Source of the DNA: Desulfobacterales bacterium
GTDB lineage: Bacteria; Desulfobacterota; Desulfobacteria; Desulfobacterales; SpSt-501
Assembly (NCBI GenBank): GCA_030834695.1
Contig: JAUQXK010000077.1
Location: forward strand, 1-54,673
Direction: 5' to 3'
DNA length: 54,673 bases
Positions 1 to 54,673 of this stretch are shown here, in pieces. Positions within the stretch are counted from its first letter, which is position 1. Every line of letters begins with the position of its first letter. The notes under the pieces are model-generated. The model was given only the letters and a program-made list of their open reading frames with translations, ran no database searches and was not told where the DNA came from. The position numbers were made by a program, and so were the translations under genes.

Positions 1-563
1 GAGGCGTCATGTTTGCTGCTTATTTTTTAAGGCCGAGATCGTTTAGAAGCCGGCCGAGTCGATGATTGCCCGGTTCCCACTGACCTCATCAAGGATCCTC
101 ATCCGAGTTTCTATTTTCATACCACATATTTCTATACGTAAAAACAGCCTGCTGCCATCCGCGGTATTCCTCTGATATGAGTGAGTTGCTGGAGCAATCC
201 TGAAATATTAATCGTTTCGAAATAGTACCGTCATGCCGGACCCCGGATCAATGATCTCCGGGGCAGGCTTGATAAGCCTGCCCCGTACCACGATACGGGG
301 GCATCCAAAAAGGCTTGAATTCACTGGATTCCGGCTAAAAACATGCCGGAATGACGACGTAAAGACAATTATGAGACCCTTAATAATTCTCTGGCCCTAA
401 AATGGTGGAGCCCGTGCCCTTTTCTGAATCCTGACACGGCCCCAAAACGATTAGGATTAACGGACCCATGATATCGATTCAGGGAGTTGCAGATTGGTTG
501 CGATTTCTGTGGACTCATGGGATTCTGTGCTCTCGAGATTGGCTGAAGGCGTACCCTTCGCGT
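1..563. other. Intergenic region with no supported gene
   Basis: No open frame here has a convincing start, ribosome binding site or protein-like composition. The first 30 bases could be the end of a gene that lies outside the window, since one frame runs to TAA at about base 30, but this cannot be tested. Bases 208-383 hold a MITE-like repeat listed separately. The remaining sequence carries no feature I can name. Confidence 0.6.
208..383 (+). repeat. MITE-like element, copy 1
   Basis: This 176-bp non-coding element begins TTAATCGTTTCGAAATAGTA and ends with GAGACCCTTAA. Its two ends are imperfect inverted repeats of each other (ATTAA..GT.TC against ATTAAGGGTCTC). Inside are GTCATGCCGG and CCGGAATGAC, again inverted. 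A second copy lies in opposite orientation at 40633-40757 and shares both termini and most of the inner arms. Copy 1 has about 50 extra central bases forming their own hairpin (GGGGCAGGCTT with AAGCCTGCCCC). TA flanks both ends here, which would fit a TA target duplication, but copy 2 does not clearly confirm it. Confidence 0.7.
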
Positions 564-3494
564 TCATCGCAGCAGGGCCACGGGAAAGTCCGGCACGTTG
601 GGCGGCTTGACCGTGGTAGGGGTCTGCTGCCCCTTGGTCAATTCCTTGACCCGCTCGGACACGTAGAGATCCAACATGTTCACTGTGATGCGCCCTGTGG
701 ACCTGTAGTCGGCCTTCCCGCGGATGCCTTCCACCACCCCCTTGGTGAAGGCCCCATTCCCCCACTCCATGTTCTCCAGAGCGTACTGTCTCCCCGTGGC
801 CGAGGAGAAGACCACGGCCCCGTTTTCCGCGCTAGCCAGTTCGTTGATCACAGAGCTGACGACCACCACGCCTCGACGCTTCAACTTGCCCATCAGGTTC
901 CCCGAGTGGCAAGCATCCATGAAGACCAGTACCTTGCCCGCGATGGCAGCTACCGTTGAGGTGATGTCGGACTGGGAGATAGCTGTCCGTTTGAGCTTCT
1001 CCATATCCGCGTCAACCGGCAGGAAGTAGAACACGCCGGTGGAGTCGTTGATCCCGTGCCCGGCGAAGAACAGCACGGCGATGTCCTTGTCCGTCACCTG
1101 TCGTTGAAGCCACTCCAGGCCATCCAGGATGTTCCCCTTGGTAGCCTGTGCATCCGTCAGCGCCCTCACCTCCACGCCGCGGTATAGCCGTCCATTCTGT
1201 TCATTCCAAGCTGCGCCGAAATCTAATGCGTCCTTGGCAGCCAGGTCTAAACGCATGTCCGGATCCGGGTACATGCTCACCCCCACGGCCAGGACGTAGA
1301 GTTTGGGTTTGATCTCGAACTCCGCTTTGTCGGCGGCCCCCTTCCAGCGCAGCCGGATCGTGGCCGGCTCGCTTGCCGCATGGCGGTTCTCGGCGATGAC
1401 CGACACCTCGCAGTTTCTGGACGGGATCCGGACGGACAGGTCTCCACTCTCCTTGGGCGTCTTACCAATACCCTCCACGGAGACCGGCCGGCCGTCCACG
1501 AGAACTTTCAGCCCGGTGAGCGGCTCTGGACTGCGCACGGAATAGCGCATCTTCACGGGAGTTCCGGACACCTCCGATCCGTCCGCAGGAGAAAGTATGG
1601 CCGCTACCGGAGGGAGCTTCTCCCGCACGGAGACCGCAGCCACCTGCTTGCGGCCTGCCGCCTCGTTGGCCTGCTGCAGCGCGACGGCCTCGTCCATCGT
1701 AGCGAGCACACCGTCGATTACATCCGGCCGATAGTAGGTGGAACGGAAACGGGAGGCGGGAAAGAAGTCCGCGGCCTGATCCCTGCCGTTGTTCACATGC
1801 CAGCCGATGAAGTCCTCGCCTCCGGGGGAGGCGTCGTAGTAGCCGGAAGGGGTCCAGAGGACCCAGCGCTTGCGATCGGGATGGGGGAAAAAGGCCAGAG
1901 CCTCCTTGCCGTCGGACACGCGATACCATCGGATCGTCCCGTCGCCGAGGGCGGCCGCGGCGAGCCGGCCGTTGGTGTTCACGCTCAAGGCCGCGCCGGG
2001 CGTTCTGACCCTCCAGGACTCTTTTCCCGCGGGATCGAAAAGGCGAAGGGTAAAGCTCGTGCCCAGCAGGAATCCTGAACTGTCCGGTTTGATGGCCAGG
2101 CTTTGCGCTGGATCGTCCTTCAACGGAAGGGGGTTCCCCTTCAGCTTGAGAACGAGGGAGTTCTTCCAATCACTCACTCCCAGGCCATCGGTGATGGGCG
2201 CCTTCCAGTTAAGGCTCGCCTTTAGGCCCGCCCAGAGGATTGAGAGGCTATCCGTGAGTTGTCGTTCGTTCACCAAAAAAATCGCGGGTGACTTGCCGTG
2301 CCGTTCGTACCCGAACTGAATCCCCGATCCGTCCGGTGCGAGAAGGAATCCCTCATAATTGCCAGCGTGGATGGGGATAGCCTGGGGTCCCAAGACGGCC
2401 GTTTCGTCCCGATCGTTGAGCACGCCGAAGGATCCGTCGCGTGAACAGTATGCAATTCCGCCCGCCCTGAGTGTCAGCAACTGAAAGAATGGCAAGTGAA
2501 CGCCAGTGGGTATGTCCCGGTATTCACCCCGTCCCCCGTCGGCCCACTTGCGGATCTGGTAAACGCCCTTGACCACATAGTAGCCCCCGGCGTAAAGAGA
2601 TCGGCCATCTGAGGACCATGCGACCGATCTCAGGTCAGTGCCGGTCATGCCTCGAATCCCCGTCGTATCCGGCGAGTATGCATGCTGCAGGGCATTGCCC
2701 TTGACCTCCAACACGTCCACCTTGGGGCTGAAGTGTTGCCCGACCGCCAGTCGGGCGCCATCGGGCGAGAAGGCCAGCCCGTTCGGTCGCGCTCCTCCGG
2801 GAGGCTGGAGCTTGGACACGGGCGCAATCTGCCATGGGGAAGAGGCGTTCCCGGCCGTCAAGCCGGATAGATCGTAAAGGCGGATAAACCCGTCATAGCA
2901 CCCGGTGGCCAACCGAGAACCGGTGGGATCGCTCACTGACCAGCGGCACAGCTCCCCGTAGCCCGAGTCCTCCGCGACAAACGCGTAGTCCGGGAGGCGG
3001 TACAGTCGAATGCCTCCCCTTCCCATCGCAACTACGAGAAATCGACCATCCGATGTGTATGCGAGGTGCTGGACGTACCCGGGCAATCCCCCAAGACGGC
3101 GGGTGAGAGTGCCGGTGGTTTGGTCGAACAGGTAAACGCAGGCATCGGCTTTTTGCGGAAAACCGGTTCGGCCCCCACAGGCAATGGTCCTCGCGTCCGG
3201 CGATAGGGCCACGGCGAAAATTTGCCCTTCTTCGCCCGCGCCCACAGGCGGACGGAGGATGCGCAGCAGCTCCCCGCGGCCCGAAATGTCCCACACCCGA
3301 GCCGTCTTGTCCTCGGAGCCGGTCACGAGGATGCGGTTGGAGGTGTCGATGGCGATGCCCCAAATACCCGCGTTGTGCGTGCCCACCTCCAACCGCAGGA
3401 TGGGCTCCGTGGTCTGGGCCAAAGCGGGCTCAGCGGCCCATAGGAAAAGGATGGCGGTTAACCCGAGATAAGCCCAACTCCCGACCTTTGTCAT
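564..3494 (-). CDS. Secreted WD40-repeat protein with C-terminal caspase-like (peptidase C14) domain
   Basis: The protein has 976 residues. The start is the ATG at 3494, which has GGAGG five bases upstream; an upstream in-frame ATG adds only MEEAD. A Sec signal peptide ends near AEPALAQ, so the protein should be periplasmic or exported. Roughly residues 35-560 contain WD40-like blades with phrases such as VWDISG and IRLYDLSG. The C-terminal 240 residues resemble a caspase/metacaspase fold: KLYVLAVGVS strand, His813 in FFAGHG and Cys862 in MDACHSG, the expected catalytic dyad. Bacterial proteins of this class are proposed proteases with beta-propeller sensing or docking domains. The gene stands alone; its target is unknown. 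Confidence 0.85.
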   Translation of the reverse strand: MTKVGSWAYLGLTAILFLWAAEPALAQTTEPILRLEVGTHNAGIWGIAIDTSNRILVTGSEDKTARVWDISGRGELLRILRPPVGAGEEGQIFAVALSPDARTIACGGRTGFPQKADACVYLFDQTTGTLTRRLGGLPGYVQHLAYTSDGRFLVVAMGRGGIRLYRLPDYAFVAEDSGYGELCRWSVSDPTGSRLATGCYDGFIRLYDLSGLTAGNASSPWQIAPVSKLQPPGGARPNGLAFSPDGARLAVGQHFSPKVDVLEVKGNALQHAYSPDTTGIRGMTGTDLRSVAWSSDGRSLYAGGYYVVKGVYQIRKWADGGRGEYRDIPTGVHLPFFQLLTLRAGGIAYCSRDGSFGVLNDRDETAVLGPQAIPIHAGNYEGFLLAPDGSGIQFGYERHGKSPAIFLVNERQLTDSLSILWAGLKASLNWKAPITDGLGVSDWKNSLVLKLKGNPLPLKDDPAQSLAIKPDSSGFLLGTSFTLRLFDPAGKESWRVRTPGAALSVNTNGRLAAAALGDGTIRWYRVSDGKEALAFFPHPDRKRWVLWTPSGYYDASPGGEDFIGWHVNNGRDQAADFFPASRFRSTYYRPDVIDGVLATMDEAVALQQANEAAGRKQVAAVSVREKLPPVAAILSPADGSEVSGTPVKMRYSVRSPEPLTGLKVLVDGRPVSVEGIGKTPKESGDLSVRIPSRNCEVSVIAENRHAASEPATIRLRWKGAADKAEFEIKPKLYVLAVGVSMYPDPDMRLDLAAKDALDFGAAWNEQNGRLYRGVEVRALTDAQATKGNILDGLEWLQRQVTDKDIAVLFFAGHGINDSTGVFYFLPVDADMEKLKRTAISQSDITSTVAAIAGKVLVFMDACHSGNLMGKLKRRGVVVVSSVINELASAENGAVVFSSATGRQYALENMEWGNGAFTKGVVEGIRGKADYRSTGRITVNMLDLYVSERVKELTKGQQTPTTVKPPNVPDFPVALLR

Positions 3495-3780
3495 GTCAGC
3501 CTCCTCCATGCTCGCCTTGATGTATCGCTTATCCGGCCACCACCACAGGGAAAGCAGGTATGCGTGATGGCTTGACCGTTGCCCGCAAGGTTTTGAAAAC
3601 TAAAATGAAGGATGGAAGACAAACAAGAACGTGCACTGGAAAAGTGAGGTCCGACCGTTTAAGGAAACCAGCGCCCGCATCAAGTCCGGTCGAATGCAAA
3701 AGATACTACGACTGGGCTGAATAATACCCTTGGCCGGGGTGAAAAATCAAATGAAATTGGCCCGTGGCACGGGCGCACTC

Positions 3781-4527
3781 TTAGTTGTTAAGGGTAAAGC
3801 GCCAGGCACAATACCAGTCGCCGGGGTGGGGGTCCGGCGGACAGCCGATGCATTCGGTCTGGATGCGATCGTCGATGCTGCGAGCGAAATAGGCGTATTC
3901 GACCAGCCCGGCGGACTTGCAGGGGTAGTCGTCCAACCCCTTGCGTTTGCGGGCGGACTGCACGCGGCATTCGTTCATCCGGAAGACGATGCTGTCGGGG
4001 CCCTCGTCGATGGTGGACTGGATGTTGATTTGGGCGTAAATTCGGAAGTTCAGAGCCTTCTTGAGGCCATCGAGCCCCGGCCGCTCGGGTAGATTGAGCA
4101 GGCGCTTGATGGACCAGGCCTCGATCGGCGAGAACTGGCCCCAGACGGAGTCGTTGCAGCGTTTGGCGTCGTTCATTCCGTCCTTGAACTCCACCGCCTG
4201 GAACCAGACGCCGTCGTTGGCCAGCCAGTTGGCGCAGAAGCCATCCAGGAGTTGTTTGAGCGCGCTCCGGTCCATCTCGATCAAAGCCTTGGGCAGGCCG
4301 TCCTTGAGCTCGAACCCGAACACCTTGGCGAGCCGGTTCATCTGGATGTCCAGACTGCGCTCGTAGGCCGCCCTCAAAATCCCCAGCGCCCGCGCGGTCC
4401 CCATCTGGTGCCGGACTTCCGTAAACCACAGGCCGTAGTGCAGGATGGAACGGTGGATGATGTCCAGGATGAAACGGGTGAGGTCTTCCGCGCTGAGATT
4501 GTCTATTTTCGAGACATCGTCGTTCAT
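3781..4527 (-). CDS. Cysteine-rich DUF6125-like protein
   Basis: The protein has 248 residues, no signal peptide and no membrane segment. The ATG at 4527 follows GGAAGG. I recognise it as resembling the DUF6125 family of anaerobes, but this is from memory. The N-terminal part is helical. The last 75 residues hold conserved-looking Cys and His residues (RMNECR, DDYPCK, TECIGCPPDPHPGDWYC) that could bind a metal or a small ligand. It is the last gene of a leftward set with the HMG-CoA-lyase-like enzyme and enoyl-CoA hydratase, so a role beside short-chain acyl-CoA metabolism is plausible. No reaction can be assigned. Confidence 0.7.
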   Translation of the reverse strand: MNDDVSKIDNLSAEDLTRFILDIIHRSILHYGLWFTEVRHQMGTARALGILRAAYERSLDIQMNRLAKVFGFELKDGLPKALIEMDRSALKQLLDGFCANWLANDGVWFQAVEFKDGMNDAKRCNDSVWGQFSPIEAWSIKRLLNLPERPGLDGLKKALNFRIYAQINIQSTIDEGPDSIVFRMNECRVQSARKRKGLDDYPCKSAGLVEYAYFARSIDDRIQTECIGCPPDPHPGDWYCAWRFTLNN

Positions 4528-4547
4528 GACGCCTTCCTTTCGCTTGA

Positions 4548-4666
4548 AGATACGCGTGCGGGATGCTGGATGCTCGATAAAAATAAGACTGAGCGATGAG
4601 GACTGAGGACTGAGAAAGGAATACGGTTTTTTTTCTCAGTCCTCAGCACTCGGTCCTGTTTACTAT
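4548..4666. repeat. Heptad-periodic inverted intergenic element (1)
   Basis: The gap between the lyase-like gene and the DUF6125-like gene has a 7-bp rhythm. The left part reads GGGATGC TGGATGC TCGATAA and then CGATGAG GACTGAG GACTGAG. The right arm reads CAGTCCT CAGCACT CGGTCCT and is the approximate reverse complement of the left arm. The arms enclose an AATACGG/T-run centre and could fold into a long hairpin. It may also serve as a transcript end or stability element, which is inference. Confidence 0.7.
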
Positions 4667-5829
4667 TTCTTGAACTTCTCCGGCAGCTGCGCCTCCTTGC
4701 CCCAATCGGCCGGAATGTTCTGGCCGGCTGATTCGCCCAGCTTTTCCTTGAGCTTTTTGAGGCCCGGACGCGCGAATTTGGGGTGTCCCTCCTTGAGGGT
4801 GCGGCCGTTGATGACCGCTTCGCTGCGCAGCCGGTGGCCGACGGTCCGCTCCACCTGGCGCCCCAGCCACAGCACACGGTTCACGTTATAGCCGTGCTCG
4901 ATGCCCATCTCGTCGATCTGCACCAGCATGTCTTCCAGGCAGGTCAAGCCGACATAACGGGGGTCCTCGTAGTAGTAATCGCCCGTACCCGGCACCGGAC
5001 AGTCGTCCAAAAAATTGGCCGGCTGGCCGCCCATGCCGCCCAGGGTCCCCTCGAAATGGGTGATCCCGGCCTGAAGCGCCGCCAGCACCGAGGCGGAGGC
5101 CACGCGCTTGGTCTCGTGGAAATGGGCGATGTGCACGCGGGTGTCAGGAATCTCGTCGAGGATCATGGAAAAATAGCGATAGACCTGCGGAGCGGAGGCG
5201 CTGCCGTCGTGATCGGCGTGCTCGATGTCGGCTGCGCCGATTTCGAGCCAGCGCTTGGTGAACTCCACGGCGTCCTTGAGTTCCGTCGCCCCGGCGATGG
5301 GGCTGCCCCAGATGGTGCTGACCGTGCCGCACATCTTCATGCCGGCGTCGTTGCACTTCCGGATGGCGCGCTCGCACTCCTTCCAGTACTGGGGCAGCGT
5401 GCAGCCGGAATTGGCGAAGTGGTGCTCCTCTTCGGTCGAGACCATCATCAGCAACCGGTCCGGCCCGACGCCTTTCTTGCGAAGCTCAATGGCCTTGTCG
5501 ACCGACGGCTCGCGAATGGTCACGGCCGTGATGCAGACGTCGTCGATGTTGATGCCCTTCTTGGCGCAGCGCTCGCGGAACCGGCCGCTGCGCAGATGGG
5601 CCAGCACCTGCTCGGCGTCGCTGAACTGCGGCATCAGAAAGGGGTTGCCGAGATTGGTCACCTCGATGTTCTTGCAGCCGGCGAATATCATCTCCTCGGC
5701 GTAGAAGATCTTGGCCCGGGTGGAGATGAACTTTTCCAGGTGCTGAAAGCCGTCCCGGACGGTGATGTCCCCGAGGGTCACCTTCCTGGGCATGCGCGGA
5801 AATATTTTCCAGTAATCGTACTCGGTCAT
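4663..5829 (-). CDS. HMG-CoA lyase-like (DRE-TIM metallolyase) enzyme
   Basis: The protein has 388 residues from the ATG at 5829, which follows GGAGAAGGGGG; the longer frame needs a TTG inside that ribosome site. The DRE-TIM signature is present: GDITVRDGFQ near the start and HIAHFHETK, supplying the HxH metal ligands, about two thirds in. Hydroxymethylglutaryl-CoA lyases cleave acyl-CoAs to an oxo acid and acetyl-CoA. The usual catalytic loop GGCPYA..GA.GN is altered: LGGMGGQPANFLDD comes first, followed by CPVPGTGD. The Cys may therefore be kept after an insertion, or the specificity changed. The family member is clear; the substrate is not. The enoyl-CoA hydratase upstream resembles methylglutaconyl-CoA hydratase, which fits leucine or isovalerate breakdown. 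Confidence 0.8.
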   Translation of the reverse strand: MTEYDYWKIFPRMPRKVTLGDITVRDGFQHLEKFISTRAKIFYAEEMIFAGCKNIEVTNLGNPFLMPQFSDAEQVLAHLRSGRFRERCAKKGINIDDVCITAVTIREPSVDKAIELRKKGVGPDRLLMMVSTEEEHHFANSGCTLPQYWKECERAIRKCNDAGMKMCGTVSTIWGSPIAGATELKDAVEFTKRWLEIGAADIEHADHDGSASAPQVYRYFSMILDEIPDTRVHIAHFHETKRVASASVLAALQAGITHFEGTLGGMGGQPANFLDDCPVPGTGDYYYEDPRYVGLTCLEDMLVQIDEMGIEHGYNVNRVLWLGRQVERTVGHRLRSEAVINGRTLKEGHPKFARPGLKKLKEKLGESAGQNIPADWGKEAQLPEKFKK

Positions 5830-5863
5830 GATCTTTACCCCCTTCTCCAAATGATCGCTTTCG

Positions 5864-5921
5864 ATCTTGAATTCGTACTTCCTGAACCCAGAACCCTGGC
5901 CCCTGACCTATTTCTCCTTTT
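5864..5921. repeat. Heptad-periodic intergenic sequence (2)
   Basis: The gap between hydratase and lyase genes reads CCTGAAC CCAGAAC CCTGGCC CCTGACC, a clean 7-bp period over four units. It lacks a clear second arm, unlike most other examples in the window. It lies between two genes that should be co-transcribed. Confidence 0.55.
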
Positions 5922-6704
5922 TTACTTCCCCTTGTACACCGGCTTGCGTTTTTCTTTGAACGCCGCCAGGCCTTCCGTGCGATCTTCGGTGGGAATGCAG
6001 ACCCAATAGGCGTTGGATTCGATCGCCAGACCCGTGGCGATGTCGGTCTCAATCCCATGGTTGATGGCGTATTTGGCCTGTTCGATGGCGATGGGGCCCG
6101 TTTCGCAGATCAGGGCCGCCATTTTGCGGCATTCTTCCAGCAGCGCCGTCGGCTCGCAGACCTGGTTCACGAGGCCGATGCGCAGGGCCTCTTCAGCCTC
6201 CACCCGCCGGCCGGTGAAAATGAGCTCCTTCGCCTTGCCGCGGCCCACCAGGCGCGGAAGCCGCTGAGTCCCTCCCGCACCGGGGATGATGGCCAGACGG
6301 GTTTCGGTCAATCCCATGGTGGCGGTCTTGGACGCGATGCGGATATCGCTGGATAGGGCGAGTTCGGTGCCTCCGCCCAGGGCAATGCCGTTGACCGCAG
6401 CAATGACCGGTTTGTTCAACTCGCTGATGGCGGTGAACAGATTGCGGATGGTGAAGATGTACTCTTTGACTTTTTCCGGGGACAGACCGGCGCGCTCCTT
6501 GAGGTCGGCCCCGGAACAGAAGGCCTTTTCCCCTGCGCCGGTTACGATGACGACCCGCACATCGCGCCGGAAGCGGAAGCCTTCAACCGTGTCTCTCAAC
6601 GCAAACAACAGAGGGAAGTTAAGGGAGTTCATTACCTCGGGTCGGTTCAGCGTCAGGGTGACGACGCCTTCCTCTTCCTTGACCAACAATACATCCTCAC
6701 TCAT
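5922..6704 (-). CDS. Enoyl-CoA hydratase/isomerase family protein
   Basis: The protein has 260 residues, the normal crotonase length, with AGGAGG before the ATG at 6704. The oxyanion-hole segments SGADLKER and NGIALGGGTELAL are present. Glu residues at the two catalytic positions sit in GGGTELALS and GLTETRLAIIPGAGGTQRLPR. The latter stretch and KELIFTGR closely recall AUH/methylglutaconyl-CoA hydratases, but crotonyl-CoA hydration is equally possible. It is the first gene of a leftward operon with the lyase-like and DUF6125-like genes. A TetR-type operator lies directly behind its predicted promoter. In the proposed isobutyrate route it would supply the crotonyl-CoA hydration step. Confidence 0.9.
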   Translation of the reverse strand: MSEDVLLVKEEEGVVTLTLNRPEVMNSLNFPLLFALRDTVEGFRFRRDVRVVIVTGAGEKAFCSGADLKERAGLSPEKVKEYIFTIRNLFTAISELNKPVIAAVNGIALGGGTELALSSDIRIASKTATMGLTETRLAIIPGAGGTQRLPRLVGRGKAKELIFTGRRVEAEEALRIGLVNQVCEPTALLEECRKMAALICETGPIAIEQAKYAINHGIETDIATGLAIESNAYWVCIPTEDRTEGLAAFKEKRKPVYKGK

Positions 6705-6841
6705 GGGGTCCTCCTACCGAAAGATTTCTCGCTGCGCTCAAAATGGCATGTTAATGGGGCTGGTTACGGGTCCATCGAAATGCTGCCTCGCTGTGCCCGA
6801 AGCAGGGAACCCCTGAGAGATAGGTGGAGGGCCCGGGCATT

Positions 6842-6861
6842 ATGAGCGAGCGCTCGTTCAT
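6842..6861. promoter_or_regulatory. Palindromic TetR-type operator
   Basis: The 20-bp sequence ATGAGCGAGCGCTCGTTCAT is a palindrome with nine of ten pairs matching. It has the core GAGCG-NN-CGCTC, which recurs at 8264-8275 just before the TetR gene. It lies between divergent genes and directly downstream of the leftward -10 element, a placement typical of repression. Binding by the neighbouring TetR protein is inference. Confidence 0.7.
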
Positions 6862-6890
6862 ATCTAAATCATCCCAATCCTTCTTGTCAA
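6861..6890 (-). promoter_or_regulatory. Predicted sigma70 promoter of the hydratase operon
   Basis: On the minus strand TTGACA (6890-6885) is followed after 18 bases by TAGATA (6866-6861). The -35 is perfect and the -10 moderate. The operator overlaps the last base of the -10 and the likely start site, so repressor binding would block initiation. Confidence 0.5.
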
Positions 6891-6958
6891 TCTTGAATTG
6901 CGGACGGGGCCGGGTCGGACGGAGGATTTCATTTCAAGCATAAAGTGGTATAGGGTGG

Positions 6959-8248
6959 ATGGTGCGAATGTTCAAAAAAGATAACCTATTCTGGGGGTGG
7001 TATGTCGTAGCCGGCGCCTTCCTGCTCATGGCGGTAAACTACGGCGCCCGCTACTCGTTCGGCATCTTCGTGCAGCCGCTCACGGTCGAAAACGGTTGGT
7101 CCCGTTCGGCCGTGTCCTTGGCCGCCACGATCAATCTCATTACGTATGCACTCGCAGGAATCGTTGCCGGCCGGCTGCTGGACCGGGTCGCTCCACGGTG
7201 GATCGCCACTGCCGGCGCCGCAACCGGGGCAGCCGGGTTGTTGCTCTGCGCGGTGGCGCGGACCCCGCTGGAGCTCTATCTGTCCTACGGGGTGTTATAT
7301 GGGCTTGGGTCGGCCTGGACTGGAGCCGTTCCGGTGACATCCTCCGTGGGCAAGTGGTTTGTCCGCAGGCGGGGTCTGGCCATCGGCATTTCCAGCATGG
7401 GGGTCAGCCTCGGATCGATCACCCTCATACCGACAGCCGCTTTCGTCATCGATCGTTTTTCCTGGAAGGCGGGATTCCTCTTTATCGGGCTCGCCCTGCT
7501 CGTTCCGGGGGTTATTATTGCTCAACTCCTGCTGCGCCGGACCGTGCCGGAAGCCTATGGGCTGGCGCCCGATGGAGATGGCCCGGCGCCAGCCGTGGGC
7601 ACATCGCCATCCGGCCCGGCGCCCGCGTCCGTGCCTCTTCCCGCGCGCCGGATGATCGAAGATGCGCGCTTCCGGAGGCTGGCGCTCTGCCATGGCACAG
7701 CCGTCATGGTGTCCCTGATGGCCTTTGTTCACCAGGTGCCCTACGCTATCGATAACGGAATTGAAAAGATCGCCGCCGCCGCCTCCCTGGGAGCCATTGG
7801 CTTTGCCGGTCTGGCGGGGCAATTCTTTTTCGGATGGATCAGCGACCGGATCGCAGACCCGAAGTATTCCGCCGCTCTGGGATACGGATTCATGGCGGCG
7901 GGAATGATCATCCTGCTGCAGACCCGGACCATGGAAATGCTGCTGGTATATGCCGTGGTGTTCGGGTTCGGCTACGGCTGCCTGGGGCCGCTGCTGCCCA
8001 TCCTCGCCGCCGACCGGTTCGGCCGCGAGAACATGGGCGCGGTCTTCGGCCTGCTCATCTTTTTCGTCGTAGGCGTCGGCGGTGCCCTGGGGCCATTGCT
8101 CGGCGGGCTGGTCTATGACCTGGCGGGATCCTATCGCTGGGCATGGGGCGCCAACCTGGGTCTGCTGATCGCAGCGGCCATCGGCGTCGCCTCTCTGAAG
8201 CGGCGCCATCCGGATGCATCGCTTGACAATCGTTCCCGCGACGTGTAA
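6959..8248 (+). CDS. MFS transporter, OxlT/monocarboxylate-like
   Basis: The protein has 429 residues with about twelve hydrophobic segments and a central loop near residues 200-225 rich in Ala, Pro and Gly. The N-terminus (WGWYVVAGAFLLMAVNYGAR and YSFGIFVQPL) is typical of the oxalate/formate antiporter and monocarboxylate branch of the major facilitator superfamily. It should move an organic anion across the inner membrane. It diverges from the hydratase operon over the TetR-type operator and is followed by the TetR gene, so it probably serves the substrate of this cluster, perhaps a short branched acid. A second ATG three codons in is also possible. Confidence 0.85.
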   Translation: MVRMFKKDNLFWGWYVVAGAFLLMAVNYGARYSFGIFVQPLTVENGWSRSAVSLAATINLITYALAGIVAGRLLDRVAPRWIATAGAATGAAGLLLCAVARTPLELYLSYGVLYGLGSAWTGAVPVTSSVGKWFVRRRGLAIGISSMGVSLGSITLIPTAAFVIDRFSWKAGFLFIGLALLVPGVIIAQLLLRRTVPEAYGLAPDGDGPAPAVGTSPSGPAPASVPLPARRMIEDARFRRLALCHGTAVMVSLMAFVHQVPYAIDNGIEKIAAAASLGAIGFAGLAGQFFFGWISDRIADPKYSAALGYGFMAAGMIILLQTRTMEMLLVYAVVFGFGYGCLGPLLPILAADRFGRENMGAVFGLLIFFVVGVGGALGPLLGGLVYDLAGSYRWAWGANLGLLIAAAIGVASLKRRHPDASLDNRSRDV

Positions 8249-8258
8249 AAATTCTTGT

Positions 8259-8280
8259 TGATTGAGCGCTCGCTCGGTGA
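8259..8280. promoter_or_regulatory. Second TetR-type operator
   Basis: TGATTGAGCG-CT-CGCTCGGTGA is an imperfect palindrome with exact GAGCG/CGCTC half sites in the same 5-2-5 arrangement as the site at 6842-6861. It lies between the MFS stop and the TetR start and suggests autoregulation. Confidence 0.65.
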
Positions 8281-8351
8281 GCGCATCTCATGCATCGCTT
8301 TCCTCATTCCAACCGCTCGATTGAAACCAATCGGTCGGACAGCGAGATTCC

Positions 8352-8999
8352 ATGCGAAACGCAATGCGTGCTGACGCGATCCCCACCCAGGTCAAGGATC
8401 CGAATCTGGTTGAACGCCGGCGGCGCCAGATCGCCGATGCCGCTGCCCGTCTGTTCGTCGAAAAAGGGTTTCATAAGACCACCACGCGCCAGATCGCCCG
8501 GTCGGCCGACATATCCATCGGCTCCCTTTACGAGTATTTCACCAGCAAGGAAGATATCCTCTATCTCGTCTGCGATTTCATCCATATGGAAATGGAGCGG
8601 GGCGTCGCTACCGCCATGGCCAATGCCTCCGGCGGACGCGACGAGCTGGCCAAGGTCATCCGCGAGTATTTCATGGTCTGCCACCGGATGAGCGACTTTA
8701 TCTTGATGATCTACCAGGAAACCCAGTCGCTGCCGCGCCAACGGCAGCAACGCGTCCTCGAGAACGAGCTGCGGATAACGGGGCTCCTGGTTAGCGTGCT
8801 CGCCCGGCTGTCGCAGTCGGGCGAGCTGCCGCACCTGGACGAACGATCCATCGAACTGACCGCCCATAACATCGTGGTCATGGGACACATGTGGACCTTC
8901 CGCCGCTGGTTCCTGGGCAAGCATTACAGCATCGAGGACTACATCGCGCTGCAGACCGCGGCAATCCTGCGAATGTGCACGGACGGCCCCGACAGGTGA
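8352..8999 (+). CDS. TetR/AcrR family transcriptional regulator
   Basis: The protein has 215 residues. A TetR helix-turn-helix spans about residues 25-70: RRRRQIADAAARLFVEKGF, then TTTRQIARSADISIGSLYEYF and KEDIL. The rest is the usual helical ligand-binding domain. No strong ribosome site precedes the ATG at 8352; the ATG at 8361 is an alternative. Family members of this sort often sense acyl-CoAs and repress catabolic genes. Two matching palindromes near the gene make it the likely regulator of the hydratase operon, the MFS gene and itself. The ligand is unknown. Confidence 0.9.
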   Translation: MRNAMRADAIPTQVKDPNLVERRRRQIADAAARLFVEKGFHKTTTRQIARSADISIGSLYEYFTSKEDILYLVCDFIHMEMERGVATAMANASGGRDELAKVIREYFMVCHRMSDFILMIYQETQSLPRQRQQRVLENELRITGLLVSVLARLSQSGELPHLDERSIELTAHNIVVMGHMWTFRRWFLGKHYSIEDYIALQTAAILRMCTDGPDR

Positions 9000-9046
9000 C
9001 GCGCGATGGGCACTGAGAGCTTATGCGCGATTAATGTAAAGCAACC

Positions 9047-9164
9047 CATCCGGCAGAGGGCATAGAGCAGAGTGCAGAGAGAAAAGGGCTGAGGGTTGAG
9101 GGCGCGGAGTAGAATACGTTGACCCTACGCCCTATGCTCTTTGCCCTCTGCCGGGCCAAGGAGG
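9047..9164. repeat. Heptad-periodic inverted intergenic element (3)
   Basis: The left arm CCGGCAGAGGGCATAGAGCA and right arm TGCTCTTTGCCCTCTGCCGG are near-perfect reverse complements about 80 bases apart. Both show a 7-bp rhythm, for example ACCCTAC GCCCTAT GCTCTTT GCCCTCT. The right arm ends just before the GGAGG of icmF, so a folded transcript could affect that gene's translation. Confidence 0.75.
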
Positions 9165-9168
9165 CTTC

Positions 9169-12100
9169 ATGAGCGTACCGGTTGAGATCTACAAGCCCCG
9201 CAATCCCATCCGGGTGGTGACGGCCACCTCGCTGTTCGACGGCCACGATGCGGCCATCAACATCATGCGCCGCATCATCCAGGACACGGGCGTGGAAGTG
9301 ATCCACCTCGGACACAACCGATCGGTCCAGGAAATTGTGGACGCGGCCATCGAGGAGGATGTGCAGGGGGTTGCGGTCTCAAGCTATCAGGGCGGCCATA
9401 TCGAGTTTTTCAAATATCTGGTGGATCTTCTGCGCGCGCGCGGAGCGCCGCATGTCAAGGTGTTCGGCGGCGGCGGCGGCGTGATCGTGCCGGAGGAGAT
9501 CCGCGAGCTGGAGGCCTACGGCGTCGCCAAGATCTATTCGCCGGAGGACGGCGCCCGCATGGGCCTGCAGGGCATGATCAACCACCTCGTGACCACCCTC
9601 GACTTTCCCACGGTCGCCGATTTCAACTTCGCTCTGGACGGCCTCGCGCCCGAGAACAAGCGGCTCGTGGCCAATCTGATTTCCGCCGCGGAAATGGCCA
9701 AGACCCAGCAGAACGGGCATCTGGCGAAGCTGCGGGCCGAGTTCGCCCGCCGGATCGGAAACCGCAAAGTCCCCGTCATCGGCATCACCGGCACCGGCGG
9801 CGCCGGCAAGTCCTCGCTCACGGACGAGCTGATCGTGCGCATCCTGCACGATCTCAAGCAGGTGCGCGTGGCCGTGCTCAGTTGCGACCCGTCGCGCCGC
9901 AAGACCGGAGGAGCCCTGCTGGGCGACCGCATCCGCATGAACGCGATCGGAAACCCGCGCGTCTTCATGCGCTCGCTCGCGACCCGCAGCTCGGCCACCG
10001 AAGTCCCTGCGGCGCTGGCCGAGGCCATCCTGGCGGTGAAGGCCGCCGGCTATGACCTGGTGATCACGGAAACCGCCGGCATCGGCCAGGGCGATTCGAG
10101 CATCGTCGATTTGGTGGACGTCTCGCTCTACGTCATGACCAGCGAGTACGGCGCCGCCTCTCAGCTCGAAAAAATCGACATGCTGGATTATGCCGATCTG
10201 GTGGCCGTCAACAAGTTTGAAAAACGCGGCAGCGACGACGCCGTGCAGCATGTGCGCAAGCAGGTCCAGCGCAACCGCAAGGCGTTCGGCCAAAAACCCG
10301 AGGAGATGCCGGTCTACGGCACCATCGCCTCCAAGTTCAACGACGACGGCGTGACCTCCCTGTACCACGCGATCATGGACACGGTGGCCGCCAAAACCGG
10401 CGTGCAGTTCGTTACCTGCCTGCCCCGGCCGGAAGGCAAAACGTCCTCCTCCAAGACCATCATCATCCCGCCCGAACGGGTGCGCTACCTGGCCGAGATT
10501 AGCGACACGGTGCGCAGCTATCACCATGAAACGCGCCGTCAGATGGCCGCCGTACGCAAACCCTGGCACCTGGAGGAAATCGTCCGGGCCGGCGCGGACG
10601 AACCGCCCGGCGAGGATTTTCAAGGGCTGCTCGCGCGCCTGAAGGAAGCGGCCCGCAAAGCCCGGGAGGCGCTCGACCCCGAGACGCGCAGGACCCTGGA
10701 GGAGTGGGCCGAGGTCAAAGACCTCTACCGCCGGGAGGAGCTGACCTATTTGGTGCGCGGCCGTGAAATCCGGCTGCCGCTTTACTCGGAATCCCTATCC
10801 CACTCACGCATTCCCAAAATCGTCCTGCCGGGTTTCGAGGACCCGGCCGAAATCTACCGCTGGATGCGCGAGGAAAACGTTCCGGGCCGCTTCCCCTTCA
10901 CGGCCGGCGTCTTCCCGCTCAAGCGGGCGGACGAGGACCCGACCCGCATGTTCGCGGGCGAGGGCGATCCGGCCCGAACGAACCGCCGCTTCAAGCTGCT
11001 GTCGGCCAACTACGAGGCCAAGCGCCTGTCGACCGCCTTCGACTCGGTCACCCTATACGGGTTCGATCCCGACATCCGGCCCGACATCTACGGCAAGGTC
11101 GGCACCTCGGGCGTCAGCGTGTGCTCCCTGGACGATGTCAAGGTGCTCTATGGCGGCTTCGAGCTCTGCGCGCCCAACACCTCGGTCTCGATGACCATCA
11201 ACGGACCGGCTCCCATCATGCTGGCCATGTTTCTCAACGCCGCCATCGACCAGCAGATGGACGCCTTCAAGGCGCAACACGGCCGCGACCCGAACCGGGC
11301 CGAACACGAAAAGATCCGCGCAACCGTGCTTTCCAACGTCCGTGGAACCGTCCAGGCGGATATTCTCAAGGAAGACCAGGGACAGAACACCTGCATTTTC
11401 TCCATCGACTTCGCCCTCAAGATGATGGGCGATATTCAGGAACATTTCATTCAGCAGAGTGTGCGCAATTTCTACTCGGTGTCCATCTCCGGCTACCACA
11501 TCGCCGAAGCCGGCGCCAACCCCATCACGCAGTTGGCCCTGACCCTGGCCAACGGCTTCACCTACGTCGAGTACTATCTCTCGCGGGGTATGCCGATCGA
11601 CAGCTTCGCGCCCAACCTGTCCTTTTTCTTCTCCAACGGCCTGGACCCGGAGTACAACGTCATCGGCCGCGTGGCGCGCCGCATCTGGGCCATCGCCATG
11701 AAGCGCAAATACGGGGGATCGGTCCGGGCCCAGCAGCTCAAGTATCACATTCAGACCTCGGGGCGCTCGCTGCACAGTCAGGACATCCAGTTCAACGACA
11801 TCCGCACCACGTTGCAGGCCCTGTGTGCGATCTACGACAACTGCAACAGCCTGCACACCAACGCCTTCGACGAGGCCATCACCACCCCCAGCACCGAATC
11901 CGTGCGCCGGGCGCTGGCCATCCAGCTGATCATCAACCGCGAGTGGGGCCTGACCAAGAACGAGAACATGAACCAAGGCAGCTTCATTTTCGAGGAGTTG
12001 ACCCGGCTGGTCGAGGAAGCGGTGCTGGCCGAATTCGATCGCATCACCGAACGGGGCGGCGTGCTGGGCGCCATGGAGACCGGGTACCAGCGAAGCAAGA

Positions 12101-12447
12101 TCCAGGAGGAATCGCTCCACTACGAGGCCTTGAAGCACAGCGGCGAGCTGCCGATCATCGGCGTGAACACCTTCCGCGACCCGCATGCGTCCGAGGACCA
12201 GATGAGCGAGACGCTGGAGCTCGCCCGGGCGACCGAAGAGGAAAAACGATCCCAGTTGAAGCGCCTGGCCGATTTCAAGAAACGCCACGAAACGGAGGCT
12301 CCGGCGGCGCTCGAGCGGCTCCAGCAAGTGGCCCTCGGCAACGGCAACGTCTTCGCCGAGCTCATGAACACGGTGCGCTCCTGCAGTCTGGGCCAGATCA
12401 CCCAGGCGCTCTATGCGGTGGGGGGGCAGTACCGGAGGAACATGTAA
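9169..12447 (+). CDS. icmF: Fused isobutyryl-CoA mutase (B12-dependent)
   Basis: The protein has 1092 residues, the length of known IcmF proteins, with GGAGG before the ATG. It has an N-terminal B12-binding domain (SLFDGHD and [10 protein letters not shown]), a central MeaB-like G-protein chaperone with P-loop [10 protein letters not shown], and a C-terminal mutase barrel. Methylmalonyl-CoA mutases carry Tyr in RQYAG and Arg in VRNT at the substrate site. Here the matching residues are Phe595 (RMFAG) and Gln739 (GQNT), the pair typical of isobutyryl-CoA mutases. The enzyme should interconvert isobutyryl-CoA and butyryl-CoA using adenosylcobalamin. Known IcmF proteins also slowly convert isovaleryl-CoA and pivalyl-CoA. 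Thiolase and hydroxyacyl-CoA dehydrogenase genes follow. Confidence 0.93.
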
Positions 12448-12552
12448 CGGCATAGGGCATAAAGCCAAGGGCATCGGGTCAAGTAACCGAAGGTTCTCTT
12501 CCCCTCGTGGTTTTTTTTACCCTATGCTCTATGCGCTATGCCCTTGGCCCCA
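12446..12552. repeat. Heptad-periodic inverted intergenic element (4)
   Basis: The left arm reads GGCATAG GGCATAA AGCCAAG GGCATCG and the right arm CCCTATG CTCTATG CGCTATG CCCTTGG, clear 7-bp periods that are reverse complements of each other. The element fills the gap between icmF and the thiolase gene and ends just upstream of the latter's AAAGGAG ribosome site. Confidence 0.75.
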
Positions 12553-12568
12553 TGAAAGGAGAATTTGA

Positions 12569-13744
12569 ATGAGACGTGCAGTCATCGTCAGCGCCGTGCG
12601 CACACCCCTCGGCAGCTTCAACGGAACCCTCACCGGCGTCGGCGCCACGAAGTTGGGCGCCGTTGTCATCGAGGAGGCCATTCGGCGGGCCGGGATCGAA
12701 AAATCGGCGGTCAACGAGGTCATCATGGGCCAGGTGCTGCCTTGCGGTTACGGCCAGAACCCGGCCAAACAGGCGGCCGTTCTGGCCGGGATGCCCTGGG
12801 AGACGGAGTGCTTCACGATCAACAAGGTCTGCGGTTCGGCCTTGAAGGCGGTCATGCTGGCCGCTCAGGCCATCCAGACCGGAGATGCCGAAGTGGTCGT
12901 AGCCGGCGGCATGGAGAACATGAGCAGCACTCCCTACTATCTCGAGAAAGCGCGCTTCGGCTACCGCATGGGGCCGGGAACCCTGCAGGATCACATGGTC
13001 CACGACGGCCTGTGGGACATCGTCAACGACTTCCACATGGGCATCTCCAACGATCTGTGTTCGCAGAAGTACAACGTCAGCCGCGAGGACCAGGACCGCT
13101 ACGCCGCCGAGTCCTACCGCCGCGCTTTGGCGGCCGTCCAGAGCGGGCGATTCGTGGATGAGATCGTTCCGGTGACCATCCCGCAGCGCAAGGGGGAGCC
13201 GGTCGTCTTCAAGCAGGACGAATGCCCGCGCGAAACGAGCTATGAGCGCTTGGCCAAAATGCCCCCGGCTTTCCAGAAAAACGGGTTCGCCACCGCGGGC
13301 AACGCCTCGGTCATCAGCGACGGTGCGGCCGCCGTAGTGGTTATGGCGGAGGAGACGGCGGCCGCACTCGGCTGCCGGGTGCTGGCCGCCGTCGGCGCTC
13401 AGGCCTCGGCCGGGCTCGACATGAAGTACGTGCTGGTCGCCCCCATCCTGGCCGTGCCCAAATGCCTCAAGAAGGAGGGCATCGGCATCGATGACGTGGA
13501 CCTGTTCGAGATCAACGAGGCCTTCAGCGGCTCCACGGTGGCCGTGCTGCGCGAACTGGGCCTCGACCCCGCCAGGGTCAACCCAAACGGCGGCAGCGTG
13601 GCCCTGGGGCACCCCATCGGCGCGAGCGGCTGCCGGGTCCTGGTGACGCTGCTCTACGAGATGATCCGCCGGAACAAAAAAACCGGCCTGGCCTCGCTGT
13701 GCCTGGGCGGGGGCGAAGCCGTCGCATTGGTCGTTAAACGATAA
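12569..13744 (+). CDS. Acetyl-CoA C-acetyltransferase (thiolase)
   Basis: The protein has 391 residues, the usual thiolase length, with AAAGGAG before the ATG. The acylated Cys88 lies in NKVCGSALKA. The second motif GGSVALGHPIGASGCR supplies the catalytic His, and the C-terminal LCLGGGEA supplies the second Cys. The family condenses or cleaves acetoacetyl-CoA and close relatives. Placed between icmF and the 3-hydroxyacyl-CoA dehydrogenase gene, it would perform the last step of butyryl-CoA oxidation, giving two acetyl-CoA. The direction depends on physiology. Confidence 0.93.
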   Translation: MRRAVIVSAVRTPLGSFNGTLTGVGATKLGAVVIEEAIRRAGIEKSAVNEVIMGQVLPCGYGQNPAKQAAVLAGMPWETECFTINKVCGSALKAVMLAAQAIQTGDAEVVVAGGMENMSSTPYYLEKARFGYRMGPGTLQDHMVHDGLWDIVNDFHMGISNDLCSQKYNVSREDQDRYAAESYRRALAAVQSGRFVDEIVPVTIPQRKGEPVVFKQDECPRETSYERLAKMPPAFQKNGFATAGNASVISDGAAAVVVMAEETAAALGCRVLAAVGAQASAGLDMKYVLVAPILAVPKCLKKEGIGIDDVDLFEINEAFSGSTVAVLRELGLDPARVNPNGGSVALGHPIGASGCRVLVTLLYEMIRRNKKTGLASLCLGGGEAVALVVKR

Positions 13745-13763
13745 TTTTTCGGACGAAGAGGGT

Positions 13764-13868
13764 GTTTTAAGTCTTACGTGTTACGTTTTAAGCTAAGGAC
13801 AGCGTGCTTGTCTCAATTTCGATTTCTCCTCCCGACGCTTAACGCTTAAAACTTAACACTTAGAACGT
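13764..13868. repeat. Heptad-periodic inverted intergenic element (5)
   Basis: The left arm reads GTTTTAA GTCTTAC GTGTTAC GTTTTAA and the right arm ACGCTTA ACGCTTA AAACTTA ACACTTA. The two are approximate reverse complements around a T/C-rich centre. It lies between the thiolase and 3-hydroxyacyl-CoA dehydrogenase genes. Confidence 0.75.
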
Positions 13869-13924
13869 TTTTCTATTTCTGAAAACGAACCCTTTCGAAA
13901 AATTAGAAAAAGGAGGATTTCAAA

Positions 13925-14776
13925 ATGGAAGTAAAGGTATTTGGAGTGATCGGGGCCGGCCAGATGGGCAACGGCATAGCGCAGGTTGCGGCCGCCAGCG
14001 GCTTGAACGTGATCATGAACGACATCCAGCAGCCGTTCGTGGACAAGGGACTCAAGACCATTGCCGGCATTCTTGGCCGCAGCGTCGAAAAAGGCAAAAT
14101 GACGGCGGCGGACAAAGACGCGCTGCTCGGCCGGATCCGCACCAGCGTGAAACTCGATGACCTGGCAGCGGCGGATTTCGTGGTCGAGGCCGCCACCGAG
14201 AAACAGGATATCAAGTTTCAGCTGTTCCGCGACCTGGACCGGATCTGCAAACCCGGCGTGATTCTGGCGACCAACACGTCCTCGATCCCCATCGGCCGCA
14301 TCGCCGCCCAGACGCAGCGGTCGGACAAGGTGATCGGCATGCATTTCATGAACCCGGTGCCGGTCATGAAACTCGTGGAAGTCATCCCCGGCATCGCGAC
14401 CTCGGAGGAAACGTTCAAGACCACCTGGGCCCTGTCCGAGAAATTCGGCAAGACCCCGGCCAAGGCCAACGATTACCCCGGCTTCATCGCCAACCGCATC
14501 CTGCTGCCGATGATCAACGAGGCCGTCTACTGCCTGTATCACGGGGTCGGCTGCCGAGAAGACATCGACACCGTCATGAAGCTCGGCATGAACCACCCCA
14601 TGGGCCCGCTGGCACTGGCCGACCTGATCGGTCTGGATACCTGCCTCGCCATCATGGAAACCCTTTACGACGGGTTCAAGGATTCCAAGTATCGGCCCTG
14701 CCCCCTGCTGCGCAAATACGTGGAAGCCGGCTGGCTCGGCCGCAAGACCGGCCGGGGATTTTATGAGTATAAATAA
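13925..14776 (+). CDS. 3-hydroxybutyryl-CoA dehydrogenase
   Basis: The protein has 283 residues, the single-domain length typical of bacterial 3-hydroxybutyryl-CoA dehydrogenases, with AGGAGG before the ATG. The N-terminal NAD-binding site is GVIGAGQMGNGIAQ. The catalytic His is in MHFMNPVPVMKLVEV, followed by the helical dimerisation domain with NHPMGPLALADLIG. It oxidises 3-hydroxybutyryl-CoA to acetoacetyl-CoA with NAD, or runs in reverse. Its position after icmF and thiolase fits a butyryl-CoA pathway in the cytoplasm. Confidence 0.93.
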   Translation: MEVKVFGVIGAGQMGNGIAQVAAASGLNVIMNDIQQPFVDKGLKTIAGILGRSVEKGKMTAADKDALLGRIRTSVKLDDLAAADFVVEAATEKQDIKFQLFRDLDRICKPGVILATNTSSIPIGRIAAQTQRSDKVIGMHFMNPVPVMKLVEVIPGIATSEETFKTTWALSEKFGKTPAKANDYPGFIANRILLPMINEAVYCLYHGVGCREDIDTVMKLGMNHPMGPLALADLIGLDTCLAIMETLYDGFKDSKYRPCPLLRKYVEAGWLGRKTGRGFYEYK

Positions 14777-14777
14777 G

Positions 14778-14968
14778 GAACGTGGGCCCGTTGGCCCGTT
14801 GGCTCGTTAGCCCGTTGCGTGGGGGGACCGATAACCGATGCGCGATACTCGTACTCGATGAAGCTGATGAAGAGCCGTTCCGAGTCGAGCATCCATCATC
14901 GAGTATCTCTAATCCCTTAGCAACGGGCTCCACGGGCAAACGGGGCAACGGGCCAACCCAACCTGTCG
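14778..14968. repeat. Periodic inverted intergenic element (6), 8-bp type
   Basis: The left part reads CCCGTTGG CCCGTTGG CTCGTTAG CCCGTTGC, an 8-bp rather than 7-bp period. The right part GCAACGGGCTCCACGGGC and GGCAACGGGCC is its approximate reverse complement. The centre has another inverted pair with GATACTCGTACTCGATGA and ATCATCGAGTATC. The element separates the dehydrogenase gene from the XRE-cupin gene. Confidence 0.65.
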
Positions 14969-14977
14969 GGAGGCCCC

Positions 14978-15529
14978 ATGCCCAAACTCAAGACAAGCCA
15001 ACGCGTACCCATCGGCGGCAAGATCAAAAAGGTGCGGGTTGAGAAGAAGGTGCCGCTGGACCGCATCGCCAACGAAACCGGTTTTTCCATCGCCTACCTC
15101 AAGGACGTCGAGGCCGGCAAAGCCATTCCGCCCGTCGGAGCCATCCTGCAGATCGCCCGCGCACTCGAGATCGACTCCGCCTCGCTGCTGAGGGAGCCCG
15201 GATCCAACCTGGAAAAGCGAATCAAGGTTCACACCAAGCGGACCGAAAACTACGCCTACACGACGCTGACTCCCGGCGCGGAGAACAAGCATCTCAAAGC
15301 CTTCCGGGTGGTGATCGAAGCGCAAGAGGAGCACAAGGGCGTCGATTATGTCCACGAAGGCGAAGAGTTCGACTATGTGCTGTCGGGCCAGGTCCAGGTG
15401 ATGGTGGGCGATCATGTGAACACCCTGGTCGCCGGCGACTGCCTGCATTTCAATTCGGGCATTCCGCACAAACTGAAAAGCATCAGCGACGAACGCGCCG
15501 AACTGCTCGTGGTGATCTACACGCCGTGA
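14978..15529 (+). CDS. XRE-cupin transcriptional regulator
   Basis: The protein has 183 residues, with GGGAGG before the ATG. Residues about 12-68 form an XRE-type helix-turn-helix: IGGKIKKVRVEKKVPLDRIA, then GFSIAYLKDVEAGKAIPP. Residues about 100-182 form a cupin barrel with VHEGEEFDYVLSG and GDCLHFNSGIPHKL. Such fusions bind DNA with the first domain and a small molecule with the second. It sits between the dehydrogenase and acyl-CoA dehydrogenase genes and probably responds to a pathway intermediate. No operator could be assigned to it. Confidence 0.88.
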   Translation: MPKLKTSQRVPIGGKIKKVRVEKKVPLDRIANETGFSIAYLKDVEAGKAIPPVGAILQIARALEIDSASLLREPGSNLEKRIKVHTKRTENYAYTTLTPGAENKHLKAFRVVIEAQEEHKGVDYVHEGEEFDYVLSGQVQVMVGDHVNTLVAGDCLHFNSGIPHKLKSISDERAELLVVIYTP

Positions 15530-15614
15530 TGGGCGAAACGCCGGCCGCCCAGAACCCGGCCCATCGGCTCGGCTTCACACGCGTTTGCCGGCCGTCGGGG
15601 TAGAGGAGAGGACG

Positions 15615-16769
15615 ATGTCTTTCAAATTCACCGAAGAACAGCTGATGATCCAGTCGATGGTACGCGACCTGGCCCGCGAAGAGTTCGCCCCGCGGGCCAT
15701 GGAGCGCGACCAGAAGAAATTATTTCCCGCAGACAACCTGAAAAAACTGGCCGACCTCGGCCTCATGGGGATGATGGTGCCGCCGGAGTACGGCGGTTCC
15801 GGCGCGGACGCGGTCAGCTACGTGCTGGCGCTGGCCGAGGTGGCCTATGCCTGCGCGTCGACGGCCGTGGTGATGTCGGTACACAACTCGATCGTATGTG
15901 AAAGCGTTTTGAAGTACGGCACGGAAAAGCAAAAGGACAAGTTCCTGACCCGATTGGCCTCCGGGGAGATCATCGGGGCGTTTTCTCTGACCGAACCCAA
16001 CGCCGGCTCGGACCCGGCCCGGCAGACCACCAAAGCGGTGCGCGACGGCAACAGCTATATCCTGAATGGGACCAAACGCTTCACCACGACGGGCAAAAAT
16101 GCGGGACTCATCATCGTGACCGCGAAAACCGACGAGGTTAAGGCCCATCGCGGCATCAGCGCCTTTCTGATCGAGCAGGGAACCCGAGGCCTAAAGACCG
16201 GACCGCTCGAGGACAAGATGGGGCTCAGAGCCTCCGATACCTGCGATCTGATCCTGGAAGACTGCCGCGTCCCGGCCGATCAGTTGCTGGGAAACGAGGG
16301 CGACGGGTTTCTGATCGCAATGACCGGACTGGACTGCGGCCGCATCGGCATCGCCGCCCAGTCGGTCGGAGTGGCCCAGGCGGCTCTGGACGCTGGCGTA
16401 CGGTATATCCAGGAACGCGAACAGTTCGGTCAGAAGATTTCCAAGTTCCAGGGGATCCGCTGGCGGGTCGCCGACATGGCAACGGAGATCGAAGCGTCTC
16501 GGCTGCTCATGCTCTCCGCCGCCCAGATGAAAGACGACGGCGAGAACTACACCTTGCAGGCCTCCATGGCCAAGCTCTTTGCCTCCGAGATGGTCAACCG
16601 CATCACGGCCCAGGCCGTCCAACTCCACGGCGGATACGGCTTCACGAAGGAATATGCCGTGGAGCGCTTTTACCGCGATGCCCGCGTCTTCACCATCTAC
16701 GAGGGGACATCCGAGATTCAACGGATCGTCATCTCGAATCATATTCTCAAAGACCGGCGCAATCCGTGA
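15615..16769 (+). CDS. Acyl-CoA dehydrogenase (short-chain type)
   Basis: The protein has 384 residues from the ATG at 15615, which follows GAGGAGAGGACG; the longer frame has no ribosome site. Family signatures are GAFSLTEPNAGSDPA, GTKRFTTTGKNAG, REQFGQKISKFQ and QLHGGYGFTKEY. The catalytic base is Glu363 in IYEGTSEIQR, the position used in short- and medium-chain dehydrogenases, whereas isovaleryl-CoA and long-chain enzymes use another site. FAD-dependent oxidation of butyryl-CoA to crotonyl-CoA is the best guess, passing electrons to an electron-transfer flavoprotein not found in this window. It follows the XRE-cupin gene closely. Confidence 0.92.
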   Translation: MSFKFTEEQLMIQSMVRDLAREEFAPRAMERDQKKLFPADNLKKLADLGLMGMMVPPEYGGSGADAVSYVLALAEVAYACASTAVVMSVHNSIVCESVLKYGTEKQKDKFLTRLASGEIIGAFSLTEPNAGSDPARQTTKAVRDGNSYILNGTKRFTTTGKNAGLIIVTAKTDEVKAHRGISAFLIEQGTRGLKTGPLEDKMGLRASDTCDLILEDCRVPADQLLGNEGDGFLIAMTGLDCGRIGIAAQSVGVAQAALDAGVRYIQEREQFGQKISKFQGIRWRVADMATEIEASRLLMLSAAQMKDDGENYTLQASMAKLFASEMVNRITAQAVQLHGGYGFTKEYAVERFYRDARVFTIYEGTSEIQRIVISNHILKDRRNP

Positions 16770-16797
16770 CCGCCGCGAGACGGAAAATTCAGTTGTA

Positions 16798-16834
16798 ATC
16801 TTCTTCAGTATCCAGTATCCAGTATCGAGCATGG
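16798..16834. repeat. Heptad-periodic intergenic sequence (7)
   Basis: The gap reads CAGTATC CAGTATC CAGTATC GAGCATG, three exact and one diverged 7-bp unit. No second arm is visible. Confidence 0.6.
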
Positions 16835-16868
16835 TTTCCGTATGGCGGGGATTGGACGGGAGGACGAG

Positions 16869-17348
16869 ATGGTCCGCACTGAGATCTCATTGTTTTTAAA
16901 AAACGTGCCGGGCGAACTGGGGCGGCTTTCGGCGCTGCTGGGGGCCAACGGTGTCAACATCGACGCACTCATGATTCAGGACGCCTCGGCTTACGTCCAG
17001 CAGCTGTTCCAGGCCCGGGGCAAGTCCCTGCAGCGCATCGCTTCGGCCGCCAGTTACAACTCCATGCGCAAGGACTCGGCTGAATTCGCTTTGATCCGCA
17101 TGCTGACCGACAACACCGACAAGGCCGTCAACCTGCTCTCGGAGCAGGAGTACCTTTTCGACCTTATGCCCGTGGTGGCCCTGCAACTGGAGAACCGACC
17201 GGGTGAACTCGCCGCCATTACCAAAAAATTCGGAGAAGAAGGCATCAACATTAATTACGTCTACGGCTCGGTAGCCGGACCGGATGCCAGGTGTCTGTTC
17301 GTCTTTTCCCCGGAGGACATCGACCTGGCTGCCAAAATTTTCAAATAG
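16869..17348 (+). CDS. Tandem ACT domain protein
   Basis: The protein has 159 residues from the ATG at 16869, which follows GGGAGG; an upstream ATG at 16842 lacks a ribosome site. Two ACT domains are visible: residues about 3-75 (SLFLKNVPGELGRLSALLGANGVNI) and about 85-158 (LQLENRPGELAAITKKFGEEGINI). Each has the Gly-rich turn that binds amino acids or similar ligands. It has no catalytic domain and is likely a cytoplasmic small-molecule sensor. It lies 17 bases before the tautomerase gene. Confidence 0.85.
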   Translation: MVRTEISLFLKNVPGELGRLSALLGANGVNIDALMIQDASAYVQQLFQARGKSLQRIASAASYNSMRKDSAEFALIRMLTDNTDKAVNLLSEQEYLFDLMPVVALQLENRPGELAAITKKFGEEGININYVYGSVAGPDARCLFVFSPEDIDLAAKIFK

Positions 17349-17365
17349 CAGGGAAGAGTCCAACG

Positions 17366-17725
17366 ATGCCACACCTCATCATCCACGTTTCCAACATCAT
17401 GGACGAGGGTGCCAAGGTCGCCTTCCTGAAACGCACCCGCGAGGTCGTGATTGAAACGTTGAAGCTGGATCCGATCATCGGGCATGTGATCCTCTATGAA
17501 AGCCCCCACAAACACCGCTGCACGTACGCCGATCGCGACCCCAACTTTGTGTTCTTCGAAGTGTTCATGTATCCGGGGCGCAGTCCGGATTTGAAAGCGC
17601 ATCTGATCGAGCGCATCACTTACCTCATCAACCAGTACACCGGCGTCGATTCCAAGAACATCCACGCCGTCATTCATGAAATACCGCCCGATGATTACTT
17701 CGGCGGTATCAAGCATCAGCACTGA
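17366..17725 (+). CDS. Tautomerase superfamily protein
   Basis: The protein has 119 residues. The ATG at 17366 is chosen because it places Pro2 (MPHLIIHV) at the mature N-terminus, the catalytic base of 4-oxalocrotonate tautomerase relatives. GGGAAGAG lies just upstream. It is longer than the 60-70 residue enzymes and ends with a His-rich tail (GGIKHQH). The substrate is unknown. It is probably co-transcribed with the ACT protein. Confidence 0.75.
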   Translation: MPHLIIHVSNIMDEGAKVAFLKRTREVVIETLKLDPIIGHVILYESPHKHRCTYADRDPNFVFFEVFMYPGRSPDLKAHLIERITYLINQYTGVDSKNIHAVIHEIPPDDYFGGIKHQH

Positions 17726-17781
17726 CTCGGCATTCGACGGAGTTACCGTTGCGCTCCGATAGAAGGTCCGCAGGAGTTTCT

Positions 17782-18366
17782 ATGGCAAAGCGGTTGAATG
17801 GACAGTTTGCATTTTTTCAGGAGTTCCTCAAACACCCGCTCCAGATCGGATCGGTTATTCCCAGCTCAAGATTCCTTGAGAAGCGTATTATAGAGGCTTC
17901 CGGAGTCGTTTCGGCTAGAACGATTGTGGAACTGGGTTCAGGTACCGGCGGGACGACCCGCGCCATACTTAGTGAAATGCCGCGGAATGCCAGGCTGCTG
18001 AGTATAGAAATCAATCCGCATCTGCACGACTCCGTCAGCAAGATCTCGGATGACCGCCTCATCGCTCATCTCGGAAACGCTTGCGAACTGCAAATGATTC
18101 TTGACCAGTATGGCATGGACCGCCCGGATGTCGTAATTTCGGGTATCCCGTTTTCCACCATGAGCCACCGCTCGGGATCCCAAGTCGTCCAGGCCATCTC
18201 GTCTCTGCTGGCAACGAACGGCCGTTTCGTGGCGTACCAGGTAAGCAAGCGAGTCGCCGAACTGTGTCGCCCCTTCCTGGGAACCGGGCAGATGGAAGTG
18301 GAGATTCTCAACATTCCGCCGGTGCGCGTCTACCAGTGGGAGAAAAACGGCGCCCATAGGTTTTGA
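17782..18366 (+). CDS. SAM-dependent methyltransferase, phospholipid N-methyltransferase-like
   Basis: The protein has 194 residues from the ATG at 17782, which follows GCAGGAG. The SAM-binding motif IVELGSGTGGTTRAIL is followed by LLSIEINPHL. Later SGIPFSTM and the C-terminal NIPPVRVYQWEK recall bacterial phospholipid N-methyltransferases of the PmtA type and the related rRNA adenine dimethylase fold. The N-terminal FFQEFLKHPLQIGSVIPSS is also typical of that group. Methylation of phosphatidylethanolamine is possible but unproved. The gene lies between the tautomerase and DJ-1 genes. Confidence 0.8.
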   Translation: MAKRLNGQFAFFQEFLKHPLQIGSVIPSSRFLEKRIIEASGVVSARTIVELGSGTGGTTRAILSEMPRNARLLSIEINPHLHDSVSKISDDRLIAHLGNACELQMILDQYGMDRPDVVISGIPFSTMSHRSGSQVVQAISSLLATNGRFVAYQVSKRVAELCRPFLGTGQMEVEILNIPPVRVYQWEKNGAHRF

Positions 18367-18406
18367 AAGAATCGACCCACCGAGCGGTCCCGAAAGGAGG
18401 TTTCGT

Positions 18407-18943
18407 ATGCGGCTGGCCGGCAAGCGCGTTGCGATCCTCGTCGCCGAAGCGGTTGAAGACCTCGAATTCTATGTGCCCCTCATGCGCCTTCAAGAAGAAG
18501 GCGCCGACGTCATTCCCGCCGCAATGGACCTCAAGCCGATCCGCGGCAAGAATGGGCTGGAAATCCTACCGACTGCGCGCATCGAATCGCTTCAAGCCGG
18601 CGATCTGTTTGCCGCGGTCATACCCGGCGGCTGGGCGCCCGACAAACTCCGACGCTACCCTGCCGTGAACCGGTTGATCCGCGAGATGGATGCCGCCGGC
18701 AAGATTATAGGGATCATCTGCCATGGCGGGTTGGTGGCGATTTCGGCCGGAATCGTGCGCGGCCGCCGGGCGACCGGCTCTCTGGGCATCAAAGACGACC
18801 TCACCAACGCGGGAGCTGCCTGGGTGGACGCTCCCGCGGTGCGAGAGGGAAACATCGTGTGGGGGCGGGTCGTAGCCGACATTCCGGCGTTTTGCCGCGA
18901 ATTGGTTGCGGCCCTGGTAGAAGCCGCAAAGGACGCGCCTTGA
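18407..18943 (+). CDS. DJ-1/PfpI family protein
   Basis: The protein has 178 residues, with AAAGGAGG before the ATG. The fold is recognised by VAILVAEAVEDLEF, the elbow AVIPGGWAPDKL and the nucleophile Cys105 in IIGIICHGG. A Glu in EDLEF is placed to contact the Cys. The family includes glyoxalase III, deglycase-like and stress proteins; it is cytoplasmic. No particular substrate can be assigned. Confidence 0.88.
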   Translation: MRLAGKRVAILVAEAVEDLEFYVPLMRLQEEGADVIPAAMDLKPIRGKNGLEILPTARIESLQAGDLFAAVIPGGWAPDKLRRYPAVNRLIREMDAAGKIIGIICHGGLVAISAGIVRGRRATGSLGIKDDLTNAGAAWVDAPAVREGNIVWGRVVADIPAFCRELVAALVEAAKDAP

Positions 18944-19114
18944 AGCCTTGATGTTGCTGACGCGCCGGGCATAGAGCCCTTCTTCCATCTGAATGGTTGC
19001 CTCTGGGCTATCGCTCAGCCGCTGGCCGTCTTCACCTTTCGCAAGATATCCCCGTCCGGTTTTGCTGGGGGCAGGCTTATTCTCTGAATCAATTAATCCC
19101 ATGGGAGGGCCGAC

Positions 19115-19351
19115 ATGAAAATTAGCCAGCACATCTTGTATTTCGTCTTTGGCGCCATGCTGACACTTGGCTTGGTTTTTATCGTAGGGACCGGCCCGAA
19201 CAGCCCCCAAGTCGGGCGCTATCAAATTTCCACCTGCCTCAAACGCGAATGGGTTTATGTTTATGTAATTGACACCGCTACGGGCATCGTGAAATTCGTT
19301 GATGAGAAAAATGAAAACAAACCATTTGATGAAATCAAATCATCCAGATAG
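19115..19351 (+). CDS. Small single-span membrane protein
   Basis: The protein has 78 residues, with GGGAGGG eight bases before the ATG. Residues about 8-27 form one hydrophobic segment (ILYFVFGAMLTLGLVFIVG). The rest contains Val/Tyr strands (EWVYVYVIDTATGIVKFVDE) and a charged tail. It is either a signal-anchored periplasmic protein or has an uncleaved signal. I do not recognise the family. The good ribosome site and amphipathic pattern support a real gene. Confidence 0.65.
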   Translation: MKISQHILYFVFGAMLTLGLVFIVGTGPNSPQVGRYQISTCLKREWVYVYVIDTATGIVKFVDEKNENKPFDEIKSSR

Positions 19352-19896
19352 AGCGCGCGAGCATCAATGCCGACGAGCGACGCTCCGGCGCATCTCCGCC
19401 GAACCAATCCGTTGCCGCCGGTAATGCAAAAATGTTCCACTCCTCGGGGGCTGGCCGGGTGACCTTCTCCCGCACCCTTTTGATCTAATCTTCAGAGATT
19501 GACCCATCTGATTCAGTCCCGGCACTCACGGAGAGCCTGTATTCGCACGATTCTCTCGCCGTAAAGGCCTATTTTCTATCTCTTGGAGTTAATTTTATGT
19601 GTTAATTTATGCCATAAAATAGAAATAATTATTCCCAGAAAATAAAATAAAAATTCCCTTTTTCTTGCGCACCTGAAATGACATATTTTCTAAGTGGCTG
19701 AAATAGCAAAACGCGAAAACCCAAAAAATCCGGCGCAGATTTCGCATATCAGTAAATCCCAGGAAGGCCTTTGTACACCTACCGGCAACTTCCAAGCAGA
19801 CGGTGTCACAATAAGTATCCCATCAAATCTGGCTGGCGCATTTCTGATAAAGAATTTTTCTGATAGGAGCACCATCCCGAACCGAAGATTTCCTTC
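19352..19896. other. Intergenic, turning AT-rich from about 19560
   Basis: Bases 19352-19560 have the local GC-rich composition and show no gene. From about 19560 the DNA is much richer in A and T, with stretches such as TTAATTTATGCCATAAAATA that could hold a promoter. A GTG-initiated frame at 19694-19900 is listed separately with low confidence. The composition break suggests imported DNA extending to about 20510. Confidence 0.5.
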
Positions 19897-19900
19897 ATGA
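19694..19900 (+). CDS. Possible small protein upstream of the MerR-like gene
   Basis: This 68-residue frame starts at GTG and stops within TGA at 19898-19900, overlapping the ATG of the next frame at 19897 (ATGA). The overlap would suit translational coupling. Composition is mixed and no family, signal or domain is seen. No convincing ribosome site precedes it. It may be only leader sequence. Confidence 0.22.
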   Translation: MAEIAKRENPKNPAQISHISKSQEGLCTPTGNFQADGVTISIPSNLAGAFLIKNFSDRSTIPNRRFPS

Positions 19901-20508
19901 CAAAAATATTTTTTCCCAGCGGCGCCGGCCTTACGCCAAAGGCACAAACAAATATGCGAGGCCCAAAAATGACCACAACTGGTATGACAACCCGTTTCGA
20001 CAAACACAACCCATTGAAGCCATTATTGCCGAAATCCCTTAAGGGAAGCCGTGATACCACCTTCACCTACTCAATTCTTGATGTTTCACGCATATTGGGA
20101 ATTGAAGTATCAAGAGTTCGCGATTGGATAGTGAAAGGCTTTATTATACCATCTTGGCATTTGGCAATGGCGAGAGGGGACCGAAATCTCCTCACTTATG
20201 ATGATTTGTGCTATGTTTATTTATTCCAACAACTGAGATCAAAAGGAATGCACCGAATCCCTATTGCTTTTATTGTTAGTGAAATTGCTAAAACGGGCTT
20301 AACCAAGAATTTGAAATCGGGTCATAGGTATATGGTTTGGAATACCAAGTATCCTAAAGAGGGAGGGAAAGTAGCAATCTCGGCTAAAATTCCGAATTCG
20401 ATAATAGATACTTCCTTTCAAATGCTGGTGGTTGACCTGCTAAAAGTTAAAAGCGAAGTCGATCGAAAAAATGAAAGGAGGGGAAGCAAAAGACTGCCGT
20501 CTGCCTAG
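19897..20508 (+). CDS. MerR-like helix-turn-helix protein in AT-rich DNA
   Basis: The frame encodes 203 residues; the true start may be the ATG at 19969 or 19984, since no good ribosome site is seen at 19897. Around residues 60-120 a MerR-type winged helix-turn-helix is visible: FTYSILDVSRILGIEVSRVR, then DWIVKGFIIPSW and LTYDDLCYVYLFQQLRSKGM. The rest, with many Lys and Ile, has no recognised effector domain. Codon use is strongly AT-biased compared with all neighbours. It is probably an accessory DNA-binding protein of unknown target. Confidence 0.65.
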   Translation: MTKIFFPSGAGLTPKAQTNMRGPKMTTTGMTTRFDKHNPLKPLLPKSLKGSRDTTFTYSILDVSRILGIEVSRVRDWIVKGFIIPSWHLAMARGDRNLLTYDDLCYVYLFQQLRSKGMHRIPIAFIVSEIAKTGLTKNLKSGHRYMVWNTKYPKEGGKVAISAKIPNSIIDTSFQMLVVDLLKVKSEVDRKNERRGSKRLPSA

Positions 20509-20704
20509 CGGCCAGATTGTCTGAGAAAAATGGCTAAACCGTTTTGCCCTGCCTCATCGCGGTATCTTTCCAATTATCCGGGTACTGAAACGGATGCTGG
20601 TTTCGTTGAGCGGTTCGCACCTTAGTTCTCCTGCTGCGTTTCCATATACCTAACAGCCACCTAACTCTTTGACGGGAACGATCATCGACCGGGCAGGATT
20701 AAGC

Positions 20705-21274
20705 GTGAATAAACCGCCATCGGACCAGGGCGTCGTGAAGAGGCGCCGGATGCGCTACATCGACCAGATTGAAGAGCTCCAGGTGCTCCTGGAAGACGCC
20801 GACTATGTCGGCGTCAAGGCAGTCGAGGGCGACGTCACGCTCCAGGAATTCCTGACAGGCATGTTCGCCTACCGGCCGGGCCTTATCCGGTTTATGTATC
20901 GGGTGAGGTCCGGCCTGATCAGACTGCTCGGCATCCGCCAGCAGCCGCTCCCGGAGATGGACGAGTGGATCCCCAGGGAGGTCCCCATGCTCTCCTGCGG
21001 GAACATCTGGTTTTTCTCCGTTTCCCTGGCCCGCGAAGACTGCTACTGGATCGGCTGCTGCCCGGAGGAGTCGCACTTGACCGCCTTCATGGGCGTGGTG
21101 GTCGAACCCCTTGAAGGCACCCGCAAACGCTTTCACTTCGTCACGATCGTCCGCTACAAGCGCTCGGCCGGGCGCCTGTATTTCCTGCTGATACGCCCCT
21201 TCAACTGGTTTTTCGTGAACCGGCTGGCCCAAGCTGGGCTGGCGGGAAAAAGCGCGAACGCCGCGCGATCCTGA
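20705..21274 (+). CDS. Protein of unknown function, DUF2867-like C-terminus
   Basis: The frame is open from a TTG at 20669; I prefer the GTG at 20705, which has AGGA eight bases upstream, giving 189 residues. Residues after the start are basic (VKRRRMRYIDQI). The centre has LQEFLTGMFAYRPGLIRFMYRVRSGLIRLLG. The C-terminus, HFVTIVRYKRSAGRLYFLLI followed by RPFNWFFVNRLAQAG, resembles DUF2867 or SRPBCC-fold proteins in which strands precede a closing helix. No catalytic site is apparent. It converges on the ligase gene with a gap of about 20 bases. Confidence 0.65.
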   Translation: MNKPPSDQGVVKRRRMRYIDQIEELQVLLEDADYVGVKAVEGDVTLQEFLTGMFAYRPGLIRFMYRVRSGLIRLLGIRQQPLPEMDEWIPREVPMLSCGNIWFFSVSLAREDCYWIGCCPEESHLTAFMGVVVEPLEGTRKRFHFVTIVRYKRSAGRLYFLLIRPFNWFFVNRLAQAGLAGKSANAARS

Positions 21275-21295
21275 TGCATATAAAGCAGAGCTTCT

Positions 21296-22822
21296 TTATT
21301 TCTGCTCGCCGCCGTATTTCTCCTTTACCTTGGCCCGGTCGGGCGAGCCGTTGGCGAGCAGCGGCATCGCGGAGACGAACTCGACGTACTGAGGCTTCTT
21401 GTAGCTGGCGATGCGCTCTCCGACGAACTTGGAGAGGTCTTTGGCCGCCAGGCTCTGCCCGGGCTTCAGCTGGCAGACCGCCTTGATGCCTTCTTTCCAC
21501 TTGGGATCGGGAACTCCGATCACCACCGCCGTCGCCACCGCAGGGTGTTCCAGAATCGCCTTCTCCACCTCGGCCGGATAGACATTCTCTCCGCCCGGCT
21601 TGATCAATTCCTTCTCGGGCTTGCGCCCCGCGTAAAACAGGAACCCATCCTCGTCGAAGCGTCCCAGGTCGCCGGTGTGATGCCAGCCGCCCCGGAGAGC
21701 GTACGCCGTGTCTTCGGGGAGGCCCCAGTAGCCGTTGAAGACCATGGGGCCCTTGACGGCGATCTCCCCCACTGTACCCACCGGAACGTCTCGCTCGCTG
21801 TCGTCCAAAAGTTTGACATCGGCCAGGGGAATGGTCTGGCCGGCCGAGCCGGGCCGGTCGTTGTATCGGCCGAGCGTTGCGATGGCGGAAGTCTCTGTTT
21901 GGCCGTACATCACATAGAACGTCCCGCCGGTCTGCTGCTGGTATTTCTCGATGGTTTCGGGTGCCTCGATGCCGATCACGTGCTGCAGGGAGTCTATCGG
22001 CTTGCCGGATTTCACCTGCTGCTCCAGGATCGAGCTCATGATCGGGGCGAAGTCGAACATCACGGTCACCTTCCGGTCCGCAATCAGATCGACCGCCTGA
22101 GCCGCGTCGAACTTGCTCATGTTGATGTTGAGCGCGCCGACGTGAAACGTCATGGTCGCCATGAAAAGCCCGCCGACGTGAAACAACGGCAGCAGGTTGA
22201 GATGCACATCCGCCGGCGACAGGTGCATGAGCAGGTTCAGGTGGACATTGGCGCTGATGAAATTGCGGTGGCTCAACAGCGCGCCCCGCGGCCGGCCGGC
22301 AACGGCCGCCGTATGAATGATGGCCAGGCCGTCCGAGTCGCTTACCTCGGTTGGATAGACACTGGCTCCGGATCTCAACAGAGTACCGAAATCCTCGAAT
22401 TGCCCCGCCGGCGCCTTGAGACTGAAATACCGCTTCACCGAGGGCAAACGGTCTTTAGCCCTATCGATCATGGAGTGGTATTCGGCGTCTACGAATAAAA
22501 ACTTCGGCGTGCCGTCGCTCAGGTTGAAGTTGACCTCATCGGCGGAGAGCCGCCAGTTGATGGGCAGGATGACAGCGCCGAGCGCGGCGGCCGCTCCATA
22601 GAGCAGAAAGTACTCGAGGCTGTTCTTGCCCAGCACGCCGATTCGGTCGCCTTTTTGAATTCCAGCCTGCTGCAGGCCCGCGGCCAACCGATCCACCTGC
22701 TGTTTCACTTCCTCAAAAGTCAGGGTGCGCTGGTCATCCACTTCCAGCCAGGCCGTCCGGTTCTTGAAGCAGACCGCGTTACGGTTGATCAGGTCGTAGA
22801 ACGTATAGTCATGCAATCCCAT
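21296..22822 (-). CDS. AMP-dependent acyl-CoA ligase with altered core motifs
   Basis: The protein has 508 residues from the ATG at 22822; a longer frame adds 20 residues without support. The acyl-adenylate fold is clear: VMYGQTETSAIA, HTGDLGRFDEDGF, GRKPEKELIKPGGENVYPAEVE. Two motifs deviate. The P-loop is HTAAVAGRPRG instead of TSGTTGxPKG, and the C-terminal motif reads LLANGSPDRAKVKEK, with Ser where the adenylation Lys of NGK normally sits. It may still ligate CoA by other residues, or have changed chemistry. It is the last gene of the leftward liv cluster. Confidence 0.85.
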   Translation of the reverse strand: MGLHDYTFYDLINRNAVCFKNRTAWLEVDDQRTLTFEEVKQQVDRLAAGLQQAGIQKGDRIGVLGKNSLEYFLLYGAAAALGAVILPINWRLSADEVNFNLSDGTPKFLFVDAEYHSMIDRAKDRLPSVKRYFSLKAPAGQFEDFGTLLRSGASVYPTEVSDSDGLAIIHTAAVAGRPRGALLSHRNFISANVHLNLLMHLSPADVHLNLLPLFHVGGLFMATMTFHVGALNINMSKFDAAQAVDLIADRKVTVMFDFAPIMSSILEQQVKSGKPIDSLQHVIGIEAPETIEKYQQQTGGTFYVMYGQTETSAIATLGRYNDRPGSAGQTIPLADVKLLDDSERDVPVGTVGEIAVKGPMVFNGYWGLPEDTAYALRGGWHHTGDLGRFDEDGFLFYAGRKPEKELIKPGGENVYPAEVEKAILEHPAVATAVVIGVPDPKWKEGIKAVCQLKPGQSLAAKDLSKFVGERIASYKKPQYVEFVSAMPLLANGSPDRAKVKEKYGGEQK

Positions 22823-23001
22823 GGCTTCACCACCTTGGCATCCGAACCGGCGCACCGAGACCAAACACCTCCCGTGTCCCACTGCCGAATGAGCGTAGGT
22901 TCGGTAACTGAATCAAATTTTTTGACGGGATTCTTTTGGGACTCCGCCTCCGAGCCGCAGCGGCCCGGAGGCGGTCATCACGATTCGAATGGTTCAGCGA
23001 A

Positions 23002-23604
23002 TCACGGGTATTTCGCCTTGAATGCCGCGACCTTGATGATCCCGTCCGCCTTGAATACGGCCGAGCCGTTGCGCACTTCCACTGGAAACGCAAAGTCGGG
23101 CGCGGTGGTCCACCATTTTTCGAGCATGTCCCAGGGTTTCTTGCCCATCTTCTGGAGGTCCATGCCACCGACCACCCCCAGGCTCATGAAGGCTTCGAAC
23201 ATGCCGAACACGCAAGGCACCCTCAGTTGAGTGGTTTTGCCGGCCGGTATCCAGATCTCATCCTGAGACCCTACGGTATTCAGTTCGAAGCCTTCCAGCG
23301 CTACCGTGAACTTCATGTTGTCCATCAGCACTGGGAAATCGTTTGTATTCTTGAGGTTGAAGATGAATGCATAGATCAGCGGAGCCCCGTTGTTGCCCGG
23401 CTTGGCGTTTTCCGGGAGGCTGGGCTGAACTTTGTTGTTATAGAACCAATACCCGAAATAGCTCGGGATTTCGGCGTGGCTCAGGGTGACTTCCGGGGTT
23501 TTGAAAGTGGCATCCGAGGCCTTTTGAACTCCGGCGCAGCCGGCCAGCAGAAAAGCGGCTACGGCCAGGCCGAATAACGTCATCAAGACGGATTGCTTTT
23601 TCAT
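23002..23604 (-). CDS. Lipoprotein with LEA/WHy-like domain
   Basis: The protein has 200 residues from the ATG at 23604. The signal peptide ends in a lipobox, LAGC, so it should be lipid-anchored to a membrane. The remainder is beta-rich (YAFIFNLKNTNDFPVLMDN, VEVRNGSAVFK) and resembles the WHy/LEA_2 immunoglobulin-like fold; this is a judgement by eye. It lies between the LivF gene and the acyl-CoA ligase gene in the same direction and may assist envelope handling of the transported substrate. Confidence 0.75.
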   Translation of the reverse strand: MKKQSVLMTLFGLAVAAFLLAGCAGVQKASDATFKTPEVTLSHAEIPSYFGYWFYNNKVQPSLPENAKPGNNGAPLIYAFIFNLKNTNDFPVLMDNMKFTVALEGFELNTVGSQDEIWIPAGKTTQLRVPCVFGMFEAFMSLGVVGGMDLQKMGKKPWDMLEKWWTTAPDFAFPVEVRNGSAVFKADGIIKVAAFKAKYP

Positions 23605-23629
23605 GACATCCTCTCCTGTCACGTTGTAG

Positions 23630-24442
23630 TTAGGTCAGCCATCGTTTGCGGCGCTTGTAGTGTTTCACGTCGCGGAAACTCTTCCGTCCTCCGAGGTCGG
23701 TCATTCCGAGGTAGAAGTCCTTGATGTCCGGATTCTCGCGCAGCTTCTCGGCCGAGTCGTTCATGACGATGCGGCCGCTTTCCAGCACGTAGGCATAGGG
23801 CGCCACATTCAGGGCGAGCTTGGCGTTCTGCTCCACGAGCAGGATCGAGATCTTCTCTTCGGCGTTCAGACGCGTGATGATGTTGAAGATCTCGTGAATA
23901 AGCAGCGGCGCGAGACCCATGGACGGCTCGTCGAGCAGAATCAGCTTGGGGCTGGTCATGAGCGCCCGGCCCACCACGGTCATTTGCTGCTCTCCGCCGC
24001 TGATGAAACCGGCGGTTTCGTTGCGCTTCTGGTAGAGCCGCGGAAAGTAGTGATAGACCATCTCCAGCCCCTCCTTGATGGAACGGCCGAACTTGCGCAT
24101 GTGGGCGCCGACCTTCAGGTTCTGCTCAACCGTGAGGTGCTCGAAGACCCGACGGCCCTCGATGACCTGCACGATGCCCAGCTTGGCGATCTTCTCCGGC
24201 GGCATCCGGTCGATGCGCTGCCCCATGAACTGGATCGAACCGTCGGTGACCTGTCCGTCCTCATGCTTCAGCAGACCGGAGATGGCCTTGAGGATGGTGC
24301 TTTTGCCGGCCCCGTTGGCGCCCAGCAAAGCCACGATCCCGCCATCCGGGACTTCGATCGAAACCCCTTTGATCACCAGGATGACCTCGTGGTACTTTAC
24401 CTCGACGTTGTTGATCTTTAGAATGCTGTTGTCGTCCTGCAA
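23630..24442 (-). CDS. livF: Branched-chain/HAA-type ABC transporter ATPase (LivF type)
   Basis: The best start is TTG at 24442, with GAGGAGG about 12 bases upstream; the longer frame runs into the substrate-binding-protein gene and is unlikely. The 270-residue protein has Walker A GANGAGKST, signature SGGEQQM, Walker B LILLDEPSMGLAP and the switch-region His replaced by Gln in LLVEQN, typical of LivF. A basic C-terminal tail (KHYKRRKRWLT) is unusual. It powers uptake together with the permeases and LivG encoded upstream in the same cluster. Confidence 0.9.
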   Translation of the reverse strand: MQDDNSILKINNVEVKYHEVILVIKGVSIEVPDGGIVALLGANGAGKSTILKAISGLLKHEDGQVTDGSIQFMGQRIDRMPPEKIAKLGIVQVIEGRRVFEHLTVEQNLKVGAHMRKFGRSIKEGLEMVYHYFPRLYQKRNETAGFISGGEQQMTVVGRALMTSPKLILLDEPSMGLAPLLIHEIFNIITRLNAEEKISILLVEQNAKLALNVAPYAYVLESGRIVMNDSAEKLRENPDIKDFYLGMTDLGGRKSFRDVKHYKRRKRWLT

Positions 24443-24479
24443 GGCTACCCGACCTCCTCGGGGAAGTGCTCCGTAAGTA

Positions 24480-25709
24480 TTACCAACCCAGCCATGACTG
24501 CCATTTATCCGGCCAACGGCCCTGCAGATCGGTGACCTGGACCAGCTGGAACTTGCCGTTCTTGTATTCATAAACCGGCACTTTCCCGGAAACCCGGTGA
24601 TCGGTGCTGGTGTAGGTGAGCTTGGCACCGCCCAGGCCGAGGTCGAAATCCTTCATGGTTTCGAAGCCCTTCTGGAGGATGCCCTCGCCGTTCAGGGCAC
24701 CGGCCTTGTCGGCCCGCTTCATGGCTTCCCACAGGGCCAATACATTGGACCAACCCTGGACCGTGCGGCTCAGGCGCTTTTCCTGCGGGACCCCCGGATT
24801 AAACTTCTTGGCGTATTCCACCACCGTGGGCATCAAGGGCGTGTTTTCGCCGTAGAAAGCGTTGACCGTGGCGGCCATGGCCCCTTCCGCGGCCTTGTCC
24901 GCCAGCCGCGGCAAATTTTCGTCAAACCCCCAGAGGTTCATGATGTGGTCCGCGCCCAGCCCCAGTGCGTAGGCGTCACGCATCGTGGCGGAGACCGACA
25001 TGGTGGTGTTGCCGTGCCACACCACGTCCGGTTTGAAGTCCTTGAGGGACAGGACCTGGCTCTTGGTGTCGACCGCGAACAGGGACACGTCCTGATCCGG
25101 TCCGATGTCGAACCCGAGCAGCGTGGCCTGGTCCTTGATGGCCTTGATCGGGGCGCTGGCGTAAGGCGATGCGAACATGTAGGAGCAGGCAAACCGGGGC
25201 TTGCGCTTGCCGAAGTCGGCGTGCTTGGACCAGCGTTTGTCGAACCAGGCCGTCAAGGTCGCGCGCGCGTTGGAGGAGTAGTCAGTGGCCGCAAACAGGT
25301 TGTAAGGGGTCTTTTTGGGGTCGGCCAGATGCCCGGAGTAAGAGGCCGAGACATAAGGCATCTTATCCGCGGTCACGGTCGGCGCGAGCGCCTCGGTGTC
25401 CCCGGTGCCCCAGCCTTCCACCGCGACGGCCCCCATGCGTTTGAACAGCTTATACTTGGTCAGGGCCTCCGGCACCCGGTAACCGTAGTCGAACTGCACG
25501 AGTTTGATCGGCTTGCCGTTGACTCCGCCGTTGTCGTTGCAGTAGTTGACTGCTTCGCCAATGCCGAGGGCGTAGTCCTTGCCCACATCAGAAGTGGCGC
25601 CCGTCATGTCGTTGAGGGCACCGATGACGACTTCGGCCGCCGATGCCGTTGAACACACCCCGGCGGCGACCACGATCGCGAACACTACCACCAATGCTTT
25701 TGCCTTCAT
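24480..25709 (-). CDS. ABC transporter substrate-binding protein (LivK type)
   Basis: The protein has 409 residues with AAGGAGG before the ATG. A Sec signal ends near CSTASAAE, so it is periplasmic. The type I periplasmic-binding fold is recognised by VVIGALNDMTGATSDVG and repeated alpha/beta units. Members bind branched-chain or hydrophobic amino acids, or carboxylates and aromatic acids in anaerobes. Because two acyl-CoA ligase genes share this cluster, a carboxylic acid ligand is more likely than leucine; this is inference. Confidence 0.9.
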   Translation of the reverse strand: MKAKALVVVFAIVVAAGVCSTASAAEVVIGALNDMTGATSDVGKDYALGIGEAVNYCNDNGGVNGKPIKLVQFDYGYRVPEALTKYKLFKRMGAVAVEGWGTGDTEALAPTVTADKMPYVSASYSGHLADPKKTPYNLFAATDYSSNARATLTAWFDKRWSKHADFGKRKPRFACSYMFASPYASAPIKAIKDQATLLGFDIGPDQDVSLFAVDTKSQVLSLKDFKPDVVWHGNTTMSVSATMRDAYALGLGADHIMNLWGFDENLPRLADKAAEGAMAATVNAFYGENTPLMPTVVEYAKKFNPGVPQEKRLSRTVQGWSNVLALWEAMKRADKAGALNGEGILQKGFETMKDFDLGLGGAKLTYTSTDHRVSGKVPVYEYKNGKFQLVQVTDLQGRWPDKWQSWLGW

Positions 25710-25779
25710 GCCTTCCTCCTTTCAATCAAGGAAAGGGTTGAGAAAAGCGGTTGGGAAGTTGGGTTGCACGTGCCGATAC

Positions 25780-26880
25780 CTAATAGGAAAACGGCCACAG
25801 GTTGAAGTAGTTCTTGGTCTGCCACCAGCGGTAGGCCAGGCCGTTCGGCTCGAAGATCATGAACGCGCAGATGGCCAGACCGAAGGCGGCTTCCTTGATG
25901 AAGAGAAAATCCATCAGCAGTTTGGGATAGCTGGCGGCCAGGGGAATGACGGCCATCTGCAGCAGCTCCATGACCACCACCATGAAGATGGAGCCGAAAA
26001 TCGTGCCGTGGATCGACCCGACCCCGCCGATGAGGATCACCCCCACCAGCCACAGCGACCAGAACCAGGGGAAATGCTCCGGGCTGATGGCCGCCAGGTT
26101 GCTGATCCAGAAGGCGCCGGCCACCCCTCCGATGAAGCCGGCCACGAAGAAGGCGAACAGTTTGTACTGCACGACGTTGATCCCCATGACTTCGGCGGAG
26201 ATGTCGTTGTCGCGGATGGCCACCCAGGCCCGTCCGACCCGCGAACGGAGCAGGTTGAGGACGGCCGCAGTCAACACGATCACCAGCGCGATCATCATGT
26301 AGTAAATCTTGAGGTCGCTGTCGATCACCCAGGGGCCGATCTTGATGGTCCCCGGCGGAAGCGAGAACGCCTGACCGCGGCCGCCGATCTGGCTGATGTA
26401 CTGGGTGATCACGAAGTCCACCGTGATGAACTGGGCCGCCATGGTGGTCAGGATGAGGTAGAACCCTTTGACCTTCGCCGACGGCAGGCCGAAGATCACG
26501 GACCAGATACCGGCCGCTACGGCAGCGATGAAAATGCTGAGCGGATACGCCAGCCCCAGATCCAGCAGCAGCTTCGGCCAGGGAAATTCAAGGATCAGGA
26601 GCGTGCTGGTGTAGGCACCCACCGCCAGAAACGCCGCATGTCCCAGCGTGACTTGACCGCAGAAGCCGATCAGCAGCTGCACTCCCAACGCGCCGAGGGC
26701 GGTGTAGCCGATCTGGTTGCAGACGCTGAGCCAGTACTCGTCGGCCACGTAGGGGATGCCGATGAACAGCATCAGCATGAGCGCAATCATTTTGCCCTTG
26801 ATGAATCGGGTCTGCCACCAAGCGTGGTCTTCGTGGTAGTTCTGGTGGTACTCGCCGCAGGGTAAAAAAGTCGTAGACAT
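25780..26880 (-). CDS. livM: ABC transporter permease (LivM type)
   Basis: The protein has 366 residues with about eight to ten hydrophobic segments. The family motif GFCGQVTLGHAAFLAVGAYT is present, and RVGRAWVAIRDNDISAEVMG is the cytoplasmic coupling region that contacts the ATPase. GGVGSIHGTIFGS lies near the C-terminus. It forms the inner-membrane channel with LivH. The gene lies between the LivH and substrate-binding-protein genes, all leftward. Confidence 0.92.
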   Translation of the reverse strand: MSTTFLPCGEYHQNYHEDHAWWQTRFIKGKMIALMLMLFIGIPYVADEYWLSVCNQIGYTALGALGVQLLIGFCGQVTLGHAAFLAVGAYTSTLLILEFPWPKLLLDLGLAYPLSIFIAAVAAGIWSVIFGLPSAKVKGFYLILTTMAAQFITVDFVITQYISQIGGRGQAFSLPPGTIKIGPWVIDSDLKIYYMMIALVIVLTAAVLNLLRSRVGRAWVAIRDNDISAEVMGINVVQYKLFAFFVAGFIGGVAGAFWISNLAAISPEHFPWFWSLWLVGVILIGGVGSIHGTIFGSIFMVVVMELLQMAVIPLAASYPKLLMDFLFIKEAAFGLAICAFMIFEPNGLAYRWWQTKNYFNLWPFSY

Positions 26881-26888
26881 ACGTCGCT

Positions 26889-26985
26889 TTGCTCCGGTTT
26901 TAAGTTTTAAGTTTTAAGTTTTAAAAATAAAGATTGAAATCCGCCGCTTAACACTTCGCACCTAAAACTTAAAACTGGTTTTAAA
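26889..26985. repeat. Heptad-periodic inverted intergenic element (8)
   Basis: The left part reads GTTTTAA GTTTTAA GTTTTAA GTTTTAA, four exact 7-bp units. The right part CTTAACACTTCGCACCTAAAACTTAAAAC is its diverged reverse complement. It separates LivM from LivH, genes that normally work at equal level. Confidence 0.75.
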
Positions 26986-27865
26986 CTCGTTCGATCCGCT
27001 CCCATCCCCAAATGCCGTAAGGCTTCCAGAGCAGGAAGACGGCCATGAAGGCAAAGGGGGCGATCTCCTTGACGCCGCCCGGGAAAAACTGGTCCAGATA
27101 GGCGCCGCAGAAGTTCTGCAGCACTCCGATGATGACCCCGCCCAAAATGGCGCCGGGCACCGAGTTCAAGCCTCCCAGCACCACCACGGGCAAGACCAGC
27201 AGCCCGAGATAGGCCACCGAGATGTTCAGGCCGTTGATGTTGCCGAGCAGGGTCCCGCCCACACCGGCCGCCATGAAAGCGATGGCCCAGGCCGCAGCGT
27301 AGACATAGCGTGCGCTGACGCCCAGCGACAGGGCCGCCATCTCGTCGTCCGCAGTGGCCTGCATGGCCAGCCCCCAGCGGGTGTACTTGAAGAAGCACAC
27401 AAAGACCACCAGCAGGATGATGGCGGCCATGAAGCTCCACAGGTACACGCTGCCGATGATGATCGGCCCGAAGCGAATGGGCTCGATGGAGAATACGGGC
27501 GGTGAAAAGACGCGGGTGTCGGTCCCCCAGATGAACTCCAGCGTGCCCTTGAAAAAGAAGGAAAGCCCCACCGTCACCATGATGACGGTCAGGACCGGCT
27601 CGCCGATCAGACGGTCGAGGAAGATCCGCTCGACGAGTATGCCCAGGATGAACCCAATGACCAGCATGATCAGAAGCGATGCCAGGAAGGGGATCCCCAT
27701 GGAATAAAAGCTCAGCGACACGTAGGCGCCGATCAGGGTCATCTCGCCCATCGCCAGGTTCAGCACGCCCGAGCACTTGTAGATCAGCACCCAGCCCAGC
27801 GCCACCAGAGCGTAAATGCCGCCCACCATGATCCCGGTGGCCAACGTCATCAGTATCAGGTCCAT
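26981..27865 (-). CDS. livH: ABC transporter permease (LivH type)
   Basis: The protein has 294 residues from the ATG at 27865, which follows ACAGGAGAACG; the long upstream extension of this frame overlaps the ligase gene and is discarded. About eight membrane segments are seen. Family motifs are GGIYALVALGWVLIYKCSGVLNLAMGE with the downstream Gly-rich GGLNSVPGAILGGVIIG. RWGLAMQATADDEMAALSLG is the coupling segment. It pairs with LivM to form the pore. Confidence 0.92.
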   Translation of the reverse strand: MDLILMTLATGIMVGGIYALVALGWVLIYKCSGVLNLAMGEMTLIGAYVSLSFYSMGIPFLASLLIMLVIGFILGILVERIFLDRLIGEPVLTVIMVTVGLSFFFKGTLEFIWGTDTRVFSPPVFSIEPIRFGPIIIGSVYLWSFMAAIILLVVFVCFFKYTRWGLAMQATADDEMAALSLGVSARYVYAAAWAIAFMAAGVGGTLLGNINGLNISVAYLGLLVLPVVVLGGLNSVPGAILGGVIIGVLQNFCGAYLDQFFPGGVKEIAPFAFMAVFLLWKPYGIWGWERIERV

Positions 27866-27897
27866 CCGTCGTTCTCCTGTCGCAGCAAGCCGGTCAA

Positions 27898-29850
27898 TTA
27901 CTCCGGAATCGAAATAATGCGCATATCGGTGACGATGTGCGCCTGCCGGCCGTCTTCGTATTTGATGAGGGTGTCGATGTGAACGCTTTCCTTCTTCGAA
28001 TACAGAGCCTCCACGATCTCCTTGTAGCGCTTTTCCACGAAGGCCCGGCGCAGCTTGCGCGTGCGGGTCAGCTCGTCGTCGTCGGCGTCGAACTCTTTGT
28101 AGAGATTGGTGAACTTGCGGATCTTGGCGACATCCGGCAGGTCCTTGTTGGCCTGGCGGATCTGCTTCTCCAGGAGTTCGTACACTTCGGGCATCTGGGA
28201 AAGTTCCTGGTAGCTCGTGTAGTTGAGCTTGCGCTGATCGGCCCAATTGCTGACCACCGAATAATCGATGCACATGACCGCCGAAAGAAAGTCCCGCCGG
28301 TCGCCGATGACCCAGGCATCTTTGATATAAGGGCTGAATTTCAACCGGGTCTCGAGGTATTGCGGCGCGAAGGGCCGGCCGTCCTTCAGGGTGAACACGT
28401 CCTTGGTGCGGTCGAACACCACCAGGTGCCCGTCGTCGTCCAAGAACCCCTTGTCGCCGGAGTAAAGCCAGCCGTCCTTGAGGGTCTTTTGGGTGGCCTC
28501 CGGGTTCTTGTAATAGCCCTTGAACACCGACGGGCTGCGGGTGAGGATCTCGCCCTCCTCGTTGATGCGCACCTCGGTGCCGGGAATGGGGTGGCCGACG
28601 GTGTCGAATTTGATATCGCCGCTGCGGTGCACCACCGAGATCCCGGCCACCTCGGTCTGCCCGTAGATCTGCTTCAGGTTGACGCCCAGGGAATGGAAGA
28701 AACGGAAATGGTCCGGGCCCATGGCGGCGCCGCCGGTGTAGGCGTTGCGCACCCGGCTCATGCCCAGATGATCCTTCAGCTTCTTCTGCAGCGTAGCATA
28801 GGCGATCCCGTGCAGCAGCCGCCAGTGCAGGGGAACCCCCTTCTTCGAGAACTTCAGGTCCGCGTAGTGGTAGCCGACCCAGGTGGCGAACTTGAAAAAC
28901 ATGCGTTTCAGCCAGCTGGCGTCCAGGTATTTGACCTGCACCGTGCGGGTCATCTGTTCGTACATGCGCGGCGGCGCGAACATGACGTGGGGGCCGATCT
29001 CACGGATGTTCTCCTGGGAGGTTTCCGGCCCTTCGGGGAAGTTCAGCGTATAGCCGATCTGCAGACCGCATGAGATGGACATCATCTGCTCGCCGATCCA
29101 GGCAAACGGCAGATAGGACACGTAGTCGTCGGCTTCCTGGCAGGGGTCGATCTCCATCAGGTGCTGGCCCATGGAGAGCATGTTGTGATGCGAAAGCAAG
29201 GCCCCCTTGGGCAGGGCCGTGGTGCCGGAGGTGTAGAAAAGCAGGGCGATCTCCTCGCCGTGGCCTTTCTGAATGAGTTCGTCGAAAAGGCTGGGCTTTT
29301 CCTTCTCCAGCTCGCGGCCGAGCTGCTGGACCTCCCGGAGGCTGATCAGGCAGTCCTGCTGGTAGTGCCGCAGTCCTTTGGGGTCGTCATAGATGATCTT
29401 CTTGAGCTTGGGGCAGTCCTTCATGATGGAAAGCGCTTTGTCGACCTCTTCCTGGCCTTCGCCGACCAGGAATTTGGCATCCGAGTGGTCGACGATGTAG
29501 CGCACTTCGTCCATCAGGCAATCCTGGAAGAGCCACACCCCAACCCCGCGGCTGCACAGGGCCGCCATCTCCGCCATCAGGCCCTCGGGCCGGTTGTCGC
29601 CGATCATGGCGACCTTGTCGCCCTCCTGCAGGCCGAGTTTAATGAGGCCCAGGGCGATATATTTCACGGTCTCAAAATAGCCCTGCCAGGTGATGGGACG
29701 CCAGATCCCGAACTCTTTCTCCCGCATGGCGACGCGGTCCTTGCCGTAGCGCTTGGCCTGCTGGTAAAAGAGCTTGGGGATCGTGAGCTCCCGTGAAATT
29801 TCCGCCTTTTGTGACTCCGCCGCAGCGATCGTTTTATCTCCGTGTGGCAT
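27898..29850 (-). CDS. Long-chain-type acyl-CoA synthetase (AMP-forming)
   Basis: The protein has 650 residues, the length of FadD15-type synthetases. The P-loop is FYTSGTTALPKG, followed by IYGQTEVAGIS, YSGDKGFLDDDGHL and VFDRTKD. Near the end LTRTRKLRRAF supplies the conserved Lys, so unlike the ligase at 21296 this enzyme looks fully active. It activates a carboxylic acid to its CoA thioester with ATP. Its gene overlaps livG by 17 bases and precedes livH by 32, so import and activation are tightly linked. The substrate is not evident from sequence. Confidence 0.9.
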   Translation of the reverse strand: MPHGDKTIAAAESQKAEISRELTIPKLFYQQAKRYGKDRVAMREKEFGIWRPITWQGYFETVKYIALGLIKLGLQEGDKVAMIGDNRPEGLMAEMAALCSRGVGVWLFQDCLMDEVRYIVDHSDAKFLVGEGQEEVDKALSIMKDCPKLKKIIYDDPKGLRHYQQDCLISLREVQQLGRELEKEKPSLFDELIQKGHGEEIALLFYTSGTTALPKGALLSHHNMLSMGQHLMEIDPCQEADDYVSYLPFAWIGEQMMSISCGLQIGYTLNFPEGPETSQENIREIGPHVMFAPPRMYEQMTRTVQVKYLDASWLKRMFFKFATWVGYHYADLKFSKKGVPLHWRLLHGIAYATLQKKLKDHLGMSRVRNAYTGGAAMGPDHFRFFHSLGVNLKQIYGQTEVAGISVVHRSGDIKFDTVGHPIPGTEVRINEEGEILTRSPSVFKGYYKNPEATQKTLKDGWLYSGDKGFLDDDGHLVVFDRTKDVFTLKDGRPFAPQYLETRLKFSPYIKDAWVIGDRRDFLSAVMCIDYSVVSNWADQRKLNYTSYQELSQMPEVYELLEKQIRQANKDLPDVAKIRKFTNLYKEFDADDDELTRTRKLRRAFVEKRYKEIVEALYSKKESVHIDTLIKYEDGRQAHIVTDMRIISIPE

Positions 29851-30679
29851 ACAGGTCCTCTTCCCCCAGATAAGCCTTGATCACTTCCGGGTTGTTCTGC
29901 ACTTCCTGCGGGGTTCCATCCATTATCATGTTGCCGAAATTGAGCACGAAGACTCGGTGCGACAGGTCCATGACCACCCCCATGTCGTGCTCGACGAGCA
30001 GACAGGTGATGTTCCAGCGTGGATCCTCGTTGACGTCCAGAACAAACCGGGCCATGTCTTCGGTTTCTTCCAGGTTGAGGCCGGCCAGCGGTTCGTCGAG
30101 GATCAGCAGGTCCGGCTTTAAAGCCAGCGCCCGGCCCAACTCCACGCGTTTCTGCAGACCGTAAGGCAGCATGCCGACCGGCTTATGACGAATATGCTCG
30201 ATCTCGAGCAGGTCGATGATCTCCTCTTCGATGAACTGACGGTTTTCGATCTCCTCCCGCGCGGTCTTGCCTGCGTAGATCGAGCCACTCAGGATCCCGG
30301 ACTTCAAGTGGATGTGGCGACCCAGCCGGATGTTGTCGAGCACCGTCATGCCGCCGAACACCTCCACTTTCTGGAAGGTCCTGGACATGCCGCGCACCGC
30401 CCGTTCGTAGGGTCTGACATCGTTGACGCGCTCGCCCTTGAAATGAATTTCGCCCTTTTGTGGCCGGTACAGCCCGCTGATGCAGTTCATCATGACGGTT
30501 TTGCCGGCGCCGTTGGGGCCGATGACGGAGTGGATCTCTCCCCGGCGAACCCGAAGGCTCGCCCCGGCCAAAGCGGCCACCTTGCCGAAGTACATGGCCA
30601 CGTCTTTCAATTCGAGAATGACGTCGCTTTCTTGAACTGCAGCTGCTCCTCCCACAGATTCCCTCTCCCTTCCCGCCAC
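29834..30679 (-). CDS. livG: Branched-chain/HAA-type ABC transporter ATPase (LivG type)
   Basis: The protein has 281 residues from a GTG at 30679; the first 16 residues are not conserved-looking and a later start is possible. Walker A is GPNGAGKT, Walker B LLILDEPLAGLN and the switch His is in LLVEHDMGVVMD, as expected for LivG. The signature segment is weak (MLPYGLQKRVELGRAL in place of LSGGQQ), a common LivG variation. It is the first gene of the leftward transporter cluster, preceded by an AT-rich promoter region. Confidence 0.9.
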   Translation of the reverse strand: MAGRERESVGGAAAVQESDVILELKDVAMYFGKVAALAGASLRVRRGEIHSVIGPNGAGKTVMMNCISGLYRPQKGEIHFKGERVNDVRPYERAVRGMSRTFQKVEVFGGMTVLDNIRLGRHIHLKSGILSGSIYAGKTAREEIENRQFIEEEIIDLLEIEHIRHKPVGMLPYGLQKRVELGRALALKPDLLILDEPLAGLNLEETEDMARFVLDVNEDPRWNITCLLVEHDMGVVMDLSHRVFVLNFGNMIMDGTPQEVQNNPEVIKAYLGEEDLYATRR

Positions 30680-30851
30680 GGATAGGTCGGAATTCCCGCT
30701 GCGGACAATGGCTGCTGAAGTCGAGCGGGATAAGCATTAAAATAATTTGAACTCAATTCATTTCATGTAGAATTTTCTATAAGATGCTTTTTGTTTAGTC
30801 AACATTTTTGTATGATAGATAAAATAGTAGGAAAATAGTTGGAAATTACCG
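30680..30851 (-). promoter_or_regulatory. AT-rich promoter region of the leftward liv cluster
   Basis: This 172-bp gap between livG and the upstream regulator gene is far richer in A and T than its surroundings, with many short T and A tracts. It is the only sizeable gap before the cluster and so should carry its promoter. I could not settle on one -35/-10 pair. It would be the natural binding site for the LuxR-type regulator encoded next door. Confidence 0.45.
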
Positions 30852-32438
30852 CTATTTTTCGACACTCAGCAAATAAGAGCGTAAATTTTTTTTGCTCTTG
30901 CGCAAACCCAGCTTGGTGCGGATGTTGTGCCGGTGGAAGAGGATGGTGTTCTTCGAGAGAAGGAGCACTTCGGCGATTTCCTTGTTGGTTTTGCCCTCCC
31001 GGACCAGGTTCGCCACCCGGATCTCGGTGGGAGTCAAATTGCAGATGCGGGCAGAGAGGTGGCTGGTGAAGGGCGAAATAATGTTGTTCAGGTTGCTTTC
31101 CAGGATATCCACCAGGGTTTTTTGCACCGCCGCCAGCCGGCCTTTCTTCAGCCGGTCCAGATACGGCCCGATGAGTTCCCGGACGTTCGAGGTCACGATG
31201 GCCCCCAGCTCCTTTTTGTCGTCTTCACGTTGTTTGAGCAGCACGCGCAAGGCCGTGTTGACTTCCTCCAGATGCAGGGACTGGGCTTTGAGCTCCTTTT
31301 CACGTTTGCGCAGCTCGGCTTCGGCCCGTTTGCGGTCCTCCACCTCCTGGGCCAGCTGGGAGTTGGCTTTGGCCAGCTCCGCCGTGCGCTCGGCCACCCG
31401 CTCACCCAATTGGCTGTGGTATCTCAACAATTCGCGCTCGGCGTTTTTTTGGGCACTGATGTCGCGCAACGTGACGATGTTGCCGGCAGGATTGCCTTTT
31501 TCATCAAAATAAAGAGTCGAACTCAGCTGCACATCCAACAACCGGCCGTCCCGGGTCAAGCGCTTGGTTTCGAACAGATGGATTTTCTGGCCGCTCAGCA
31601 TGCTTTCAATCGCCTCGCGGGTTTCCGGCCAGCTTTCCTCCGGCACGAAGTCGATGTTCTTGCCGATCAGCTCCTCGCGGCGCAGGCCGAAAACCTGCTC
31701 GAAGGCGGGGTTCACATAGACCGCCTCGCCCTGCAGGTTGTAGACCACGATCGGGTCGGGAGAGGACTCGAGCAGCAGGCGATAGCGCTCTTCGCTCTTG
31801 CGCAGGACCTCCTCCGCGCGTCGGCGCTCGGCGAGCTCCCAGCGGGCGTCGGTATAAAGCTTCGCTTTGTCGAGGGCGATGGTGGCGAGTCCTGCAAAGC
31901 GTTCGAGCGCCGCCACATCCTCATCACGAAAGCTTTTGGCGGCCTCGACGTGAGCCAGGCCGATGACGCCCTCAACCCGCCCCCGGTACTTCAGCGGGAT
32001 CCCCACGATGGAACGCAGCGAGTCGAAGCTCTTGCCGCTCAGCCGGCCGCTCCAGGCGCGATAATCGTCTACCCGCAGAACGGCTTCGCTTTGCCAGACC
32101 TTGCCTCCCAGACCCTCGCCGGGCGATACCCGCAGCCCGATCTGGCTCTTGAAAAAACCCATCCCCACCCGCATCTGCATGGCACTGGCATCGGGCTCCA
32201 GCAGGTAGATGTAACCGTGGGCGGTGTCGGTCAGCAAAGCGGCCTTCTGAAGAATGGCTTCGAGCAGTTCTTCCTTGTCGAGGCGGTCGATCAGTCCGAG
32301 GGAGGTTTCGTGGAGCGCGGAAAGGTGCTCATTGCGACGGCGCAGCACGGAAATCTCCTCACGCAGGCGGGCGAGTTCTCCTTCCGCTTCCTGCATCAGG
32401 CGCCGCTGAGCGATTTCTTCCGCTGGCGTGACCGGCAC
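30852..32438 (-). CDS. GAF-PAS sensor with LuxR-type DNA-binding domain
   Basis: The protein has 528 residues from a GTG at 32438, with no membrane segment. A short coiled coil opens the protein. A GAF domain covers about residues 45-195 (PGEGLGGKVWQSE, SIVGIPLKYRGRVEGVIGL), and a PAS domain about 215-330 (SSPDPIVVYNLQGEAVYVN). A long coiled coil follows. The C-terminal LuxR helix-turn-helix spans about 465-525 (LTPTEIRVANLVREGKTNKE, then NTILFHRHNIRTKLGL). It is a one-component cytoplasmic sensor and probably controls the liv cluster next to it. No phosphoacceptor domain is present. Confidence 0.9.
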   Translation of the reverse strand: MPVTPAEEIAQRRLMQEAEGELARLREEISVLRRRNEHLSALHETSLGLIDRLDKEELLEAILQKAALLTDTAHGYIYLLEPDASAMQMRVGMGFFKSQIGLRVSPGEGLGGKVWQSEAVLRVDDYRAWSGRLSGKSFDSLRSIVGIPLKYRGRVEGVIGLAHVEAAKSFRDEDVAALERFAGLATIALDKAKLYTDARWELAERRRAEEVLRKSEERYRLLLESSPDPIVVYNLQGEAVYVNPAFEQVFGLRREELIGKNIDFVPEESWPETREAIESMLSGQKIHLFETKRLTRDGRLLDVQLSSTLYFDEKGNPAGNIVTLRDISAQKNAERELLRYHSQLGERVAERTAELAKANSQLAQEVEDRKRAEAELRKREKELKAQSLHLEEVNTALRVLLKQREDDKKELGAIVTSNVRELIGPYLDRLKKGRLAAVQKTLVDILESNLNNIISPFTSHLSARICNLTPTEIRVANLVREGKTNKEIAEVLLLSKNTILFHRHNIRTKLGLRKSKKNLRSYLLSVEK

Positions 32439-32459
32439 GGTTGCATCTCCGATGGATCG

Positions 32460-32476
32460 TTCGGCTTCCAGCCGAA
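32460..32476 (-). terminator. Small hairpin downstream of the selenoprotein gene
   Basis: TTCGGCT-TCC-AGCCGAA is a perfect 7-bp stem with a three-base loop, 14 bases past the selenoprotein stop and just before the regulator gene. No T-run follows on the minus strand, so it is at most a weak or processing signal. Confidence 0.3.
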
Positions 32477-32489
32477 GGCCTCAGACGCG

Positions 32490-32708
32490 TCAGGAACCCC
32501 CGTCGAAGCCGATGGTCACCTTCCCGTCTGCGACAATGACCGGTACACGCCGCTGACCGGCCGAGTGTTTCAGCAGGTCGGCCATGCCGGCCTCGTCCTT
32601 AAGGACGTCCACGAATTCCACTGAATGACCTTTCCGGGCATAAGCTTCACGAGCCGCCTGCGTATAGGGTCACGTGTCTTTGCCGAAAATCTGCACGGTA
32701 TCGGCCAT
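32490..32708 (-). CDS. UXX-star-type selenoprotein (glutaredoxin-like), Sec encoded by TGA
   Basis: Reading the minus strand from ATG 32708, preceded by AAGGAGAGGG, gives 72 residues to a TGA stop at 32490, if the TGA at 32672-32670 is read as selenocysteine at residue 13. The product begins MADTVQIFGKDTUPYTQAAR and later has VPVIVADGKVTIGFDGG. UPYT replaces the CPYC redox motif of glutaredoxins, and the later VPVIV strand matches the thioredoxin-fold cis-Pro region. I recall the same pattern in the UXX-star (seleno)protein family of anaerobes. A SECIS-like hairpin follows the TGA. A redox or thiol role in the cytoplasm is likely; the partner is unknown. Confidence 0.85.
32626..32672 (-). promoter_or_regulatory. 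SECIS-like element of the selenoprotein gene
   Basis: The mRNA from the UGA can fold with an outer stem UGACC/GGUCA, an inner imperfect stem AUACGC/GCUUAU or an apical stem GGCU-CGUGA-AGCU. The apical loop begins 18 bases after the UGA and has G as its second base. Both features fit the known bacterial SECIS rules. Confidence 0.6.
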
Positions 32709-32763
32709 ATCCCTCTCCTTAATTGTTGTGCGGGCTCCAGTGAACTACCAGCGGTTTGCAGCC

Positions 32764-32792
32764 TTGTCAATGAACACCGCTTGGGCTATATT
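32764..32792 (+). promoter_or_regulatory. Sigma70 promoter for HPr-ptsI-smpB
   Basis: TTGTCA and TATATT are separated by exactly 17 bases; each matches consensus at five of six positions. It points toward the HPr gene at 32858, giving a leader of about 60 bases. Confidence 0.65.
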
Positions 32793-32857
32793 GGCTCGAA
32801 TGGGGTAGCCATCCTGTGGCGGAATAGATTCGAAGCACGAAATCCGAAAAAGGAACA

Positions 32858-33142
32858 GTGGAGGCGGCACTCTCCGTGGGTCTCACGCGCGACGTCGTGC
32901 TGGTCAATGAATTAGGGCTGCATGCGCGCTCGGCAGTCCAGATTGCCCGCATCGCGAAGACCGCCCGCGGCGGGGTGTGGATCCTGCGCGCGGCAGAAAG
33001 GGCGGACGCGGCTTCCGTCATGGACGTCTTGACGATAGCCTGCGGGAAGGGCTCCATTTTGACGCTGGCCGTCGACGACCCGCAGGATGCTCCCGTTCTC
33101 GACGCACTGGCCGGTCTGGTTGAAAGCGGTTTTGGGGAATAG
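32858..33142 (+). CDS. HPr-like phosphocarrier protein
   Basis: The protein has 94 residues from a GTG at 32858, with AAAAAGGA upstream. The phospho-acceptor His22 lies in LGLHARSAVQIA, and Ser53 in ASVMDVL lies 31 residues later, the spacing of His15 and regulatory Ser46 in classical HPr. It passes phosphate from enzyme I, encoded next, to a partner. No sugar-specific EII is in the window. It could act on an unlinked permease or in regulation. Confidence 0.88.
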   Translation: MEAALSVGLTRDVVLVNELGLHARSAVQIARIAKTARGGVWILRAAERADAASVMDVLTIACGKGSILTLAVDDPQDAPVLDALAGLVESGFGE

Positions 33143-33148
33143 CGGCAG

Positions 33149-34921
33149 ATGCAAAAATTAGGCAAGGAAGAAATCGTCTTAAAAGGAATCAACGCCTCCG
33201 CGGGCATCTGCATCGGCAAGGCCTATCTGATGGACCGCGGCGGGGTGGACGTCATCGCACGCTACCCGATCGCCGAAAAAAGCATCAAGAGCGAAGTCAA
33301 GCGGTTCAAGTCGGCCGTCCAGAACGCCAAATCAGCGCTTCGAACCATCATCGAAAACAGCCCCCGCGAGGTTCAAAAGGCGACCATCCTGGAAACCCAG
33401 ATGGCGCTGTTGAACGACAAGATGTTCTATGGGCGCACCATCGAAACCATCGAGAAGGAGCGCGTCAATGCCGAGTGGGCATTGAAGTCGGTGGCCGGCC
33501 GGATCAAAACCGCTTTCCAGGAGATGCCGGATGCCTACATGCGCGAACGCGTGGCCGATATCAGCCACGTTTCGGACCTGGTGATGCGCAATCTGATCGG
33601 GGTCGAAACGCAGGACATCGGTCAGATCGATAAGCGCGTCATCCTGGTGGCCCACGACCTCTCGCCGGCCGATACCAGCCAGATCAATCTCGAGCGGGTC
33701 AAGGGGTTTATCACAGACCTGGGCGGCAAGACGTCCCACACCGGCATCATCGCCCAGACGCTGGAAATTCCCGCGGTGGTCGGGCTGGAGATCGCCACCC
33801 AATCGATCCGGAGCGACGACGTGATCATCGTCGACGGCACCGCCGGTTCCGTCGTCGTGCATCCGTCCGAAAACACCCTGCTGGAATACGAGGAACGTCA
33901 GGCGAACTACGAGCGCTACAAGTCGGTGATAACGCGCGAAAGCCACCTCAAAACCGAAACCACCGATCGCCGGCATTTCGACGTGCTGGCCAACATCGAG
34001 TTTCCGGAAGAGGTGGTTTCCGCCATCAATTACGGTGCCGCCGGCATCGGGCTGTACCGCACCGAGTTTCAGTATCTCGGGCGGACCGTGTTCCCGTCCG
34101 AAAACGAACTGTTCGAAAACTACCGCGACGTGGTCGAGGTGATGGCGCCCCGGCCGGTCATCTTCCGCACGCTGGACATCAACGGCGACAAGGCCATCCA
34201 TTCCGCCGCCAGCCACGACGAGCAGAACCCCGCCCTGGGACTGCGCGCCATCCGCTATTGCCTGAGACGACCCGAGGTCTTCAAGACCCAGCTGCGGGCC
34301 ATCTTAAGGGCGGCCGCCTTCGGCAACGTGCGCCTGATGTTCCCTCTGATATCCGCTTTCTTCGAAATCCAGCTCGCCAAGAGCTTCCTGGACGATGCGG
34401 CCGCTTCCCTCGCAAAAGACGGCCTGCCCTACAAGCGCGACATCCCCGTGGGGATCATGATCGAAGTCCCGGCCGCGGTGATCATCGCCGACCTGCTGGC
34501 CAAGGAAGTCGACTTCTTCAGCATCGGCACCAACGACCTGATCCAGTACGGGCTGGCCATCGACCGCGGGAACAAACAGGTGGCCCACATGTATCAGCCG
34601 CTCGACCCGGCCGTGATCCGCATGATCAAGCACACCGCCGACGTCGCCCGGGCCAACCGCATCCCGGTTCACATGTGCGGAGAAATGGCCGGCCGTCCCC
34701 TGCATGCCCCGCTGCTGCTCGGTCTCGGCTTGAACGAACTGAGCATGAACCCGCAGGCCATCCCGCTGGTCAAACGCATGATCCGATCCATCAGCCTGGC
34801 CGATTCCAAAAAAGTAGTCAAAAAGGTTTTGGGCCTGCGGACCGCGCGCGAAGTCTTCGAAGTTCTGCGCGACTCTTTCGGCGAGCTGGTGGCCAACCAC
34901 CGCCGCGATATGCATACCTGA
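33149..34921 (+). CDS. ptsI: Phosphoenolpyruvate-protein phosphotransferase (PTS enzyme I)
   Basis: The protein has 590 residues, the standard length of enzyme I without an added GAF domain. The active His197 is in GGKTSHTGIIAQ. The PEP-binding barrel shows GIGLYRTEFQYL, IFRTLDINGDK, FFSIGTNDLIQYGLAIDR and Cys510 in HMCGEMAG. It autophosphorylates from PEP and donates to HPr. It begins seven bases after the HPr gene, and its TGA overlaps the ATG of smpB (TGATG), so the three genes are co-transcribed. Confidence 0.94.
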   Translation: MQKLGKEEIVLKGINASAGICIGKAYLMDRGGVDVIARYPIAEKSIKSEVKRFKSAVQNAKSALRTIIENSPREVQKATILETQMALLNDKMFYGRTIETIEKERVNAEWALKSVAGRIKTAFQEMPDAYMRERVADISHVSDLVMRNLIGVETQDIGQIDKRVILVAHDLSPADTSQINLERVKGFITDLGGKTSHTGIIAQTLEIPAVVGLEIATQSIRSDDVIIVDGTAGSVVVHPSENTLLEYEERQANYERYKSVITRESHLKTETTDRRHFDVLANIEFPEEVVSAINYGAAGIGLYRTEFQYLGRTVFPSENELFENYRDVVEVMAPRPVIFRTLDINGDKAIHSAASHDEQNPALGLRAIRYCLRRPEVFKTQLRAILRAAAFGNVRLMFPLISAFFEIQLAKSFLDDAAASLAKDGLPYKRDIPVGIMIEVPAAVIIADLLAKEVDFFSIGTNDLIQYGLAIDRGNKQVAHMYQPLDPAVIRMIKHTADVARANRIPVHMCGEMAGRPLHAPLLLGLGLNELSMNPQAIPLVKRMIRSISLADSKKVVKKVLGLRTAREVFEVLRDSFGELVANHRRDMHT

Positions 34922-35379
34922 TGGAAAAAGGCCCCATCAAGATCGTCGCCGAAAACCGCAAGGCCCGGCACGACTACCTCATCGTGGACCAATACGAGGC
35001 CGGCCTGGTGCTGACCGGCACCGAAGTCCAGTCCCTGCGCCTGGGCAAGGCCAACCTGAAAGACTCTTATGCCAAAGTTAAGGACGGCGAGGTCTGGCTC
35101 TACCAGATGCACATCAGCCCCTATCCGTTTGCCTACTACAACAACCACGACCCCCTGCGGGTGCGCAAGCTCCTGCTGCACAAACGCGAAATCCTGCGTC
35201 TTTACGCCAAGGCGAACGAACAGGGCCATACCCTGGTGCCGCTGAAACTGTACTTCAAAGCCGGCAAAGCCAAAATCACGCTCGCCCTGGCGAAGGGCAA
35301 ACGCGAGTTCGACAAGCGCGAAGCCCTGCGCGAACGTGATTACAAAAGAGAAGCGGAGCGGGCGCGCCGCCAACGGTAA
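34921..35379 (+). CDS. smpB: SsrA-binding protein SmpB
   Basis: The protein has 152 residues, the usual SmpB length. Conserved segments are IVAENRKARHDYLI, AGLVLTGTEVQSLRLGKANLKDSYA, DPLRVRKLLLHKREI and the basic tail KGKREFDKREALRERD. It binds tmRNA and brings it to stalled ribosomes for trans-translation. The start overlaps the ptsI stop by one base. The tmRNA gene itself is not found in the following gap. Confidence 0.96.
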   Translation: MEKGPIKIVAENRKARHDYLIVDQYEAGLVLTGTEVQSLRLGKANLKDSYAKVKDGEVWLYQMHISPYPFAYYNNHDPLRVRKLLLHKREILRLYAKANEQGHTLVPLKLYFKAGKAKITLALAKGKREFDKREALRERDYKREAERARRQR

Positions 35380-35504
35380 CCGCCAGGGTTCCCTCCGGCT
35401 TCCCCCAGCCGATCAGCCTGCAAGACCGCCGGCGGAGCCCGCCGCTCAAAGCGCCTTCGCCGAATTCAACAATCTATAATTAGGATCGATACGTTTTAGA
35501 GCCC

Positions 35505-35533
35505 TTGACAGACTGAAGGTCGTTTAGTAAATT
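35505..35533 (+). promoter_or_regulatory. Sigma70 promoter of the second liv cluster
   Basis: A perfect TTGACA is followed after 17 bases by TAAATT (four of six). It lies 100 bases upstream of the substrate-binding-protein gene and points into the cluster. Confidence 0.6.
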
Positions 35534-35632
35534 CCATGCGTTCCGGTGCCAGTGGGAAATACACGTTGCCGTTCGAGTATCGGAGGATCTGATTCTTTAA
35601 CCCAACCCTACTCTTCTACAAAGGAGGCTGTC

Positions 35633-36862
35633 ATGAACCGTCGTTTTGCTTTTTTGATCGCGCTGTTTCTGGTATTTGGGTTCGCGCTGATGAGCACTGC
35701 TCAAGCCGCTCCGCCGAAGGATCCGCTGGGGGTCGTCACCGTTAAAAAAGGCCAGCCCGTCCACATCGCCTACTGGATGGTGGTAGCCGGAGCGGATGCA
35801 TCGCTCGGCACGGACACCAAACGCGGCGTCGAAATTGCCATTCAGGATAAAGGCGGCAAACTGCTGGGCTTTCCCATTAAGCTGAGCGGCCAGGACACCG
35901 GCTGCAACGCCGAGGGCGGCCAGGCGGCAGCGACCAAGCTGGCCTCCGATCCGAGCATCGTTGCGGCCATCGGCTCCAACTGCTCGAGCGAGGCGCGGCC
36001 CGGCGTCCCTATCCTGTGGAAGGCGGGCATCGCCACCGTTTCGCCCTCGAATACGGCTCCGATCCTGACCGATCCGAAGCGCGGGCCTGAATACGATGGC
36101 TACCTGCGCACGGCCCACAACGACAAGGTCCAGGGTGCCGTCGCCGCCGAATTTGCCTTCAAGAAGCTTGGGGCCAAGAAGGCCGCCACGATCCACGACG
36201 GCAGCCCCTACGCCGACGGTCTGCAGGCGGTATTTGCCGAGACCTTCAAGAAGCTCGGCGGCACCATCACCGCCCAGGAGGCCGTGGCCCCGACCGACAC
36301 CGACATGCGGCCGGTGCTGACCAAGATCGCCACCGGCCAGCCCGAATTCATCTACTATCCGATCTTCATTGCCGCCGCGGGTCACATCACCCGTCAGGCC
36401 AAGGAAGTCGCCGGACTGGAAAAAGTCGCCCTGATGAGCGCCGACGGCTCCTTCTCCCCGGATTTCTATAAGGCGGCCGGCGAGACGGCCATCGGCATGT
36501 ACCACTCCAGCCCGGATTTCTCGGCTTTCGGCGCGGGCTACAAGGACTTCCTGGCAAAGCACCAGAAGAAGTACGGCGAAAAACCCATTGCTCCCTTCCA
36601 TGCCCACGGCTATGACGCCGCCATGATGGTTTTCGCCGCCATCGAGAAAGTCGCCGTGAAGGATGGCGACAACCTGTATATCGGCCGCAAGGCACTGCGG
36701 GATGCGCTCTATGCCACCAAAGGCATGAAGGGTCTCACCGGCACCGTCAGCTGCAACGAGTATGGGGACTGCGCCGACCCGCGCATCGCGGTCTATCAAC
36801 AGACCGCCGAGAACATCAAGAAATTGCAGAACCCTGAGACTCCGTTCTGGAAGCCCTACTAA
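35633..36862 (+). CDS. ABC transporter substrate-binding protein (LivK type)
   Basis: The protein has 409 residues from the ATG at 35633, which follows AAAGGAGG. A signal peptide ends near MSTAQAA. The type I binding fold shows VAGADASLGTDTKRGVEIAI, GSNCSSEARPGV and GYDAAMMVFAAIEKV. It is periplasmic and captures the substrate for the permeases encoded downstream. Four Cys residues (GCNAEG, SNCSSE, SCNEYGDC) could form disulfides. It differs clearly from the binding protein at 24480, so the two clusters probably import different compounds. Confidence 0.92.
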   Translation: MNRRFAFLIALFLVFGFALMSTAQAAPPKDPLGVVTVKKGQPVHIAYWMVVAGADASLGTDTKRGVEIAIQDKGGKLLGFPIKLSGQDTGCNAEGGQAAATKLASDPSIVAAIGSNCSSEARPGVPILWKAGIATVSPSNTAPILTDPKRGPEYDGYLRTAHNDKVQGAVAAEFAFKKLGAKKAATIHDGSPYADGLQAVFAETFKKLGGTITAQEAVAPTDTDMRPVLTKIATGQPEFIYYPIFIAAAGHITRQAKEVAGLEKVALMSADGSFSPDFYKAAGETAIGMYHSSPDFSAFGAGYKDFLAKHQKKYGEKPIAPFHAHGYDAAMMVFAAIEKVAVKDGDNLYIGRKALRDALYATKGMKGLTGTVSCNEYGDCADPRIAVYQQTAENIKKLQNPETPFWKPY

Positions 36863-36877
36863 CCCCTTGTCCCACCT

Positions 36878-36908
36878 CGCGCCCCCTCCCCCCCGGGAAG
36901 GGGGCGCG
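36878..36908 (+). terminator. Strong GC hairpin after the binding-protein gene
   Basis: CGCGCCCCCT and AGGGGGCGCG form a perfect 10-bp stem 15 bases after the stop. No U-tract follows. Such hairpins commonly protect or partly end the binding-protein mRNA so that it exceeds permease mRNA; that role is inferred here. Confidence 0.6.
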
Positions 36909-36919
36909 AACCTCGTATT

Positions 36920-36960
36920 GACAAGAGCCGGGTGCCGGATGTAGGGTGCTCGGCTCTTTA
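36920..36960. repeat. Heptad-periodic intergenic hairpin (9)
   Basis: AAGAGCCG and CGGCTCTT form an 8-bp stem. The loop reads AGCCGGG TGCCGGA TGTAGGG TGCTCGG, a 7-bp period. It lies in the same gap as the strong GC hairpin, before the LivH gene. Confidence 0.55.
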
Positions 36961-37046
36961 TGCAGGCCGAGGCCCGTCGTTTTCACGAGACTCGCCGGGC
37001 ACGCCCCTCCCAGGGAGGGGGAAAGCCACCGGAAGGATGTTATCCC

Positions 37047-38108
37047 ATGCTGCAACGCTTGAGAGAGCGAACATCGGCCACCGACGTCATCATGTGGCTG
37101 ATCGGCGCCGCGCTGATGACCCTGATCGTTTGGGGCTCGACCGCCACCCTGATCAAGGGCACCTATTCCGCCCGCCATTGGATTGATTTCGTCATCTTCG
37201 GCCTGGCCCAGGGCAGCATCTACGCCCTCATCGCCATGGGTTACACCATGGTGTACGGCGTGCTGCGCATGATCAACTTCGCCCACAGCGAGGTGTTCAT
37301 GAGCGGGCCCTATACGGCCTATTACTTCGCCGCCTATTTTTATCAAAGCGGGCTGCTGGAGTCCCATCCGGTCATTAGCCTCATCCTGGTTTTCCTGGTG
37401 TCCATGGCGACGTCGACCCTTATCGCTTTTCTCCTCGAGCGGATCGCCTACCGCCCCCTGAGAACGGCGCCCCGTCTGGTTCCCCTGATCACCGCCATCG
37501 GCGCGTCTTTTTTCCTTCAATACATGTTCCGCGGATTCTTCGGCTCAGGGTTCCAGGCCTATCCGGTCATCAAGGCTCTGGAGGGTCAGTGGCTGGTCGG
37601 ACCGATGCGCATCCTCAAGTTTCAGGCGCTGGTCATCGCGGCGGCGGCACTCCTGATGGTCGCCCTCTACCAGTTCGTCCAGCGCACTCGAATCGGCAGA
37701 GCCATCCGCTCGGTTTCAGAGGACAAGGATGCCTCCGCCCTGATGGGAATCGACGTGGACCGAATGATCTCCATGACGTTCATCATCGGTGGCGCCGCCG
37801 CCGGCGCCGCCGGAGTGCTGTATGCGATCATGTTCAAACAAGTGCATTTCTTCATGGGCTTCATCCCCGGCATAAAGGCCTTCACCGCCGCCGTGCTCGG
37901 AGGGATCGGCAACATCCCGGGAGCCATGCTGGGAGGGATCTTCCTCGGTCTGGTTGAATCCGTCGGCCCCAGCCTCTTCTTGGACGGGCTGGGAATTGTC
38001 GCCCCCTACCAGTTGAAGGACGCCATCGCCTTCACCATGCTGGTGCTGGTGCTGATTTTCCGTCCGACGGGAATTTTAGGCGAACGTCTGGCTGTGAAAA
38101 AGGCTTGA
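37047..38108 (+). CDS. livH: ABC transporter permease (LivH type)
   Basis: The protein has 353 residues from the ATG at 37047, which follows GGAAGGAT. It is somewhat longer than usual because of an N-terminal extra membrane segment (IMWLIGAALMTLIVWGSTAT). Motifs are GSIYALIAMGYTMVYGVLRMINFAHSE, the coupling region RIGRAIRSVSEDKDASALMG and AVLGGIGNIPGAMLGG. Together with LivM it forms the inner-membrane pore. Confidence 0.92.
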   Translation: MLQRLRERTSATDVIMWLIGAALMTLIVWGSTATLIKGTYSARHWIDFVIFGLAQGSIYALIAMGYTMVYGVLRMINFAHSEVFMSGPYTAYYFAAYFYQSGLLESHPVISLILVFLVSMATSTLIAFLLERIAYRPLRTAPRLVPLITAIGASFFLQYMFRGFFGSGFQAYPVIKALEGQWLVGPMRILKFQALVIAAAALLMVALYQFVQRTRIGRAIRSVSEDKDASALMGIDVDRMISMTFIIGGAAAGAAGVLYAIMFKQVHFFMGFIPGIKAFTAAVLGGIGNIPGAMLGGIFLGLVESVGPSLFLDGLGIVAPYQLKDAIAFTMLVLVLIFRPTGILGERLAVKKA

Positions 38109-38130
38109 TGACAGGGGAAAGGATGGACGC

Positions 38131-39780
38131 ATGAGTCCAGCGCAAACACAAAGACTTCCCGGATTCCGGATGGGCCTGATCGGGGGGGTGTCACTGGTCA
38201 TTCTGGCCCTGGTCGGGATCGTCGAGGCTTTCAACGAACGCCAGATCATCGCCGATGTTATTTCGATGGGGCATACGTTGCTGCTGCTCACGGCGGTTTT
38301 CGTCGCCTATCTCACGGCAGCCAGGTCCCGAGACCTCGGAGCCGGCCGCTCGCTCGGCAATGTCCTCCTGGCGGGCCTGATCATGACCGGGATGCTCGCT
38401 GCACTCGTTCTGATCGGCCAGGCGCTCAACCTCCGGCAGGTGTTCATCAACGCCTCACCGACTCTTTACCAGATGTTGATTTTCCATCAGGAGAGCTTGG
38501 GGGTGGGAATCCTGCTGCTGCTGGGTTCGGGCCTGCTGATGGGCTTTTTGACCTCGCTCCTGCATTCCGCGCCCGTACCGTTGCGCCGGGTGCTCATCAT
38601 CGTGCTCATCAGCCTGGTCATCGGGGCGTTGCTTCAGGACCTGCTGCAGCCCATTTTCGGTCTCTGGGATCCCTTAACGACGATCGGCGAATGGGTTTTC
38701 GAAACGAGCGGCCTGAGCGTCCACGGAGCGATAACCCTGGCTGTCTTGGTTGCGGCCTTCGCCGCTCTCTGGGACCGGTATTCCCAAACGGTGCGCACGC
38801 AGATCCGCAGCCTGCCGTCGGAACGCCAGCGCAATCTGAAATGGGGGTCGATCATCGTTGGTCTTCTGGTGCTGCTGGTGCTGCCGAATCTCCTCGGGAT
38901 TTTTCTGAGCGAGGTGCTGACCATCATCGGCCTCTATGTGCTGCTGGGATTGGGGCTGAATATCGTCGTGGGCTTCGCCGGGCTGCTGGATCTGGGGTAC
39001 GTGGCCTTTTTTGCCATCGGCTCATACACGGTCGCCATTCTGACCTCTCCGGAGATCGGTTCGTATCAGATCGGATTCTGGCAGGCGCTTCCGGTGGCGA
39101 TCGTCTTCGGGACCCTGGCGGGCGCCCTCCTGGGCATCCCGGTGCTCAAAATGCGCGGCGACTATCTGGCGATCACCACCTTGGGTTTCGGCGAAATCAT
39201 CCGCATTCTGGTTCTGTCCGACGTCCTGCGTCCCTGGCTGGGGGGCGCTCAGGGCATTGCGCGCATCCCCAAAGCGTCGCTCTTCGGCTTTGAGTTTTCA
39301 GGCCCGCAGGAGATCTACTACCTGCTCATCGCCGGCTGCTTTCTCGTGGGATTCGTCTCCTGGCGGCTGCGGGATTCGCGCCTCGGACGAGCCTGGATGG
39401 CCATGCGCGAGGACGAGGACGTCGCCCAGGCCATGGGCATCAATCTCGTGAGCACCAAACTGCTGGCGTTTGCCACCGGCGCCGGCTTCTCGGCGCTGAG
39501 CGGGGCGATCTTCGCCACCAAACTCGGCTCGGTCTATCCCCACAGCTTCAATGTGATGATTTCCATTAACATTCTCTGCCTGATCATCGTCGGCGGAATG
39601 GGAAGCATGCCCGGCGTCATCGTCGGCGCCATCGCGCTGGTCGGAATGCCCGAGCTGCTGCGGGAGTTCGCCGAATACCGGCTGCTGATCTACGGTGCAG
39701 CCTTGGTGGCCATGATGCTGCTCAGACCGGAAGGCTTGTGGCCCGAGGCCATGCGCAAGCGTGAGCTGCACGAGGGATGA
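38131..39780 (+). CDS. livM: ABC transporter permease (LivM type) with long N-terminal membrane extension
   Basis: The protein has 549 residues, against roughly 300-420 for most LivM proteins. The C-terminal half is a normal LivM: GLNIVVGFAGLLDLGYVAFF, KMRGDYLAITTLGFGEIIRI, RLGRAWMAMREDEDVAQAMG and GGMGSMPGVIVGA. The first 250 residues add about six hydrophobic segments with no homology I can see to LivH or LivM. The extension is in frame with no break, so it is part of the protein. It begins 22 bases after livH. Confidence 0.9.
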   Translation: MSPAQTQRLPGFRMGLIGGVSLVILALVGIVEAFNERQIIADVISMGHTLLLLTAVFVAYLTAARSRDLGAGRSLGNVLLAGLIMTGMLAALVLIGQALNLRQVFINASPTLYQMLIFHQESLGVGILLLLGSGLLMGFLTSLLHSAPVPLRRVLIIVLISLVIGALLQDLLQPIFGLWDPLTTIGEWVFETSGLSVHGAITLAVLVAAFAALWDRYSQTVRTQIRSLPSERQRNLKWGSIIVGLLVLLVLPNLLGIFLSEVLTIIGLYVLLGLGLNIVVGFAGLLDLGYVAFFAIGSYTVAILTSPEIGSYQIGFWQALPVAIVFGTLAGALLGIPVLKMRGDYLAITTLGFGEIIRILVLSDVLRPWLGGAQGIARIPKASLFGFEFSGPQEIYYLLIAGCFLVGFVSWRLRDSRLGRAWMAMREDEDVAQAMGINLVSTKLLAFATGAGFSALSGAIFATKLGSVYPHSFNVMISINILCLIIVGGMGSMPGVIVGAIALVGMPELLREFAEYRLLIYGAALVAMMLLRPEGLWPEAMRKRELHEG

Positions 39781-39840
39781 AATCGAGGCGACCGACCGGA
39801 AGCGGCACCGGCGGCCGCATCCCGCAGATAGGAGAAGGAC

Positions 39841-40632
39841 ATGGCGGTAGTCACGATCAAGAAACTGGTTAAGCAGTTCGGCGGGCTGGTAGCCATCGAC
39901 AATCTCGACGTCGAGGTGCAGGAACTAAGCATCCACAGCATCATCGGTCCGAACGGCGCCGGCAAGACCACCGTGTTCAACTGCATCACGGGCTTCTATC
40001 GGCCGGAGGGCGGCGACATCCGGCTGGACGACCATTCCATGGTGGGGCTGCTGCCCGACCAGATCGTCCAGCGCGGGATCGCCCGCACCTACCAGAACAT
40101 CCGTCTGTTTCCCAACCTGACCGCCCTGGAGAACATCCTCGTCGGGATGCACAGTCACCTGAAGACCGGCTATTTCGGGATCGTGCTGAGCCTGCCGGCC
40201 ACCCGCCGTGAAGAAAAGGATGCCAGCGCGGAAGCCGTCAAACTGCTCAATTTCGTCAATCTGGGCGGCAAGGGCGATCTGCTGGCCAAGAACCTTCCTT
40301 ACGGCGATCAGCGCCGACTCGAAATCGGACGGGCGCTGGCCACCCGGCCCAAGGTTCTGCTGCTGGACGAACCGGCGGCCGGCATGAACCCCAAAGAGTC
40401 TCAGGACCTGATGGATTTCATCCGCCACCTGCGCGATAAAATCGGGATCACCATCATCCTGATCGAGCACCAGATGCGGGTGGTCATGGGCATTTCCGAA
40501 AAGGTGACGGTGCTCGACTACGGGAAGAAGATCGCCGAGGGAACCCCGGCCGATGTGCAGAGCAACCCGCAGGTCATCGAGGCCTATCTGGGTCGAGGCA
40601 GCTCCGTGCAGCAGACCTCCGCCGCATCTTAA
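39841..40632 (+). CDS. livG: ABC transporter ATPase (LivG type)
   Basis: The protein has 263 residues, with GGAGAAGG before the ATG. Walker A is GPNGAGKTT, Walker B VLLLDEPAAGMNP and the switch His is in ILIEHQMRVVMG. The region IARTYQNIRLFPNLTALENI is typical of LivG. The MITE-like element starts directly after its stop codon and separates it from the LivF gene. Confidence 0.93.
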   Translation: MAVVTIKKLVKQFGGLVAIDNLDVEVQELSIHSIIGPNGAGKTTVFNCITGFYRPEGGDIRLDDHSMVGLLPDQIVQRGIARTYQNIRLFPNLTALENILVGMHSHLKTGYFGIVLSLPATRREEKDASAEAVKLLNFVNLGGKGDLLAKNLPYGDQRRLEIGRALATRPKVLLLDEPAAGMNPKESQDLMDFIRHLRDKIGITIILIEHQMRVVMGISEKVTVLDYGKKIAEGTPADVQSNPQVIEAYLGRGSSVQQTSAAS

Positions 40633-40757
40633 TTAAGGGTCTCATAATTGTCTTTACGTCGTCATTCCGGCATGCTGCTAGCCGGAATCCAGTGAATTCA
40701 ACCCGTTCTGGATGCCGGATCACGTCCGGCATGACGGTACTATTTCGAGACGATTAA
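40633..40757 (-). repeat. MITE-like element, copy 2
   Basis: This 125-bp element is the reverse complement of the one at 208-383, sharing TTAAGGGTCTCATAATTGTC at one end and GTACTATTTCGAGACGATTAA at the other. It lies between livG and livF of one transporter operon, starting one base after the livG stop. Its inner arms GTCATTCCGGC and GCCGGAATCC could form hairpins in the mRNA. Confidence 0.7.
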
Positions 40758-40852
40758 TAAATCACGCCGAACGGAGCCGCTCGGCGCCATTCCGAGGATA
40801 TGACAGGCGCCGAGGCTGGCCGAAGCCGACTTGCGAAGAAGGAAGATCCGCC

Positions 40853-41566
40853 ATGCCAATGCTTGAGGTTGAAAACATAAATACCTATTACGGCCAGATC
40901 CATGCCCTGCGGGACGTGTCGATCACCGTTGACCAGGGCGAGATCGTCACCATCATCGGCGCCAACGGCGCCGGCAAGAGCACCATGCTCAAGACCACCA
41001 GCGGGCTGCTCAAGCCGCGCAGCGGTTGCATCCGGCTGGAGGGTGAAGACCTGACCATGCTGCGCCCCCACCAGGTCGTCACCCGGGGGGTGATTCAAGT
41101 ACCCGAGGGACGCCGCATTTTCGGCCAGCTCACCGTCACCGAAAACCTCGACATGGGAGCCTTCACCTGCCCCGACAAACAAAAGAACAGGGATAACATC
41201 GAACGCGTCTTCCAGATGTTTCCCCGGCTCAAGGAACGCAGCAAACAGGTGGCGGGTACCTTGAGCGGGGGCGAACAGCAGATGCTGGCGATGGGCCGGG
41301 CGCTGATGTCCAACCCCAAGGTGCTCCTCCTGGACGAGCCGTCCATGGGCCTTGCGCCGGTGCTGGTGGACGGCATCTTCGACACCATCCGCAAGCTGCA
41401 TGCCGCAGGAACCACCATCCTTCTGGTCGAGCAGAACGCGCGCATGGCCCTGCAGGTCGCCAGCCGCGGCTACGTGCTGCAGTCCGGCGCCATCATCTTC
41501 AGCGATTCGGCCGCCAGCCTGGCCGACAATGAAATGGTGCGCAAGGCATACCTGGGGGAACACTAA
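40853..41566 (+). CDS. livF: ABC transporter ATPase (LivF type)
   Basis: The protein has 237 residues from the ATG at 40853, which follows AAGGAAGATCC; the longer frame begins inside the repeat. Walker A is GANGAGKST, signature SGGEQQML, Walker B VLLLDEPSMGLAP and the switch position is Gln in LLVEQNARM. It completes the second five-gene transporter. The gap before it, unusual for a liv operon, is filled by the MITE-like element. Confidence 0.93.
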   Translation: MPMLEVENINTYYGQIHALRDVSITVDQGEIVTIIGANGAGKSTMLKTTSGLLKPRSGCIRLEGEDLTMLRPHQVVTRGVIQVPEGRRIFGQLTVTENLDMGAFTCPDKQKNRDNIERVFQMFPRLKERSKQVAGTLSGGEQQMLAMGRALMSNPKVLLLDEPSMGLAPVLVDGIFDTIRKLHAAGTTILLVEQNARMALQVASRGYVLQSGAIIFSDSAASLADNEMVRKAYLGEH

Positions 41567-41620
41567 CCGGCAGCTCGCTCTCGCGGCTTTCGTTAAAGCA
41601 ATGTCATCGGTGCGTCGCTT

Positions 41621-42238
41621 ATGGACTCTGGTCTCTTCCTTCGCGGTCTCATCATCGGTTTTTCCATCGCTGCACCGGTCGGCCCGATCGGCATCCTCTG
41701 CATCCGCCGCACCCTTTCCCAGGGCCGGGCCTCCGGTTTTCTCTCGGGCCTCGGGGCGGCTACGGCCGATGCGCTCTACGGCTGTGTGGCCGGTTTCGGA
41801 CTCACGGTCGTCTCCGGCTTTCTGGTCGGCCAACGCTTCTGGATCCAGTTGGTCGGTGGGGTTTTTCTCCTGGCCCTGGGGGTCAAAACCCTCCGGTCGG
41901 TTCCGGCCGAGCGCGCGGCGGCCGCCTCCGGCACGGGGCTCGCCGCCAGCTACGTGTCCACTCTTTTCCTGACACTCACCAACCCCATGACCATAATTTC
42001 CTTTGCCGGCATATTTGCCGCTCTCGGGGTCGCCGACACGGGTGGGGACTTGTCGGCGGCGGCCAGGCTGGTCCTGGGAGTGTTCGTCGGTTCGGCCGCC
42101 TGGTGGCTGCTCCTGAGCGGCGGGGTCGGCCTCCTGCGCGAGAAGCTCTCCGCAGGGGTGCTGTGCTGGACGAACCGGCTCTCGGGGGCCATCCTGCTGG
42201 CGTTCGGCGCCGTCGCCGTCTGGCAGGCGGCGACGTAG
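41621..42238 (+). CDS. LysE family transporter
   Basis: The protein has 205 residues with about six hydrophobic segments. The N-terminal signature APVGPIGILCIRRTLSQGRASG and the later TLTNPMTIISFAGIFA are typical of LysE/RhtB amino-acid exporters. Inner-membrane export of an amino acid is expected. It lies between the liv cluster and putA, and may balance internal amino-acid pools. The substrate is unknown. Confidence 0.87.
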   Translation: MDSGLFLRGLIIGFSIAAPVGPIGILCIRRTLSQGRASGFLSGLGAATADALYGCVAGFGLTVVSGFLVGQRFWIQLVGGVFLLALGVKTLRSVPAERAAAASGTGLAASYVSTLFLTLTNPMTIISFAGIFAALGVADTGGDLSAAARLVLGVFVGSAAWWLLLSGGVGLLREKLSAGVLCWTNRLSGAILLAFGAVAVWQAAT

Positions 42239-42345
42239 GAAGGCAAAGGGCGGAGAGCAGAGGGCATGGGGCGAAAGGAAAGGCCGCCGCCTTTTCTTCT
42301 TATCCGGAATCCAGCATCGAGTATCCGAGCGTTTCAACCGCGATT
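42238..42345. repeat. Heptad-periodic intergenic sequence (10)
   Basis: The gap before putA reads AAAGGGC GGAGAGC AGAGGGC ATGGGGC, then ATCCGGA ATCCAGC ATCGAGT ATCCGAG, two separate 7-bp-periodic stretches. The purine-rich first and pyrimidine-richer second half only loosely pair. Confidence 0.65.
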
Positions 42346-42361
42346 CCCACCCGGAGCGACC

Positions 42362-45300
42362 ATGGGTCCAGTGATGGATGACCGCATTATGGAAGAGGCC
42401 GTCTCCTTGGCCGAGGAGTGGCAGGACCGCGCCAACGCCCTGCTGGAACCCGGCGAAAAGCACCGCTACCGGCAACTGGCGCGGCTCGTCGCCGACCCAG
42501 CTGACAAAGCCGTCCTAACCGCCCTCATCGACCAGTGCTTTCGCTCCAGAAACCCGCAACGGGTGGCGGATCAGATGTACTACCTGCTGACGGCCCACGG
42601 CATCCCGCGTTTTTTCTCCTTTTCCGAAAAATTGCTGATTCACCTGTTCCTGCGCGTCGGCCGTTTCATTCCGAACCACACCGTGCCCCGCATCGTCGCC
42701 AAAATGCGCGCCGACAGCCGCCATGTCATCGTCTCCGGGGAGCGCGAACCGCTCGGCGCCTACCTTCAGCAGCGCCGGGATGAAGGACTGCGGGTCAACG
42801 TGAATCATCTGGGGGAGGAGGTCCTCGGCGAACAGGAATCCCTCGCCCACATGCGCACCTACCTCGCCGACCTGCGGGATCCGCGCATCGAAAGCATCGC
42901 CGTCAAGATCTCCACCATCTGCGCCCAGATCCACCCACTGCCCTTTGCGGAGACCGTCGAGCGCATATCCGAACGCCTGTCGATTCTCTACCGTGAAGCC
43001 GCGGCCCAGGCCTATACGCGCCCGGACGGCACCCGGATTCCCAAATCCGTCACCCTGGACATGGAGGCCTACCGGGACCTGACGCTCACGGCGTCCGCCT
43101 TCATGCACACTCTGGATCAGCCGGAGTTCAAAAATTTATTTGCCGGCATGGCGCTCCAGGCTTATCTGCCGGATTCCTTCGGTATGCTGCAGGAGATCAC
43201 CGCCTGGGCCCAACGTCGGATCGATGCCGGCGGCAGCCCGGTCAAGGTGCGCATTGTCAAAGGCGCGAACATGGAAATGGAACGGCTCGAATCTTCGCTC
43301 AGCGGATGGCCGCTCGCCCCTTACGACAACAAGCTCGATGTGGATGCCAACTGGAAGCGCATGATCTGCTACGGCCTCGAGCCGGACCACATCCGCGCTG
43401 TGCGGCTCGGTGTAGCCTCCCACAATCTTTTCGACGTCGCCTTTGCCTGCCAGCTGGCCCGCCGCAACCGGGTCACGGAATTTCTCGCCTTCGAGATGAT
43501 CGAAGGCATGGCAAACCATCTCCGCCGCGCCGTGCGTGAAACCGGGCTGGACCTGCTGGCCTATGCGCCGGTGGCCGAAGACCGGCATTTCATCAACGCC
43601 GTCGCCTACCTAATCCGACGCCTGGACGAAAACACCGGACCCCGGAATTTCCTGCGGCACCTGAACCGGCTGCAGACCGGAACGGACACCTGGAAAATGC
43701 TGGCGGACCATTTCAAGGCCTCGGTGCGGCGCATACCGGCCGCCGGACCCCGCTCCCACCGCACCCAGAATCGCCTCCAGGAGTCTTTCCCCGGCAGGCG
43801 CGGCACCTACCACCGGAGCGAATTTCGCAACGAACCGGACACGGACTGGTCGCTCGCCCCCAATCGAGCCTGGGCCGAGGCCATCCGCCGGCGCTGGATG
43901 AAGGCAGGGGGAGATAAACCCATCGACGTGCCGCTGGTGGTCGCCGGCCGGCAGATTGCGGCCGGGCGCAGGGTGCGCACGGCCTGCGACCCCAACCAGT
44001 TCCCGAGAGCGGTGGTGGTAGCGCGCGGCCGGCTGGCCAACCGAGAGGACGTCCAGCACGCCGTCGCTGCGGCCAGGGAAGACCCCGACGGATGGCGGAA
44101 GATGACGGCCGAGCGGCGCCAACGCATCCTGTCGGCAGCCGCCGATGAGATCCGCAAGGCGCGTGCGGACCTCGTCGGCGCGGCGGCCGCCACCACCGGC
44201 AAGCTCCTCACCGAGGCCGACCCGGAGGTGTCCGAAGCCGTGGACTTCGCCGAGTTTTATCCGCACGCCGCCCGGTCCTATTTCGAGATGCGCAACCTCC
44301 GCTGCCGGGGAAAAGGCGTCGGCGTAGTGGTCTCGCCCTGGAACTTCCCCATCGCCATCCCCTGCGGCGGCATCACGGCGGCCCTATCCGCGGGCAATAC
44401 CGTGATCTTCAAACCGTCGTCGGACGCGATTCTGGTCGGCTGGCTGCTCTGCCAATGCTTCTGGCGGGCGGGCGTGTCTCAAAACACCCTGCAGTTTCTG
44501 CCCTGCGAAGGCGGCCGGACCGGCGCCCGGCTCACCGGCCATCCGGACGTCGATTTCATCATCCTGACCGGCGGGACCGACACCGGGCGGCGCATCCTGA
44601 GAGACCGGCCGGATGCCGTGCTCGCCGCCGAAACCGGCGGAAAAAACGCGACGATCGTCACCGCCATGTCCGACCGCGAGCAGGCCGTCGGCAACGTCGT
44701 CTATTCAGCCTTCGGTAATTCCGGGCAGAAGTGCTCGGCCACCTCCCTGCTGATTCTGGAACGAGAAGTCTATGAGGACGAATCGTTCCGGCGGCAGCTG
44801 GCGGACGCGGCGGCAACCTTCAAGACCGGATCGGCCTGGGACTTCACCAGCCGGATGGGCCCGCTGGTGCGGCCTCCGAGCGGTCCGCTCAAGGAGGCGT
44901 TGACAAGCCTTGAGCCCGGGGAGTCCTGGGCGCTGGAGCCGCAGCGGCTTGCCGACCATCCCCAACTCTGGACGCCGGGAATCAAGTGGAATGTGCAAGC
45001 CGGCAGCGCGACGCACCGGACGGAATTCTTCGGCCCCGTCCTGGGAGTCCTGCGCGCGGAGAATCTGGAGCAGGCCGTGGCCCTGGCCAACCAGACCGGC
45101 TATGGCCTGACGGCCGGCCTGGAGAGCCTCGACCGCCGCGAGCAGGATTACTGGAAGGACCGCATCCGCGCCGGCAACCTCTACGTCAACCGCGGCACCA
45201 CCGGCGCCGTCGTCCTGCGCCAGCCCTTCGGCGGCATGGGCCAATCCGCCCTGGGGGCGGGCATCAAAGCCGGCGGCCCGCATTACGTCGCCCAGTTCTT

Positions 45301-45976
45301 CGAGGCCGAGGAAATCGCTCCCCCACAAGCGCGGCCCTTGGCGTCGGCCCATCCGCTGCTGCGGATCGCACAGCGCTGGCAGCTCCACCTGGCATGGGGC
45401 GGCTTCGGGCGCGATGCCAATGACGTCCGCAAGACCATTCTCGCCATCCGCAGCTACCTCTACTGGGCCGAAACCGAGTTCTCCCGGGAGACGGATTTTT
45501 TCCACCTGCGCGGCCAGGACAATATACTGCGCCATCTGCCGGTCGGAACCGTGGTCGTGCGGCTTCACTCCGATGACGGCCTGTTCGAGGTCTTGGCCCG
45601 AATTGCCGCCGTCAAGGCTACCGGCAACCGCCTGCGCGTCAGCATTCCCAAGGGGGTGGACACGCCGGCCATCCGTTTTCTCGATGAACCCGAAGGCCGC
45701 CGCCTGACCGTCAAGGCCCCGGTCATCCAGGAAACCGACGCCGACCTGGTTGCTTCGATTCCCCGGGTGGACCGTATCCGCTACGCCTCGCCGGATCGCG
45801 TCCCGCAGGAGGTCTTTGCGGCTGCCGCCGAGACCGGTTTCCACATCGCGCGCATGCCGGTCCGAATGGAAGGCCGCATCGAGCTCCTGCACTACTACCG
45901 CCAGCAGAGCATCTGCACCAACTACCACCGCTATGGCAATTTGGGTTTCCGATCAGAGAAATTCACGGATGACTGA
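42362..45976 (+). CDS. putA: Bifunctional proline dehydrogenase / glutamate-semialdehyde dehydrogenase
   Basis: The start is the ATG at 42362, with GGAGCGACC upstream, giving 1204 residues. The FAD-dependent proline dehydrogenase barrel covers about residues 50-440 (NHLGEEVLGEQES, TLDMEAYRDL, VRIVKGANMEMER). The NAD-dependent aldehyde dehydrogenase covers about 530-1000, with Glu757 in AETGGKNATIV and Cys791 in GNSGQKCSATS. A C-terminal extension of about 200 residues follows. No N-terminal ribbon-helix-helix domain is present, so it is not a self-regulating PutA. It converts proline to glutamate in two steps with substrate channelling. Confidence 0.94.
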   Translation: MGPVMDDRIMEEAVSLAEEWQDRANALLEPGEKHRYRQLARLVADPADKAVLTALIDQCFRSRNPQRVADQMYYLLTAHGIPRFFSFSEKLLIHLFLRVGRFIPNHTVPRIVAKMRADSRHVIVSGEREPLGAYLQQRRDEGLRVNVNHLGEEVLGEQESLAHMRTYLADLRDPRIESIAVKISTICAQIHPLPFAETVERISERLSILYREAAAQAYTRPDGTRIPKSVTLDMEAYRDLTLTASAFMHTLDQPEFKNLFAGMALQAYLPDSFGMLQEITAWAQRRIDAGGSPVKVRIVKGANMEMERLESSLSGWPLAPYDNKLDVDANWKRMICYGLEPDHIRAVRLGVASHNLFDVAFACQLARRNRVTEFLAFEMIEGMANHLRRAVRETGLDLLAYAPVAEDRHFINAVAYLIRRLDENTGPRNFLRHLNRLQTGTDTWKMLADHFKASVRRIPAAGPRSHRTQNRLQESFPGRRGTYHRSEFRNEPDTDWSLAPNRAWAEAIRRRWMKAGGDKPIDVPLVVAGRQIAAGRRVRTACDPNQFPRAVVVARGRLANREDVQHAVAAAREDPDGWRKMTAERRQRILSAAADEIRKARADLVGAAAATTGKLLTEADPEVSEAVDFAEFYPHAARSYFEMRNLRCRGKGVGVVVSPWNFPIAIPCGGITAALSAGNTVIFKPSSDAILVGWLLCQCFWRAGVSQNTLQFLPCEGGRTGARLTGHPDVDFIILTGGTDTGRRILRDRPDAVLAAETGGKNATIVTAMSDREQAVGNVVYSAFGNSGQKCSATSLLILEREVYEDESFRRQLADAAATFKTGSAWDFTSRMGPLVRPPSGPLKEALTSLEPGESWALEPQRLADHPQLWTPGIKWNVQAGSATHRTEFFGPVLGVLRAENLEQAVALANQTGYGLTAGLESLDRREQDYWKDRIRAGNLYVNRGTTGAVVLRQPFGGMGQSALGAGIKAGGPHYVAQFFEAEEIAPPQARPLASAHPLLRIAQRWQLHLAWGGFGRDANDVRKTILAIRSYLYWAETEFSRETDFFHLRGQDNILRHLPVGTVVVRLHSDDGLFEVLARIAAVKATGNRLRVSIPKGVDTPAIRFLDEPEGRRLTVKAPVIQETDADLVASIPRVDRIRYASPDRVPQEVFAAAAETGFHIARMPVRMEGRIELLHYYRQQSICTNYHRYGNLGFRSEKFTDD

Positions 45977-46031
45977 CGGGGGGCTTTCCTTTTCTCCAAA
46001 CGGAAATAACTTGGGGTTGAGGTTTCCGACC

Positions 46032-46994
46032 ATGTTTAAACGAATCGCATTCTTGCTGCTGCTGGCAGGGGGTGTTTCTCGTGCGGATGCCGCAACCGGG
46101 GACACGATCGTTGCCGTCTGGAAACACAACACCCGGGGCGCATTCACCATGAGTTTCGACGACAGCATGGAAACCCATGTCAGCGTTGCCATGCCCGCGA
46201 TCATTCAAAGAGGCCTGGTGGGGACATGGTTCATCAACCCCGGCCTTGCCAGACATCGGAAACACTCAAAGGTGTGGGGAATCGATGGGCCCAAGAACGG
46301 GCAGGAGTATGCCAACCACACCTGGGAGCACAAAGGGGCCAAAGACTACCAGGAGGCGGATTACCAAATCGGGGCTTCCGCACGTTATATCTGGGCGCTG
46401 AGAGGGCCGGATGCCAGCAAGCTGCTGGCGTTCGCCAGCGGCGGAGGGACGACATGGACCATATCCGACCTTGAGAGGGAAGAGATCAAGAGCCGATATC
46501 ACTCGATCACCCGCAGCTCTGAGCTATCCGCCCGAACCGATCTGGGGATCGACGGCGACAAGCTGATCGCCAAAGCGCGCGAATCAATCGACGAGGGCCG
46601 ATGGGTCGCCATCCATTTTCATGGAATCGGCGGTGAATGGCTTTCGATCGATTCAGAGGGCTTCATCCGGCTTCTGGATTATCTCAGAGATAACAAGGAC
46701 AAGATATGGAGTGCGGGATGGAGCGCCGCACACCAATACGCCAAAGAGAGAGACCATGCCCGTATCGATCTGCTGGAAAGGTCCGATGCCCGCATACGAA
46801 TCCGTTTGACGACCGGCTTGAGTCCGGAGCTTTATGCCGAACCGCTCACGCTGATAACCCAAGTGCCCGCCGGCTGGTCGGTGGTAGCGGTCAAACAAAA
46901 CGGCCAATCCAAGCCATTTCACGCCAGGAACGGGGCGCTGCAATACGAGGTTGTTCCGGACCGGGGAGAAATCGAGCTTCAGCCCGATCGGTAA
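46032..46994 (+). CDS. Secreted polysaccharide deacetylase-like protein
   Basis: The protein has 320 residues from the ATG at 46032; the longer frame lies inside putA. A signal peptide ends near GVSRADAA. The NodB-like domain starts at GAFTMSFDDSMETH, where the two Asp are expected to be catalytic and metal-binding. NHTWEHKG provides the second metal motif, and WVAIHFHGIGG is a late active-site strand. A C-terminal beta-rich part of about 80 residues follows. It probably removes acetyl groups from a cell-surface or external glycan. The promoter is not evident. Confidence 0.8.
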   Translation: MFKRIAFLLLLAGGVSRADAATGDTIVAVWKHNTRGAFTMSFDDSMETHVSVAMPAIIQRGLVGTWFINPGLARHRKHSKVWGIDGPKNGQEYANHTWEHKGAKDYQEADYQIGASARYIWALRGPDASKLLAFASGGGTTWTISDLEREEIKSRYHSITRSSELSARTDLGIDGDKLIAKARESIDEGRWVAIHFHGIGGEWLSIDSEGFIRLLDYLRDNKDKIWSAGWSAAHQYAKERDHARIDLLERSDARIRIRLTTGLSPELYAEPLTLITQVPAGWSVVAVKQNGQSKPFHARNGALQYEVVPDRGEIELQPDR

Positions 46995-47130
46995 CGGCCG
47001 CGATTTAATGGGAATGCCCGCGCCGAACCTTTTCTCGGCAGGCGTTGGCTCATTCCATGAAATTGGAAGGCGTACACCTATCGTTCGGAGTTCATCGAAC
47101 CTCGATTCGGCCGGTTAGGGTTCGGCCGTT

Positions 47131-47283
47131 TGTGCGGGCCTTGGCTGTGACCATCATGCCGTGGGAATCGACCGGGAGCCGCCGATAGATCTCGGCCGGG
47201 TGCTCGGCGCCGCCAACATCAACCTCAAGGCCGCCAGCGATTCAATCTACCGCATGCTGGAACGTCCGTTACCTCATGCCTAA
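47131..47283 (+). pseudogene. Possible C-terminal gene fragment
   Basis: One frame reads like coding sequence for about 50 residues (GIDREPPIDLGRVLGAANIN, then LKAASDSIYRMLERP) and ends at TAA 47281. A TAG interrupts the same frame just upstream and there is no start with a ribosome site. It overlaps the 3' end of dctM on the other strand by 15 bases. I do not recognise the family. Confidence 0.3.
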
Positions 47284-48567
47284 CGCCTTGGGCAGCCAGA
47301 GAGAAATAGCTGGAATATAGGTTATCAAGATCAAAGAAAATATAGAAGGAATTAAAAAAGGCCAGATCTCTCTGCAGATGTCTTTGAAGGGAACCCCTGA
47401 TATCGCAGAGGCGGTGAAAAGATCAACCCCTACCGGCGGAGTGATAAGCCCAATGGCCAGATTGGTTGTCATGATGATCCCGAGATGGACGGGATCGATT
47501 CCCAGCTTCAAGCAGATCGGTAGAAACAGAGGGATGAAAATGTAATAGGCTGATATGGCGTCCATGAAGCAGCCAGCAACCAGCAAAAAGATATTCAAAA
47601 CGATTAAAACAAAAATATAGTGTGTTGTGGTGGCTGTCACGACCTGAAAAAGGGTCTGAGCAACTCGCCCGGTGGTGAGCATCCAAGCAAAAACACTGGC
47701 ATTCATTACGATTACCATGATGGTAGCGGAAGCGACTGCCGTATCAACTAATAATCTGAACAAGCCCATTACATCGAGGTTACGATACACGAACATGCCT
47801 ACCAAGATGCCATAGACGGCAGCCACAGCGGCGGACTCCGTGGGCGTGAAGACACCCCCATAGATTCCTCCCAGAATGATAAAGGGAGCTAAGAGTCCCC
47901 AGAAGGCGTCAAAAAAAGCCCTAACCACCTCCCTCAGTGCGGCTCTTTTTCTTCGTTCCCTACCGTAACCCCGTTTCAAAGTCACTATCACGACAGAAAT
48001 CATCAAGCAGAGCCCGATGAGGATGCCGGGGATCATTCCTGCCATGAACAGCTCCCCGATCGAAGTCTCTGAGATGACACCATACACCACAAGCGCAATG
48101 CTTGGCGGGATCAAGATGTCGACCTCTGCCGATGATGCAACCAAGGCTGCTGAAAACGACTTGGAGTAACCGGCCTTGGTCATGGCGGGGATAAGAATCA
48201 GTCCGATGGCAGCCACCGTGGCTGGCGCAGAACCAGAGATCGCACTGAAAAGGCAGCAACTGAGGACCGCGACAATGCCCAATCCACCAGGGATATGGCC
48301 GATTAGGACATCGATCAAGGTAATCAACCTGCCGGAAATTCCTGCGCGTTCCATGACGAGGCCAGCTAATATAAAGAAGGGAATGGCAAGTAGTGTGAAT
48401 TTCGAAGTGGTGGTGAATAGAATGACGGGCATCATGGACATCGGCATTTTGGCAACGACCAGGGCGGTAACGCTCGCTATGCCCAGGGACACAAAAATCG
48501 GAATGTTGAGAAACAGGAGAACGAAGAAGATCCCGAACAATATGAGAACCAGATCCAAGACCGTCAT
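47269..48567 (-). CDS. dctM: TRAP transporter large permease (DctM)
   Basis: The protein has 432 residues and about twelve to thirteen hydrophobic segments. Typical phrases are FLNIPIFVSLGIAS, IPFFILAGLVMERAG, GSAPATVAAIG and TNLAIGLITPPVGVDLF. It is the sodium-coupled membrane channel of a TRAP uptake system. Its ATG overlaps the stop of dctQ by four bases (ATGA). Confidence 0.94.
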   Translation of the reverse strand: MTVLDLVLILFGIFFVLLFLNIPIFVSLGIASVTALVVAKMPMSMMPVILFTTTSKFTLLAIPFFILAGLVMERAGISGRLITLIDVLIGHIPGGLGIVAVLSCCLFSAISGSAPATVAAIGLILIPAMTKAGYSKSFSAALVASSAEVDILIPPSIALVVYGVISETSIGELFMAGMIPGILIGLCLMISVVIVTLKRGYGRERRKRAALREVVRAFFDAFWGLLAPFIILGGIYGGVFTPTESAAVAAVYGILVGMFVYRNLDVMGLFRLLVDTAVASATIMVIVMNASVFAWMLTTGRVAQTLFQVVTATTTHYIFVLIVLNIFLLVAGCFMDAISAYYIFIPLFLPICLKLGIDPVHLGIIMTTNLAIGLITPPVGVDLFTASAISGVPFKDICREIWPFLIPSIFSLILITYIPAISLWLPKALGMR

Positions 48568-49034
48568 TTCACTCTCCTTTCATTGAAAGCGACTTGGATC
48601 GTCCGCAGCACAATGGCGAGAGAACCCAACGGGATCGACAACTCGATAATCCACGTGGGGAATTCCAAGGCCGGCGTCATCTGATTGGTCTCCTTTTCGA
48701 ACATCACCATTTCACTCCCTAGGAAGAAGATAATCCCGAACAAAGCAATAACGCAGAGAGAAGCAAAATGAGGTACATATCTCCTGATTTCTCGAGGGAA
48801 ACAGTCGGTCAACAGGGAAAAGCCGACATGTCCCTTTCGCTTTACCGCGACCGCCCCACCGAGGAAGGTAATCCATGGGAAAAGAGAGGTCACGATTTCC
48901 TGGGCGGACGCAATATCCAAGTTGATGAGATAACGGGAGATCGCATTCAGAAAGACGATGGTCAACATTATCATAAGGCTTATCCCTATGATGAATTCCT
49001 CGACGTTTTCCAAAACCTGCTTCACCGGGGACAT
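48564..49034 (-). CDS. dctQ: TRAP transporter small permease (DctQ)
   Basis: The protein has 156 residues with four hydrophobic segments. The family motif WITFLGGAVAVKRKGHVGFSLL is clear. It forms the membrane complex with DctM. It is separated from the methyltransferase gene upstream by about 240 bases in which no other gene is seen. Confidence 0.9.
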   Translation of the reverse strand: MSPVKQVLENVEEFIIGISLMIMLTIVFLNAISRYLINLDIASAQEIVTSLFPWITFLGGAVAVKRKGHVGFSLLTDCFPREIRRYVPHFASLCVIALFGIIFFLGSEMVMFEKETNQMTPALEFPTWIIELSIPLGSLAIVLRTIQVAFNERRVK

Positions 49035-49276
49035 GGGATCACATCGCTCCTTGCTATGATGATTTAGAAAAGGCGACCTAAAAAGCTTGCCGACAGCGAC
49101 GGCTCGGGTCAGTATGAGTTTGGGGCGCTATGATGTGTCAGTGGAGTTCGGCTTAGGCCAATCCAATTTACTGCACGTGAAATCGCCACCCGCCGAAGGG
49201 GTAGGCCCATGCAGTTCCCTCGAAGGGAATGGGGTATATTATTCTGATCGGTTCTCATCGGACGAGTAAATTGATT

Positions 49277-50176
49277 TTACTTGTGAAGGTTTCCTGCACA
49301 CGTTTTCAGCGCCTCGCTGATTCTGGCGGCATGCTCCGGCGTCGACCCGCAACATCCTCCTACGATCCTTGCCCCGGCCGCCACCCATTGCGGAATCTCC
49401 GACGCGTATTGCTGCGGCGTAACCGGCCAGCATGTCCTGCTATCAGTCACCACGGGTTTTCCCGCATTCGGCTTTGATACCAAGGGGCTATTTACAACCT
49501 CGCCCATTTCCTTCAGGATCATTGTCGCCTCTTCGGGGGTCGCCCCGCCACAGTTGTGGCCGACAATATCCGCTCCGGCCTCGACCAGCCGGGCGGCTGC
49601 TGTTTTGGGGTCGACCCCCATCATCGTGCGCCCCCCTTTAGGAGTGTAATCAAAGGCCATTGACGCGATTACGGGAAGGTTCGAGACGTCCTTTGCCGCT
49701 TTCACCGCAACCACGGCCTCTTCGATATCCAACATGGTCATAACCCATATAACATCCGCTCCCCCCTCGGCGTAACCCACAGCCTCGTCTCGATACGCGT
49801 CACCGAGTTCCTCCCGGTCAAGATCGCCAAGTGGCCTCAGCAATTTCCCCGTGGGCAAAATGGTCCCGGCGACATAACAGCCGGGCGGCACTATCTTCTT
49901 AATAAGTTCAGTCACACCTCGATTGAGTTCAATGATTTTATCTTGCAACCCCCATTTTGTCAGTTTCCATGGCCCGCTTTGGCTGCCTGCAGATCCAACA
50001 ATCCTGCAGCCGGAGTCTACGTATTGCATGGTCAACCATTTAAGCCCGTCCGGGTTGTCAAGAAACCACTTGCCGAGACACCCGGACAGGTCAAATCCTC
50101 TTTCAATCAACATGGTCGCTACCGCGCCATAGCAGACGAGTGCCTCTCTCTCAATCGCTTCGAGAAATGCTGACAC
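49277..50176 (-). CDS. Homocysteine S-methyltransferase family protein with altered substrate motifs
   Basis: The protein has 299 residues with the normal family length. Zinc ligands are kept: Cys in VGHNCGG and the pair in GGCCGSTPEHAA. However, the usual N-terminal DGAMGT is YGAVAT, TNTF is GSAGSQ and the ET of the mid-barrel motif is replaced in WVMTMLDIEEA. In known enzymes those acidic residues hold homocysteine, so the methyl acceptor may differ. It lies in a TRAP operon between DctP and DctQ, suggesting that the imported compound is a methyl donor or thiol handled by this enzyme. Confidence 0.82.
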   Translation of the reverse strand: MSAFLEAIEREALVCYGAVATMLIERGFDLSGCLGKWFLDNPDGLKWLTMQYVDSGCRIVGSAGSQSGPWKLTKWGLQDKIIELNRGVTELIKKIVPPGCYVAGTILPTGKLLRPLGDLDREELGDAYRDEAVGYAEGGADVIWVMTMLDIEEAVVAVKAAKDVSNLPVIASMAFDYTPKGGRTMMGVDPKTAAARLVEAGADIVGHNCGGATPEEATMILKEMGEVVNSPLVSKPNAGKPVVTDSRTCWPVTPQQYASEIPQWVAAGARIVGGCCGSTPEHAARISEALKTCAGNLHK

Positions 50177-50371
50177 TTCTTATCTCCTTTTCCTTCGGAA
50201 GGATGTTCTATCGTAGTTCTTAGCCACAATTCACCCATCCAGCCACAAGCCTTTTACGAGGCTGTCAAACTTGGCGCATGCAAGATTTCTCTCAAAGGCT
50301 GTCTTTCCCGCGAAGGGTTAAATCCAAACCTCTGCCTGAAATGAAAAGCAAACCGATGCTGAAGCTGCATC

Positions 50372-51370
50372 CTATTTCATGCCCTCGGATCTGAATTTCG
50401 CCAGCAATTCACTCCCGATGGTCGGCTCCATCTCTTTGTACACCGAATCGACTAAAGGAAGAAATGGTTTGATCTGCTCGGGGCTCAGTCGCGTGACCTT
50501 GACACCCTTGCTGGTCATGGTATCCACCAGGTCCTTATCCATTTTTCTGGCTATCATTTTTTCATAGAAGGCGGCCTGTTTGGCTGATTTTTTCAGAATT
50601 TCCCTCGTCTTTTCGTCAAAGCTATCCCAAACCTTCTTGTTCACTCCGATGACAATCAAATGATAAGAATAGTTCCAAAGGGTGCAGTACTTTTGAACCT
50701 CATGAAGCTTGCCCGAGACGATGGTGCTAATGGGGTTCTCCTGACCATCCATCGTTTTCTGCTGTAAGGCTGAATATAGCTCAGCAAAATCCATCGCAGC
50801 GGCATTGGCTCCGAGACTCTTGAAAGTCGAGATATACATTTTCATACCGGGGATTCGAATTCTCAGTCCCTTCAGGTCATCGGGCTTTGTAATGTCCCTC
50901 ACATTGTTGGTGATCTGTCTGAACCCATTCCCAGCTAAGGCTAGAGGTTCGACTTTATTATCCCGAACCATGTCCATAAGTTGTTCGCCAAGCGGCCCGT
51001 CAATGATCCGATCCACGGCCTCGTACCCCGGCATGATCCAGGGCATCGAAACCACCATGAATCGTGGGTCGACGGCCGCATAGTGGATGGTTGAGGAGAA
51101 GGCCATGTCAATGGCGCCCGCTTGGAGCATCTGTAATCCCTTGACCAAATCGCCAGACGAGAGCTGCTGATTTGGATAGATATCGATCACTACTTTCCCG
51201 TCTGTTCGTGCTTTTACAAGATCAGCGAAGAGTGCTGCTCCTTCGTACCACGGAGAGAGCTCGGAGAGCACAATGCTCAATTTGTAACGGCTGGTCTGCG
51301 CGATTGCGTCAGAATTCACAAAAAAGAGGGCAAGAATCAACCACAGAAAGACAAAACTTCTTTTCATCAT
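50372..51370 (-). CDS. dctP: TRAP transporter substrate-binding protein (DctP)
   Basis: The protein has 332 residues from the ATG at 51370, which follows TTGGAGG; the longer frame lacks a signal. The signal peptide ends near NSDAIAQ. Family motifs are GLRIRIPGMKMYISTFKSLGANAAAMDFAELYSALQQKTMDGQENP, quoted here in parts as LRIRIPG, NAAAMDFAELY and MDGQENP. The Arg in LRIRIPG usually salt-bridges a substrate carboxylate. It is the first gene of the leftward TRAP operon. Confidence 0.92.
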   Translation of the reverse strand: MMKRSFVFLWLILALFFVNSDAIAQTSRYKLSIVLSELSPWYEGAALFADLVKARTDGKVVIDIYPNQQLSSGDLVKGLQMLQAGAIDMAFSSTIHYAAVDPRFMVVSMPWIMPGYEAVDRIIDGPLGEQLMDMVRDNKVEPLALAGNGFRQITNNVRDITKPDDLKGLRIRIPGMKMYISTFKSLGANAAAMDFAELYSALQQKTMDGQENPISTIVSGKLHEVQKYCTLWNYSYHLIVIGVNKKVWDSFDEKTREILKKSAKQAAFYEKMIARKMDKDLVDTMTSKGVKVTRLSPEQIKPFLPLVDSVYKEMEPTIGSELLAKFRSEGMK

Positions 51371-51478
51371 GGCACACCTCCAAAGAATGTCTTGTGAAAA
51401 TGAAGTTGACTGCAGCAAGCTTTCGTCTCCCCCAAACTCATACGGCCCTATGGCAGGTATCAAAAATTTTGGCATCAC

Positions 51479-52137
51479 CTCCTTTTTTGAATTGCAGCAT
51501 AGCTTGGCTTAACGCTACATCGACCGATCCGCTGTTCCTCTCCATTCGTATTCCGAACGGACCCGGCCATCGATTCGGAACAAAAGCGGCCCATGATGCT
51601 TATCGATTTAGACCACCCTTTAACTCCTAACTGTCAGTAAAATCAAGCTATATGAGGTTTTTCAACCATCGAAACAGGTATGCTCCATTGTGTCAAATCT
51701 ATGCTCCTGACCTATCACACATAAAACCCATGAGCCTGAAATCCTGCGATACTGACAGCGACGGACAGGGAATTTGTCCTAGCGGCCCTTCGAAAGGCTG
51801 GTTTGCCAGATAAGCCGTCATCTACTCAACCTTAATGTCGACTCCCTCTCCAATTTCGATTGCTGCCAATAACCTAAAATAATTCCCGTCGATCATAATT
51901 TCACATTCGCCGAACCAATATATCCCGAAAAACTGGAATGCTTCCATCCTTGTTTCGGTATCTCAATTTGATTCTGCCAAAGCCAGCCCACACCCAGGCC
52001 ACCACGATTCAACTTTTTCTTTCGTTTGCTTAAACAAGCCTATTTATGTCGTTCGTTGACGACCGCACCAATATTCCTGTAAGGTCGGCATATGCATTCC
52101 ATGAAGTATTGTGCCCCCACCCAATCCGGAGGTTTCC
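51479..52137. other. Intergenic region with little identifiable content
   Basis: This gap separates the leftward TRAP operon from the rightward lipoprotein gene, so it should hold promoters for both, but I could not choose a convincing pair. A 41-residue minus-strand frame at 51822-51947 is listed separately. No repeat shared with other parts of the window was seen. Confidence 0.5.
51822..51947 (-). pseudogene. Possible decayed small gene
   Basis: A 41-codon frame (MEAFQFFGIYWFGECEIM, then IDGNYFRLLAAIEIGEG) has protein-like composition and ends at TAG. Just upstream another frame also looks protein-like (FGRIKLRYRNKDGSIPVF), as expected if a frameshift broke an older gene. There is no ribosome site of quality and no family match. 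Confidence is low. Confidence 0.25.
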
Positions 52138-52848
52138 ATGAAAAGACACCTTGCTTTTACCACACTTCTGCTTGTGCTCTTTTTAACGATTGGTTGCGCC
52201 TCAACCAAGGTTTCTGACCGCGAGAGATACTCAGCCGGGAAGCTTCCGCGCCCCGCCCAGATCATCGTGTATGATTTTGTGACAACCCCCGAGGGAATCG
52301 CCCCTGACTCGGCCCTTGCTGGGCAAACTGCGGCACCGGCCACGCCGCCGACAGCCGAACAGGTCGAACTGGAAAAGCAGCTTGGTATGCAAATGGCCGA
52401 GGAGCTTGCAACCAACATCCGGGGGATGGGCCTCTCTGCCGTCCGAGCGACCCCCCAGACGGTTGCCCAGGTAAACGATATCATAATTCGCGGGTATCTA
52501 TTGTCGGTTGACGAGGGAAGCCAGCTGAAACGCGTGACCCTTGGGTTTGGCTCCGGTGCCTCCGAGCTTAAAACCCTGATCGAAGGCTACCAGATGACGG
52601 CCAGCGGCCTCCGCAAACTCGGCCAGGGGTCGATCGATGCCGGGGGAGGGAAAATGCCTGGCGGTGCATTAGGCGTTGCGGCCCTTTTGGTCACCCACAA
52701 CCCAGTCGGGCTCGCCGTCCAAGCCGGCGTGCAAGGCTACGGGGAGTATTCCGGGAGTGCTAAGATCCAAGGCCGGGCCAAGCAGACCGCCAAGGAAATT
52801 GCCGACCAGCTCCAGATCCGTTTCAGAGAGGAGGGTTGGATTCAGTAA
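52138..52848 (+). CDS. Lipoprotein, DUF4410-like
   Basis: The protein has 236 residues from the ATG at 52138, which follows GGAGG. The lipobox is TIGC, so it is lipid-anchored. Phrases IIVYDFVTTPEGIAP, DIIIRGYLLSVDEGSQLKR, LGFGSGASELKTLIEGYQMT and AKQTAKEIADQLQIRFREEG are typical of the DUF4410 family. Function is unknown in the family. It has Ala/Pro-rich linker sequence after residue 60. It stands alone. Confidence 0.8.
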   Translation: MKRHLAFTTLLLVLFLTIGCASTKVSDRERYSAGKLPRPAQIIVYDFVTTPEGIAPDSALAGQTAAPATPPTAEQVELEKQLGMQMAEELATNIRGMGLSAVRATPQTVAQVNDIIIRGYLLSVDEGSQLKRVTLGFGSGASELKTLIEGYQMTASGLRKLGQGSIDAGGGKMPGGALGVAALLVTHNPVGLAVQAGVQGYGEYSGSAKIQGRAKQTAKEIADQLQIRFREEGWIQ

Positions 52849-53214
52849 AATCTTCTGTGCGCTTGCCGAAAACCTACGGTAGGGGGCTTTGTCATCAAAA
52901 AGAGGTCATTAGATGGTCACCTGCCATCCGCTTGGGTTTGACACGAGAGGAGTAACGGGGGGGTAAGGCTAAGATAGGCAGAACTAATCTGCAATGATTG
53001 TAAATTGCTGAATAACTGACAGATCATCCGACGTATCGCCAAATCACCCCGCTTGTGATTGTGGCAATTAGCGAAATGGAGTCAGCCAAAACAAGGGCTT
53101 GGCACTATTATACACTGGCGCCGACTTCTGATGGGATAAGCTTGTGTGACCAAAGATATTTTTCCAGCCCTGTTCAAATTATTCTTTTGATTCTATGAAA
53201 GGGGGGAGCAGTTT
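52849..53214. other. Intergenic region upstream of the acetate transporter gene
   Basis: Bases 52918-53033 hold a direct repeat listed separately. The remainder up to the GGGGGGAG ribosome site of the next gene should contain its promoter. A sequence TTGGCACTATTATACAC looks at first like a sigma54 site but the spacing to a GC is wrong. No gene is seen. Confidence 0.5.
52918..53033 (+). repeat. Direct repeat of about 115 bp, copy A
   Basis: This stretch matches 54558-54672 over its full length with scattered changes; the longest shared block is TAATCTGCAATGATT. Also shared are CCATC.G.TTGGGT.TGAC and GGTAAG.CTA.GATA. It lies upstream of the acetate transporter gene. Confidence 0.65.
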
Positions 53215-53781
53215 ATGTCAATCACAGCACCAAAGGGTAATCCCGCGGTCGTCGGGTTGGCAGGCTTCGGCATCACCACTATGCTTTTGCAGTTTCACAA
53301 TGTGGGGTGGTGCGGCGTAGGTCCTGTCGTATCCATGGCGTTTATTTTCGGTGGACTGGCACAACTGATCGCCGGCTATCAGGAGTTTAAATGCGCAAAC
53401 AACTTCGGTTTCAGTGCCTTTGTCGCTTACGGGTCATTTTGGATTGCGCTGGGCATTATCTTTCTTCTCAATCATTTCAAAATCTACCATTCTAGCACCG
53501 AAGATGTGGGTTGGTTTTTAGTGTCATGGACACTGTATACATTCATCATGTGGATTCCTGCTATGAAGATTCACAGCGCCATGGCGACCACTTTTACCCT
53601 GCTGCTCATCGGCTTTGTCCTCCTGGATATTGCCCACTTCGGTTATCCTGAATTTACCAAGATTGCCGGCTACGAACTAATGCTCTGCGCCGCCTCGGCG
53701 TTGTACATGATGGCCCATGTCATTTATGCACAAGTCTTCGGCAGAGATGTGCTCCCGGTGGGAAAACCATGGATTCGCTGA
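53215..53781 (+). CDS. Acetate/succinate transporter, GPR1/FUN34/SatP family
   Basis: The protein has 188 residues with six hydrophobic segments and AAAGGGGGGAG before the ATG. The family signature NPAVVGLAGFGITTMLL is at the N-terminus; FGGLAQLIAGYQEFK and FSAFVAYGSFWIALG follow. The family moves acetate or succinate with protons through the inner membrane. In an acid-degrading anaerobe it could import or release acetate. It lies 70 bases before the Cache protein gene in the same direction. Confidence 0.9.
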   Translation: MSITAPKGNPAVVGLAGFGITTMLLQFHNVGWCGVGPVVSMAFIFGGLAQLIAGYQEFKCANNFGFSAFVAYGSFWIALGIIFLLNHFKIYHSSTEDVGWFLVSWTLYTFIMWIPAMKIHSAMATTFTLLLIGFVLLDIAHFGYPEFTKIAGYELMLCAASALYMMAHVIYAQVFGRDVLPVGKPWIR

Positions 53782-53850
53782 ATCAGGATACGCCGACAAC
53801 ACATCCATTTTTCTGTAGACCGGAAAGCGAACTCGTCACAGGAGGAAGCT

Positions 53851-54330
53851 ATGAGAAAACGAACCAGCGTGTGCCTGTTGATGGCTGTGGGCTTGTACGC
53901 GTCACAAGTTTGGTCGGATACACTAGCGACCAAAGAAGAGTGTGTCGTGAAGTGCCACGAGGCAGCGGCTTTGATTAATTCCAAGGGTATCGAGGAAGGC
54001 ATCAGACAAATCGGAGATCCCAAGGGACCTTTTGTGTGGAAAGATTCATATGTGTTTCTGATGGACCTGAAAGGTAAGATGCTGGCTCATCCGTTTCAGC
54101 CGGAACTAACCAAATTGGAGCATGTCCTGCTGATTACCGATCCCACTGACAAAGCCCTCTTTGTTCACTTCGTCAACCTTGCCAGAACGGTAGGGCATGG
54201 ATGGGTAGAATACATGTGGCCCAAACCCGCCAAGACGACCCCGTCAAAAAAACTATCTTACATTTACAGAGTACCCGGTCATGATGTTTTTGTCGGTGCC
54301 GGCGTTTACGTAGGCGGAATGTTGTATTAG
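53851..54330 (+). CDS. Periplasmic single Cache domain protein
   Basis: The protein has 159 residues with CAGGAGGAAG before the ATG. A signal peptide ends near QVWSDTLA. The rest is one Cache-type sensor domain: EGIRQIGDPKGPFVWKDSYV, then FLMDLKGKMLAHP and GWVEYMWPKP, ending in VFVGAGVYVG. Such free-standing domains bind small organic acids. It sits just after the acetate transporter gene, so an acetate-like ligand is possible. CVVKCH near the mature N-terminus looks like an unusual CX3CH heme motif but is probably a disulfide pair plus His. Confidence 0.85.
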   Translation: MRKRTSVCLLMAVGLYASQVWSDTLATKEECVVKCHEAAALINSKGIEEGIRQIGDPKGPFVWKDSYVFLMDLKGKMLAHPFQPELTKLEHVLLITDPTDKALFVHFVNLARTVGHGWVEYMWPKPAKTTPSKKLSYIYRVPGHDVFVGAGVYVGGMLY

Positions 54331-54344
54331 AACTCATCTGAAAA

Positions 54345-54455
54345 ATAGCAGATCAAGCGCAAAGGCAAGACGCCGGTGGCCGAAAAAGCACAGCATACGC
54401 GCTATCATATGAGCATTTGGAGGTGGCTGGCAACGCAGCATCTGAAAGTCAAATG
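54345..54455. repeat. Possible REP-like imperfect palindrome
   Basis: The stretch from GCAAAGGCAAGACGCCGG to GGCAACGCAGCATCTGA has loosely inverted ends with a central CATACGCGCTATCATATG. It recalls intergenic palindromes common in proteobacteria. Only one copy is in the window, so this is tentative. Confidence 0.3.
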
Positions 54456-54557
54456 CGTTCTATTTCCGACACGGAAGAGTCAGCCGATCGCAGACACTCA
54501 GCTAATTTTTTCATTGTTTCCAAGGGCGGGCACTCATCATTGAAGATTTTCAGCTGA

Positions 54558-54672
54558 CTTACCTCCATCGGTTTGGGTCTGACCCGAACGTGCCAACGGA
54601 GGTAAGACTATGATATGCGGAATTAATCTGCAATGATTTTAGTTTGTTGGATACCGAAAATATCATCGACAA
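54558..54672 (+). repeat. Direct repeat of about 115 bp, copy B
   Basis: This is the second copy of the repeat at 52918-53033 and may run past the window edge. Here CTTACCTCC (54558-54566) and GGAGGTAAG (54598-54606) form a perfect 9-bp inverted pair, an arrangement eroded in copy A. The two copies bracket exactly the acetate transporter and Cache genes. Confidence 0.65.
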
Positions 54673-54673
54673 A

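Follow-up and report, generated by a model that had tools for sequence, protein, structure and literature searches.

Gene and locus

The window analysed here, i.e., the whole stretch of 54,673 nucleotides from a Desulfobacterales bacterium (assembly GCA_030834695.1), contains on its minus strand a real but hidden gene of 75 residues, in which two UGA codons are very probably read as selenocysteine (Sec) (Table 1). The reading frame is MADTVQIFGKDT-U13-PYT ... GFDGGS-U73-RV-stop, with TGAs at codons 13, 73, and 76, and its tail is written TGA CGC GTC TGA, so that a C-terminal Sec, two residues, and a stop are present. From the ATG to codon 73 (32708-32490) the frame is open except for the TGA at codon 13. 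A first-pass annotation of this DNA had described the same well-started frame of 73 codons with a sole break, and direct reading agrees with it. It had also reported a strong ribosome site, which is found as AAGGAGAGGGAT at 32720-32709; similar purine-rich stretches precede the starts in relatives. The second TGA had been taken as the end of the gene, and this has to be corrected: codon 73 is assigned here as a second Sec codon, and the gene ends at 32481, giving 75 amino acids. The expectation that standard gene calling would miss the gene is partly out of date, since a curated family model is available at NCBI.

Table 1. Positions of the gene, its signals, its neighbors, and the decoding genes discussed in the text. 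Plain numbers are window positions; elsewhere, the contig or locus is named.
Feature	Position	Strand	Basis or remark
Gene of UXX-star selenoprotein family 1, with 75 codons and a TGA stop, predicted Sec13 and Sec73	32481..32708	(-)	NF041114 match, translation, related loci with the same plan
Start codon ATG	32708-32706	(-)	Read directly
Ribosome-binding region AAGGAGAGGGAT, just 5' of the ATG	32709..32720	(-)	Sequence; starts of relatives
TGA codon 13, predicted Sec, UPYT active-site position	32670..32672	(-)	TGA 105 / Cys 51 in 156 distinct genes
TGA codon 73, predicted Sec, C-terminal U-x-x-stop	32490..32492	(-)	TGA at site 2 in 153/156
True stop TGA, codon 76	32481..32483	(-)	The nearest relative (L019) has TAG at the equivalent position
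SECIS-like hairpin 1, within the coding sequence, loop CGUGA	32643..32655	(-)	RNAalifold, covariation, codon bias
SECIS-like hairpin 2, wholly past the stop codon, UUCGGCU-GGA-AGCCGAA	32460..32476	(-)	Fold, strict-stem count, covariation
GAF-PAS-LuxR-type regulator, next gene on the strand	30852..32438	(-)	Pfam GAF, PAS, GerE
HPr-type phosphocarrier protein, divergent neighbor	32858..33142	(+)	PF00381, TIGR01003
Enzyme I (PtsI)-like gene, after HPr	33149-34921	(+)	Named from sequence, not by family search
selD genes with in-frame TGA at the Sec position (own genome, G000)	L045 = C65:4743-5663; L046 = C5:32516-33436		
Second UCA tRNA, selC*-type tRNA-Cys (own genome)	C11:4806-4897		8-bp acceptor stem, A1:U72, discriminator U73
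selC*-type tRNA and second selB (own genome, contig C11)	L180:4806-6342		
selC*-type tRNA, second selB, and CysRS-like gene (congener G002)	L181:3721-7068		
CysRS-like gene (congener G002)	L181:5758-7068		Named from sequence

Family membership and fold

The NCBI family model NF041114, with a curated cut-off of 72 bits, matches the 75 codons with 111.6 bits over profile positions 1-70 of 70. The 73 codons of the first-pass annotation alone score 108.5 bits and align as far as position 68 of the 70 in the profile, which is more than chance would give. The model corresponds to UXX-star family 1, listed in Table 1 of a 2026 review (PMC13188914) as 'Distant Grx-like protein 1', with a UxxT motif and two Sec. 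The window gene has the same properties, namely a full-profile match, two Sec, and the UxxT motif near the N-terminus, where the TGA of codon 13 provides the Sec of UPYT. The two-Sec composition of the family was, according to that table, already known, and the gene is another member of an already described family; nothing examined sets it apart from the other members. We infer that the name UXX-star refers to the C-terminal U-x-x-stop and not to the DTUPYT motif, because the NF041114 profile ends exactly two residues past the second Sec.

UXX-star families 2 and 3 and the HUGP/GUXX-star fusion share the fold and have overlapping profile matches with the window protein, but it stays below the cut-offs of NF041211 (51.0 of 100 bits), NF047338 (57.0 of 97), and NF045501 (37.8 of 325). 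Further UXX-star families have reportedly been described in an mSystems paper of 2025. Glutaredoxin (PF00462, matched with 46.1 bits for a cut-off of 22.9; E. coli Grx3) and NrdH-redoxin also have the same fold and active-site position. The window protein differs from glutaredoxin in having UPYT instead of CPYC and a chain that ends at residue 75 with U-x-x-stop, and the Grx-specific NCBIfam models score far below their cut-offs (GRX_bact 33 of 90).

An AlphaFold model of the protein (pLDDT 87.6, 27 sequences) has a glutaredoxin fold. Structure comparison places Grx and NrdH proteins closest, with Z between 8.6 and 9.8 and glutaredoxins on top; the absence of a structural match was not used to rule out any family. 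The structural alignments end at residue 71, leaving residues 72-75 outside. The predicted structure is a thioredoxin-like fold with the active site at the first helix. The first-pass assignment to a UXX-star selenoprotein with a glutaredoxin-like fold agrees with both the family model and the structure model; it was incomplete in that the second Sec had been missed.

The two sites in related genes

A total of 161 related loci were compared, the gene of the window included. The parser, which requires a tail with U, C, or S close to the end, recovered the same gene plan in 160 of them and failed in one. Left out of the counts were the locus cut by a contig end (L093) and four loci with coding DNA identical to others, which gives 156 distinct genes. 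The loci found with the family model are the 113 best-scoring ones from 58 relatives and 389 genomes of the class, and not all members; matches above the cut-off occur in 28 of the 58 relatives' genomes and in 171 of the 389 class genomes, two sets that overlap. The remaining 48 loci were collected with a search pattern that required Cys at the first site and, therefore, the count of Cys is not a natural frequency.

At the second site (codon 73 in the window gene) the codon is TGA in 153 of the 156 genes, Cys in two, and Ser in one, and never TAA or TAG. A stop lies exactly two codons further in 152 genes, and the complete arrangement of TGA, exactly two codons, and stop is found in 149, usually with the tail U-G-V or U-R-V. 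In the 153 genes that have TGA at the second site, the true stop is TGA 63 times, TAA 51 times, and TAG 35 times, with none in four, and three in-frame UGAs (Sec, Sec, and stop) occur in 39 of the 156 genes.

At the first site (codon 13) the codon is TGA in 105 genes and Cys in 51. Taken jointly, the two sites are TGA and TGA in 105 genes, Cys and TGA in 48, Cys and Cys in two, and Cys and Ser in one, so that Cys at the first site is mostly paired with Sec at the second (48/51). These counts indicate that exchange between Sec and Cys exists at the first site and not how common it is, because most of the Cys forms (47 of the 51) came from the Cys-requiring scan. The family model alone gives 109 distinct genes, of which 105 have Sec and four have Cys at this site, and the four duplicates that were dropped all have Cys. 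Judged from these counts, the C-terminal site varies less than the first one and is the most constant feature of the family (153/156 versus 105/156). In two relatives (L060 and L061) the C-terminal Sec is replaced by Ser or Cys, and both have Cys at the first site.

Hairpins downstream of the two codons

The first-pass annotation had pointed to a hairpin after codon 13, with 18 nucleotides in between and a G in the first two loop bases. This hairpin is present: its stem has 4 bp, its loop starts 19 nucleotides after the TGA, and the G is the second loop base. RNAalifold on every second gene with TGA at the first site (53 of 105) gives exactly this 4-bp hairpin, unaided. The covariation is 0.392 versus 0.200 for shuffled alignments, with one slid control (+1 column) still at 0.284. 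Two of the four pairs never vary, and 239 of 500 shuffles reached as many pairs with double changes.

The wobble pair of this stem, made of two third-codon positions, is formed in 102 of the 105 Sec genes, where the make-up of the columns predicts a fraction of 0.80, and in 25 of the 51 Cys genes. With the Ala and the Glu held fixed, it is formed in 93 of 96 Sec genes versus 13 of 23 Cys genes. The Sec genes and the Cys genes are not of the same lineages and GC content, so that part of this contrast may be phylogeny. The Arg codon of the loop is CGT, CGG, or AGG in 104 of the 105 Sec genes, compared with 136 of 260 elsewhere in the same genes, and because Arg is written in this way the G of the loop is followed by U or G in the same number of genes (104/105). 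No stability above that of shuffled sequences was found when the 58 nucleotides from codon 13 were folded alone (z 0.37; 116 of 200 shuffles were at least as stable), a fold of 33 nucleotides shows a different hairpin, and a scan of 28 genes gave no energy excess at this site (mean -4.6 versus -4.8 for shuffled sequences). Covariation and synonymous-codon bias, and not energy, are what support this putative element.

The second hairpin lies beyond the stop codon, with its loop 21 nucleotides after the TGA of codon 73. A strict stem, defined as at least five pairs around a triloop located 17-24 nucleotides from the second-site TGA, is found in 119 of 153 genes; shuffled sequences have it in 11% of cases, and at a displaced position it is seen in 13 of 153 genes. 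The first loop base is G in 118 of the 119 stems. In the other 34 genes the strict stem is missing, and many of them look bulged or longer-looped, by unscored inspection. Genes without TGA at the second site give no discrimination as a control, two of the three (L060 and L081) also passing the strict-stem test. RNAalifold on every second family-model locus (54 of 108) gives a hairpin of six pairs, all six with changes on both sides, and the covariation is 0.465 versus 0.230 for shuffled and at most 0.187 for slid alignments. One of the two selD genes of the window's own genome can form a GGA triloop, likewise at +21, in folds of 33-45 nucleotides; this triloop is not present in the 60-nucleotide fold.

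A hairpin supported by covariation thus follows each Sec UGA, and both are putative SECIS elements. Bacterial SECIS elements are placed within coding regions by the 2026 review, and a position beyond the stop codon is not stated in the passages of that review concerned (PMC13188914). A limited literature search on bacterial hairpins with C-terminal Sec found no paper, and a SECIS after the stop is not claimed here as unreported.

Decoding machinery and readings of the UGA codons

The genome contains selA (615 bits), selB (375 bits), and a tRNA-Sec (75 bits, with G73). It also has two selD genes, which score 379 and 363 bits and both contain one in-frame TGA. Among the 58 relatives, selA is above the cut-off in 57 and selB in 50. 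The presence of selA, selB, selC, and selD had been anticipated by the first-pass annotation, which had also named, among the findings that would speak against Sec at codon 13, a genome without selenocysteine machinery and the absence of Cys homologues at this position in all relatives. The machinery is there and relatives with Cys at codon 13 exist (51/156), in support of Sec at this codon.

A second system that reads UGA is found in the same genus, beside the canonical one. A layout of selC* tRNA-Cys, SelB*, and CysRS* has been described for Desulfobacterales and Syntrophobacterales in a review (PMC7609411), and the own genome resembles it in having a UCA tRNA with A1:U72 and U73 beside a second selB. 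This selB comes next after the tRNA on contig C11 and is 74% identical to that of congener G002, in which a CysRS-like gene follows. Mukai 2017 is said to be the source paper for selC*.

Given these genes, the selC*-type tRNA-Cys(UCA) with its own SelB could, at least sometimes, insert cysteine at one or both UGAs. The genus has the tRNA, the second selB, and the CysRS-like gene in the described layout, and Cys is a natural residue at both sites among the relatives. This reading is nonetheless quite improbable. The relatives' genomes were examined for a link of the family gene with the second SelB, and none was found: a second SelB is above the cut-off in five of the 28 gene-carrying genomes versus four of the 30 others, which argues that the gene is independent of the selC* system, and 23 of the 28 genomes with a family member have no second SelB above the cut-off. 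The hairpins are common to genomes without the selC* system, and canonical selA, selB, selD, and tRNA-Sec are present. No counterpart of the G002 CysRS-like gene was found in the own genome, where the two candidates are 37% and 29% identical, though contig C11 breaks inside selB*.

It is extremely unlikely that Sec is inserted at codon 13 only, with the TGA of codon 73 as the true stop of a 72-residue product. TGA is a stop by default, and NF041114 already scores far above its cut-off on 73 codons; its profile, however, runs exactly two residues further and the score rises when these residues are added. At a true stop, TGA, TAA, and TAG would be expected to replace one another, as they do at the third codon after the second site. 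The second site itself is never TAA or TAG, and for this reason codon 73 is not taken as a stop. The covarying hairpin after codon 73 also speaks against termination there. A decaying or chance frame that is not an expressed gene, which two in-frame TGAs in 75 codons might suggest, has next to no probability in view of the same plan above the cut-off in so many genomes of the relatives and of the class, and of the 83% protein identity to a congener in which both sites are intact.

The decoding of both UGA13 and UGA73 as Sec is, on these comparisons, very highly probable. Sequence comparison supports the gene, both Sec sites, the tail, the two conserved hairpins, and a complete set of predicted Sec machinery, and the explanation as a whole, a single-domain selenoprotein of 75 residues with a glutaredoxin/thioredoxin fold and two selenocysteines, is highly probable.

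Proposed decoding and chemistry

In the proposed mechanism SelB with Sec-tRNA-Sec would be recruited twice on one short mRNA. UGA13 would be served by the hairpin inside the coding region and UGA73 by the second hairpin, past the stop codon, after which the ribosome would read two codons and end at UGA76. The latter lies about 12 nucleotides before the loop of the second hairpin, versus about 21 for UGA73, and this spacing may be what makes UGA76 a stop. It is likely, in our view, that this single gene of 76 codons carries three in-frame UGAs that stand for Sec, Sec, and stop and are sorted by their distance to a hairpin, with the hairpin of the last Sec wholly outside the coding region.

The protein may act as a selenol oxidoreductase, in which Sec13, in a UPYT motif with no second Cys, would be the attacking residue, and Sec73 would be its partner in forming a diselenide or selenenylsulfide; the latter residue might take the role that glutathione or a second Cys has in glutaredoxins. 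This chemistry is put forward tentatively, at somewhat less than even probability. The main alternative is the binding of a metal or metalloid by the two selenols; metal ligands or unknown substrates are mentioned for the UXX-star family in the review passages (PMC13188914). A further idea, in a genus with a selC* tRNA-Cys and its own SelB, is that the same UGAs are filled with Sec or Cys according to the selenium supply. This is improbable; if true, the protein would be a switchable selenium/sulfur redoxin.

The analysis gives the right boundaries, and the second Sec, for a gene that ordinary stop-codon logic shortens. The comparison of the family makes it testable how SelB distinguishes a UGA for Sec from a UGA for termination that follows at a distance of nine bases, and whether a bacterial SECIS can act from beyond a stop codon. 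The change from Sec to Cys at the first site, with a presumed relaxation of the constraint on the hairpin, would offer a natural control for the prediction of SECIS elements inside coding regions.

Genomic neighborhood

The neighbors give no clear function: HPr/PtsI, a LOG-like gene, and the LuxR-type regulator recur within the order, and other lineages have other neighbors. Among 98 long loci, HPr is near the family gene in 30, a PtsI-like protein in 29, and a relative of the LuxR-type regulator in 12, and the LOG-family-like gene, named by eye, recurs in 29 loci. In congener G002, a small C-GCAxxG-C-C-like protein, recognized by eye, is encoded directly upstream of the selC* tRNA (L181:2935-3495). 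The locus in the window is flanked by gene sets like those of branched-chain amino acid ABC transporters, named from their sequences, at 25780-30679 on the minus strand and at 36960-40632 on the plus strand.
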